In this document: positions 1 to 37,420 of the stretch, in pieces | Numbering within the stretch: the stretch's first letter is position 1 | Layout: each line of letters begins with the position of its first letter | Assembly: GCF_000379825.1 (NCBI RefSeq) | Contig: NZ_KB903813.1 | Location: forward strand, 45,802 to 83,221 | DNA length: 37,420 nucleotides | DNA from: Longispora albida DSM 44784 | GTDB taxonomy: Bacteria > Actinomycetota > Actinomycetes > Mycobacteriales > Micromonosporaceae | Reading direction: 5' to 3' | Program-made: the position numbers and the translations under genes | Notes under the pieces: generated by a model | Told to the model about the DNA's origin: nothing | The model's database searches: none | What the model saw: only the letters and a program-made list of their open reading frames with translations

Positions 1-2
1 GC

Positions 3-248
3 GGAGAGCTGGGCAGGCTGATCGAGTGTCACCGTGAGCGGGCAGGCGTCGCGACCACTCCACTTCGGTCTTCAAAAGTGCTGGACCACCTACCCGCCTC
101 GCGGCTGGCTCTTGAGCGTGCCGGTCGTGGTCTCCGCCGGTTCTCGGCGGCTTCCCGTGCCCGCGGCCGACCGGAGGGAGAGCCGCGGGCACGGCGTGCC
201 GCCGGGCGGCTGCCGCGACCGGCACGCGCGCCGCGAGGCGCGCCTTGA
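3..248 (+). other. Open frame running in from the left edge; doubtful
   Basis: One forward frame is open from base 3 to a TGA at 246-248. It would be the last 81 residues of a gene starting outside the window, very rich in Arg, Ala and Pro. High GC alone gives such frames, and I recognise no motif. The remaining sequence up to the antitoxin start shows nothing else I can name. Confidence 0.15.
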
Positions 249-341
249 TCCTGTAGAGAACAATTCGGCAACCACTCGGGGTGTGTGCCATCTGCTGCGT
301 GTCCAGCACGTGCATAGGTCATGCGCGGTAGGATGTGCAGT

Positions 342-572
342 ATGGCTACTGAGCGGGTGAATCTGACGATGGATCAGACGGCTCTGGCTGCGGCGCGGTC
401 GATGGCTGCGGCTGAGGGTCAGTCGTTGTCGGAGTGGCTGTCGAAGGCTGCGCTGGAGCGGGTGATGGCGCATGCTGCGCGGGTGTCTGCTGAGCAGGAT
501 CGGCTGATGCCGGAAGAGTTCGCGGGCTTCGACGCTGAGCGTGAGGCACGGATGTTCGGTGAGGCGGCGTGA
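342..572 (+). CDS. Type II antitoxin, ribbon-helix-helix-like
   Basis: Small protein of about 76 residues beginning MATERVNLTMDQ. The pattern of a short N-terminal strand followed by two helices (ALAAARSMAAAEGQSLSEWL) fits ribbon-helix-helix antitoxins, which bind their own promoter as dimers and neutralise a toxin with their acidic C-terminal half (here EQDRLMPEEF...). I chose the ATG at 342 because GGTAGGA sits about 8 bases upstream; an in-frame ATG at 321 lacks this spacing. The stop overlaps the GTG start of the next gene (GTGA), a typical antitoxin-toxin coupling. The family assignment is inferred from size, composition and the partner gene. Confidence 0.7.
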   Translation: MATERVNLTMDQTALAAARSMAAAEGQSLSEWLSKAALERVMAHAARVSAEQDRLMPEEFAGFDAEREARMFGEAA

Positions 573-871
573 GGCGTGGCGAGGTGTGGGCGATCAAGCG
601 TGCCGGGCGTGAGCACCTGGTCGTCATCGTCGGGCATGACACCTTGACTGAGGCTCGTACCGGGGTGCTGTCTGTGCCGCTGTCAGACGTGCGGGCGTCG
701 ACGCTGATCGAGCCCGCGCTGTGGCTGGACGACGACACCCCGGCTGGTGTGGCGCTGACGCCCCGGGTCGGAGAAGTCACCAAGGACTACTTCTCCGAGT
801 GCCGGGGCAAGCTGCGAGATGACAGCCTCAGCTCACTCGACATCGCGCTGAGGGCTGCGCTCGATCTTTAG
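569..871 (+). CDS. PemK/MazF-type toxin (endoribonuclease)
   Basis: 100 residues, GTG start overlapping the antitoxin stop. The opening RRGEVWAIKRAGREHLVVIVG matches the MazF/PemK pattern: a basic strand with GEVW, then a hydrophobic strand usually ending in VVIV. The middle has the expected strand giving VLSVPLSD, and the C-terminal part has TPRVGEVTKDYF, like the LDQ.R...R segment of the fold. Family members cleave mRNA at short sequences and are held inactive by the cognate antitoxin. The reading frame is intact and of normal length. On a mobile element such a pair would favour maintenance. The target sequence cannot be told from the protein. Confidence 0.75.
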   Translation: MRRGEVWAIKRAGREHLVVIVGHDTLTEARTGVLSVPLSDVRASTLIEPALWLDDDTPAGVALTPRVGEVTKDYFSECRGKLRDDSLSSLDIALRAALDL

Positions 872-1692
872 CGGGTGAAGTCGGTGCAGTAGGCAACGGT
901 TGCGTCGTCGCTGACTTTGCCCCTGTGCCAGCGCTCGCCGTGTGGGTCTGCGGCCTCGATGGCGCGAGTCTGGCGGAGGAGTTCGCTCGGTCCGTCTGCG
1001 GCGAGAAGGGCGAGCGTCTGGGGCCAGTTGGCTTCCTCGAAGACGTCAACGAACCGCGAAGCGCCGTCGGACAGCAGGGCTGCTGCTTTCACGGTGCTGG
1101 CCGGGACGCTGCCTCGGATCGCTTCCTTGGCAACCGTCGGGTCGGCTGCTGCGACCCAGAATCCGCCGGGGCTGTTGCGGTGCTTCTGCATCTGGACCAT
1201 GAACCGGGCGCGAGCTTGCGCGTGCTCGGTTGTCCCGACAGGCAAGGATGCCATTTCAGCCCAGAGGTGCTGGGCAACGTCGTCATGCCGGTTGTCGCAA
1301 ATGACTAGGGGCTCGTCGCCCTGGTCGAGGACGAGAGTCGAGTCGGCGAGGACGAGGTAGTCAAGATTCTCTAGGTGCTGGCGCAGGATGACGACCGTAG
1401 CTGAGGGCGTTCCGGGGTGCGTGGTGTCGCAGGTGTCGGCGTGGCTGGCTGCCACATCCCGGATGGCGTCTGCGAGCAGGACGTCTAGTCCGTGCCCGGG
1501 TCGCGTGCTCAGGTGATTGAGAAGTGTGCGGCCGAGCTGCCCGACGTACCAGGGCGCGTCGTGGATGCAGCCTGACTCGATACCAGTCGTTCCGACTCCG
1601 TCAATGACGATGACGGCGTCCTCGGTGGCCGCTACGAAGTCCTCGTTCGGGACGCCCGGCTGGGCTGGTTCGGTGGCGAACGTAACGCGCAT
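868..1692 (-). CDS. PP2C-like protein phosphatase
   Basis: 274 residues. Features of the PPM/PP2C fold are visible: NEDFV near residue 16 with VIVIDGVG at 27-34 (the metal-binding Asp-Gly), a central LLSDGASRFVD segment, and a C-terminal KVSDDATVAYC like the DNATV/DDATV metal motif. The family removes phosphate from Ser/Thr using two metal ions. No membrane segment or signal peptide is seen, so the protein should be cytosolic. It lies one base downstream of the leftward regulator gene and is probably co-transcribed with it. The 3' end overlaps that of the convergent toxin gene by four bases. The substrate is unknown; an element or host Ser/Thr kinase target is possible. Confidence 0.7.
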   Translation of the reverse strand: MRVTFATEPAQPGVPNEDFVAATEDAVIVIDGVGTTGIESGCIHDAPWYVGQLGRTLLNHLSTRPGHGLDVLLADAIRDVAASHADTCDTTHPGTPSATVVILRQHLENLDYLVLADSTLVLDQGDEPLVICDNRHDDVAQHLWAEMASLPVGTTEHAQARARFMVQMQKHRNSPGGFWVAAADPTVAKEAIRGSVPASTVKAAALLSDGASRFVDVFEEANWPQTLALLAADGPSELLRQTRAIEAADPHGERWHRGKVSDDATVAYCTDFTR

Positions 1693-1693
1693 G

Positions 1694-2536
1694 TCACACA
1701 GCCTCGTGTCGGTAGATCGGGCTCAGCAGCTCGACCCTGGTCGGGCTGTGAGTGTCAGGGTCATAGTCGGCGCCAACGATCACTGAGAAGCGGTCGGTCT
1801 TGGCCTGCCGGTACAGCTCGTCGATTCGGGTACTGATCAGGTGGGCCACGCCGAGGGAACCCTGGGGGTGAATGCCCGTGAAGATGATCAGGTCGCCCAG
1901 GCCGTCTGGCCTTCTCAACCGCCCGAGGTAAGCCGTGTCGTTCGGACGCGGAGGGTCCTGATCCTGGCCGGATCGGTACCGCTGGCCTGTCTGCCTGTCC
2001 ACCAGGGTCCAGACCTGGTCGTGGTCACGCTCGAACCTGATGAACGGGTCCTGATCGAGGACTTCAGCGATGGCGGGGGAGATCCGGGGACCAGACACCA
2101 CGATCAAGCCTGCGCGGTTGAGGTCGATCGCACCGCCGACCGGGATGCGCTCGGTCGAGCAGTCAAGGCCGAACGACTCGGCTAGGTCCTTGAGCTGGCT
2201 GGCTACGTCGGTATCCTCCACCGCAACCACCGGGCGGGATCGGATGGTTTCCCGCTTCACGGGGATGGCGACGGTGATCGAGCCAGAACCGAGGAAGGCC
2301 CCTTCGGCTGCGGGGCCGTCCTGCTTGATCTGGTGGATCCGCCCACGGCTCAGACCTACAGCCTTGGCAATGTCGCCGTAGGAGTGGCCTTCGTCGTGCA
2401 GCTCAGCGATCAGCAGCTTCCGAAGCCTGCCAAGCTCTGTGGCCTCCTGACGCGCTTCTGCCATCTTCTTCGTGGCGCGGCGTACCGCCTCGAAGCGATC
2501 CGGTAGCTCCCTAAGCTCTCGAACGCTGTCGATCAT
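1694..2536 (-). CDS. Helix-turn-helix regulator with sigma-70 region-4-like N-terminus
   Basis: About 280 residues from the ATG at 2536, which has GGGAAGGG upstream. A longer version from a TTG at 2620 adds 28 residues. The N-terminal third has a helical stretch (VRRATKKMAEARQEATELGRL...) and then the clear helix-turn-helix HSYGDIAKAVGLSRGRIHQI, as in sigma region 4 and Hin-like domains. The C-terminal 180 residues are a separate domain with VVAVEDTD, LIVVSGPRIS and a WTLVDRQTGQRY hairpin. It looks Rossmann-like, but I do not recognise it and it may sense a ligand. The gene points away from the long rightward operon and is next to the twin palindromes, so it is the obvious candidate for their binding protein. 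Its phosphatase neighbour suggests control by phosphorylation (inference). Confidence 0.7.
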   Translation of the reverse strand: MIDSVRELRELPDRFEAVRRATKKMAEARQEATELGRLRKLLIAELHDEGHSYGDIAKAVGLSRGRIHQIKQDGPAAEGAFLGSGSITVAIPVKRETIRSRPVVAVEDTDVASQLKDLAESFGLDCSTERIPVGGAIDLNRAGLIVVSGPRISPAIAEVLDQDPFIRFERDHDQVWTLVDRQTGQRYRSGQDQDPPRPNDTAYLGRLRRPDGLGDLIIFTGIHPQGSLGVAHLISTRIDELYRQAKTDRFSVIVGADYDPDTHSPTRVELLSPIYRHEAV

Positions 2537-2622
2537 CGCCACGCACCCTTCCCTAGTCGGGTCGCATACCCGCTCAGCCCCCATGTCCAGGAGCACGTTC
2601 CGTTCCTTGCCTTCGCTCAATC

Positions 2623-2638
2623 CTAGATCCTTGTCTAG
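2623..2638. promoter_or_regulatory. Degenerate half-site of the TGTCTAG operator
   Basis: TGTCTAG at 2632-2638 is preceded by the imperfect CTAGATC at 2623-2629. It has the same half-site as the two palindromes downstream but the arms are in everted order. It lies just upstream of the leftward regulator gene, so it could serve autoregulation. Confidence 0.35.
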
Positions 2639-2674
2639 GCCCCTTGACGCCCGGCGAACGGATGAGTACTTTGG

Positions 2675-2692
2675 TGTCTAGCCCCCTAGACA
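2675..2692. promoter_or_regulatory. Operator palindrome 1, TGTCTAG-N4-CTAGACA
   Basis: TGTCTAGCCCCCTAGACA is a perfect 7-bp inverted repeat with a 4-base spacer. A second copy with the same arms and the same spacer length begins 43 bases downstream (about four helix turns), so both could be bound on one DNA face. It sits between the divergent regulator gene and the rightward operon. Confidence 0.65.
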
Positions 2693-2717
2693 GTGCCGGG
2701 AAGCCTCGGCGGTCAAC

Positions 2718-2735
2718 TGTCTAGGGTACTAGACA
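2718..2735. promoter_or_regulatory. Operator palindrome 2, overlapping the ribosome binding site
   Basis: TGTCTAGGGTACTAGACA is a perfect 7-bp inverted repeat with a 4-base spacer. Its last base is the first base of AGGAGA (2735-2740), the Shine-Dalgarno sequence of the gene starting at 2746. A protein bound here would lie over the promoter/5' end of the operon and should repress it. Confidence 0.65.
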
Positions 2736-2745
2736 GGAGATTGCG

Positions 2746-3177
2746 GTGGCGATTGCTGGTGGTTTCCGGTTCAAGGTCGACATGGCGGATGTGTTCCCGA
2801 AGGGGTGCGTGATGGGTGCGGATCCGGTGGTGGCGGTGACGGACTTCGAGAAGAAGGGGAAGAAGGCCGACGACCAGGAGCGTGACAAGCAGGATCCGGA
2901 TCTGCGGGTGTGGGCGGTGCGGGTGACTGACCTGGACGAGGCGCTGGTGGGTAAGTCGCGTGAGGTGGTTGTGAAGATCTCGGCCACGGTGCAGCCGGTT
3001 CCGCCGGTGGGTGCGTTCCAGCAGGTGGAGTTCGAGGGGCTGACGATCACGCCGTGGGTGGAGGAGAAGTCGTTCGGCGGGGTGAGCCGGGGCGTTCAGA
3101 AGTTCTCGATCCGGGCGACCGGTTTCAAGATGTCGGGCAAGGCTGCTCCGGCGGCGGCCCCGAAGGCTGGCGCGTGA
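2746..3177 (+). CDS. AICE-conserved small protein, SCO3933-like (tentative)
   Basis: 143 residues from a GTG with AGGAGA five bases upstream. The body alternates strands (FRFKVDMADVF, VWAVRVTDLDEAL, REVVVKISATVQPVPPVG, QQVEFEGLTITPWVEE) and ends in a low-complexity KAAPAAAPKAGA tail. This resembles the small beta-rich proteins that open many Streptomyces AICE operons and are called SCO3933-family regulatory proteins. An OB-like fold is possible. First gene of the rightward operon, directly behind the twin operators; its stop overlaps the next start. The function is not established, and roles in control of excision/replication are guesses from position. Confidence 0.5.
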   Translation: MAIAGGFRFKVDMADVFPKGCVMGADPVVAVTDFEKKGKKADDQERDKQDPDLRVWAVRVTDLDEALVGKSREVVVKISATVQPVPPVGAFQQVEFEGLTITPWVEEKSFGGVSRGVQKFSIRATGFKMSGKAAPAAAPKAGA

Positions 3178-3401
3178 TGCGGCGGTCGGCGCGGTCGAAC
3201 CTGGACACGACGGTCAGCCAGCATGTCCGTGAGTACACCGAGTGTTCCTACGTGGTCTATGGCCATCAGAACCGGGTGACCGTGGACGTCGGCCAGGTGA
3301 CGTTGTTCCTGCCCGCCTCCGAGCTGGCTGAGCTGATTGACGTGCTCGGTGAGGTTCAGGCGGAGCTGGCTTTGGCGGTCGTGCCGCCGGATGGTTCGTG
3401 A
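3177..3401 (+). CDS. Small hypothetical protein of the AICE
   Basis: 74 residues. The ATG at 3177 overlaps the preceding TGA (TGATG), indicating translational coupling; a longer in-frame opening upstream lies inside the previous gene and is not used. The sequence begins MRRSARSNLDTTVSQHV and has a beta-hairpin-like centre (CSYVVYGHQNRVTVDVGQVTLFL) followed by an amphipathic helix (ASELAELIDVLGEVQAEL). I do not recognise the family. It is followed by the first CTTGGCGG leader hairpin. Confidence 0.55.
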   Translation: MRRSARSNLDTTVSQHVREYTECSYVVYGHQNRVTVDVGQVTLFLPASELAELIDVLGEVQAELALAVVPPDGS

Positions 3402-3413
3402 TCGGTCTTGGTG

Positions 3414-3474
3414 GTGCTGGGCCGGTGTTCTTGGCGGAATCTGCGGCCCAGCACTCGTAGCAACTCCCTGATGA
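3414..3474 (+). promoter_or_regulatory. CTTGGCGG leader hairpin, copy A
   Basis: A perfect 11-bp inverted repeat, GTGCTGGGCCG (3414-3424) and CGGCCCAGCAC (3444-3454), closes a 19-base loop containing CTTGGCGG (3430-3437). The tail holds TCCCTGAT (3465-3472), five bases before the AGGAGG of the next gene. The same loop core and tail recur in copies B and C with different stem bases, which argues for conserved RNA structure. CTCC at 3464-3467 could pair with the GGAG of the Shine-Dalgarno. Confidence 0.6.
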
Positions 3475-3488
3475 GCAGGAGGTGTGCT

Positions 3489-3671
3489 GTGGGCAAGCGT
3501 ACGGCAACCAGCCTCGCGACGCCGGAGGGCAACCCGGTGGGCAAGTGCGAGGTGTGCCGGAAGAAGAAGACTCTCAGCAACGGCCGGTGTGAGGTCTGCG
3601 CCGGGCAGCTTGAGATCGCGTTCCCGGCGGTGCGGGACAGTTCGGGCCGGTTCGTGAAGGCGGGCTGGTGA
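3489..3671 (+). CDS. Mini zinc-ribbon protein (CxxC...CxxC)
   Basis: 60 residues from a GTG with AGGAGG six bases upstream; earlier in-frame starts would run through the leader hairpin. The centre is KCEVCRKKKTLSNGRCEVC: two CxxC knuckles 12 residues apart, the classic spacing for one structural zinc. The rest is short and basic (GKRTATSLATPEG at the front, SSGRFVKAGW at the end). Probably a small DNA-, RNA- or protein-binding module. It overlaps the next start (GTGATG). Two other tiny Cys-rich proteins are encoded in this element. Confidence 0.6.
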   Translation: MGKRTATSLATPEGNPVGKCEVCRKKKTLSNGRCEVCAGQLEIAFPAVRDSSGRFVKAGW

Positions 3672-3871
3672 TGGCCGGGCTGATGGTGCGCACGTCGTAT
3701 CCGTGCGGGTTGTGTGACGGTGCGGGTGAGGTTCCGGCTTCGTCCTTGGTGGACGGTGCGGCGCTGGTGATCTGCCCGGTGTGTGAGGGCTCGGGTTCAG
3801 ACCCGGATGTGGTGGCTCGTGACCCCCTCGCGCCGGTGCGCCGGCCGGTTTCGCTGCTGGTGGTGGCCTGA
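3668..3871 (+). CDS. Small CxxCxGxG-type zinc-finger protein
   Basis: About 66 residues; the start is GTG 3668 or ATG 3671, both overlapping the previous stop. Two knuckles, CGLCDGAGEV and CPVCEGSGSD, follow the CxxCxGxG pattern of DnaJ-type zinc fingers, here in one pair only. The C-terminal part is Pro/Val rich. The stop (TGA 3869-3871) overlaps the next ATG. No specific function can be read; a protein-protein adaptor role is possible. Confidence 0.55.
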   Translation: MMAGLMVRTSYPCGLCDGAGEVPASSLVDGAALVICPVCEGSGSDPDVVARDPLAPVRRPVSLLVVA

Positions 3872-4455
3872 TGGCCCGGCGGAAACGGCGTAGCGGGCTG
3901 GTGCGGGCGTGGCGGCGGTCGAAGTCGGCGTACCGGACGGCGAAGAGGCGCTACCGGCAGGCGAAGAAGGTTGCGAGGGCTGCTGCGGCTGGTACGCGGC
4001 GGGTGTGGCGGAAGGTCACCTACCGGGAGCTGGGGGAGCGGATCGCAGCCGACACCCTGGCGCGGGCGGCGGCGCGGGAAGCCAGGCGGCGTGAGGGGTC
4101 TTCGCGGGTGCCGAAGGTCGCGGTGCATGAGCCGCCGGAAGTGGTCAAGGCAGTGATGGCAGCAAGGAAGACAACGGCAACGGCGGGACTGGGAGGTTCA
4201 GCGGTGGATGCGCTCGGGATGGTGGACGCGGCGGCTCGTGGGAAGTCGTCGGAGCATGAGCAGGCGATGGCGATCGTGAACAAGTGGCTGTACGTGGTGA
4301 ACGAGGCGGCGGTGAACCTGGCGACGGTGCGGGGTGAGTCCTCGGAACTGTCGACGGATGTGCTGTCGCTACCGCTGGCTGGTGCGATGCGCAGGCTGGA
4401 TGAGGCCATGCAGGTGCTCATGATGCTGCGCGGCCGTGTCGCGGAGATGGGTTAG
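3871..4455 (+). CDS. Hypothetical protein with strongly basic N-terminus
   Basis: 194 residues, ATG overlapping the preceding stop. Residues 1-50 are very rich in Arg/Lys (MARRKRRSGLVRAWRRSKSA onward), which suits nucleic-acid binding. The second half is helical with hydrophobic heptads (EQAMAIVNKWLYVVNEAAVNL, MRRLDEAMQVLMMLRGRV). No cysteines and no membrane segment. The helical half is similar in character to the next two small proteins, which are also acidic/helical, so they may assemble together (inference). I do not recognise a family. Confidence 0.5.
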   Translation: MARRKRRSGLVRAWRRSKSAYRTAKRRYRQAKKVARAAAAGTRRVWRKVTYRELGERIAADTLARAAAREARRREGSSRVPKVAVHEPPEVVKAVMAARKTTATAGLGGSAVDALGMVDAAARGKSSEHEQAMAIVNKWLYVVNEAAVNLATVRGESSELSTDVLSLPLAGAMRRLDEAMQVLMMLRGRVAEMG

Positions 4456-4459
4456 AGGC

Positions 4460-4696
4460 GTGGCGGGCCAGATGGTGCTGCCGCCCGGGATGGATGCGGG
4501 CGAAGCCCTGGGTGTGCTGTACAGCGCGGGGCACAAGGTCGGGCAGGCGCATGCGGACCTCGAAGACGCCGCCGGGGACGTCGAGGACATCGGACTGGAT
4601 GTCCTTGAGGGGTCCCTGGAGCGGGCGAAGAACGCAGCGTACGACGTCCTGGAAATGATCTCCGATCTCAAGACCGCTGCACGTCGCGGTATGTAG
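4460..4696 (+). CDS. Small acidic helical protein
   Basis: 78 residues from the GTG at 4460, four bases after the previous stop. The sequence is mostly one acidic alpha-helical stretch (ALGVLYSAGHKVGQAHADL, DVEDIGLDVLEGSLERAKNA) with a short basic end (AARRGM). It resembles in size and character the 68-residue protein encoded downstream at 4836. Unknown family. It precedes the 139-base leader that carries the tRNA-like fold and hairpin copy B. Confidence 0.5.
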   Translation: MAGQMVLPPGMDAGEALGVLYSAGHKVGQAHADLEDAAGDVEDIGLDVLEGSLERAKNAAYDVLEMISDLKTAARRGM

Positions 4697-4708
4697 CAGC
4701 AAGAGGTA

Positions 4709-4752
4709 GCCCGGCCGTCAGGCGGCGTTCCCGGTTCGATCCCGGGGCGGGC
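4709..4752 (+). ncRNA. tRNA-like three-way junction with a canonical T-arm mimic
   Basis: Outer stem GCCCG (4709-4713) with CGGGC (4748-4752). Arm 1 is GCCG/CGGC (4714-4717, 4723-4726) with a five-base loop. Linker GTT. Arm 2 is CCCGG/CCGGG (4730-4734, 4742-4746) with the seven-base loop TTCGATC, identical in form to a tRNA T-loop and followed after one base by the outer stem. There is no anticodon arm and no full tRNA can be drawn. It could be a tRNA 3'-end relic or a structural mimic in the leader of the 4836 gene. Confidence 0.4.
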
Positions 4753-4758
4753 ACGAGG

Positions 4759-4829
4759 CAGGCCAGCCGGTGAGCTTGGCGGCGACCGGGCCTGTTCTCT
4801 TCCCTGATCTGTGACTCCGATGTGGAGGG
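4759..4829 (+). promoter_or_regulatory. CTTGGCGG leader hairpin, copy B
   Basis: Stem CAGGCC-(AGC)-CGGT (4759-4771) pairs with ACCGGGCCTG (4785-4794), ten pairs with a three-base bulge. The 13-base loop GAGCTTGGCGGCG (4772-4784) carries the conserved core. The tail has TCCCTGAT (4801-4808). CTCC at 4815-4818 can fold onto the GGAG of the Shine-Dalgarno (GGAGGG, 4824-4829) with a five-base loop, seven bases before the GTG start. Confidence 0.65.
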
Positions 4830-4835
4830 TATGTC

Positions 4836-5042
4836 GTGACGAAGGAAGAAGAGCTGCGGTTCCTGCTCGCGGTTGGACGTCACGTCCGGCGGGCGCACGA
4901 AGAGATGGAACCGGCGGTGCGGCAGCTGAAGAAAGCCGAAGAGTTCGCCTACATCACCGAGCGTGCCGATGCCGCGCTCGTCCTGCTCGACTGCGTGCTT
5001 GACCTGCTGGCCGGATCGATGCCAGACCTCACCGAGGCGTAG
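4836..5042 (+). CDS. Small helical protein of the AICE
   Basis: 68 residues from a GTG with GGAGGG six bases upstream. Almost wholly helical: KEEELRFLLAVGRHVRRAHE, then a charged stretch, then a hydrophobic end (AALVLLDCVLDLLAGSMPDL). The hydrophobic C-terminal helix is not long or clean enough for a confident membrane call. It stands alone between leader copies B and C, so its expression should be set by copy B. Unknown family. Confidence 0.5.
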   Translation: MTKEEELRFLLAVGRHVRRAHEEMEPAVRQLKKAEEFAYITERADAALVLLDCVLDLLAGSMPDLTEA

Positions 5043-5057
5043 CGGCACATGCAAGAC

Positions 5058-5125
5058 GGAAGGCCACCGAGCTTGGCGGCAGATGGCCTCCCGATCTCCC
5101 CTGATCCGCAAAAACCTGGAGAGGA
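5058..5125 (+). promoter_or_regulatory. CTTGGCGG leader hairpin, copy C
   Basis: Stem GGAAGGCCA (5058-5066) pairs with TGGCCTCCC (5084-5092), eight pairs with one A-C mismatch. The 17-base loop (5067-5083) contains GAGCTTGGCGGC (5069-5080), the same 12 bases as in copy B. The tail has CCCTGATC (5098-5105). GGAG (5118-5121) of the Shine-Dalgarno can pair with CTCC (5126-5129) across AGGA. It precedes the traB-like gene. Confidence 0.65.
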
Positions 5126-5135
5126 CTCCATCCTA

Positions 5136-6869
5136 ATGCGTACTTCCCTGGCTCCTTCGCGCCGTTCTGCGGCTGACGTCCTGGTCGGCACGCTGTTCCG
5201 CGCTGCGGGCATGCTCCTGGTCCTGCTCGGCAAAACCGCCTGGGCGCTCGTCAAGTTCCTGGCCCGTCACCCCCGCTCGACAGCGGTCCTGGCTGTCGCT
5301 GGGGCGCTCGTTCACAAGGCGGGCTGGCCTGCCCTCGCTGTGGTCCTGGCCCTGGCTGGAGGTGTCCTGGCCGGGTGGCGTGGCCTGCACCCGCGCTCGT
5401 TCCGCCGGACCGTGCAGCCGTGGATCGTGGCGTGGTGGCGGCGGTGGTCGTTCTACTCCCGCCAGTGGCCCGGCTGGGCGTACCGCTGCAAGCTGACCGT
5501 CCGCACCGAAGACGGCGGAGAAGAGGCCGCCCAGATCCGCAAGGTAACCGTGACGCCGGGTACCGATCGGCTTCTGGTCCGCATGCCGGTGGGCCTGCAA
5601 CCCAAAGCGTTCGAGAACGCAGCCGACGCTCTCCAGCATGCCTCGGGGTCCCTCGATTGCCGGATCATCCCCGCTGGCAAACCGGCTCATGTGGTCATCG
5701 AGTTCCAGCGGCGTGACGTCCTGGCCGCCGTGGTCCCGGCCCTCCCGGTCCCCGCCGGACCCGCCAGCCAGGCACCACTGCCCCGCCCTATGGAGATCGC
5801 GCGTAAGTGGGCGGCTCCGGTCCTGCGGTATCTGCCTGGCGTGGTCCCGGCAGAGCAGTCCGAGTTGTCCCCGGTCGCCAAGCTCGGTATCGACCTGGGT
5901 GCCGTGCCGGTCGGGATCCGGGAAGACGGAAACCGCTGGGCGCTGCCCCTGCTGGGCCGTCACGTCCTCGTCGGTGGCATGTCCCGGTCGGGCAAGGGCA
6001 GCATCATCTGGTCCCTGATGCGGCATCTGGCTCCGGCGATCCGTGACGGCCTGGTCGTGGTCGACGGCATCGACCCGAAAGGCGGCCTGGAACTGGAGAT
6101 CGGCAAGGCCATGTTCGCCCGGTACGAGGCTGACGACCTCGAAGCGATGGCCGACCTGATCGAAGCCGAAGCGGCTGACGCCGACCACCGCTCGAAGCTG
6201 CTGCGTGGCGGGGCTCGTAAGTTCACGCCGTCGGCGGAGTACCCGTTCCGGATCCTGCTCATTGACGAACTCGCCTCCCTGACCGCCTACGCCCCGATGG
6301 CCATCCGCATGCGCGTGGAGAAGGCCCTGGGGCTGCTGCTGACCAAAGGCGCAGCCCCCGGCTTCTGCGTGCTCGGCTTCGTCCAGGAACCCTCCAAGGA
6401 CATCGTGCCCATGCGCGGCCTGTTCACCCACCGCGTCGCACTCGCCCTGGACACTCCGTCGCAGGTGGACATGGTGCTGGGTGACGGCATGCGTGACCGG
6501 GGCGCGTACGCAGACCAGATCAGCCTCGCGACACCCGGTGTCGGCTACGCCAAAGACGATGCCGAACGGCAGCCGTTGCGGGTCCGGGCCGCCTACGTCA
6601 CCGACGACGAGATCCGCGACATGGCCGAGACCTACCCCGCACCCGGCATCACCCTGGCCGCTGTCCTCGGCGCGGGAGAACCGGCCTCCGCCCCGGCGAC
6701 AGCCCCGGCCACGGTTCCGCTTCCGGCCAAAACGCAGCCTGGCCCGCTGCTGCCTCCGGCTCTGCTGGCCGTGCTCAACAAGGCCACCAAGCCCGAGCCT
6801 GACGCCAGCGACGGCAACGGCAACGGGCCTGCGGCCGGTGACAGCACGACCGGTGGTGGTACCCGATGA
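5136..6869 (+). CDS. traB: TraB-like conjugative DNA translocase (FtsK/SpoIIIE family)
   Basis: 577 residues from the ATG at 5136, with GGAGAGGA about ten bases upstream; an ATG at 5049 would run through the leader hairpin. The N-terminus has two or three membrane segments (LLVLLGKTAWALVKFLA, AVLAVAGALV, ALAVVLALAGGVLAGW), residues about 10-85. Walker A is GMSRSGKGS at 281-289; Walker B is RILLIDELASL with Asp377-Glu378. TraB proteins form hexameric pores and pump double-stranded plasmid DNA between hyphae using ATP, without relaxase or type IV secretion. The C-terminal 60 residues are Pro/Ala rich; the family's winged-helix recognition domain is not obvious to me. Central transfer gene of the element. 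Confidence 0.85.
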   Translation: MRTSLAPSRRSAADVLVGTLFRAAGMLLVLLGKTAWALVKFLARHPRSTAVLAVAGALVHKAGWPALAVVLALAGGVLAGWRGLHPRSFRRTVQPWIVAWWRRWSFYSRQWPGWAYRCKLTVRTEDGGEEAAQIRKVTVTPGTDRLLVRMPVGLQPKAFENAADALQHASGSLDCRIIPAGKPAHVVIEFQRRDVLAAVVPALPVPAGPASQAPLPRPMEIARKWAAPVLRYLPGVVPAEQSELSPVAKLGIDLGAVPVGIREDGNRWALPLLGRHVLVGGMSRSGKGSIIWSLMRHLAPAIRDGLVVVDGIDPKGGLELEIGKAMFARYEADDLEAMADLIEAEAADADHRSKLLRGGARKFTPSAEYPFRILLIDELASLTAYAPMAIRMRVEKALGLLLTKGAAPGFCVLGFVQEPSKDIVPMRGLFTHRVALALDTPSQVDMVLGDGMRDRGAYADQISLATPGVGYAKDDAERQPLRVRAAYVTDDEIRDMAETYPAPGITLAAVLGAGEPASAPATAPATVPLPAKTQPGPLLPPALLAVLNKATKPEPDASDGNGNGPAAGDSTTGGGTR

Positions 6870-7132
6870 CCCGCCGCTTCTACCGGCTGCGCACACCCGC
6901 CGAACCCGGTACCGGGCCGGTCGCGGTGTCCGTGCGGGTCGATGAGACCACAGGAGAGCTGTACCTCGCGGTCGGTGCCGGGCGTCGCCGGATGGGGCTC
7001 ACACCTGATGAAGCCTGGGCGTTGTGGCGGTGCCTGTCGGAGGCCGTGTCCTCGGTCAGCGAGCCCCCGGCGTTCGTCATGACCCACATCAAAGCCTCCC
7101 GTCCCCGCAAGCAGAAAGGCGGCACATCATGA
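6866..7132 (+). CDS. Small hypothetical protein between traB and rep
   Basis: 88 residues, ATG overlapping the traB stop (ATGA). Two strands look likely (GPVAVSVRVDETTGELYLAVG), followed by MGLTPDEAWALWRCLSEAV, a helix, and a basic tail (SRPRKQKGG). No recognisable motif. Coupled to its neighbours on both sides, it belongs to the traB-rep operon. Confidence 0.55.
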   Translation: MTRRFYRLRTPAEPGTGPVAVSVRVDETTGELYLAVGAGRRRMGLTPDEAWALWRCLSEAVSSVSEPPAFVMTHIKASRPRKQKGGTS

Positions 7133-7299
7133 CCGGCTACTACGACGACGGCGCGGGCGACGAGCCGCAATGCCAGCTCTGCGGGGCACCGTGGGGATTC
7201 CCGTACTGCTCCGACGCCTGTGCTGCGGCTGATGACAACGGCTACTACTTGTACCGCTGGCCGGACCCCGCTGACAACGAGGGGAAGGGCTCGCGATGA
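7129..7299 (+). CDS. Small Cys-rich (zinc-ribbon-like) protein
   Basis: 56 residues; the ATG at 7129 overlaps the previous stop (ATGA). It has CQLCGAPWGFPYCSDAC: a CxxC knuckle and a CxxxC pair, spaced for one zinc. The N-terminus is acidic/aromatic (MTGYYDDGAGDEP) and the C-terminus is YYLYRWPDPADNEG. Very small zinc proteins at this place are common in actinobacterial plasmids and AICEs, but without known function. Third tiny Cys protein in the element. Confidence 0.55.
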   Translation: MTGYYDDGAGDEPQCQLCGAPWGFPYCSDACAAADDNGYYLYRWPDPADNEGKGSR

Positions 7300-7478
7300 A
7301 CCGGACCTCTGGCCCGTCGAAGGCTTTCACCCGGATCAGCCGGGGCTTCGCGCTCGACATCGACCGGCGCTGGCGCGACACAGAAGACGACCCCTACGCC
7401 GACTGGATCACCCGCCGTGCGACCCAGCTCCACGACGACCAGGCCGCCGAGTACACCGGATGGGAGGAACAGCCATGA
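7296..7478 (+). CDS. Small hypothetical protein upstream of rep
   Basis: 60 residues, ATG overlapping the stop of the Cys-rich gene (ATGA), and its own stop overlaps the rep start (ATGA at 7475). Charged and helical, with many Arg and Asp (DIDRRWRDTEDDPYADW, ATQLHDDQAAEYTGWEE). No motif I can name. Its tight coupling suggests co-production with the initiator. Confidence 0.5.
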   Translation: MNRTSGPSKAFTRISRGFALDIDRRWRDTEDDPYADWITRRATQLHDDQAAEYTGWEEQP

Positions 7479-9274
7479 CCGCCACCGTGACCGCCCTCCC
7501 GCTCCCCGGCCTCGCCCCGGTGCAGGCTGAGCCGGAGGCCCCTCGTCCGGGATCGCGTGCTGCCCGTCAGACCGTGCCGCTGTCCAAGGCGGTCCTGAAA
7601 GAGATCGCGGCTGAGGCCGGGGTGTGCCTGCACCCGATCGCCCTGCGCCGCACCGACACCACCACCGGCCTGACCGAGATCACCGAAGTTCCGTGCGGTG
7701 CCCGGCTCGCGTCGAAGTGCGTGCCCTGCGCCGAGAAGAACCGCAAGCTGCGGGTCCAGCAGATCCGGGAGGGCTGGCACCGCGACACCGAACCCGACCC
7801 TGTGCCCCGCCAGTCCACAATGGAAGAACGCTGGCTCGTGACGCACCGCGCCGCCCTCGAATGGGAACGCGCCGCCCTCGCGACCGCCCAGCTCCACCCC
7901 GACGAACGCGCCCGCCAGCTCGCAGACCTCGACGCAGCCATCGAAGACATCGCCGCCGAGCTCGCGAACGCCGGCCTGCGCGGGTCACTGCCGTCCTCGG
8001 CGGACAAGGCCAAACCTGCCGTGAAACGCTCGACCAAGCGGCGTCAGGACGTACCGGACCTGCCGCGCATGAAGGTCGACCGGGGCCGCACAGTGGGGCG
8101 GGTGATCGCCGGGCGTGACGGATCGATGCACCGCGACTCGATGCTGCTCACCATCACGCTGCCGTCGTACGGCGACATCCACTCGCCCCGGAGGGCTGGG
8201 CGTCCGGTGTGCGCGTGCGGGTCATCGCATCACCCAGACGATCCGGTGGTGGGTACCCCGGTCGACCCTGCCTCGTACGACTACCGCCGTGCCGCCCTCG
8301 ACAGCATTCACTTCTCCCGGCTGACCGACCGGCTTTGGCAGAACCTCCGCCGCGCGACCGGCATCAACATCCAGTACGCGGGCTGCGTCGAACTTCAGAA
8401 GCGGCTTGCCCCTCACGCGCACTTCGCCGTACGCGGCACCGTCCCCCGCGCCCTGGTCCGCCGGGTCGCTGAGGCCACCTACCACCAGGTGTGGTGGCCC
8501 GCCCACGACGAACTCGCCCACGACCCTGCCCGGCCACCCCGATACGACGCCGAGGCCGACTGCTGGATCGACCATGCTGGTACCCCGGTCGACCTGGTGC
8601 CGTGGGACGACGCGGTCGAGGCCATCGACCAGGACGACCAGCCCGAACCCGCTCACGTGATCCGTTGCGGCCGGATCGACCCGCGCGGCGTGAAGGGCGG
8701 AACGAAGGACGCTGAGCGCACGGTCCGGTACGTCACCAAGTATCTGACCAAAGACATCACCGACCACGTGAAACCCGAAGCCGCGGCTGCTGCTGCGCAC
8801 TTCGACCGGCTCCACGCTGAGCTGTCGGTGCTGCCGTGCTCGGCGACGTGCGCGAACTGGATCCTCTACGGCATCGCACCCAAAGGCTGCTCGGGCAAGC
8901 TGAGGCCGGGCAACTGCCGGGGGAGTGTCCACCAGCGCGAATCACTCGGCTTCACCGGACGCCGGGTCCTCATCTCCCGCCAGTGGTCCGGCAAGACACT
9001 CACCGATCACCGGGCCGACAACGCCGCATGGGTCCGGGCGCTGCTGGCTCTCGGCAACGGCGACCAGGACGGCGAGCAGCAACCCGGCCAGCCACCGGCC
9101 CCGGCCCGCTACGCCTACGAACTCTGCCGGCCCGGAGACCCAGACCTACCCCCCGAATCCGTCCGCATCATGCGCGCCATCACGGTCCGGGCTCAATGGA
9201 AACACCAGGTCAGGCAAGCAACACAACGACTCGAAGAACTCTCGGCAACTGGCGTGCTGGCCCGAGCGGCATGA
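7475..9274 (+). CDS. repSA: Rolling-circle replication initiator, RepSA-like
   Basis: 599 residues from the ATG at 7475. The HUH metal motif is LAPHAHFAVRG (His314, His316). The nicking-tyrosine motif is RYVTKYLTKDI (Tyr419/Tyr423), about 105 residues later, the order expected for HUH initiators. Cys clusters at the front (CGARLASKCVPC) and near the end (CSATC...CSGKLRPGNC) suggest zinc sites, as in the pSAM2 RepSA group. These proteins nick the double-strand origin and start rolling-circle synthesis of the excised element. The frame is full length. Excisionase and integrase follow, so replication and excision share a transcript. Confidence 0.88.
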   Translation: MTATVTALPLPGLAPVQAEPEAPRPGSRAARQTVPLSKAVLKEIAAEAGVCLHPIALRRTDTTTGLTEITEVPCGARLASKCVPCAEKNRKLRVQQIREGWHRDTEPDPVPRQSTMEERWLVTHRAALEWERAALATAQLHPDERARQLADLDAAIEDIAAELANAGLRGSLPSSADKAKPAVKRSTKRRQDVPDLPRMKVDRGRTVGRVIAGRDGSMHRDSMLLTITLPSYGDIHSPRRAGRPVCACGSSHHPDDPVVGTPVDPASYDYRRAALDSIHFSRLTDRLWQNLRRATGINIQYAGCVELQKRLAPHAHFAVRGTVPRALVRRVAEATYHQVWWPAHDELAHDPARPPRYDAEADCWIDHAGTPVDLVPWDDAVEAIDQDDQPEPAHVIRCGRIDPRGVKGGTKDAERTVRYVTKYLTKDITDHVKPEAAAAAAHFDRLHAELSVLPCSATCANWILYGIAPKGCSGKLRPGNCRGSVHQRESLGFTGRRVLISRQWSGKTLTDHRADNAAWVRALLALGNGDQDGEQQPGQPPAPARYAYELCRPGDPDLPPESVRIMRAITVRAQWKHQVRQATQRLEELSATGVLARAA

Positions 9275-9287
9275 GGAGGTGGCGACC

Positions 9288-9497
9288 ATGAGTGAAGTGC
9301 GAACCGTCACGACGGCTGCTGATCTGCTGACGATTGATGAAGTGATCGCGATTCTCCGCGTTCCCCGGTCGACGTTCTACTACTGGCGGCAGCGCAGGCG
9401 TGGCCCGGTTTCGATCAAGCTGCCCAACGGTGATGTCCGTATATCGCGTTCCGAGTTCGAGCAGTGGCTTGTCTCGCACCAGGAGGTGTGGACGTGA
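9288..9497 (+). CDS. xis: Excisionase (MerR/AlpA-like winged helix)
   Basis: 69 residues, ATG at 9288 with AGGAGG (9274-9279) eight bases upstream. The helix-turn-helix LLTIDEVIAILRVPRSTFYY is followed by a beta wing (GPVSIKLPNGDVRISRSEF), the standard form of AICE excisionases. They bind and bend DNA near the attachment sites and turn the integrase towards excision. The stop overlaps the integrase start (GTGA), so the two are coupled. Confidence 0.88.
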   Translation: MSEVRTVTTAADLLTIDEVIAILRVPRSTFYYWRQRRRGPVSIKLPNGDVRISRSEFEQWLVSHQEVWT

Positions 9498-10888
9498 CCA
9501 CCAGTTACAAGGTGAAGTTCTGGAGCGTGCGTAAGCGGGCCGGGCGTGCTCAGCCGTGGGAGTTTCGCTGGGTGGTCGGAGGGAAGGAGCATTCTGAGTC
9601 GTTCCTGACGAAGCCGCTGGCGGAGAACTTCAAGTCGGACCTGATGCGGGCGGCTCGTGAGGGCGGGGCCTTCGACGTGGAGTCGGGCTTGCCAGAGACG
9701 ATGGTCAAGAAGGTCTCCTGGTACGACCACTGTGTGTCCTATGCGGACATGAAGTGGCCCGGCTTCGCGGGGAAGTCCCGGCAGTCGATGTCGGAGGGGC
9801 TGACGGCGGTGACGGTCGCCCTGCTCGGCAAGAAGCCGGGGCGCCCGGACGGCAAGCAGATTCGCCACGCGCTGTACTCGTACGCGTTCAACCCGGTCAA
9901 GCGCTCTGAGGGTGTGCCGGAGGATGTGGCGGCGGTCCTGGCGTGGGTGGCGAAGGCTTCGCCGGTGGTGGATGTGCTGAAGGACCTGGGCGTGGTGCGG
10001 AGGGTCCTCGACGCGCTGACGGTGCGGCTCGACGGCAAGGCCGCTGCGGCTACCACGATCTACCGCAAGCGGTCGGTGTTCTACAACGCGCTGGGGTACG
10101 CGGTGGAACTGGGACTGCTGGCGTCCAACCCGGTCGACGCGATCCAGTGGAAGGCCCCGAAGGTCGCCGAAGCCGTTGACCGGAGGGTGGTCGCGAACCC
10201 GCCGCAGGTTGAGACCCTGCTGACGGGGGTATGGATGCAGGGCGGCGCGGGTGAGCACCTGGTCGCGTTCTTCGGCACGCTGTACTGGGCTGGGTGCCGT
10301 CCGGCTGAGGCGCTGGAACTCAAGCTCGCTGGCTGCTACCTCCCGGAGGAGGACGGCGAGTGGGGGCGGCTGGACTTCGAGATGTCGTCGCCCCGGTCCG
10401 GCGCCGACTGGACGGACGGCCGGACCGCCCGGGACTCGCGGGGGCTGAAGCACCGGAGCCGGAAGGACGTGCGGCCGGTTCCGCTCCCGCCCCCGGGTGT
10501 GCGGCTGCTGCGCTGGCACATCGCCAGGTTCGGGGTCGCTGCGGATGGCCGCCTGTTCCGGACTGCTTCGGGTGGCTATGTCACGGACGGCAACTATGCC
10601 TCGGTGTGGCGTGGTGCGCGGGAGCGGGCGCTGACTCCGGCGCAGGCTGCCTCCCCGCTGGCGGCCCGGCCGTATGACCTCCGTCATGGGTGCGCGTCGC
10701 TGATGCTGAATGCGGGCGTTCCGGCTACGGAGGTCGCGCGGCGGCTCGGGCAGGGGGTGGCGGTGCTGATGAAGGTGTACGCGAACTGTGTCGACGGCCA
10801 GGAGGAGATCGCCAACACGGCCATCATGGCGGCACTGACGGGCTGGTCGGGGTCTGGCACACTAGACGCCGGAGACAGCGGGTCCTAG
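9494..10888 (+). CDS. int: Site-specific tyrosine recombinase (integrase)
   Basis: 464 residues from GTG 9494, with AGGAGG seven bases upstream and overlapping the xis stop. The N-terminus is a DNA-binding region; the C-terminal catalytic domain has Arg269 (AGCRPAEALEL), a basic hairpin (RSRKDVRPVPLP), PYDLRHGCAS with Arg397, and the nucleophile Tyr429 (MKVYANC). The usual His of HxxR is Tyr, as in many actinobacterial integrases. The second conserved position, normally GH in GHSVxVLLxVY, reads GQ (Gln420), which is unusual. The protein joins attP to attB. Its gene ends 81 bases before tRNA-Ser. Confidence 0.88.
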   Translation: MTTSYKVKFWSVRKRAGRAQPWEFRWVVGGKEHSESFLTKPLAENFKSDLMRAAREGGAFDVESGLPETMVKKVSWYDHCVSYADMKWPGFAGKSRQSMSEGLTAVTVALLGKKPGRPDGKQIRHALYSYAFNPVKRSEGVPEDVAAVLAWVAKASPVVDVLKDLGVVRRVLDALTVRLDGKAAAATTIYRKRSVFYNALGYAVELGLLASNPVDAIQWKAPKVAEAVDRRVVANPPQVETLLTGVWMQGGAGEHLVAFFGTLYWAGCRPAEALELKLAGCYLPEEDGEWGRLDFEMSSPRSGADWTDGRTARDSRGLKHRSRKDVRPVPLPPPGVRLLRWHIARFGVAADGRLFRTASGGYVTDGNYASVWRGARERALTPAQAASPLAARPYDLRHGCASLMLNAGVPATEVARRLGQGVAVLMKVYANCVDGQEEIANTAIMAALTGWSGSGTLDAGDSGS

Positions 10889-10925
10889 GGCCTGGTTGTC
10901 GCCAGTGCGGGACATACGCGGGCCA

Positions 10926-10942
10926 CGTACCAGCCAGGTACG
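10926..10942. repeat. Short palindrome between int and tRNA-Ser
   Basis: CGTACC (10926-10931) and GGTACG (10937-10942) form a 6-bp inverted repeat with a five-base spacer. It could be an integrase arm site, part of attR, or a weak hairpin. Nothing else is evident in the 81-base gap. Confidence 0.25.
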
Positions 10943-10969
10943 GCATGATCGCCGCGTTTGCCCAGCTCA

Positions 10970-11052
10970 GGAGGGCTCGCCTAGTGGCCGATGGCGCCGG
11001 TCTTGAAAACCGGTAAGGGAAACCTTCGTGGGTTCGAATCCCACGCCCTCCG
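10970..11052 (+). tRNA. tRNA-Ser (anticodon UGA)
   Basis: Class II tRNA. Acceptor GGAGGGC (10970-10976) pairs with GCCCTCC (11045-11051), discriminator G, no encoded CCA. Anticodon stem CCGGT/ACCGG encloses CTTGAAA with TGA at 11004-11006. A long variable arm (TAAGGGAAACCTTC) and a T-arm with GTTCGAATC are present. The gene is intact. Confidence 0.95.
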
Positions 11053-11109
11053 CTCTTTCTCCCCCGGATGAGGGAAGCCTGCCCGGTGGGCGCCCGCGAG
11101 GGTGGACGC

Positions 11110-11628
11110 ATGACCACCTACGCCGCCGTTACCGCCCGCCCCGTGCCTGTCTGGGCCAACCGGGTCGCCCATGCCATCCCGCTCATCCTGCTGCCGCACT
11201 GCCTGTGGCGGCTGCCCTTCGCGTGGGGCTTCGAGATGGGCATGATCGGCGACGAGCAGGCCATGCCGTGGTGGGCCCCGGTGTACGTCGTCGCGCTCAG
11301 CGTCGTCAGCGAGGCGCTGGCCCTGCTCAGTTTCGGGCTGGTCCGGGTGTGGGGCGAGGTCGTGCCCGGGTGGGTGCCGCTGCTGGGCGGGCGCCGTATC
11401 CCGCCGTACGTGGCCGTCGTCCCGGCCGTTCTCGGCTCGCTGGCCGCGATCGCGCTCTGGGGCCAGGAAGTGCTGGCCTGGTTCGGGTTCGCGGAGGGGC
11501 TGGCCGGCTTCGAGAACATCTGGTGGCAGGTACTCGCTCAGGTGTGCATCACCCCCGGCATCCTGTGGGGGCCGCTGGTTCTGGCGCTGACCGTCGCGTA
11601 CGTGATCCGCCGCAGGCGACAGGGATAA
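11110..11628 (+). CDS. Small integral membrane protein
   Basis: 172 residues from the ATG at 11110 (GAGGGTGG upstream). Four hydrophobic segments can be seen: AIPLILLPHCLWRLPFAW, VYVVALSVVSEALALLSFGL, VAVVPAVLGSLAAIALW and the last, ILWGPLVLALTVAYVI, ending in RRRRQG, which should be cytoplasmic. There is no catalytic motif. Related small membrane proteins are common in actinobacteria without known function. A strong terminator follows immediately. Confidence 0.75.
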   Translation: MTTYAAVTARPVPVWANRVAHAIPLILLPHCLWRLPFAWGFEMGMIGDEQAMPWWAPVYVVALSVVSEALALLSFGLVRVWGEVVPGWVPLLGGRRIPPYVAVVPAVLGSLAAIALWGQEVLAWFGFAEGLAGFENIWWQVLAQVCITPGILWGPLVLALTVAYVIRRRRQG

Positions 11629-11633
11629 CGAGA

Positions 11634-11666
11634 GAAGTGCCCCGGCCGGGTGGGCCGGGGCACTTC
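11634..11666. terminator. Bidirectional hairpin terminator
   Basis: Perfect 14-bp stem GAAGTGCCCCGGCC/GGCCGGGGCACTTC with the five-base loop GGGTG, between two convergent genes. There is no long U-tract, as usual in actinobacteria. Confidence 0.85.
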
Positions 11667-11675
11667 CTGGGGCGG

Positions 11676-13157
11676 TCAGCTCCAGAGGTCGAGGTGGTGG
11701 GTCCTGGCGAGGTCCGTGCGCGCTGAGCCGGTGGAGGCCAGGGCCTGGACGTACGGGGTACGCGTCGTGAAGCGGCACCAGCCGGGCTGCCCGGTACGGG
11801 CGAAGCCGGTCCAGGACGTGATCATGTGCTGGGCGAACGGCTTCTGGGCCTCGGTCAGCGGCTCCGTCCACGAGGTGTCGAAGAGGAACGGCAGCTCGGC
11901 CGTGTGGTACGCGCCCGGGGCGAAGCTGGGCTTGCCGAACCCGGCGAACCACGGGGTGTTCTGCTCGGAGAACTCGTACATGTGGACGGCGGTGTGGGCT
12001 GCGAGGGCCTTGGTGATGTCGTAGCTGGGCTTGACCCAGGCAGGGTCGGTCTGGACGGCCGAGAGAGCGGCGCCGGGGGTCGCGTAGCTGGTGAGCGGGT
12101 ACCTGGCGAGGATCTCGGTTGCCTTCGCCGGGAACTGGGCCCGGATCGCCTGCTCGTACCCGGAGGCTGTCACGTGGTGCCCGGTGGCCGCTTCCGTGCC
12201 GCCGACCCGGAGCTGCTCCTCGTCACGGTTCACGCCGACCATGACGGGTACCCGGTTGAACCGGCCCGAGGCGAAGGTGCCGAGGTGCGGCCGGGCGGCG
12301 ATGGTGGGCTGGGCGAAGCGGCCGGCCTTGGCGAGTACGAGATCAGTGGGTGTGGCTCGCAGGCAGGCCGCCTCGGAGCAGCCCAGTGTGGAGGCGAACG
12401 TCTGGCCCTGGGTTTCGGCCTCGGCCTGGGTGCGCGTCCAGTTGCAGGGCGCGCTCTGGATGATCGCTCGGTCGAACAGCCCGGCCGACGACGGCGAGGC
12501 GAGGTGGGAGCAGATGCTGTGCCCGCCGCCGGACTCGCCGAACACCGTCACGTTGCGGGCGTCGCCGCCGAAGGCCGTCGCGTTGGCCCGGACCCAGCGC
12601 AGCGCGGCCTGCTGGTCCTGGATGCCGTAGTTACCGGAACCGGGGCCGAGCGCCGGGTGGGCCAGGAAGCCGAACGCGCCGAGCCGGTAGTTGATCGTCA
12701 CGACGACGGCGTTGCCCTGGCTGGCGAGCCGCCGGGCGTCGTACATCCGGCCGGAGCCGTAGGTCAGGCTGCCGCCGTGGACGAACACCATGACCGGGAG
12801 CCTGCGGGCGGTGGTGCGGGGCGTCGTGACGTTGAGGTACAGGCAGTCCTCGGTGGTGCTCGGGTCGGAGAGTTCCATGCTGACCTCCTGGGCGCAGGGC
12901 GCGCCGGGCTGGGTCGCGTCGCGGGTACCCGGCCACGGCCGCGCGGCCTGCGGGGCCGTCCAGCGCAGGTCACCGACGGGCGGCGCGGCGTAGGGGATGC
13001 CCTGGAACGAGCGGTGCGAGCTGGTGACGGTGCCCCGGAGCGTTCCGCCGCTGACGGCCACAGTGGACGGATCGGCGGCTGACGCGGCCGTCGCCGGGGC
13101 AGCGAGCAGGGCTGCGGTGATCGCCAGCGTGGCGAGAAGGGTGGTCTTCGCTGTCAT
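11676..13157 (-). CDS. Secreted type-B carboxylesterase
   Basis: 493 residues. A signal peptide (MTAKTTLLATLAITAALLAA, then PATAASAA) is followed by the carboxylesterase fold. Signatures: SFQGIPYAAPPVGDLRW, EDCLYLNV (103-110), oxyanion-hole HGG (127-129), nucleophile elbow FGESGGG with Ser209, acid within NRDEEQL (313/314) and His418 in GAYHTAELPFLF. Length is normal for para-nitrobenzyl-esterase-type enzymes, which hydrolyse carboxylic esters. The gene lies 60 bases downstream of the FhuF-like gene on the same strand with no terminator between, so it may be iron-regulated with it and act on an ester substrate outside the cell. That it opens ester siderophores is only a possibility. Confidence 0.87.
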   Translation of the reverse strand: MTAKTTLLATLAITAALLAAPATAASAADPSTVAVSGGTLRGTVTSSHRSFQGIPYAAPPVGDLRWTAPQAARPWPGTRDATQPGAPCAQEVSMELSDPSTTEDCLYLNVTTPRTTARRLPVMVFVHGGSLTYGSGRMYDARRLASQGNAVVVTINYRLGAFGFLAHPALGPGSGNYGIQDQQAALRWVRANATAFGGDARNVTVFGESGGGHSICSHLASPSSAGLFDRAIIQSAPCNWTRTQAEAETQGQTFASTLGCSEAACLRATPTDLVLAKAGRFAQPTIAARPHLGTFASGRFNRVPVMVGVNRDEEQLRVGGTEAATGHHVTASGYEQAIRAQFPAKATEILARYPLTSYATPGAALSAVQTDPAWVKPSYDITKALAAHTAVHMYEFSEQNTPWFAGFGKPSFAPGAYHTAELPFLFDTSWTEPLTEAQKPFAQHMITSWTGFARTGQPGWCRFTTRTPYVQALASTGSARTDLARTHHLDLWS

Positions 13158-13217
13158 GCCGGTACGGTCGCTGGCCCCGCTGACGAGCCGCGCACCAAGC
13201 GCTGACCGTCTCCGGAA

Positions 13218-14045
13218 TCAGGCGCCGGCGGGCAGGCAGCAGGTGGAGCAGGTTTTCAGGCAGGAGACGGTGAAGGCCAGGCAGCAGGTACGCCGCTGGA
13301 CGGCCAGCCCGCCCTCCCGCTTCCGCTCGACGTCGACCAGGTCGGACACGCCGAACGTGTCCAGCAGCTGGGTCGCGGTGGCGACGGCGTCGACGGGCAG
13401 CGTGTCGGCTGCCTTGGCCACGCCCTGCGCCACGGCCGACGCCAGCGAGCCCCACAGCGGGCGCTTGCCGACCCGGGCCTGCTGCCGGATCTGGTGCAGC
13501 ACGGGCGCGAGGTGCTGGTCGACCAGCGTCTCGCGGAACACGTCGAGGAGGGCGTCCTCGTCGGGGAGCACGCGGACTCCTGGCTGGCCGGCCGCCGGGT
13601 CGTTGGGCAGTACGGCGAGGGCCAGGCGGCGGATGCCGATGGTCACGTATGGCTTGCCGGTGCTGAGGCGGACGACGACGTTGCCGGCGTGGAGCAGCGG
13701 GACGCGGCGGACGGCCGTGTAGCCGAGGACGGCGGGGAGCGCGAGCCAGTACGCGTACGCCTTCCAGGCCAGCGTCGCCGAGGCGTGCGGCAGGGCGTCC
13801 CAGCGGTGGCGCGGGCCGGCCAGCAGGTCGGCGATCGCCGTACCGTCCGCGAAGGCGGTGCCAGGGAGCCAGCCGTCGGCAGCCGGGGGAACGATCAGGC
13901 CGTCGGCGACGCCGAGCGGGGCGTCCTGCGCCTGGCGGATCGCGGCGAGCATCCCGAGGATCGGCTGGAGCGGGGAGACGAACGATGACGAGGCGGGAAG
14001 GGCATGGGCCGCAGGCGTCGCGGTGGTGACGCTCCCCGTGTCCAC
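13218..14045 (-). CDS. FhuF-like ferric-siderophore reductase (2Fe-2S)
   Basis: 275 residues from a GTG with AGGGAGG upstream. The C-terminus has the exact FhuF cluster pattern CC-x10-C-x2-C (Cys254, Cys255, Cys266, Cys269 in TCCLAFTVSCLKTCSTCC), which binds a 2Fe-2S centre; two extra cysteines (262, 270) lie within it. The rest (LAWKAYAYWLALPAVLGYTA, then RLALAVLP) is typical of actinobacterial members. These cytosolic proteins reduce ferric iron held in imported siderophores. The iron box just upstream supports this role. The esterase gene follows. No siderophore transporter genes are in the window. Confidence 0.8.
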   Translation of the reverse strand: MDTGSVTTATPAAHALPASSSFVSPLQPILGMLAAIRQAQDAPLGVADGLIVPPAADGWLPGTAFADGTAIADLLAGPRHRWDALPHASATLAWKAYAYWLALPAVLGYTAVRRVPLLHAGNVVVRLSTGKPYVTIGIRRLALAVLPNDPAAGQPGVRVLPDEDALLDVFRETLVDQHLAPVLHQIRQQARVGKRPLWGSLASAVAQGVAKAADTLPVDAVATATQLLDTFGVSDLVDVERKREGGLAVQRRTCCLAFTVSCLKTCSTCCLPAGA

Positions 14046-14067
14046 GTACCGGCCTCCCTGATCATCA

Positions 14068-14086
14068 TTAGGGTCGCCTAACCTTA
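14068..14086. promoter_or_regulatory. Iron box (DmdR/IdeR/DtxR-type operator)
   Basis: TTAGGGTCGCCTAACCTTA matches 15 of 19 positions of the actinobacterial consensus TTAGGTTAGGCTAACCTAA. It lies 23 bases upstream of the FhuF-like start and within the divergent region shared with the reductase gene at 14193. Iron-loaded DmdR/IdeR would repress here. Confidence 0.75.
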
Positions 14087-14192
14087 TCTGCCCTCCGCGC
14101 GGTGCGCCATCACCCCTCTTACTCCTGGAGTGTCTATCAGGAGACTCGGCGTGTTGTCTGGAAAATTCACAATTATCCGAGATGATCTACTT

Positions 14193-14798
14193 ATGCGTAT
14201 TGGGCTCATCGGCACCGGCCGGGTCGGCGCCACCCTGGCCGGGCACCTGGTCGGCGTCGGGCACCAGGTGATCCTGGCCAACTCGCGCGGCCCGCAGTCC
14301 CTGGCGAGCTGGCTGCGCGTGCTCGGCCCGCTGACCTCCGCCGACACCGTCACCGGTGCGGCCGCGTCCGCCGAGCTGGTCATCCTGGCCGCGCCCTGGC
14401 GGGAGAAGACGGCGGTGCCCGCTCCGGCCAGTGTGGACGGCAAGGTCGTGGTCGACGTGATGAACGCCGAGCCGGAGGACGACCTCGGCGGCCAGGCCTC
14501 CAGCGCCTGGACGGCGCAGCGGCTGCCCGGAGCGCGGGTGGTCAAGGCCTTCAACGCGCTCTACTGGGAGCACCTGCGTGACCAGGCCGGCCGCCCCGAC
14601 CGCCGCATGATCCCGCTGTGCGGCGACGACCAGGCAGCCAAGGAGACCGTCGCCGCGCTGATCAGGCAGATCGGCTTCGCGCCGGTCGACACCGGCGACC
14701 TGCTGACCGGCTCGCGGCTCCAGGAGCCCGGCGGGCAGCTCTTCCAGCAGGACCTGACAGCTTCTGGTGCTGCTGCGCTCCTGGCCCCAGCCGCGTAG
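14193..14798 (+). CDS. NADP(H)/F420-type oxidoreductase, Rossmann fold
   Basis: 201 residues from the ATG at 14193. The N-terminus MRIGLIGTGRVGATLAGHL has the GxGxxG dinucleotide motif at 7-12, followed by VILANSRGP, where the basic/Ser residues after the second strand suggest NADP(H). LVILAAPW, KVVVDVMNAE and VVKAFNALYW match the NADP-oxidoreductase, coenzyme-F420-dependent family (Npd/Fno-like). Some members have other roles, so F420 use is inferred. An in-frame upstream ATG at 14130 has no good ribosome site. The gene diverges from the iron-regulated pair and might share the iron box. Confidence 0.75.
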   Translation: MRIGLIGTGRVGATLAGHLVGVGHQVILANSRGPQSLASWLRVLGPLTSADTVTGAAASAELVILAAPWREKTAVPAPASVDGKVVVDVMNAEPEDDLGGQASSAWTAQRLPGARVVKAFNALYWEHLRDQAGRPDRRMIPLCGDDQAAKETVAALIRQIGFAPVDTGDLLTGSRLQEPGGQLFQQDLTASGAAALLAPAA

Positions 14799-14820
14799 AA
14801 CCCTTATCTGGTACTGAGAA

Positions 14821-14856
14821 ACCGGCCGCCACTCCCGTGAGGGTGTGACGGCCGGT
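14821..14856. terminator. Hairpin terminator between convergent genes
   Basis: ACCGGCCG (14821-14828) pairs with CGGCCGGT (14849-14856). Inner CAC/GTG and CC/GG pairs extend the stem past mismatches. It lies between the reductase stop and the end of the leftward beta-helix gene. Confidence 0.7.
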
Positions 14857-14873
14857 CAGCTCTTTCCGGGGTG

Positions 14874-17369
14874 CTACAGCAGGGTCCGCGTCGTTCCGTA
14901 CGTGGTGTCGTAGCGGAACTCGCGGGGCCCGTGGTGGCCCCCGGCCGGGTTCGGGCTGATGCCGAACAGCTTCACCGTGCTGCCGCCGTAGTTGTAGACG
15001 ACGACGAGGTCCGCGCGGCCGGACTTGGTGGTGTGGTTGCCGGCCTGCACGAACTGCGTACCGTTGCCCCAGACCGGGCCGTCCCAGATCGTGCCGGCTG
15101 TCATCGCGCCGTCAGCTCCCGAGGTGAGGCTGAACGCGGTGACGTGGCCGTTGCCGTAGTCGTACCAGAGGGCCAGGTCGCTCCTGGCGTCGCCGGCGAA
15201 GTTCCCGGCCTGGACGAACTTGGTGCCGCCACCCCAGTACGGCGCGTTCCACCGGGTGACCGGCCCGCCGAGGACGCCGTTCTGGCCGGCCGTCAGCGTG
15301 AACGCCGCGACGTGGCTGCCGCCGTAGCTGTAGAACAGCGCGAGGTCGGCCTTGCCGTCGCTGTTGAAGTCCCCGGCTGTCATGGACGTGGTACCCGGGC
15401 CCCAGTACGGCGCACGCCACTGCTGGGCCAGGCCGCCGAGCGTGCCGTCCTGCCCGGCCGTGAGCGTGAAGACCGCCACGTCGGAGCCGCCGTACTGGTA
15501 GAACAGCGCCAGGTCGGAGCGCCCGTCGCCGTTGAAGTCCCCAGTGGACACGTGCCGGGTGGCGGTACCCCAGTACGGAGCCTCCCAGAGCCGCTTGGGC
15601 TCCGCGAACGTCGAGCCGTTGAGAGCGAGGGAGTAGAAGCCCACGAAGCCGTTCGCCTGCTGGTAGAACATCCCCAGCTCGGCCTTGCCGTCGCCGTTGA
15701 AGTCACCGGCCGTCACGTGCTTGACCCGGCTCTGCCAGGCAGCCCGGCTCCCGTCCCACGCCCGTACCGGGTCAGCCAGGCCGCCATCCTTGCCGAGCTG
15801 GAGGAACGCGCCCTCGTAGGACCAGTTCGACTTCCACGACACCAGATCGTCGTACCCGTCGCCGTTGAAGTCGGCCTTGAGCTGGCCGCCGTCGCCCTGC
15901 GGGCCTCCGGTGGGGTTGCTGACCTCCTGCGGGGCGTAGAACTTGGTGGTGCCACCCTGGAACTGCTCGGGGGTGCCATCCAGGGTGAGTGTCACGCCGA
16001 CCGTCCGGTAACCGGGAGCCGTGTACCGGTGCGTCAGCAACGGCAGGAGTTCCTGGCGGGAGCCGTTCAGCAGCGGAGCCAGGTCAGCCTGCTGGGTGGA
16101 CGTCGTGCCGTCGCCCCAGTCGTACGCCGCTGTGACCTTCGTGCCACCCCAGTAAGCCTCGAAACCGGCCCTGACCTCGACGGTCATGCCATCCGGGCTG
16201 TCGATGTAGCGGGTGACCCAGACGCCGCCCCTGTCGAGGATCGGCCTGCGCTCGAACGCACCACGGTCGTGGTAGGGCGCGGTCCCGCCGGCCTTGCTCG
16301 GGTTCCGGAGCCGGGCACCGCCGTGCATGTCGGTGTCCAGCTGGCCGGGCGCGGTCGCGTCCGCTGTGTCGATCAGTTCCGGGGCCAGGTACCAGTTGCT
16401 CGGCACCGTGTCGCTCGGGAAGTTCTCGGTCACGTCGGCTGTGCCCTGGCCGGTCGCGGACTGGAAGGCAGTGATGGCCGCGTAACTAGTGCCTGCCCAG
16501 CGGTACAGCACCGGCGGCTGGTCGGCCATGCTGAAGGCTGAGTAGCCGAGTTTCGTGCTGGGCGTGCTGGTGCCGTCGACCTCGATGACCGGCTTGGTCA
16601 GGTCGTAGGGCATCTGGACCGGCGAGTAAGGGGCCTTCGGCGGGAAGTGGTTGTTCGTGAGCCGCGTACCGGTGGCCGAGCCCGCGACGGAGACGCCGAC
16701 GTGGTTGCGGTAGATGGTGTTGCTCGTGATCGCTGTGTCAGCGGCGCCGTCGACCGTGATGATCGGTTTGGTGCTCTGCCACTGGGATGTCATCTGGTTC
16801 GTGCTCAGGACGACGCCGGTGGCGCCAGGGCCGACCTTGACCGGGTTGAGGATCCTGCTGCGCTGGACGGTGGCCTTGGCGGCCCCGGTCAGGTCCAGGT
16901 AGGCGGAGATGTTGCTCTGGTCGATCCGGATGGACGAGGTGCCCGCCAGGCTGAGCGTGCCGGGCTGCCTATCGACGGCCGACCAGGCCCAGAGATGACT
17001 GATCTGCACGTCGTGCAGGCCCGGTGCGAAGCTGATCTCGTTGCCGGACTGGAAGTCGATCCGGTACTGCGCCTCCTTGTTGTATGACTCGATTCTGATC
17101 GGAGCTTCCGGCGTGCCCGACCTGGTCAGCCGCATGCTGGCGAACCCGGAGCCGAAGATCCGGATGGTCTGTCCGGGCTCGACGATGTCTGCGGCTTTCT
17201 GGATCGTGCAGAACGGCTGGGCCTCTGTGCCCGGGCCGAGATCCGAGCACATCCATTCCTGGTTGCTGACGTGCAGGATGCCGTCGGCCCCGGCGGCGTG
17301 CGCCGTTGCCGGGGCGAGCACCGCGCTAGTGGCAAGAATTGCGGACAGGGACAACCTGAGCGCGCGCAT
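14874..17369 (-). CDS. Secreted beta-helix / PKD / FG-GAP repeat protein
   Basis: 831 residues from the ATG at 17369 (GGGGG five bases upstream); the frame stays open much further upstream but that part overlaps the next gene. A signal peptide (MRALRLSLSAILATSAVLA, then PATAHAAG) leads into a right-handed parallel beta-helix region (about 30-370, repeated turns such as IRIDQSNISAYLDLTGA, VQRSRILNPV, ITSNTIYRNHVGV). A PKD-like module follows (AAYDWGDGTTS...YTAPGYRTVGVTLTL). The C-terminal 330 residues hold six FG-GAP/VCBS repeats with Ca-binding cores DFNGDGYDDL, DFNGDGKAEL, DFNGDGRSDL, DFNSDGKADL, NFAGDARSDL and one degenerate. Probably extracellular carbohydrate binding or processing; no lyase active site is evident. 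Confidence 0.82.
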   Translation of the reverse strand: MRALRLSLSAILATSAVLAPATAHAAGADGILHVSNQEWMCSDLGPGTEAQPFCTIQKAADIVEPGQTIRIFGSGFASMRLTRSGTPEAPIRIESYNKEAQYRIDFQSGNEISFAPGLHDVQISHLWAWSAVDRQPGTLSLAGTSSIRIDQSNISAYLDLTGAAKATVQRSRILNPVKVGPGATGVVLSTNQMTSQWQSTKPIITVDGAADTAITSNTIYRNHVGVSVAGSATGTRLTNNHFPPKAPYSPVQMPYDLTKPVIEVDGTSTPSTKLGYSAFSMADQPPVLYRWAGTSYAAITAFQSATGQGTADVTENFPSDTVPSNWYLAPELIDTADATAPGQLDTDMHGGARLRNPSKAGGTAPYHDRGAFERRPILDRGGVWVTRYIDSPDGMTVEVRAGFEAYWGGTKVTAAYDWGDGTTSTQQADLAPLLNGSRQELLPLLTHRYTAPGYRTVGVTLTLDGTPEQFQGGTTKFYAPQEVSNPTGGPQGDGGQLKADFNGDGYDDLVSWKSNWSYEGAFLQLGKDGGLADPVRAWDGSRAAWQSRVKHVTAGDFNGDGKAELGMFYQQANGFVGFYSLALNGSTFAEPKRLWEAPYWGTATRHVSTGDFNGDGRSDLALFYQYGGSDVAVFTLTAGQDGTLGGLAQQWRAPYWGPGTTSMTAGDFNSDGKADLALFYSYGGSHVAAFTLTAGQNGVLGGPVTRWNAPYWGGGTKFVQAGNFAGDARSDLALWYDYGNGHVTAFSLTSGADGAMTAGTIWDGPVWGNGTQFVQAGNHTTKSGRADLVVVYNYGGSTVKLFGISPNPAGGHHGPREFRYDTTYGTTRTLL

Positions 17370-17416
17370 AACACCCCCGTGTCGAAACGTTGAGGGCTGA
17401 CGATACGAAATCCGGG

Positions 17417-18601
17417 TCACGCGCCGGTAACGGTGCTGGTCAGGGTGTCGTAGCGGATGCGCTGGCGTGGGATGCCGAGCACGGAAAGGGTGGACAGGGT
17501 CGAGCGGACCATCGCCGGGGACCCCGAGACGAAGAAGTCGTGTTCCTGCCACGGGCCGCGCCGGGCCACCACCTCGGCCGCCGTGCCCTGTTCGCAGCCA
17601 GGTGCCCCCGGGTCCTCGCTCAGCGACGGCACGACGGACAGCCAGGAGTGCCGGCCGGCCAGCTGGTTCAGGGCACCCAGGTCGTAGAGGTCCGCCCGGG
17701 AGCGCACACCGAAGAAGAGGTGCACCCACCGCGTCCGGTTGAACGTGGCCAGCTCCTCGATCAGCGACTTGAGCGGGGCGAGCCCGGTACCGCCGGCCAC
17801 GCAGACCACGTCCCTTGTGGACGTCCGGTCCAGGCTCATCGTGCCGATCGGCGCGCCCAGCCGCAGCATGTCGCCCGGCTTCGCCTTCCACACCAGTGCG
17901 CTGGACACGAACCCGGCCCCGACCGCGCGGACGTGGAACTGCATGAGGCCGTCGGCCCGGGGCGCGTTGGCGATCGAGAAGACCCGCCACAGCCTCGGGT
18001 GGTACTGGCACTCGACGCTCACGTACTGCCCGGCCCGGTACGGGTACGGCTGCAGCGGGCGGACGGTCAGCACCGCGATGTCCGGCGTACGGCGCTCGTG
18101 CTTCACGACCTCTGCGTGCCAGTACGGCGGGTTGTCGCGGTCGGCGGCCGCAGCCGTGATCATCTTGACGGAGATCGCCGCGTACGCGTCCTGCCACGCC
18201 TGCTCGTGCGCGATCGTCCACTGTGTACTGCATGCCTCACGCAGCGCGGCTATCAGGCACCGTCCCACCGTGATGTACTGCTCCGGCAGCACGTGGAACT
18301 TGCGGTGGTCGCGGCCGAGCGCGCCCAGGTACGCGCCGAATGCTTCTGGATCGTCGACGGTCTGGACCGCGTGCACGATCGCCTGGAGCAGTCGTGACCG
18401 CTGCACGTCCATCGTGATCGGGAAGAGATCGCGCAGAGCGGGGTCGGCGAGGAACATCCGGGCGTAGAAGTTCTCCGCCAGCCGGTCCGGACGCTCGACA
18501 AACGACCAGCTCTCTTTCAATAGCACGGACAGTGAGCCCACACCGCGCAGAGTTGCACTGGTGGTAATCGATGTGTCGGACAGTGTGTGCGACAGGGGCA
18601 A
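17417..18601 (-). CDS. Flavohaemoglobin-like protein (globin plus FAD/NAD reductase)
   Basis: 394 residues. The globin domain (about 22-155) has Tyr46 (B10, ENFYARMF), Phe60 (CD1, RDLFP) and proximal His99 in DHRKFHVLPEQY, which aligns with His85 of E. coli Hmp. The reductase part has YRAGQYVSVE, the FAD motif RVFS (206-209, Phe instead of Tyr in RxYS) and the NAD site CVAGGTGLAP (267-276). The C-terminal FVSGSPAMV replaces the usual CGP with SGS. Flavohaemoglobins oxidise nitric oxide to nitrate using NAD(P)H and O2. The changes at the FAD and CGP motifs suggest a divergent member of the globin-reductase type common in actinobacteria. It is divergent from the first subtilase gene. Confidence 0.85.
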   Translation of the reverse strand: MPLSHTLSDTSITTSATLRGVGSLSVLLKESWSFVERPDRLAENFYARMFLADPALRDLFPITMDVQRSRLLQAIVHAVQTVDDPEAFGAYLGALGRDHRKFHVLPEQYITVGRCLIAALREACSTQWTIAHEQAWQDAYAAISVKMITAAAADRDNPPYWHAEVVKHERRTPDIAVLTVRPLQPYPYRAGQYVSVECQYHPRLWRVFSIANAPRADGLMQFHVRAVGAGFVSSALVWKAKPGDMLRLGAPIGTMSLDRTSTRDVVCVAGGTGLAPLKSLIEELATFNRTRWVHLFFGVRSRADLYDLGALNQLAGRHSWLSVVPSLSEDPGAPGCEQGTAAEVVARRGPWQEHDFFVSGSPAMVRSTLSTLSVLGIPRQRIRYDTLTSTVTGA

Positions 18602-18700
18602 GCTTTACACCACTCATCCTTTCGGTGATTGTCGTTGATCAATGACGTCAATAGGCTGCCGTCGACATGCGTCGCTTTCGATCGACAGGTGGTTACGGCA

Positions 18701-21631
18701 GTGCAGGCGTACCGCAGAAAGCTCCTGATCTCACTGACTATCGGGGCCACGACCGTGGCGCTCGGCTCGATTCCCCCGCTGGCCGAAGCGGCCGGCTCGG
18801 GCCCGTCGAGTACCTATATCGTCCAGCTGACCAGCCAGCCGGTGGCGAGCTCCAAGCTGGACAGCCAGGCGCGGCTCGACGTGGGCTCTGCCGCGGCCAG
18901 GCAGCAGGGCGCGCAGCTGGCCCAGGACCGCAAGCAGATCCTCGCCACCGTGCCCGGCGCGAAGAAGATCTACGACTACCAGTACACGTTCAACGGGTTC
19001 GCGGCCCGGATGACCCCGGCGCAGGCCGCCAAGCTGGAGCGCACGCCCGGCGTCGCGGCCGTGTGGAAGGACGAGCTGCGCAAGCTCGACACCGTGTCCA
19101 CCCCGAAGTTCCTCGGCCTGTCCGGGCCGGGTGGTACGTGGGAGAAGCAGTTCGGTGACCCGGCCAGGGCCGGTGAGGGCGTCATCGTCGGCATCGTGGA
19201 CACCGGTATCTCGCCGGACAGCCCGAGCTTCGCCGCCCTGCCCGAGCCGCGTGCCGACCAGGCCACCATCAACGCGAAGTGGCGCGGCACGTGCGACCCC
19301 GGCATCACCTGCAACAACAAGCTGATCGGTGGCCGGTGGTTCAAGTCGACGGTCGCGATCCCGGACGAGTTCGACTCGCCGCGCGACTACGACGGGCACG
19401 GCTCGCACACCGCGAGCACCGCCGCCGGTAACCACGACGTGACGGCCGTCGTCAACGGCGTGCCGGTCGGCAAGGTGTCCGGCATGGCCCCGGCCGCCCG
19501 CGTCGCCGCGTACAAGGTCTGCTGGGAAGTGGACTACGCCGGCAACGCGAGCTGCTCGTCCGCCGACTCGATGGCCGCGATCGAGGCCGCGACGGCCGAC
19601 GGCGTGGACGTCATCAACTTCTCGATCTCCGGATCACGGACCACCAACGTGGACCCGGTCGGCATCGCGTTCTTCAACGCGGCCCGGGCCGGCGTCTTCG
19701 TGGCGGCCTCGGCCGGTAACTCCGGCGCGGGCGGTGCGAGCACCAACGCGCACAACGCCCCGTGGATCACGACGGTCGCCGCCTCGACCCACGACCGGCT
19801 CTGGGAGGCCAAGACCACCCTGGGCAACGGCGCCACCTACACGGGCGTGGGCCTCGGCCCGGTCGTCGGGTCCGCCCCGCTGGTCGCGGCCTCGGCTGTC
19901 GGCAAGGACGGCGCGGACGCGGCGCAGGTCCGGCTGTGCTTCACCGGGACGCTCGACCCGGCGAAGGCCGCGGGCAAGATCGTTGTCTGTGACCGCGGCA
20001 CGAACGCTCGTACCGACAAGAGCAACGCGGTCAAGCAGGCGGGTGGCGCGGCGATGCTGCTGCTCAACACCAGCCCCAGCTCGCTCAACGCTGACTTCCA
20101 CTTCGTACCCACGGTTCACCTCGACCACGTCGCCGGTGCGGCCGTCCGGGCCTACCTGAACGCGGGTGGCAGCCCGGCAGCTTCCTTCGCCGCGGGTACC
20201 CCTGCGGTCGGCGCTGCCCCGTCGATGGCGGCGTTCTCCTCGATGGGCCCCGGCCTGGTCGCCAACGGTGACATCCTCAAGCCCGACGTGACCGCGCCGG
20301 GCGTGGACGTGCTGGCGGTCGTGTCGCCGTACACGAACGCCGGCAACACCTTCGGCACCCTGTCCGGCACGTCGATGTCCAGCCCGCACGTCGCCGGGCT
20401 CGGCGCGCTGCTGATGAGCAAGAACCCGGCGTGGGGCCCGATGGCCGTCAAGTCGGCCCTGATGACCACGGCCAGCCAGAAGGACAACCAGGGCAACCCG
20501 ATCAAGCGCGAGGGTGAGGTGGCCAACGCGTTCAACTACGGCGCCGGCCACGTCGTCCCGGGCACTGCCTTCAACCCCGGCCTGGTGTACCTGTCCACGC
20601 ACAACGACTGGAACCGGTTCATCTGCGCCACCGAGGACGCGCTCAAGCACGACTGTGACGGTGTCCCGCACCGCGACGCGAGCAGCCTCAACTACCCGTC
20701 CATCGCCATCGGTGACCTGCCGGGCGTGCAGACGGTGACCCGCAGGGTGACCAACGTGTCCGGCGTGAACTCGATCTACCACCTCGACGTCGAGGCCCCG
20801 CCCGGCTACACCGTGGAGGTCACGCCGACCAAGCTGGTCGTGGCCGCCGGGGACTACGCCGACTACAAGGTGAAGATCACCCGGACGACCGCGCCGTTCG
20901 GCGAGTTCAAGTTCGGCTCGATCACCTGGCACGACAAGCCCGGCCACAAGGTGCGCAGCCCCATCGCCGTCCGGGCGAGCGAGGTCACCGCGCCGAAGGA
21001 GATCGTGTCGTCCGCCCAGTCCGGCAGCCAGGGCATCGAGGTGGACACAGCTTTCGCCGGTACCGTCACCGCCACGGTGAACGGGCTGGCCGCAGCTGAC
21101 ATGTCGGCGCTGGCGCTGAAGAACCCGACCGGCGGGTCCTTCGACACCGACCACCCGGCGACCAGCGACCACACCGGCAAGGTCACCGTGACCGTCCCCG
21201 CCGGGGCCAACCTGGCCAAGTTCGCCACCTTCAACTCGGACTACCCGATGGAGGGCATGGACATCGACCTGTTCATGTACCGCAAGACGGACACCGGGCT
21301 CGTCCTGGTCGGCAACAGCGGCGGTCCCGACGCCGACGAGTCGATCACGCTGACCAACCCGGAGCCTGGCGAGTACGAGGTCTACGTCGACCTGTTCGGC
21401 CTGCCTGGCGGCCAGAGCTCCGCGACGATCTCCGCGTACTCGTGGGTGCTCACGGGCGGGGCCGGCAACGCTGCCGTCACCCCGGCCAGCCAGCGTGCCC
21501 GGGTCGCCGGCGAGGTCACCTTCCAGCTCGCCTGGTGGGGTCTCACGCCGGGCAAGCACTACCTCGGATTCGTCTCGTACGGCGACGGCACCAAGGTCGT
21601 CGGCGGAACGCAGGTCCGGATCGACACGTAG
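18701..21631 (+). CDS. Secreted subtilisin-like serine protease (S8), paralogue 1
   Basis: About 976 residues from GTG 18701 (AGGTGG eight bases upstream); GTG 18689 is an alternative. A signal peptide (AYRRKLLISLTIGATTVALG...) is followed by an I9-type propeptide (TYIVQLTSQPVAS to about residue 115). The peptidase domain has Asp167 (VGIVDTGISP), His233 (GHGSHTAST) and Ser558 (SGTSMSSPHVAG). The large gap between His and Ser holds an inserted PA domain (GKIVVCDRG...). A fibronectin-III-like domain (TVTRRVTNVSGVNS...) and beta-sandwich modules end the protein. This layout is that of the plant-like, PA-containing subtilases of actinobacteria. It should act outside the cell. A strong terminator follows. 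About half of the sequence is closely alike in paralogue 2. Confidence 0.9.
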   Translation: MQAYRRKLLISLTIGATTVALGSIPPLAEAAGSGPSSTYIVQLTSQPVASSKLDSQARLDVGSAAARQQGAQLAQDRKQILATVPGAKKIYDYQYTFNGFAARMTPAQAAKLERTPGVAAVWKDELRKLDTVSTPKFLGLSGPGGTWEKQFGDPARAGEGVIVGIVDTGISPDSPSFAALPEPRADQATINAKWRGTCDPGITCNNKLIGGRWFKSTVAIPDEFDSPRDYDGHGSHTASTAAGNHDVTAVVNGVPVGKVSGMAPAARVAAYKVCWEVDYAGNASCSSADSMAAIEAATADGVDVINFSISGSRTTNVDPVGIAFFNAARAGVFVAASAGNSGAGGASTNAHNAPWITTVAASTHDRLWEAKTTLGNGATYTGVGLGPVVGSAPLVAASAVGKDGADAAQVRLCFTGTLDPAKAAGKIVVCDRGTNARTDKSNAVKQAGGAAMLLLNTSPSSLNADFHFVPTVHLDHVAGAAVRAYLNAGGSPAASFAAGTPAVGAAPSMAAFSSMGPGLVANGDILKPDVTAPGVDVLAVVSPYTNAGNTFGTLSGTSMSSPHVAGLGALLMSKNPAWGPMAVKSALMTTASQKDNQGNPIKREGEVANAFNYGAGHVVPGTAFNPGLVYLSTHNDWNRFICATEDALKHDCDGVPHRDASSLNYPSIAIGDLPGVQTVTRRVTNVSGVNSIYHLDVEAPPGYTVEVTPTKLVVAAGDYADYKVKITRTTAPFGEFKFGSITWHDKPGHKVRSPIAVRASEVTAPKEIVSSAQSGSQGIEVDTAFAGTVTATVNGLAAADMSALALKNPTGGSFDTDHPATSDHTGKVTVTVPAGANLAKFATFNSDYPMEGMDIDLFMYRKTDTGLVLVGNSGGPDADESITLTNPEPGEYEVYVDLFGLPGGQSSATISAYSWVLTGGAGNAAVTPASQRARVAGEVTFQLAWWGLTPGKHYLGFVSYGDGTKVVGGTQVRIDT

Positions 21632-21665
21632 GAACACGTAGAAACGCGTAGTATCACAGGAAAAT

Positions 21666-21700
21666 AAAGGGGATCCCTCCACAAGAGAGGGATCCCCTTT
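21666..21700. terminator. Bidirectional hairpin terminator with A/T ends
   Basis: Perfect 14-bp stem AAAGGGGATCCCTC/GAGGGATCCCCTTT with a seven-base loop, followed by TTTACCTTT. It separates the first subtilase from the convergent anti-sigma-type gene. Confidence 0.9.
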
Positions 21701-21715
21701 ACCTTTCCCGACGCG

Positions 21716-22945
21716 TCATCGAATCAGCTGCAGATAGTGGAAGCCCGGCACGGCGACGGGCACCGGGTCCGGCGAGTCGATCCGCAGCCGGACCAGACCC
21801 TCCGGTCCCTTGACCAGCAGGCTCAGCTCGCCCTCCCACCCCAGGTCGTTGTACCTGCCGGTGAACGCCCGGATCGGGGCCCAGCCGCTCTGGAAAGCCT
21901 TGTCGATGTCGTACACGGCCAGCTGGTGCTCGCCGGTGCGGTCGGAACGGATCGTCACGCCCAGATGGCGGCCGCCGGGCGAGAGCCTGAGCTGGGCGGT
22001 GTAGGGCAGGTGCAGGTCGGTGCACCGGCTCGACCTGATGTTCATGGTGCTGGGATCCAGGCGGGACATGCAGAGCATCCCCTCGCCGTACTCCGGTGAG
22101 CGGCTCGGCACGTACGCACCCGGCGTCGGCGGGTTGGGATTGTGCGTCAGCGCCACGAACTCCCCGGACGGCGTCACCTCGGGCACGACGGCCACGTAGT
22201 ACTTCGAGCCGGGCGTGTACCGGAACGGGCCGTCGGCTGGCCGCCACATGTCCGGCTCCAGCACCCGGCCGGCACCCGCGTCACGGCCCACGAACACGAC
22301 CGTGCCGTTGTAGGCCAGCGGCCCGCCGACCGGAGGCGCGTCGGTCCTGGAATCCTGGATCAGCGCGCCGTCGGCTTCGACCCGTCCTGTGTACATGGAC
22401 GAGCCCATCCGCCATGCGATCCGGCTACCGTCCGGTGCGACGGCCACATAGGACATCTTCTGTGGGAGGGACCCTGTCCGGCCGTCGAACGAGACGTACT
22501 CCGTCTGCTGGTCCGCCCCGGACGGGACGATCAGCCAGCCACTGGCGAGCTGCTTGACCTGCACGTCGGGGCCCTTGACCCGCGCGGTGTACGCCTGCTG
22601 CCGCTGGGGCAGCCAGATGCTGACCGTGCCGTCGGCCGCGAGGTTGCTGACCGGGGTGTCCGGGAGCCTCGGGGTCGTCGCCGCAGGCGGGCGCTCGGTC
22701 GGCGCCGCACTCGACCCGGGGGCCACGTTTCCGGTACCAGAAAAGAGGTTTGAAGAAACAGCGGCGAACGCGGTGCCGGACAGCAGGACGATGGCAGCGA
22801 CGCCAGCGGTCAGGCGCCGGCGCCTGCGGATGGACCTGGCGGCGCCGATCGCGTGGTCAGCGAGACCCCCCGGCTGGGGCAGCCCGCTGGCCTGCGTCGT
22901 GAACGACCGCCGCAGGTCTTCCTCAAGGTCCGCCCGAGGATTCAC
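21716..22945 (-). CDS. Membrane-anchored beta-propeller protein, probable partner of the sigma factor
   Basis: 409 residues from the GTG at 22945, which overlaps the sigma-factor stop. The cytosolic N-terminus (about 44 residues, NPRADLEEDLRRSFTTQA, then a basic RSIRRRRR) precedes one membrane segment (LTAGVAAIVLLSGTAFAAV, 45-63). The outer part has TolB/WD40-like repeats (YVAVAPDGSRIAWRMG, AQLRLSPGGRHLGVTI, LAVYDIDKAF). Such proteins are regularly encoded behind SigE-family ECF sigma factors in actinobacteria and may sense an outside signal and hold the sigma factor. The classic zinc anti-sigma motif (HxxxCxxC) is absent, so direct anti-sigma activity is inferred from coupling and topology only. 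Confidence 0.7.
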   Translation of the reverse strand: MNPRADLEEDLRRSFTTQASGLPQPGGLADHAIGAARSIRRRRRLTAGVAAIVLLSGTAFAAVSSNLFSGTGNVAPGSSAAPTERPPAATTPRLPDTPVSNLAADGTVSIWLPQRQQAYTARVKGPDVQVKQLASGWLIVPSGADQQTEYVSFDGRTGSLPQKMSYVAVAPDGSRIAWRMGSSMYTGRVEADGALIQDSRTDAPPVGGPLAYNGTVVFVGRDAGAGRVLEPDMWRPADGPFRYTPGSKYYVAVVPEVTPSGEFVALTHNPNPPTPGAYVPSRSPEYGEGMLCMSRLDPSTMNIRSSRCTDLHLPYTAQLRLSPGGRHLGVTIRSDRTGEHQLAVYDIDKAFQSGWAPIRAFTGRYNDLGWEGELSLLVKGPEGLVRLRIDSPDPVPVAVPGFHYLQLIR

Positions 22946-23457
22946 CGGGCCGCTCCTTTCAGGTCGGGTAGGTCTGCCATCCCCGGGCTGAGCCGGGTGC
23001 GCAGCGTGCCCAGCGCGCGGGAGGTCTGGCTCTTGACGGTGCCGACGCTGACGCCGAGCAGCCGGGCGGTCTCCATCTCGGTCTGATCTTCGTAGTAACG
23101 CAATACGAGCACAGCTCTCTGCCTGATAGGTAGTTTCTGGACTTGCCGCCACAAGACATCCCTGACCAGGAGATCATCGGCATGGTCGGGACCCGGGCGG
23201 TCGGGCAGGTCAGCCGTCGGCCGCTCGCCGTGCCAGCGCCGCCGCCACCAGCTCGTCGCGGTGTTCACCAGCACCTTGCGGGTGTACGGCTCGACGGCCT
23301 CGATGGCACCGAGCTTCCGCCACGCCAGGTATGTCTTGGTCAGCGCGGTCTGCACCAGGTCCTCGGCCCGGTGCCAGTCACCGGTCAGCAGGTACGCGGT
23401 GCGGAGCAGGGCCGGCGACCGGGTGGCAACGAAGTCCCTGAAGTCGCCTTCGGTCAT
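22942..23457 (-). CDS. SigE-family ECF RNA polymerase sigma factor
   Basis: 171 residues from the ATG at 23457, with GAGAGGA upstream; the frame is open further up but lacks a site. Region 2 is visible as FRDFVATRSPALLRTAYLLT followed by WHRAEDLVQTALTKTYLAW; region 4 as LPIRQRAVLVLRYYEDQTEM then ARLLGVSVGTVKSQTSRAL, the DNA-binding helix-turn-helix. Between them lie VEPYTRKVLVNTATSWWRRR and the acidic linker. This is the SigE-like group abundant in Streptomyces and Micromonosporales. It directs RNA polymerase to a small regulon; the two subtilases on either side are natural candidates (inference). Confidence 0.87.
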   Translation of the reverse strand: MTEGDFRDFVATRSPALLRTAYLLTGDWHRAEDLVQTALTKTYLAWRKLGAIEAVEPYTRKVLVNTATSWWRRRWHGERPTADLPDRPGPDHADDLLVRDVLWRQVQKLPIRQRAVLVLRYYEDQTEMETARLLGVSVGTVKSQTSRALGTLRTRLSPGMADLPDLKGAAR

Positions 23458-23687
23458 CGCGTCCTCTCTCGCAGGGTGGGTGAGCGAAGGGTGTCTGAGC
23501 TTGGGACGCGGTGGGCGGCTCGGAAGGTTGTCAGACATTTTTTGTGCGCGAAAGCTAAAGCCTTACTTAAATGGGTCACGGCTGTATCACGACCTCTTCA
23601 CAACCATTCTCTTGACCGTGAACCTGGCCATAGGCTCCGCGCAGCGTGGACACCCATCCCCTTTGGTGTCCGAAGTACGGAGGCCCC

Positions 23688-26600
23688 GTGTCAAAGAAAA
23701 AGACAGCGGCTCTCGCGCTGCCCCTGGCGGCGCTGACAGCGTTCGCTCTGGGTGGTTCGAGCCCAGCCCTGGCTGACCCGGTGGAGGCAGGCGACTTCTC
23801 GCCGGGTCTCTACATCGTCCAGCTCGACGACAAGCCCCTCGCGTCCTACACGGGCGAGCTGCCGGGCCTGGCGGCCACCAAGCCAGCCGACGGCGCGAAG
23901 CTCGACGCGCGCAGCCCGCAGGCCCGCGAGTACATCGCGCACCTCGGCAAGCAGCGCGACTCGGTCGCCAAGTCGGCCGGCGTGAAGCAGGAAGTCACCT
24001 ACGACACCGCGTTCAACGGCTTCGCGGCCAAGCTGACCGGCGCGCAGGCGGCCAAGCTGACCAAGACCCCTGGCGTCGCGAACGTCATCAAGAACGAGGT
24101 CCGCACCCTCGACACCTTCTCCACCCCGGACTTCCTCGGCCTGACCGGCAAGGGCGGCGCGTGGGAGAAGCAGTTCGGCGGCCAGGGCAAGGCCGGCGAG
24201 GGCGTCATCATCGGCGTCGTCGACTCCGGTTTCGCCCCGGAGAACCCGAGCTTCGGCCCGCTGTCCGAGCCCCGGCCGGACGCCGCCGACATCTCGGCGC
24301 AGTGGAAGGCCGGCGCCGTCTCCGGCAACACCGACACCCGTGACAACACGATCGTCTGTGACCCGGGTACGGATGCCCCGGCCAAGGCCGCCGCTGTCAC
24401 CTGTAACAACAAGGTGCTCGGTGCCCGCTGGTACCGGACCGGCATCACCCAGATCCCGGACGAGTTCGACTCGCCGCGTGACTACACCAGCCACGGCAGC
24501 CACACCGCGTCGACGGCCGGCGGCAACGCCAACGTCACCGCGACCGCTGCTGGCGGCCACACGTACGGCAAGATCTCCGGCATGGCCCCGGCTGCCCGCC
24601 TGGCCATCTACAAGGTCTGCTGGGCGATCGACTACGTGGGCGGCAACTCCTGCGGCAACGTCGACTCCGTCAAGGCGATCGACCAGGCCGTGCTCGACGG
24701 CGTTGACGTCATCAACTACTCGATCTCCGGCTCGCGCACGTCCGTTGTGGACCCGGTCGAGCTCGCGTTCCTGAACGCCGCCCAGGCTGGCGTCTTCGTC
24801 GCGGCCTCCGCCGGCAACTCCGGCGACACCGTCGGCGTCTCCTCGGTCGCGCACAACAGCCCGTGGGTCACCACGGTCGCCGCGAGCACCCACGACCGGG
24901 CGTTCCGCAAGACCGTCACCCTCGGCAACGGCGTGACCTACACCGGCCAGGGCCTCGGCGCGGCTGTGCCGAACTCGGACCTCGTCGACTCGGTGAACGT
25001 CGGCCTGGCCGGCAAGAACCCGACCGAGGTCGAGCTGTGCTACCCGGGCAACCTGGACCCGGCAAAGGTCACCGGCAAGATCGTGCTGTGCAAGCGCGGT
25101 GTCAACAGCCGTACCGACAAGAGCCTCGCCGTCCAGCAGGCCGGCGGCGTCGGCATGGTGCTGTACAACCCGACCGCCAACTCGCTGGCCGCCGACCTGC
25201 ACGCGGTCCCGACCGTCCACGTGAACAACGTGGAGGGTGCGGCGATCAAGGCGTACCTGGCGACCGGTACCCCGAAGGCCTCGCTGAGCGCCGGGGTGCA
25301 GTTCTCCAACCGCGCCCCGGAGATGGCCGGCTTCTCGTCCTACGGCCCGGCCCTGGCCGGCGGCGGTAGCCTGCTCAAGCCCGACATCACCGCCCCCGGT
25401 GTCGACATCGTCGCCGCCGTGGCCTCCGCCGGCACCACGCCGCAGTGGAGCTCGATGCAGGGCACCTCGATGTCGAGCCCGCACATCGCCGGTCTCGCCG
25501 CCCTGATCAAGTCGGCCCACCAGAACTGGGGCCCGATGACCATCAAGTCGGCCCTGATGACGACGGCCAGCCAGACCGACAACAACGGCAAGCCGATCCA
25601 GGCCCTCGGCAAGGACGCGACCCCGCTGAACTTCGGCGCCGGTCACGTCGTCCCGACCAAGGCCTTCGACCCGGGTCTCGTCTACGAGTCCGGCCTCGAG
25701 GACTGGCTGAGCTACATCTGCGCCCTCGGCCAGAAGCCCGCCGCCGACGTCATGGCGCTGGACTGCAGCGACTTCCCGAAGGTTGACGCCAGCGACCTCA
25801 ACCAGCCGTCGATCGCGATCGGTGGCCTGGGTGGCTCGCAGACCATCACCCGTACGGTGAAGAACGTCTCCGACAAGACCGGCATGTACACCGCCCAGGT
25901 CCAGGCTCCGGCCGGCACGACCGTCACGGTCACGCCGTCCCGCCTCGTCGTGGCCCCGGGCAAGACCGCCACCTTCAAGGTGAAGATCACCTGGAACGGC
26001 GCGGCGTTCGGCAAGTACACCTTCGGCTCGCTGACCTGGAACGACCAGCGCGGCCACCTGGTGCGCAGCCCGATCGCGGTCCGTCCGCTCGGCCTGGTCG
26101 CCCCGGGCGAGATCACGGTCGAGGGCACCGACGGCTCCGCTGAGCTGGCCCTCAAGTCCGGCTTCACCGGCACGCTGAACACCACGGTCACCGGCCTCAC
26201 CGCCTCGACCGTGAACGACCTGAACCTCAAGGTCGGCACGCACAGCTTCGACACCGACCACCCGGCCACGAGCGAGTTCGTGGGCTCCGTGGAGGTCACC
26301 GTCCCGGCGGGCAGCACCTACGCCCGGGTAGCCACCTTCAACAGTGACTACGCCGCCGGCACGGACATCGACCTGTACGCGTACAAGAAGAACGCCGACG
26401 GTTCGCTGACCCCGGCCGGTTCCTCGGGTGGTGGCTCCTCCGACGAGGTGATCAACCTCCCGAGCACCGGTACCTTCGTGGTCTTCGTCGACCTGTTCAG
26501 CGCGGCCAGCGGTACCGAGGTCGCCATCAAGCACCACTCGTGGGTCCTCAGCGCCGACGCCGGCAACCTGGCGGTCAGCCCCGCCACCCGCCCGGTCACC

Positions 26601-26729
26601 GCCGCTGGTACCTACACCTCCACCGCCGCGTGGAGTGGCCTTGAGGCCGGCAAGCACTACCTGGGCGAGATCCGGTACAACGACGGCACGACCGTCATCG
26701 GCCGGACCGTCGTGGGCGTGCACGCCTAG
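23688..26729 (+). CDS. Secreted subtilisin-like serine protease (S8), paralogue 2
   Basis: 1013 residues from the GTG at 23688, with CGGAGG just upstream. Signal peptide SKKKTAALALPLAALTAFAL, cleavage likely near SPALADP. An I9-type propeptide (GLYIVQLDDKPLASYTG) is followed by the peptidase domain with Asp179 (GVVDSGFAPE), His269 (SHGSHTAST) and Ser594 (GTSMSSPHIAG). A PA insert (GKIVLCKRG), an Fn3-like domain (TITRTVKNVSDKTGM) and C-terminal beta modules complete it. The domain order is the same as in the protease 2 kb upstream, and many blocks are identical (for example FSTPDFLGLTGKGG against VSTPKFLGLSGPGG), so the two arose by duplication. Its third codon positions are extremely C/G-rich, suggesting high expression. 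Confidence 0.92.
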   Translation: MSKKKTAALALPLAALTAFALGGSSPALADPVEAGDFSPGLYIVQLDDKPLASYTGELPGLAATKPADGAKLDARSPQAREYIAHLGKQRDSVAKSAGVKQEVTYDTAFNGFAAKLTGAQAAKLTKTPGVANVIKNEVRTLDTFSTPDFLGLTGKGGAWEKQFGGQGKAGEGVIIGVVDSGFAPENPSFGPLSEPRPDAADISAQWKAGAVSGNTDTRDNTIVCDPGTDAPAKAAAVTCNNKVLGARWYRTGITQIPDEFDSPRDYTSHGSHTASTAGGNANVTATAAGGHTYGKISGMAPAARLAIYKVCWAIDYVGGNSCGNVDSVKAIDQAVLDGVDVINYSISGSRTSVVDPVELAFLNAAQAGVFVAASAGNSGDTVGVSSVAHNSPWVTTVAASTHDRAFRKTVTLGNGVTYTGQGLGAAVPNSDLVDSVNVGLAGKNPTEVELCYPGNLDPAKVTGKIVLCKRGVNSRTDKSLAVQQAGGVGMVLYNPTANSLAADLHAVPTVHVNNVEGAAIKAYLATGTPKASLSAGVQFSNRAPEMAGFSSYGPALAGGGSLLKPDITAPGVDIVAAVASAGTTPQWSSMQGTSMSSPHIAGLAALIKSAHQNWGPMTIKSALMTTASQTDNNGKPIQALGKDATPLNFGAGHVVPTKAFDPGLVYESGLEDWLSYICALGQKPAADVMALDCSDFPKVDASDLNQPSIAIGGLGGSQTITRTVKNVSDKTGMYTAQVQAPAGTTVTVTPSRLVVAPGKTATFKVKITWNGAAFGKYTFGSLTWNDQRGHLVRSPIAVRPLGLVAPGEITVEGTDGSAELALKSGFTGTLNTTVTGLTASTVNDLNLKVGTHSFDTDHPATSEFVGSVEVTVPAGSTYARVATFNSDYAAGTDIDLYAYKKNADGSLTPAGSSGGGSSDEVINLPSTGTFVVFVDLFSAASGTEVAIKHHSWVLSADAGNLAVSPATRPVTAAGTYTSTAAWSGLEAGKHYLGEIRYNDGTTVIGRTVVGVHA

Positions 26730-26783
26730 GGCGTAGCCGCTCGGCACGACGTGTCTCAGGGGGCGTACCCCAGGGTCCGTCCA

Positions 26784-26817
26784 GACAGGCCCCGCTGGGT
26801 GACCAGCGGGGCCTGTC
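26784..26817. terminator. Hairpin terminator after subtilase 2
   Basis: A 15-bp perfect stem: GACAGGCCCCGCTGG (26784-26798) with CCAGCGGGGCCTGTC (26803-26817), loop GTGA, followed by CCTGTTT. Confidence 0.88.
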
Positions 26818-27167
26818 CCTGTTTCCGGGACTTCCGGTTCGTGCTGGCTTTTGTCGGATTATTACCAGTTTCCAAGTTGGGGTTTGTGAGGTTGTACTCA
26901 CTGTGACGCGCTCGGGTGCGTCACACCCCCCGCCGGGTCACGAGGATGGCCGCCGAAGGCCCGGCAACGTGCGGGCTGGTCCTGTGTACCGGCTCACACG
27001 CGGTGCCGTCGCCCGACTCGGCCCCCCGGCGGGCGTCGGCACCCCTTCGGCCCTTCTTCCCGGCCGTCCCATGCCTTCTGATGGGCTCGTTCTGCCCGTG
27101 TTTGCCCCGTCTTGGCGGCCTGGTTGTTCGTGGCCGGCGGCCCGGAGCGCACGGGCGGCGTACCGCT
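26818..27167. other. Intergenic stretch, no gene seen
   Basis: Short frames on both strands have no motif, no ribosome site and no clear codon bias. The stretch leads into the promoter of the tRNA pair. Confidence 0.6.
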
Positions 27168-27197
27168 TTGCCACCTGCCCGGCCGACCCTGTATCCT
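27168..27197 (+). promoter_or_regulatory. Probable tRNA-Ser promoter
   Basis: TTGCCA (27168-27173) and TATCCT (27192-27197) are separated by 18 bases and lie 31 bases before the tRNA, a good match to the vegetative actinobacterial promoter. Confidence 0.5.
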
Positions 27198-27228
27198 CAA
27201 CCGGCGGCTTGGTCTGACCGGGCCGCAG

Positions 27229-27318
27229 GGAGGCTTCGCCTAGTCCGGTCTATGGCGCCGCACTGCTAATGCGGTTTGGGTATTACGCCCATCCGGGGTT
27301 CAAATCCCCGAGCCTCCG
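27229..27318 (+). tRNA. tRNA-Ser (anticodon GCU)
   Basis: Class II tRNA. Acceptor GGAGGCT (27229-27235) pairs with AGCCTCC (27311-27317), discriminator G, no CCA. Anticodon stem CCGCA/TGCGG with loop CTGCTAA gives GCT at 27265-27267. A long variable arm and a GGGGTTCAAATCCCC T-arm are present. Confidence 0.95.
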
Positions 27319-27333
27319 CCCGAGAGCAGGACG

Positions 27334-27353
27334 CACACCACGGTGTGTAGACT
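27334..27353 (+). promoter_or_regulatory. Palindrome abutting a -10-like box before tRNA-Arg
   Basis: CACACC-AC-GGTGTG is a perfect 6-bp inverted repeat (27334-27347) directly followed by TAGACT (27348-27353), a -10-like hexamer 12 bases before the tRNA. No clear -35 box is seen. Confidence 0.35.
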
Positions 27354-27365
27354 GATCGAGGTTAA

Positions 27366-27438
27366 GCGCCCGTAGCTCAATGGATAGAGCATCTGACTAC
27401 GGATCAGAAGGTTAGGGGTTCGAGTCCCTTCGGGCGCA
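27366..27438 (+). tRNA. tRNA-Arg (anticodon ACG)
   Basis: Acceptor GCGCCCG (27366-27372) pairs with CGGGCGC (27431-27437), discriminator A, no CCA. Anticodon stem TCTGA/TCAGA with loop CTACGGA gives ACG at 27399-27401. D-arm TAGCTCAATGGATAGAGCA and T-arm GGGGTTCGAGTCCCT are normal. Confidence 0.95.
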
Positions 27439-27450
27439 CAGATAGGCTGA

Positions 27451-27488
27451 GCTGGGCTCTTTCCTCCGAACGGAGGATGGGGCCCAGC
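27451..27488 (+). terminator. Terminator after tRNA-Arg
   Basis: GCTGGGC (27451-27457) pairs with GCCCAGC (27482-27488), with an inner CCTCCG/CGGAGG stem. A second small hairpin, GCCCCG-TTT-CCGGGGC, and ATTTCT follow. Confidence 0.75.
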
Positions 27489-27637
27489 CCCGTTTCCGGG
27501 GCATTTCTGCGTCTAACCTTCCCCCTGTTTTCCCTGGCTTTCCGCCGTGTTCCCGCGCATGACCGGAACACACGAGCAGCAACGGAGCAACACAGAGCCG
27601 CCGGATGCGGGGCTGAGTCTGGGCGCGGCGGGCCTGC

Positions 27638-27873
27638 TCATAGCTGATGAGTTCGCTGTCGAGGGTCGGCCGAATCAGGGGGTGGTGTGTGAGCAGGGAG
27701 CTCAAGGCCGGGATCAGGCGGCAGGGGCCGAGGCCGGGCCTTGGTGATGTTCCTGGTTTCGTGAAGCGTGACGACGGGTTCTCCGTTCTTCTGCATCCAC
27801 CAGTGCGGGCTGCCCATCTTGCCGCGCTGGAACGGGGCGAGGGTGTTTTCGACGAGGCGGTCCTTGAGCGTGG
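27638..27873 (-). pseudogene. Decayed coding fragment
   Basis: On the minus strand, the stretch read from about 27873 to 27760 has strong G/C third-position bias and protein-like sequence (TLKDRLVENTLAPFQRGKMG, SPHWWMQKNGEPVVTLHE). The frame then continues with poor codon bias to a stop at 27638, and upstream it has no start or ribosome site. It looks like an internal piece of a gene fused to non-coding sequence. I do not recognise the family. Together with the HTH fragment at 28209 it suggests a lost plasmid or phage-like insertion behind tRNA-Arg. Confidence 0.3.
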
Positions 27874-28208
27874 TTGACGCGCTGTGCTGGGCATGCTCCG
27901 GTCGCCGGTGAGAAGCAGCGCATGACCAGGCAGACCCCTCGGCTAAATCTGCTTCACGGGCTGGATCCTGCATGAGCGCAGCGTTTCCGGGGAGAGTCCA
28001 TGGATTACTTCGCCAGCCGCCAGCCGGAAGGCCTCGTCCTGATCCCCCTCTGCCCGGGGGTGAGGCAACGGCGCGGTGCCCGCTGGCGTTCTGGCGTGCG
28101 ATCGGCTGCCTGCACTCCAGCGGGCGGGGCTGCTGCCTCCATCACCTGGATGTGCACATTCCTCAAGCATGTTTCCGGAGGTGCAGAGCTGTTACTGGGC
28201 TCAGGGTT

Positions 28209-28553
28209 TCAGCGCTTGCGGTGTATGGGTGTTCTGCGTTCACGCTGGAGGAGGTGGGGTGTGTAGCGCTGGGTGAGCTGGGTGGCGACGCCGGCTGCGC
28301 TGAGGCCGAGGTACTGGGCGAGGCGGGTGCGGGTCCAGGTGACGGTGACTTCGAGGAAGGCGGTGATGTCGGGGTGGCCAAGGTCGCGGGCTTTCTGGTC
28401 GTAGCGGGTGCGGTTGGCGGCCCGGATGGCTGCGGCCTTGGCCGTGCCGGCTGCGGCGGTTGTGGGCTTTGCTGGTGGCGGCTGTCTGCGAACACTTGCC
28501 GCGCCCGGTCGGGCGCCGTCTGTTGCTGGCCTTGCTAGCCGGAAATTCGCCAC
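28209..28553 (-). CDS. Small HTH-like protein, possibly truncated
   Basis: Frame of 114 residues with a GTG at 28553 but no ribosome site. The first 35 residues have weak codon bias. From about residue 45 on nearly every codon ends in C or G, and the sequence is protein-like: RYDQKARDLGHPDITAFLEV, then TRTRLAQYLGLSAAGVATQL, which reads as a helix-turn-helix, and a basic end (RERRTPIHRKR). It may be a small DNA-binding protein of a mobile element or the remaining 3' part of one. No other intact mobile-element gene is nearby. Confidence 0.4.
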   Translation of the reverse strand: MANFRLARPATDGARPGAASVRRQPPPAKPTTAAAGTAKAAAIRAANRTRYDQKARDLGHPDITAFLEVTVTWTRTRLAQYLGLSAAGVATQLTQRYTPHLLQRERRTPIHRKR

Positions 28554-29153
28554 ACAAGGTCAGAATCGATAATCTTCGCTGGCCTTGCGGGCATGCGGCG
28601 AGGGCTGGGTCGACGCGAGAACCCGGATCGAACGAGAAGCGACACTGTCCGTCCCATTGGCTCGCCCTTTCGCCCCGCAGGTGGCGGCCAAGGGTGAATT
28701 TTGCCCATTGTACGCCCTAGTTTCCTATCGTGACCTACGCTGCCTGTGGGCGTCGGCCTTTACTGCGATGGGGTCGGCGCCCTTGGGCTTGTCCTGGGCG
28801 GGCGTCGATCTGGTTGCCCTGTGGTCGGCAGTGCTCGATGTGGTCAGTGAGGTGCGACTCTGTCGCGAGCCGCGCATGGGGCGCGGGCAGCCATCCCTGC
28901 TTTCGTGCGGGATCACGGTGCAGGCGGGCGTGCCGGTGACGGGTCCTGTTCGGGACTGCATGGCGAGCGGCTCCCGAGGCATGGGCGCGAGTGGTCTGCG
29001 CTGGGTCGCAGGACATCGCGGCCTCTGTCGGCAGCCTGGATTCGCCCACTTCTTCCCAATATGGCGATTAATGGGCAGATCTCAATGATTCGGGCAAGTG
29101 CTAGTATAGGTGACTTTCGGCACTAAAAGTTATGTTAGTACTGTGGTGAATGA
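28554..29153. other. Intergenic stretch, no gene seen
   Basis: No frame here has codon bias, a ribosome site and a recognisable product at once. From about 29040 the sequence becomes clearly richer in A/T, as expected for the promoter region of the surface-protein gene; TAGTAT at 29102-29107 could be a -10 box, without an evident -35. Confidence 0.5.
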
Positions 29154-29308
29154 AGGTGGCTTTATAGGGTGGATAGCCCGTATATCACATAACTAAGGGT
29201 GCTTCCCCTATTCCCGGTGAAAGCCCACCTAACTATTGCAGTCATAACAGAATGGCCTCTGATTGCTATTGATGCACCTCATCGGGCAGAGCAGCGGGGA
29301 GAGGCCAT
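29154..29308 (+). promoter_or_regulatory. Structured leader candidate: three-way junction plus hairpin over a possible start
   Basis: P1: AGGTGGCTTT (29154-29163) with AAAGCCCACCT (29220-29230), one bulged C. P2: TATAGGG (29163-29169) with CCCGTATA (29177-29184), one bulged G; the T at 29163 can serve only one of P1 and P2. P3: TAAGGG (29194-29199) with CCCCTA (29205-29210), one mismatch. Then ATGGCCTCT (29252-29260) pairs perfectly over nine bases with AGAGGCCAT (29300-29308), which contains the AGAGG ribosome site and the ATG of a possible start at 29307. I match it to no known riboswitch class. Confidence 0.4.
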
Positions 29309-29465
29309 GGGGCATCGCGGGGCTGAGGAAGCGCTTTCCGGCGACAAAACGGCTAAGTCGAGCCGGTGGCGACCGGACCGGCTGGTACGCGCCCTGGTTG
29401 CTCACCGCGATAGGTGGCGTCCTGCACGCGGGCGGGGTGCGCATCGCCTTATCCAGGACCATGGG

Positions 29466-32400
29466 GTGAGACGGCAGGTCATCGGGGCGGTGGTCGCGAC
29501 GGCCGTGCTGTCGGCTGTGCTGCCGATGACGTTCGCGGTTGCCGCCGACGGCAAGGTGACCGGCTTCGTGTTCCGCGACTACAACTCCAACGGCACCAAG
29601 GACGCGGCGAGCACGACGAAGGGTACGGTGGCCGACCCGGGTGTGGCGGGAGTGACCGTCACGGCGTATGACTCGACGGGCAAGGCTGTAGGGGCGACGA
29701 CGACGGGCGCGGACGGCAACTACAGCCTGTCGGTGGCCGGTGCGGCGACCGATGACGTGCGGGTGGAGTTCACGACCCTGCCCGGGGGGACTTTCGCGAG
29801 CTGGCGCGGCAAGGACAACGGGACGAGTGTCCAGTTCGTGAAGCTGTCGGCGTCGCCGAAGGCGAATTTCGGCCTCCTGTCGCCCCAGGACTACTGCCAG
29901 GACAACCCGGATCTGGCCTACGGCTGCCAGCGGTTCGGCGACCCGGTCAACGGCGTGAACGGCAAAGAACTGAGCATGCAGATCACCCCTTACGACGCGA
30001 AAGCCCACGACCAGGCCACAGCTCCCAGCAAGGTGATCGCGAAGTTCTCGGAGACGGGGTCCTACTGGGGGCTGACGTATCCGCGGGTTCCGAAGGGCGC
30101 GGACAAGTTCATCTACACCGCCGCATACTTCAGGACCTCCTCAGGCCTCGGTCCCGGCGGGACCGGCGCGATCTATCAGACGGCGGCTGACGGCAAGGGA
30201 ACCAAGGTCTTCGCGGACCTGAACAAGCTTTTCGGCGCGGGAACGGCGGGCACGGATCCCCGGACGGGATACAAGACCAATACGGCACGGAACCTCGCCG
30301 GTGCCGGTGGGAACAAGCCGGGTACGTGGGCGGTCGACACCGCCTGGGACAGCACTGGCAAGGTGGCCCTTGGTGGTCTGACTACGGACGACACGAATCT
30401 CTACACGGTCAACCTCGCTGACAAGCAGCTCTACATCCTGCCGCTGTCCGGCCCGACGGCTGAGAACTCCAGCCGGGTCAAGATCCCGGTCGACCTGCCG
30501 GGAGCACAGAAGAGCTGCCCCGAATCTGACACGATCCCGTTCGCCGCGCAGTACAAGGATGGCAAGGTCTTCGTCGGCATCACCTGCAACGCGCGGAGCA
30601 CCCAGAAGGCAGGCGACCTGCGCGCCTACGTCTACACCTATGACGTGGCTGCGAAGACCTGGAGCAGCAAACCGGCCTTCGAATGGGAACTCGTCCGGCC
30701 CGCCGCCGCCGAGGTGTCCTATCTGGGCATCAAGAACAATGGCCTGTGGAATCCGTGGGTCAACAAGGACCCGTGGGACGTCGCGAAGTCCGCCACCCAC
30801 AAGACCTACCCGATGCCGCTGCTGGAGGGGATCACCTTCGACGGCGAGGACATGATCTTCGGTATCCGTGACATGTTCGGCGACATCAACCGGACCTACA
30901 ACCCCGGTTCCACCCGGGTCGCCTCCGGTGGTGACCTGGTGCGGGCGTGCCTGGTCAGTGGCAGCTACCAGCTGGAGAACGCCGGCAAGTGCGGCAGCCG
31001 GGGGCCCAGCACGAGCGCGAAGAACGGGCAGGGGCCGGGTGGCGGTGAGTTCTACAACGACACCAAGGTGACCAGTGAGCACGAGGAGACGAGCCACGGC
31101 GGCGTCTGGGTGGTCCCGGGCCGGGACAAGCTCGCCTGGACCGGCATGGACTCGCGCAGGCTGTGGACCGGTGGTGTGACGCTCAGCTCGAACATCGATG
31201 GCTCGCAGACCGCCCAGAAGTGGCAGACCTATCCGAGCGTCGACTGGGACACGTTCCAGAAGTCTAACGGCATGACCGACATCGAGTCGCTGTGCGACGC
31301 GGCGCCGCTGGAGATCGGTAACTACGTCTGGATCGACGAGAACAAGGACGGTATCCAGGACCCGGGCGAGAAGCCGGTGCCGGGTGTGACTGTCCGGCTC
31401 TACGACGAGACCGGCAGGCTGGTGGCCACTCAGGTCACCGATGCCAAGGGTGAGTACTACTTCAATGACAACAACGTGACCGGTGGGCTCAAGCGGGAGG
31501 CGAAGTACACGATCAAGCTGGACAAGCCGGAGGACTACGCCGCCGGCGGCCCGCTGGACGGCTACAAGCTGACCACCACCGACGCCGGGACCAAGGACAC
31601 CATCGACTCCGACGGTGTGATGAAGGACGGCTTCCCGGTCAAGGAGATCAGAACGGGGAAGTCCGGCGAGAACGACCACTCCTTCGACTTCGGCTTCAAC
31701 AAGGGCAAGCCTGATGCCATCATCACCAAGCGTGACCAGGTGACGAAGGACGAGGCCGATACCGCAGCCACCGCGATCACCTTCGACGCCGGTGAGACGC
31801 GGACGATCGAGATGCCGGTGGACAACACTGGTACCGAGGACCTGGCTGAGGTGTCCGTCAGCGACAAGACGTTCGCCGGCGACGCGAAGGTCACCGACCT
31901 GCAGTGCGTCTTCCCCGGCGACACCACGGCCACGGCCGCCGTGGCCCAGGCGGACGGTTCCCAGATCGTCAAGTGGGCTCCGACGTTCAGCAAACCACCG
32001 ACCAGGGTGTGGAAACCGGGGGAGAAATTCACCTGTACGGCCAAGCTGACCCTGCCCGCCGGCGCCAAGCCGCACGCCGACAAGATCACGCTGGACGCGA
32101 AGGCGGCAGCCGACGGCACCCCGATCAAGCGGGACAACGACTTCCACGCTGTCGTGCCCGGGATCGACATCGTGAAGTTCGACAAGCGGGACGCGACCAA
32201 GGTGCCGCCGAATCCGGTCGACGGCCCGGACGCGAAGGACGGGACTTACGGCGGGGCGACGAAGGGCGACTGGGACCCGAAGATCGACGCGGATACCGAA
32301 CCCGATGCGGTGATCTACCCGCTGAACGGGGCCACCACGGGCAAGCAGCCGATCGGTTTCATCGTCACGAACACGGGCAAGACCAAGCTGACCAATGTGG

Positions 32401-35400
32401 TCGTGGACGACACGACGATCACCGGCCCCAAGGTCACTGACATCGTCTGTACCTTCCCCGACGGGAAGACGGGCACTACCTGGGCCGGGATGTTCGCGAT
32501 CGGCGCGAGTTTCCCGTGTGCGGCGATGATCGAACTCAAGCCCGGTGACAAGTCGCACGACATCGCCGGAGTGGTCGCGGACGTCGTCGACCTGAAGACC
32601 GACAAGCCGAACGGCAAGACGGTCAACGACGAGGACCCGTACCACGCGAAGGTCCCCGGCAAGGAAGACATCGACATCACCAAGCGGGACAAGGAAACCG
32701 GCAAGGAGGCCGACACGGCCGACGACCCGCTGGTCTTCAACCCGGGTGAGACCCGGACCATCGAGATGCCCGTAACCAACACCGGCACGACAGACCTGGT
32801 CGAGGTGCTGATCACAGACCGGACGTTCGCCGGGGACGCGAAGGTGACCGACTTCGAGTGCATGTTCCCGGGTGCTACGGCTGCGACGAAGGCTTCTCCT
32901 GCTGCGGATGGTTCGCAGGTGGTGAAGTGGGATGCGACGTTTGCTACTCCGCCTACGGCGAAGTGGAAGCCGGGCGAGAAGTTCGTCTGTACGGCGAAGC
33001 TGACGCTGCCGGCTGGAGCGAAGCCCCACGGTGACAAGGTGCGGGTGGACGCCAAGGTGGACGGTACTGGCAAGCCGTTGAACAAGGACAACGACTTCAA
33101 CGCTGTGGTGCCCGGTATCGACATCGTGAAGTTCGACAACCGGGACGCCACCAAGGTACCGCCGAACCCGGTCGACGGCCCGGACAAGAAGGACGGGACG
33201 TACAGCGGGGAGACCAAGGGCAGCTGGGACGCGAAGGTAGATGCGGACACCGCTGCGAACGCGGTGGAGTACCCGCTGAACGGTGCGAGCACCGGCAAGC
33301 AGCCGATCGGCTTCATCGTCACGAACACCGGTAAGACCAAGCTGACGAATGTGGTCGTTGACGACACCACGATCGCCGGCCCGAAGGTCACGGACATTGC
33401 CTGTACCTTCCCCGACAACACCAAGGGCACGACCTGGGCCGGGATGTTCGAGATCGGGGCGAGTTTCCCGTGTACGGCGATGATCGAGCTCAAGCCCGGT
33501 GACACCTCGCATGACATTGCCGGCGTGACGGCTGATGTGGTCGACCCGGAGACCGGCAAGCCGGACGGTAAGAAGGTCGATGACGAGGACCCGTTCCACG
33601 CGAAGGTGCCGGGCAACGACGAGCCGGTCATCACCAAGCGGGACAAGGAAACCGGTAAGGAAGCTGACACGGCCGACGACCCGATGGTCCTCAAGCCCGG
33701 TGAGACGCGGGTGATCGAGATGCCGGTGGAGAACCGCGGTACCGGAGACCTGGTCGAGGTTGCCGTCTCGGATCGGACCTTTGCTGGTGATGTGAAGGTG
33801 ACGGACTTCGAGTGCACCTTCCCGGGTGCGACTGCCCCGACGAAGGCTGATGCTAACAACGTTGTGAAGTGGGCTGAGACTTTCGGTACTCCGGCCGCTC
33901 GGAAGTGGAAGCCGGGTGAGAAGTTCACCTGTACCGCGAAGCTGACGCTGCCTGCCGGTGCCAAACCGCACGGTGACAAGGTGCGCGTGGACGCGAAGTC
34001 TGACGCCACGGGCAAGCCGGTGTACCGGGACAACGACTTCCACGCGAAGGTCGGCGGTATCGACATCGTGAAGTTCGACGGTCGTGACGCCTCGAAGGTT
34101 CCGCCGAAGCCGGTGGACGGCCCGGACAAGAAGGACGGAAACTACGGCGGGGAGACCAAGGGCGCCTGGGATCCGAAGGTGGATGCCGACACCGAGCCCG
34201 ATGGTGTGCTATACCCGCTGAACGGCGGGACGACGGGCGCGCAGAAGGTGAGCGCGATCGTCACGAACACCGGTCAGGTCGACCTGGCGAACGTCGTGGT
34301 CGACGACCTGACGAAGACTGGGCCGGACGTGAAGGGCTGGGTGTGTACGTTCCCGGATGGTTCGAAGGGCTTGACCTGGGCGGGCTTGTTCAAGGTCGGT
34401 GCGTCGTTCCCGTGTGAGGGGACGCTGGAGCTGAAAGCCGGCGAGAAGCATCACGACATCGCGGGTGTGATCGCTGAGACGACCGACAAGGACGGCAAGC
34501 CCGACGGTAAGAAGGTCGATGACGAGGACCCGTTCCACGTCAGGGTGCCTGACAAGGAAGAGCCGATTATCACCAAGCGGGACAAGGAAACGGGGAAGGA
34601 GGCCGACACGGCTGACGATCCGATGGTCCTGAAGCCGGGTGAGACGCGGGTGATCGAGATGCCCGTGGAGAACCGTGGCACTGGCGATCTGGTCGAGGTT
34701 GCCGTCTCGGATCGGACCTTTGCTGGTGATGTGAAGGTGACGGACTTCGAGTGCACGTTCCCTGGTGCGACCGCTCCGACGAAGGCCGACGCCAGCAACG
34801 TTGTGAAGTGGGCTGAGACTTTCGGTACTCCGCCGGACCGGAAGTGGAAAGCAGGGGAGAAGTTCACGTGTACGGCGAAGCTGACGCTGCCTGCCGGGGC
34901 CAAGCCGCACGGCGACAAGGTGCGTGTCGACGCGAAGTCTGACGCCACCGGGAAGCCGGTGTTCCACGAGAACGACTTCCACGCGAAGGTTCCCGGGATC
35001 GACATCGTGAAGTTCGATGGCCGTGACGCGTCGAAGATTCCGCCGAAGCCCGTGGATGGCCCGGACAAGAAGGACGGCGAGTACGGCGGGGCGACCAACG
35101 GCAGCTGGGACGCGAAGGTCGACGCCGACACCGAAGCCAACGGGGTGGTCTACCCGGTGAACGGTGCGACCACCGGCCCGCAGAAGGTCAGCGCGATCGT
35201 CACCAACACGGGCGAGGTCGCCCTGGCGAACGTCGTGGTGGACGACCTGACCAAGACCGGGCCGGAGGTCAAGGGCTGGACGTGTACGTTCCCGGACGGT
35301 TCGAAGGGTCTGACCTGGGCCGGGCTGTTCAAGGTCGGTGCGTCGTTCCCGTGTGAGGGGACGCTGGAGCTCAAGCCCGGGGAGAAGCATCACGACATCG

Positions 35401-37420
35401 CGGGTGTGATCGCTGAGACGACTGACAAGGACGGCAAGCCCGACGGCAAGAAGATCGACGACGAGGACCCGTTCCACGCGAAGGTCCCCGACAAGGAAGA
35501 ACCCATCATCACCAAGCGGGACAAGGAAACCGGCAAGGAAGCCGACACCGCCGACGACCCGATGATCTTCAAGGCGGGCGAGACCCGGACCATCGAGATG
35601 CCGGTCGAGAATCGGGGTACCGGTGACCTGGTCGAGGTCGTGATCACTGACAGGACGTTCGCCGGTGATGTGAAGGTGACGGACCTGGAGTGCACGTTCC
35701 CAGGTGCGACGGCTCCGGCGAAGGCTGACGCCAGCAACGTTGTGAAGTGGGCTGAGACTTTCGGTACTCCGGCCGCCCGGAAGTGGAAGCCGGGTGAGAA
35801 GTTCACCTGTACGGCGAAGCTGACGCTTCCGGCTGGCTCGAAACTGCACGGCGACAAGGTGCGGGTGGACGCGAAGGTGGATGGCTCCGGCAAGCCGGTG
35901 TACAACGAGAACGACTTCCACGCGAAGGTTCCCGGGATCGACATCGTGAAGTTCGACGGCCGCGACGCCTCGAAGATCCCGCCGAAGCCGGTGGACGGCC
36001 CTGACAAGAAGGACGGGAACTATGGCGGGGAGACCAAGGGCGCCTGGGATCCGAAGGTCGACGCTGACACCGAACCCGATGGCGTGGTCTACCCGCTGAA
36101 CGGCGGGACGACGGGCGCGCAGAAGGTCAGTGCGATCGTCACCAACACCGGCGAAGTTGACCTGGCGAACGTGGTCGTGGACGACCTGACCAAGACTGGT
36201 CCCGCAGTCAAGAACTGGGTCTGTACGTTCCCCGACGGTTCGAAGGGCCTGACTTGGCCTGGGCTGTTCAAGGTCGGTGCGTCGTTCCCGTGTGAGGGCA
36301 CGCTGGAGCTGAAAGCCGGCGAGAAGCACCACGACATCGCGGGTGTGATCGCCGAGTCGACCGACAAGGACGGCAAGCCCGACGGTAAGAAGGTTGACGA
36401 CGAGGACCCGTTCCACGCCAAGGTTCCCAACACGGAGGACGTGGAGATCACCAAGCGGGACAAGGAGACCGGCAAGGAAGCCGACACGGCCAATGACCCG
36501 CTGGTCTTCAATCCTGGTGAGACTCGGGTGATCGAGATGCCGGTGACGAACACTGGCACGGCGGAGCTGGTCGAGGTACTGATCACCGACAAGACGTTCG
36601 CTGGGGACGCGAAGGTGACGGACTTCGAGTGCACCTTCCCAGGTGCTGCCACTGCGACGAAGGCGTCTCCGGGCGCGGATGGTTCGCAGGTGGTGAAGTG
36701 GGATGCGACCTTTGCTAATCCGCCCACGCAGAAGTGGAAGCCGGGTGAGAAGTTCACCTGTACGGCGAAGCTGACGCTTCCGGCTGGTGCGAAGCCGCAC
36801 GGCGACAAGGTCCGGGTCGATGCCAAGGTGGACGGCAGCGGGAAGCCGTTGAACAAGGACAACGACTTCCACGCGAAGGTTCCCGGGATCGACATCGTGA
36901 AATTCGACGGCCGCGACGCCAGCAAGATTCCGCCGAACCCGGTCGACGGCCCCGACAAGAAGGACGGGTACTACAACAACGCCACCGCGGGCAGCTGGGA
37001 TCGGTTCGTTGACGCCGACTCGAGTGGAGGCGCCGCGACGTACCAGCTGAACGGTGCGACGACGGGTCCGCAGAAGGTCAGCGCGATTGTCACGAACACC
37101 GGTCAGGTCGACCTCGCGAATATTGTGGTGGACGACCTGACCAGGGAAGGCCCGGAGGTGAAGGGCTGGGTGTGTACGTTCCCGGATGGTTCGAAGGGCC
37201 TGACCTGGGCTGGGTTGTTCAAGGTCGGCGCGTCGTTCCCATGTGAGGGGACGCTGGAGCTCAAGCCCGGCGAGAAGCACCACGACATCGCGGGTGTGAT
37301 CGCCGAGACGACCGACAAGGACGGCAAGCCCGACGGTAAGAAGGTCGATGACGAGGACCCGTTCCACGTCAGGGTGCCTGACAAGGAAGAGCCGATTATC
37401 ACCAAGCGGGACAAGGAAAC
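29466..37420 (+). CDS. Giant secreted SdrD-B-type surface protein with tandem repeats, 3' end beyond the window
   Basis: Open to the window edge, at least 2651 residues. From GTG 29466 (AGGA seven bases upstream) it starts with a normal signal peptide, MRRQVIGAVVATAVLSAVLP, cleavage near FAVAA. An in-frame ATG at 29307 would add 53 basic residues with weaker codon bias. Residues about 30-105 form an SdrD-B-like domain (VFRDYNSNGTKD...GVAGVTVTAYDSTG). About 120-605 looks like a beta-propeller (KVALGGLTTDDTNLYTVNLA). At about 616-740 lies a second SdrD-B domain (GNYVWIDENKDGIQDPGEKP), a fold that binds calcium in staphylococcal adhesins. From residue 753 the protein is six complete repeats of 313-318 residues and the start of a seventh. 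A cell-surface adhesive or structural role is likely. The wall-anchor region is not in the window. Confidence 0.88.
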   Translation, partial: MRRQVIGAVVATAVLSAVLPMTFAVAADGKVTGFVFRDYNSNGTKDAASTTKGTVADPGVAGVTVTAYDSTGKAVGATTTGADGNYSLSVAGAATDDVRVEFTTLPGGTFASWRGKDNGTSVQFVKLSASPKANFGLLSPQDYCQDNPDLAYGCQRFGDPVNGVNGKELSMQITPYDAKAHDQATAPSKVIAKFSETGSYWGLTYPRVPKGADKFIYTAAYFRTSSGLGPGGTGAIYQTAADGKGTKVFADLNKLFGAGTAGTDPRTGYKTNTARNLAGAGGNKPGTWAVDTAWDSTGKVALGGLTTDDTNLYTVNLADKQLYILPLSGPTAENSSRVKIPVDLPGAQKSCPESDTIPFAAQYKDGKVFVGITCNARSTQKAGDLRAYVYTYDVAAKTWSSKPAFEWELVRPAAAEVSYLGIKNNGLWNPWVNKDPWDVAKSATHKTYPMPLLEGITFDGEDMIFGIRDMFGDINRTYNPGSTRVASGGDLVRACLVSGSYQLENAGKCGSRGPSTSAKNGQGPGGGEFYNDTKVTSEHEETSHGGVWVVPGRDKLAWTGMDSRRLWTGGVTLSSNIDGSQTAQKWQTYPSVDWDTFQKSNGMTDIESLCDAAPLEIGNYVWIDENKDGIQDPGEKPVPGVTVRLYDETGRLVATQVTDAKGEYYFNDNNVTGGLKREAKYTIKLDKPEDYAAGGPLDGYKLTTTDAGTKDTIDSDGVMKDGFPVKEIRTGKSGENDHSFDFGFNKGKPDAIITKRDQVTKDEADTAATAITFDAGETRTIEMPVDNTGTEDLAEVSVSDKTFAGDAKVTDLQCVFPGDTTATAAVAQADGSQIVKWAPTFSKPPTRVWKPGEKFTCTAKLTLPAGAKPHADKITLDAKAAADGTPIKRDNDFHAVVPGIDIVKFDKRDATKVPPNPVDGPDAKDGTYGGATKGDWDPKIDADTEPDAVIYPLNGATTGKQPIGFIVTNTGKTKLTNVVVDDTTITGPKVTDIVCTFPDGKTGTTWAGMFAIGASFPCAAMIELKPGDKSHDIAGVVADVVDLKTDKPNGKTVNDEDPYHAKVPGKEDIDITKRDKETGKEADTADDPLVFNPGETRTIEMPVTNTGTTDLVEVLITDRTFAGDAKVTDFECMFPGATAATKASPAADGSQVVKWDATFATPPTAKWKPGEKFVCTAKLTLPAGAKPHGDKVRVDAKVDGTGKPLNKDNDFNAVVPGIDIVKFDNRDATKVPPNPVDGPDKKDGTYSGETKGSWDAKVDADTAANAVEYPLNGASTGKQPIGFIVTNTGKTKLTNVVVDDTTIAGPKVTDIACTFPDNTKGTTWAGMFEIGASFPCTAMIELKPGDTSHDIAGVTADVVDPETGKPDGKKVDDEDPFHAKVPGNDEPVITKRDKETGKEADTADDPMVLKPGETRVIEMPVENRGTGDLVEVAVSDRTFAGDVKVTDFECTFPGATAPTKADANNVVKWAETFGTPAARKWKPGEKFTCTAKLTLPAGAKPHGDKVRVDAKSDATGKPVYRDNDFHAKVGGIDIVKFDGRDASKVPPKPVDGPDKKDGNYGGETKGAWDPKVDADTEPDGVLYPLNGGTTGAQKVSAIVTNTGQVDLANVVVDDLTKTGPDVKGWVCTFPDGSKGLTWAGLFKVGASFPCEGTLELKAGEKHHDIAGVIAETTDKDGKPDGKKVDDEDPFHVRVPDKEEPIITKRDKETGKEADTADDPMVLKPGETRVIEMPVENRGTGDLVEVAVSDRTFAGDVKVTDFECTFPGATAPTKADASNVVKWAETFGTPPDRKWKAGEKFTCTAKLTLPAGAKPHGDKVRVDAKSDATGKPVFHENDFHAKVPGIDIVKFDGRDASKIPPKPVDGPDKKDGEYGGATNGSWDAKVDADTEANGVVYPVNGATTGPQKVSAIVTNTGEVALANVVVDDLTKTGPEVKGWTCTFPDGSKGLTWAGLFKVGASFPCEGTLELKPGEKHHDIAGVIAETTDKDGKPDGKKIDDEDPFHAKVPDKEEPIITKRDKETGKEADTADDPMIFKAGETRTIEMPVENRGTGDLVEVVITDRTFAGDVKVTDLECTFPGATAPAKADASNVVKWAETFGTPAARKWKPGEKFTCTAKLTLPAGSKLHGDKVRVDAKVDGSGKPVYNENDFHAKVPGIDIVKFDGRDASKIPPKPVDGPDKKDGNYGGETKGAWDPKVDADTEPDGVVYPLNGGTTGAQKVSAIVTNTGEVDLANVVVDDLTKTGPAVKNWVCTFPDGSKGLTWPGLFKVGASFPCEGTLELKAGEKHHDIAGVIAESTDKDGKPDGKKVDDEDPFHAKVPNTEDVEITKRDKETGKEADTANDPLVFNPGETRVIEMPVTNTGTAELVEVLITDKTFAGDAKVTDFECTFPGAATATKASPGADGSQVVKWDATFANPPTQKWKPGEKFTCTAKLTLPAGAKPHGDKVRVDAKVDGSGKPLNKDNDFHAKVPGIDIVKFDGRDASKIPPNPVDGPDKKDGYYNNATAGSWDRFVDADSSGGAATYQLNGATTGPQKVSAIVTNTGQVDLANIVVDDLTREGPEVKGWVCTFPDGSKGLTWAGLFKVGASFPCEGTLELKPGEKHHDIAGVIAETTDKDGKPDGKKVDDEDPFHVRVPDKEEPIITKRDKE
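31722..37420 (+). repeat. Tandem in-frame repeats of 939-954 bp (six complete, seventh begins)
   Basis: Units start at ITKRD, at 31722, 32676, 33630, 34569, 35508, 36447 and 37398, giving lengths of 954, 954, 939, 939, 939 and 951 bp. Each unit encodes domain A (GETRxIEMPVxNxGT...CxFPG...FxCTAKLTLPAGAKPH) and domain B (GIDIVKFDxRDASKxPP...NVVVDDxT...CTFPDG...FPCxxxxELKxG). Each domain carries one conserved pair of cysteines. The two domains resemble one another and DUF11-like beta-sandwiches. Confidence 0.92.

Follow-up and report, generated by a model that had tools for sequence, protein, structure and literature searches.

The stretch of Longispora albida DNA analysed here (37,420 nucleotides, hereafter the window) contains a rightward AICE operon. 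Between 2746 and 9274, the only intergenic gaps of more than about 10 bases, as read by eye, are occupied by three hairpins, which stand before the small genes and traB, and not directly before rep. The order in each spacer is the same: a GC hairpin tipped by CTTGGCGG (+ strand, at 3430-3437, 4775-4782 and 5072-5079), then CCCTGAT, then the ribosome site. The three copies, A, B and C, and their surroundings are as follows.

2746..3177, + strand: orf1, the operon's first gene; all-beta model, weakly OB/SSB-like
3414..3454, + strand: hairpin H1 of copy A; perfectly paired stem of 11 bp, capped by C[UUGGCG]G at 3430-3437
3464..3482, + strand: tail CTCCCTGAT and ribosome site AGGAGG of copy A; mostly paired in the minimum-energy fold
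3489..3671, + strand: orf2, a small protein of 60 aa with Cys, translated downstream of copy A
3496..3501, - strand: antisense -10-like box TACGCT (sense AGCGTA) of copy A; no -35 found
4759..4794, + strand: hairpin H1 of copy B; stem with a bulge of 3 nt, capped by C[UUGGCG]G at 4775-4782
4799..4829, + strand: tail CTTCCCTGAT and ribosome site GGAGGG of copy B; the minimum-energy fold has it in a loop, the centroid has it paired
4826..4831, - strand: antisense -10-like box TACCCT (sense AGGGTA) of copy B, overlapping the ribosome site
4836..5042, + strand: a small protein of 68 aa translated after copy B
5057..5093, + strand: hairpin H1 of copy C; apical C[UUGGCG]G at 5072-5079
5095..5124, + strand: tail TCTCCCCTGAT and ribosome site GGAGAGG of copy C; partly paired in the fold (TGGAG/CTCCA)
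5130..5135, - strand: antisense -10-like box TAGGAT (sense ATCCTA) of copy C, abutting the traB start codon
5136..6869, + strand: traB, an FtsK/SpoIIIE-like conjugation ATPase translated after copy C; Pfam match below cut-off
7475..9274, + strand: RepSA replication initiator (PF20199, E 3e-88)

The original prediction, that one and the same element fills all three gaps, is borne out by these coordinates and by shuffling the three spacers 20,000 times with their dinucleotides preserved: an 8-mer common to all three arose in 10 shuffles, and a common 8-mer with a common 7-mer downstream, in the same order, in none. The stem arms are also those that it gave, namely GTGCTGGGCCG/CGGCCCAGCAC at 3414-3424/3444-3454 in copy A, CAGGCC/GGCCTG at 4759-4764/4789-4794 (outer) and CGGT/ACCG at 4768-4771/4785-4788 (inner) in copy B, and CGGAAGGCCA/TGGCCTCCCG at 5057-5066/5084-5093, with one A-C mismatch, in copy C. 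By itself, the folding energy, taken on short versions, is unusual only in copy A (z about -3; copy B +0.5, copy C -0.6). The combined pattern occurs four times in the whole L. albida genome, as the three window copies and one occurrence on another contig (C20) that looks coding by inspection, while CTTGGCGG alone is unremarkable there (380 occurrences; 487 for the pattern read backwards). The motif had not been recognised among described riboswitches or AICE control systems. The only matches of any Rfam 15 family in the whole window at the gathering threshold are three tRNAs, and a search of 3380-5160 at E values up to 5 returned a single match, on the other strand and far below threshold. 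A fold search with orf1 gave no match below E 0.001.

Copies beyond the window had likewise been anticipated, and family searches and a covariance model place them in the same operon of related AICEs. Homologues of orf1 lie before the hairpin in these relatives, and in L138 a protein similar by eye to orf2 comes after it. Each relative has one CTTGGCGG-type hairpin after orf1, as against one per spacer in the window; the sole other multi-copy case seen is L107, where a hairpin of a different loop class occurs twice. Among the relatives' loci after the operon's first gene, 14 carry the hairpin on the operon strand and 19 carry it inverted. In these 19 of 33, the mRNA reads CCGCCAAG and the hexaloop is on the antisense strand, with gene order and ribosome site unchanged. 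Two sister elements of another loop class (L007 and L153) share one stem, and the loop of each is exactly the reverse complement of the other's. There are several loop classes (UUGGCG, CCNTAGGAA, CCGGCTNCCAACC and TCACGCAC), and in the several classes read, a GC hairpin lies 3' of orf1, directly or past one further gene. In GCCGTAGGAAGCC loops, we read no YUNR on either strand.

Across 300 family genomes, the covariance model gave 15 matches, at least five of them training loci, and all adjoin the operon's first gene; on the L. albida genome, it gave none. In the window, the model R2, built from seven inverted-type hairpins and L145, placed copy A second (E 0.46) and copy C third (E 0.61), neither significantly, and missed copy B; its top match there, at 25357-25399 (E 0.038), looks coding by inspection. 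Thus, what ties the window copies to the family is the hexaloop, the stem, the position and the antisense box, not the model score. Elsewhere, the exact pattern is found twice, 1.46 kb apart, in G075, in what look by inspection like coding repeats, and it is carried by 21 viral-contig stretches. Among the matches listed, one sequence present on two viral contigs (L119 and L130), with a 7-bp stem scoring like that of copy C, was rejected because it lies in a 289-codon open frame on the other strand. A search for a viral relative with a TraB query found none.

The conserved unit is the hexaloop UUG(G/C)CG on a covarying helix. The apical motif was compared in 51 elements, which include the three window copies, count at least 5 loci twice and reduce to 21 distinct apical 14-mers; 46 have UUGGCG and 5 have UUGCCG. 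The closing pair is Watson-Crick in all 21 distinct forms, and in L032 it has changed from C-G to U-A with the hexaloop intact; at the second pair, Watson-Crick pairs of four types account for 17 of the 21 (expectation between elements, 0.41). The stems vary with pairing kept, as the three copies had suggested: over 24 distinct hairpins, 9.54 of 10 pairs form within an element and 6.05 of 10 between elements, and the 14 operon-strand sequences have double changes at five pairs, a result reached in 0 of 500 shuffles. Conservation as sequence had been claimed for both loop and tail. It holds for the loop, where the octamer positions carry 1.7-2.0 bits and most flanking loop positions 0.1-0.6 (two have 1.1-1.3), and fails for CCCTGAT, which is not upheld as a second conserved recognition element, the relatives keeping only a pyrimidine run that often ends in CCTG.

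None of the 16 operon-strand copies and one of the 17 inverted copies has a cis complement of the hexaloop within about 330 nt downstream, so that the pairing partner, if any, is probably the RNA of the other strand. In IncI-alpha plasmids, a distal CGCCAA forms an activating pseudoknot. We reject a pseudoknot of this type here, as no operon-strand copy (0 of 16) has CGCCAA downstream, and the corresponding complement occurs in one of the 17 inverted copies.

Of 55 elements, 42, all three window copies among them, carry a -10-like TANNNT on the antisense strand at a distance of 20-62 nt on the 3' side of H1. The box is seen in 8 of 13 lineage labels, and these counts are not independent because elements within a lineage are related. 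The same motif occurs at that place on the sense strand in 2 of 55, and at the mirror position 5' of H1 in 1 of 55 (antisense) and 0 of 55 (sense), strand being set by gene orientation; the stems of six operon-strand loci and of pMR2 are self-complementary. Its background is 537 in 20,800 random spans, and 23 in 677 ORF starts, many of these ORFs being spurious. In all 14 distinct inverted-type gene starts, a set of our own picking, the box comes from a rare NTA codon (GTA, CTA or ATA; 2.25% of V/L/I codons) while the amino acid varies, and in other lineages it runs across two codons or precedes the start codon. That the box is reached through varying amino acids, different codon frames or upstream sequence argues for selection on the nucleotides. 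The 13 elements without it within 62 nt are L144, where it lies slightly beyond that limit, one of the two L107 copies, seven class-2 elements including pMR2, L145/L154 and two Actinocatenispora loci.

No conserved -35 accompanies the box (the best TTGACA match among 15 boxes scored is 3/6), and a sigma-70 scan of 2600-5300 found no promoter. The antisense geometry is imperfect at two of the window copies. As the box of copy B overlaps the ribosome site, an antisense RNA would start just short of that site, and the RNA predicted there folds no better than shuffles; at copy C, an antisense-strand terminator-like match (5117-5130) lies between box and H1. A search for a clear terminator of the predicted antisense RNAs found none.

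We propose that the element serves as a leader targeted by an antisense RNA, which would switch the AICE conjugation operon through a kissing loop, a reading that we put at slightly under one half. H1 ends in the UUG(G/C)CG hexaloop on a short covarying helix just 5' of the ribosome site. With the -10-like box near the next start codon as promoter, a short antisense RNA would begin near that codon and read through H1. The sense and antisense hairpins would make contact loop to loop, and as pairing spread, translation of the small proteins and of TraB would be halted in the quiescent element. With the UUGG (YUNR) U-turn present on one of the two RNAs, either hairpin orientation would work. Through the one loop common to the three copies, the element's antisense RNAs could act on all three leaders, and such cross-action could link the doses of the small proteins and TraB. 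Antisense loops in plasmid systems tend to diversify, and a widely shared loop is therefore odd under the antisense proposal.

A more far-reaching version of the antisense proposal, which we offer tentatively and consider rather doubtful, is that TraB-type actinobacterial conjugation is under the control of kissing-loop leaders that can be inverted and that form a widespread class not recorded before. The hairpin could flip without functional loss because the sense and antisense RNAs would swap roles, one class would have arrived by convergence at the hexaloop that enterobacterial antisense plasmids use, and the module copied before three window genes would constitute a co-ordinated, cross-acting switch.

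Other explanations dispense with an antisense RNA. H1 might act only in cis on the mRNA, as an attenuator, partial terminator or RNA-stability hairpin setting the ratio of orf1 to downstream products, perhaps with a second helix limiting translation. This we regard as unlikely. A GC hairpin does follow orf1 across several loop classes, the ribosome site is paired to differing extents (mostly in A, partly in C, in B only in the centroid), and a T-rich stretch lies 3' of the hairpin that precedes traB in Actinocatenispora. However, a cis-acting element leaves unexplained both the antisense-strand TANNNT and a hexaloop that is kept in both orientations while its flanks drift, and the terminator-like matches in 2600-5300 number two against 1.0 expected, the one on the + strand overlapping copy B and neither A nor C. 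Recognition of a single strand, by a metabolite or an mRNA-binding protein, would suit a covarying stem and a conserved loop, but unless the inverted forms do not function it is improbable, since the loop is inverted yet conserved in 19 of 33 relatives, and Rfam yielded nothing beyond the far-below-threshold match described above. Of the bound protein, small RNA or ligand in the original prediction, it is accordingly the small RNA that gains, at the expense of the ligand and the protein, which would both have to read the loop on the mRNA.

Indifference to orientation is natural for DNA, and the hairpin could instead form in single-stranded or cruciform DNA, its tip bound or cut by a protein on either strand (a host factor, single-strand origin or transfer locus). 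The part of PMC3583192 on clt sites of conjugative plasmids says that these can hold inverted repeats, and rolling-circle replication of RepSA-type AICEs is described in part of PMC3218068. Nevertheless, we judge a DNA-level site no likelier than the cis-acting mRNA element. The loop class does not track RepSA, which we therefore reject as reader of the loop: Reps 87% identical occur with and without the loop (L145/L102), and Reps 78% identical occur with different loops (L107/L138), the TraB tree of these comparisons being a quick one. By inspection, the C-terminus of the window TraB is of low complexity and shows no evident winged helix, and the position before the ribosome site and the antisense box are left unexplained. 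The host genome has no excess of the octamer, which also disposes of a Chi- or KOPS-like host motif. A TRS/clt array is a weak candidate, with one hairpin octamer after orf1 per relative and three far apart in the window. CTTG is the nick motif of pC194-like origins, and the least probable explanation, in our view very improbable, is that the loop holds the nick site of a RepSA double-strand origin. RepSA is indeed encoded in the window, and pSAM2 is assigned to the pC194 family from RepSA motifs and nick site in part of PMC3218068, but Rep identity and loop class are uncoupled, and three tandem origins within one operon would presumably be disruptive.

If the antisense reading is correct, the AICE family has a testable off-switch for TraB, the same kissing hexaloop serves in distant mobile elements, and the combination of loop inversion and conservation provides an evolutionary signature by which antisense-controlled leaders could be spotted from sequence alone. 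Among the best-ranked titles and abstracts from full-text searches of one open-access library, we found no report of RNA-level control of actinobacterial TraB-type conjugation.

The antisense systems of IncB, IncFII and IncL/M plasmids share the UUGGCG loop. The title of Asano 1998 names UUGGCG too, as a loop motif of the antisense RNA target of ColIb-P9 (IncI-alpha). By that title, the Inc RNA/repZ system resembles the window in having a plasmid-gene leader hairpin with a 5'-UUGGCG-3' loop; its post-transcriptional control of a dose-critical gene is a likeness that we propose for the window. In contrast to ColIb-P9, the genes concerned here are AICE conjugation genes in Micromonosporaceae and not directly a replication initiator, the hairpin occurs in both orientations and in three copies in the window operon, and it has no CGCCAA pseudoknot partner. 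Plasmid pMR2 of Micromonospora rosaria has a comparable operon in which a GC hairpin precedes a small gene, but its loop, CGGCCCT, is of another class and it has no CTTGGCGG hairpin. The Streptomyces clt/TraB recognition sequences, in the account given in part of PMC3583192, are short repeated motifs near a tra gene, sometimes inverted repeats, and in this they are like the window; they differ in being closely spaced direct repeats, bound in pSVH1 by the TraB winged helix, whereas single hairpin loops are found here. Finally, Anti-Q/prgQ of pCF10, as described in part of PMC6540685, is an antisense RNA from a convergent promoter that controls a conjugation operon, much as is proposed for the antisense RNA of the window, although it works through transcription termination and a pheromone circuit.

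An AICE-type element occupies the first 11 kb of the window, with the following features:

1694-2620, minus strand, HTH gene, divergent from the operon
2746-3177, plus strand, orf1, the first operon gene, followed by small genes
5136-6869, plus strand, traB
7475-9274, plus strand, RepSA (PF20199, E 3e-88)
9464-10888, integrase-like gene, named by eye
10970-11053, tRNA-Ser

An inverted repeat resembling an operator, CCCTAGACAGT...ACTGTCTAGGG, lies at 2684-2726 between the HTH gene and orf1, and the host genome holds a second, distant TraB relative (G000:C2:653167-653982, aligned to part of the query at 29% identity). Orf1 has no match in Pfam or NCBIfam. Its predicted structure is all-beta (pLDDT 83), and MCM and SSB proteins are among its weak PDB matches, all at E 0.001 or above; together these hint at an OB-fold, single-strand-binding protein.

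As the original prediction had it, three intergenic gaps of the operon, before the genes at 3489, 4836 and 5136 (copies A, B and C), each contain a hairpin tipped by CTTGGCGG, followed by CCCTGAT and the ribosome site. An 8-mer common to the three spacers arose in 10 of 20,000 dinucleotide shuffles, and in none of the 20,000 was it accompanied by a common 7-mer further downstream in matching order. Rfam has no match for these hairpins. Copy A, which is placed after the second gene of the operon and not directly after orf1, is alone in being unusual in folding energy by itself, and alone in having its ribosome site clearly paired in the predicted fold.

Relatives of TraB were collected as 36 loci from named genomes and from the 136 of 200 host-family genomes with a match, and a scan for CTTGGCGG within a stem ranked these loci top among the matches listed. 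On reading the sequence, a strong hairpin follows the orf1 stop in most of them. Among 49 rows examined, three of them duplicates, CTTGGCGG is on the operon strand in 13 loci and inverted in 17 (14 and 19 with near variants included); the remainder have another loop class or, like the window, a hairpin at a greater distance downstream. In the inverted loci, such as L009, the ribosome site stays in operon orientation. Inverted loci of the CTTGGCGG class form one clade in a quick TraB tree, plus one locus without orf1, which suggests that the inversion may have been a single event. The search for further copies by covariance model, proposed with the original prediction, used a model (R2) built from eight hairpins, seven of inverted type and that of L145. 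In 300 whole family genomes it gave 15 matches in 13 genomes at E up to 0.01, at least five of them at loci used to build the model (100% identity in orf1) and at most ten new, and an orf1 homologue adjoins all 15 (one, L193, judged by eye). The same model finds nothing at this threshold in the window's own genome; copies A and C score E 0.46 and 0.61, neither significant, and B is missed, so the window stems are far diverged from the family.

That the stems would differ and keep pairing, with the loop held as sequence, is borne out by these relatives. Arms pair at 9.54 of 10 positions within an element versus 6.05 of 10 between elements (24 distinct hairpins), and 14 operon-strand sequences have two-sided changes at 5 of 16 pairs, a count reached in none of 500 shuffles. 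Aligned on the octamer, 36 elements have 1.7-2.0 bits at octamer positions, against 0.1-0.6 at most flanking loop positions and 1.1-1.3 at two. The tip hexaloop is UUGGCG in 46 of 51 elements and UUGCCG in five (some elements were fetched twice). Its closing pair is Watson-Crick in 21 of 21 distinct forms, including L032, where U-A replaces C-G and the hexaloop is unchanged; the second pair is so in 17 of the 21, with four types (expected fraction 0.41), and the third in nine (expected fraction 0.22). The unit of conservation is therefore a hexaloop on a short helix, within a longer variable stem.

Other conserved loops occupy a similar operon place: GCCGTAGGAAGCC and CCCTAGGAA in L007, L019, L106, L107, L150, L151 and L153, and CGGCCCT in pMR2. 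Sister loci L007 and L153 have the same stem and loops that are exact reverse complements. Two L107 hairpins (6577-6613 and 6953-7007, operon strand) differ in their stems and have an almost identical 19-nt loop, GTGTAGCCGTAGGAAGCCA; they are a second case of loop modules copied within one operon, as in the window with its own class. In Actinocatenispora the hairpin before traB has the loop TCACGCAC...GCATG, also a conserved class; the gap there (L102-L105) contains GGCCGCCCG-TCACGCACNNNGCATG-CGGGCGGCC, which a T-rich stretch follows in those loci that were read. At class level orf1 was detected in 71 of 296 genomes. Among 29 such loci scanned, six, all from one family, have GC hairpins whose loops include CCGGCTACCAACC; in three of the six the hairpin directly follows orf1, and in the other three one more gene intervenes. 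Another two have a different hairpin type, and many have no such hairpin. RepSA is 86-87% identical between L145 (G012) and L102 and L104 (G085), with TraB only 40% and, for L102, Orf1 29% identical, a clear sign in these sequences that replication and transfer modules have been swapped between AICEs.

The original prediction left the loop's partner as a protein, small RNA or ligand. A ligand or protein reading CUUGGCGG on the mRNA could not read CCGCCAAG, yet both are conserved, so one-strand recognition is very unlikely, and of these options the small RNA remains. As a nick site for RepSA the loop was rejected, since Reps 87% identical (L145, L102) go with the loop in L145 only, and Reps 78% identical (L107, L138) with different loops. 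Recognition by TraB is unlikely, because the C-terminus of the window protein is of low complexity by inspection and loop class tracks TraB imperfectly. We put at about even odds the reading that the conserved hairpin is the target of an antisense RNA, which would be transcribed from the opposite strand, starting near a -10-like box.

The minimal actinobacterial -10 box is TANNNT. On the antisense strand it occurs downstream of the GC hairpin in 42 of 55 elements, covering 8 of 13 lineage labels and all three window copies, and is absent in 13; controls gave 2/55 on the sense strand and 1/55 and 0/55 at the mirror position, and the background rate was 2.6% in random spans of 27 nt and 3.4% at 677 ORF starts. 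In all 14 distinct inverted-type starts picked, a rare NTA codon (2.25% of V/L/I codons) supplies the box, and the encoded amino acid differs between starts. Elsewhere the box straddles two codons (operon-strand clade, class-level relatives) or precedes the start codon (window copies B and C), and in B it overlaps the ribosome site. Selection on the box thus acts at the nucleotide level. Against antisense transcription, no -35 is conserved among the boxes scored, and a sigma-70 scan found no promoter. The predicted antisense RNA folds far better than shuffles for copy A (z -4.2), L138 (-5.5) and L009 (-4.4), moderately so for C (-2.3) and no better for B (+0.5). In copy C the minus strand at 5117-5130, between box and hairpin, bears a terminator-like stem-loop and T-run, which could either shorten antisense transcripts or be due to chance.

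We found no description of the motif, or of antisense control of an AICE, among the papers listed by searches of one open-access library. A hexaloop complement downstream in cis is lacking in 32 of 33 elements. Tests of the leader family revealed neither the downstream pseudoknot partner nor the replication target of the ColIb-P9 type, and we therefore do not claim membership of that type; in favour of the antisense reading, the two share UUGGCG, which Asano et al. (1998) name as a loop motif in the title of their paper on the target of the ColIb-P9 Inc RNA.

Follow-up and report, generated by a model that had tools for sequence, protein, structure and literature searches.

Many actinobacterial AICEs carry strong hairpins between their transfer genes, and the sequences point to an uncharacterised control signal at these places. 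In the window, which is the whole 37,420-nucleotide stretch of Longispora albida DSM 44784 analysed here, three such hairpins share the loop octamer CTTGGCGG, and their relatives elsewhere keep a conserved loop on variable but paired arms, in either orientation relative to the operon. We propose that the element would be an intercistronic stem-loop of the pra-tra operon in pMR2-like AICEs. These elements move genes among actinobacteria, and no account was found of how expression is tuned after pra.

The segment 2746-10888 of the window is an AICE module with the gene order pra-tra-rep-int and resembles pMR2. It holds pra, an FtsK-type tra, a RepSA-type initiator and an integrase, all in one direction and adjoining a tRNA gene, an order that agrees with the description in the available part of PMC3218068. 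The features are, in window coordinates:

2746..3177, + strand: pra homologue, 143 aa, predicted OB-fold-like
3177..3401, + strand: 74-aa ORF between pra and copy A, with a weak homologue in L300
3414..3454, + strand: hairpin copy A, 11-bp stem, CTTGGCGG at 3430-3437
3466..3472, + strand: CCCTGAT tail of copy A; CCTG..CAGG pairing possible beside the ribosome site
3489..3671, + strand: gene of a 60-aa Cys-rich (Zn-ribbon-like) protein, after copy A
4759..4794, + strand: hairpin copy B, bulged stem, CTTGGCGG at 4775-4782; 25.8 bits, the weakest copy, itself in the model seed
4802..4808, + strand: CCCTGAT tail of copy B
4836..5042, + strand: 68-aa ORF after copy B
5057..5093, + strand: hairpin copy C, CTTGGCGG at 5072-5079
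5099..5105, + strand: CCCTGAT tail of copy C
5136..6869, + strand: TraB-like FtsK-type transfer gene after copy C, with homologues in 252 of 354 family genomes
7475..9274, + strand: RepSA-type rolling-circle initiator gene, on the same strand as tra (Pfam PF20199, E 3e-88)
about 9291-9497: excisionase-like ORF (xis), read from the ORF list only
9464..10888, + strand: tyrosine integrase gene; weak XerD/XerC matches under curated cut-offs, homologues in L289, L299 and L304
10970-11053: tRNA-Ser(TGA), adjoining the integrase gene

The initiator is 49% identical to that of pMR2 and scores far under the cut-off of the pSAM2-type RepSA equivalog. Neither Pfam nor NCBIfam matches the TraB-like gene at E 0.001; the pMR2 gene in the same place carries an FtsK/SpoIIIE domain, by annotation and not by alignment. 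Homologues of the Cys-rich protein gene likewise come after a hairpin in L293, L294, L296 and L302. Large inverted repeats, CCCTAGACAGT..ACTGTCTAGGG, flank the putative pra promoter at 2684-2726, and inverted repeats CTTGTCTGCCAAG..CTTGGCAGACAAG stand upstream of pra in Micromonospora (L312, L321 and others); such repeats around the putative promoter are possibly operators of element-specific repressors. At the left end of the window (321-871) two small overlapping genes, of 83 and 100 aa, resemble a toxin-antitoxin pair in size and layout.

The octamer CTTGGCGG followed 10-30 nt further on by CCCTGAT occurs three times in the window, always on the + strand, and in none of 100 dinucleotide shuffles, at the places where the preliminary description had located a three-copy family. 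After re-reading of the gene starts, the gaps at 3402-3488, 4697-4835 and 5043-5135 are the only ones above 20 nt within the run 2746-10888, so the hairpins do occupy its only real gaps; the companion claim that every other junction overlaps holds for part of them, the rest standing 4-16 nt apart. Copy A pairs GTGCTGGGCCG with CGGCCCAGCAC over 11 perfect pairs and copy C pairs CGGAAGGCCA with TGGCCTCCCG in a 10-bp stem with one mismatch, whereas the stem of copy B, CAGGC..CCGGT/ACCGGGCCTG, is interrupted by a 3-nt bulge and weaker. The octamer itself can fold as C-G and U-G around UGGC, closed by U-A or G-C depending on the copy; according to this predicted folding it need not be a fully open loop. 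Compared with shuffles, the folding energy gives z values of -2.48 for copy A, +1.20 for B and -0.88 for C; stability alone is unusual for copy A only.

None of the Rfam 15 families matched the hairpins at the curated cut-off, three tRNAs being all the matches in the window, and within 2600-5300 only two irrelevant weak matches appeared at E up to 5. Gap B also holds, at 4730-4746, the tRNA T-arm-like sequence CCCGG-TTCGATC-CCGGG, where neither ARAGORN nor Rfam places a tRNA and which may be a tRNA relic. In the literature covered on AICEs, pMR2, pra/KorSA, TraB/clt and start-associated sequences, to which most subscription journals do not belong, no description of the element was found in titles or abstracts, and the available parts of PMC3218068, PMC4170104 and PMC9513070 make no mention of it.

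Homologues of TraB in the family led to 40 loci that were inspected for hairpins. In many of them the corresponding gap contains GGGCGGGGCTGTC-TGGTCTTGGCGGAC-GGCAGCCCCGCCC or a close variant of it, and a small gene and then traB come next; such elements, where a name could be assigned, are mostly from Micromonospora. Relatives carry a single hairpin or, in some cases, two or three, usually located in the gap behind pra or behind the next ORF. A covariance model was seeded with 10 hairpins, including all three window copies; 7 of its 14 pairs show changes on both sides, a value reached by none of 500 shuffles and compared with at most 2 in slid controls, in keeping with the earlier statement that the stems differ and still pair. 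Searching 354 genomes with this model gave 77 matches at E up to 7.1e-6, 74 of them with a listed TraB within 1.8 kb on the same contig; two more (G006) adjoin pra, one of these also tra, and one (G279) had no neighbourhood assigned. Five matches in the genome of the window itself reach E 1, namely copies A (6e-7), C (3e-5) and B (0.18) and two weaker ones. The suggestion that a covariance-model search would bring up further copies in related elements was thus borne out: many related AICEs carry them in this gap.

Copies with the same loop are repeated, in one orientation per element, in the window (3), Virgisporangium L306 (2), Nonomuraea lactucae L353 (3), Micromonospora RP3T L356 (2) and L291 (2, antisense). 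The stems of the repeated copies are clearly different in the window and in L306; they are nearly alike in L356, L291 and two of the three L353 copies, which are therefore uninformative on the conservation of loop against stem. The L353 element, with CGGCAA hairpins at 2820, 3067 and 3584 of one operon, is an independent parallel to the window. The nearest Pra relatives of the window, L305 (Pra 66% identical) and L306, bear another loop type, so that the loop is not simply coupled to Pra; CTTGGCGG is common to elements whose Pra proteins are about 40-45% identical. Three further cases deserve a record. On L027, an unrelated viral contig, a repeated palindromic element containing CTTGGCGG..CCCTGAT lies in gaps at 3697, 4514 and 5960. 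At 2699-2739 of L283, a 6-kb locus with no pra homologue, a strong hairpin with CTTGGCGG in its loop adjoins a tRNA-like sequence and is possibly a terminator. In the deposited pMR2 sequence (L385, NC_006910; about 882-918) the loop of the hairpin is about 10 nt shorter than its counterpart in Micromonospora rosaria DSM 803 (L345), owing either to a deletion there or to a sequencing artefact.

The Pra tree comprises 88 distinct rows, 69 with a typed hairpin and 19 without, and its type labels, like those used for the spacing, stem-pair and tail counts given below, rest on listed loop words and are biased to conserved cores. Both orientations with respect to the operon are found for all four tabulated loop types. 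For CTTGGCGG and its one-base variants the rows number 31 sense (L275, counted among them, is really antisense) and 11 antisense, for GCCGTAGGAAGC or GCCCTAGGAAAGC 12 and 2, for CGGCAA closed by GAAG/CTTC or a variant 3 and 2, and for the Pseudonocardia hexaloops 7 and 1. The related cores TTTGGCGG, GGTTGGTCGCC and GGCTACCAACC came from further samples. Changes of orientation are spread across the tree: sense CTTGGCGG rows are nested in an otherwise antisense clade (fork 96/88), Dactylosporangium has type 2 in both orientations (100/99) and Planobispora is flipped next to Nonomuraea (100/99). Since rep and tra remain collinear whichever way the hairpin points, the flip affects the hairpin and not the operon; the octamer is on the rep strand where the hairpin is sense and on the opposite one where it is antisense.

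The flipped octamer is largely conserved. In L265-L275 the bases around it vary, these loci having been found by the model and hence being biased to the octamer. Twenty loci chosen by Pra match only, without the loop-word bias, gave an antisense hairpin in 16; the core CCGCCAAG is exact in 13 of the 16, while the other 3 show an insertion of one or two bases in it, and in the 13 exact cases the neighbouring loop bases are nearly identical too. Template switching is known, according to the available part of PMC8794818, to yield loop inversions at perfect hairpins together with compensatory stem changes. The flip has therefore a simple mutational cause, and covariation alone is no proof of selection on RNA: of the earlier argument from pairing to RNA selection, the changing, paired stems stand and the conclusion does not follow from them alone. 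On the sequences compared, the unexpected part is the retention of the core on both strands rather than the flip itself. Loop cores are indeed conserved, type by type, with CTTGGCGG in the window; their occurrence in both orientations speaks against the proposed reader of an RNA loop.

Spacing was measured on 94 of the 100 hairpins listed for the tail, those kept by the rule used for the upstream ORF, with copies A and C among them and B not. The 5' arm begins a median of 11.5 nt after the upstream stop codon (IQR 9-15), and 70 of the 94 distinct hairpins lie at 5-19 nt. This range holds in either orientation and for the majority of loop types, an exception being the scattered GGCTACCAACC type with 3 of 12 inside it. 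A distance of about 11.5 nt past the stop codon corresponds to the edge of a terminating ribosome. From the 3' arm to the next start codon there are 25-64 nt (median 39, n=53). The copies thus closely follow the upstream genes, and intercistronic hairpin is a better name than the leader of the preliminary description. The stem cells of 77 distinct hairpins, L282 being excluded, comprise on the sense strand 929 Watson-Crick pairs, 25 G-U, 8 A-C and 4 other, or 18 G-U against 5 A-C without two doubtful loci (L479 and L481). Wobble of the transcript strand is therefore commoner than wobble possible on the other strand only, a bias that lends mild support, from few independent events, to folding of the sense RNA. 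Position and wobble together favour an RNA hairpin in the operon transcript.

We tentatively prefer, as the likeliest single reading although short of an even chance, an intercistronic RNA hairpin with an insulating or attenuating effect on the downstream genes and with a loop partner indifferent to strand. The mRNA hairpin would fold just past the ribosome that ends translation of the upstream gene, at a good distance ahead of the next ribosome site. Most likely it would protect or insulate the message upstream, for pra or a small protein, and lower or separate expression of the downstream small proteins and TraB, by limiting read-through, processing or re-initiation. The position of the hairpins, their pairing, the conservation of the loop, the several copies in some operons and the flips are observed; from them we infer that the hairpin acts at the transcript level, with the sign given above and through a partner of the loop. 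Because the loop is tolerated in either orientation, this partner would read the stem shape plus something strand-symmetric; Pra, which is predicted to be OB-fold-like and has its gene upstream, is no more than a candidate. Loop conservation whichever way the hairpin points calls for a reader indifferent to strand or for a role of the DNA. It weighs against the insulator, since a purely stem-based RNA function needs no such loop and a reader of the sense RNA should forbid it; so does the finding that copies B and C fold no better than shuffles.

Other RNA-level readings are less probable. The preliminary description proposed a translational switch in which the hairpin, the RNA loop and the CCCTGAT tail would hide the ribosome site under the control of a ligand, a protein or a small RNA, and this we regard as unlikely. 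Its hairpin, loop and copies stand; control of the Shine-Dalgarno sequence by the tail fares less well. In the 53 of 66 leaders compared (duplicates and one leader without a start were omitted) occlusion is not enriched, with a mean pairing of 0.68 vs 0.64 in shuffles. Pairing goes beyond 95% of shuffles (at or below 3/60) in copy A, L204, L230, L233, L327 and L351, as a switch would have it, but these are 6 of 53 leaders only; copy B is not among them, and copy C is paired less than in all 60 of its own shuffles. The tail, CCCTG[AC]T within about 36 nt, is enriched, following 15 of 100 hairpins of all types against a shuffle mean of 0.7, but 12 of the 15 belong to the sense CTTGGCGG type (12 of 28 such hairpins), so that it is missing from most types, contrary to its description as conserved, and the loop flips. 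Very unlikely, in our judgement, is an antisense RNA from the opposite strand that pairs by kissing loops with all copies. It would account for the flips, which preserve the sense-antisense pair, for a loop common to several copies and for action in trans on several leaders; however, both RNAs must then fold and about as many G-U as A-C would be expected, which the counts contradict, and no promoter-like site was found on either strand of 2500-5300 with an E. coli-type consensus that may miss actinobacterial promoters. Least probable of all is a hairpin without any special reader, be it an ordinary terminator working in both directions or a relic of mutation that the template switching cited above keeps perfect and flips. 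A U tract (at least 5 T in 8 nt) accompanies only 4 of 94 hairpins, and a terminator pattern scan of 2500-5300 gave two matches (1.0 in shuffles), the one within copy B, the other at 5117-5130 of the - strand, and neither at A or C; without U tract and without Shine-Dalgarno occlusion, the hairpin is neither a classical terminator nor a simple Shine-Dalgarno switch. A relic is further opposed by CTTGGCGG being shared at a Pra identity where neutral DNA would be randomised, and by the exact core in 13 of the 16 antisense hairpins, though the loops there are nearly the same throughout.

The main rival is a site at the DNA level, the hairpin or the octamer being bound as duplex, cruciform or single-stranded DNA by a reader indifferent to strand; we hold it to be rather unlikely. 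Such a site could be the clt of AICEs, a roadblock or an origin-related site. Conservation in both orientations and an octamer of 8 bp present in more than one copy in several elements agree with it, and a clt in particular would suit the absence of a described clt motif for pSAM2 in the available part of PMC9513070 and the reading of 8-bp repeats by TraB of Streptomyces plasmids reported in that of PMC4170104. However, a duplex reader needs no complementary, freely changing arms, and the hairpin takes its position from the stop codons. The collinear rep and tra of sense and antisense elements make a replication nick site unlikely; three such sites in the same orientation would be expected to give small circles. 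A k-mer comparison revealed no separate replication origin. A bolder reading, which we likewise rate as rather unlikely, is a strand-symmetric signal in which each AICE has one loop allele, which some operons (window, L306) repeat on stems that differ, and a trans-acting reader recognises the loop on either strand; that reader would be either an antisense RNA forming kissing loops or a protein of the element that binds cruciforms or hairpins. If true, the signal would couple transfer-gene expression to the element's own DNA or RNA state, and the hairpin would possibly be the missing transfer site of AICEs.

Whichever reading holds, the family offers defined sites in many genomes together with natural experiments, different stems and loops flipped by evolution, that separate the effects of stem, loop and strand. 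It also illustrates that loop conservation and stem covariation need not imply a strand-specific RNA reader.

Intercistronic mRNA hairpins and REP-type palindromes lie close behind a stop codon inside an operon, in either orientation. The AICE hairpin resembles them in both respects, and differs in that strong matches to the CTTGGCGG model stand almost only beside an AICE traB and that the loop is conserved by type while the stem is freer. With intrinsic terminators it shares a short G+C-rich hairpin after a gene, yet it has no T tract (4 of 94 only) and the genes continue in the same direction. The SAS/ESAS of cluster K mycobacteriophages, as presented in the available parts of PMC3203893 and PMC11373665, are likewise a repeated inverted repeat in the gaps of actinobacterial mobile elements, placed just before a subset of genes and of unclear role. 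They stand mostly in one orientation, few being reversed, and the ESAS has sequence-conserved arms, a variable spacer and a putative promoter, whereas the hairpin family combines variable arms with a conserved loop; the 13-bp SAS has no match in the window at up to 2 mismatches. The sps palindromes bound by SpdA2 of Streptomyces plasmids, described in the available part of PMC4170104, are also a conserved repeat of rolling-circle conjugative elements and, in a further likeness, have a reader coded by the element. The sps, however, is a short palindrome inside spdA2, whereas the conserved part of the AICE hairpin is an asymmetric loop located in the gaps between genes.
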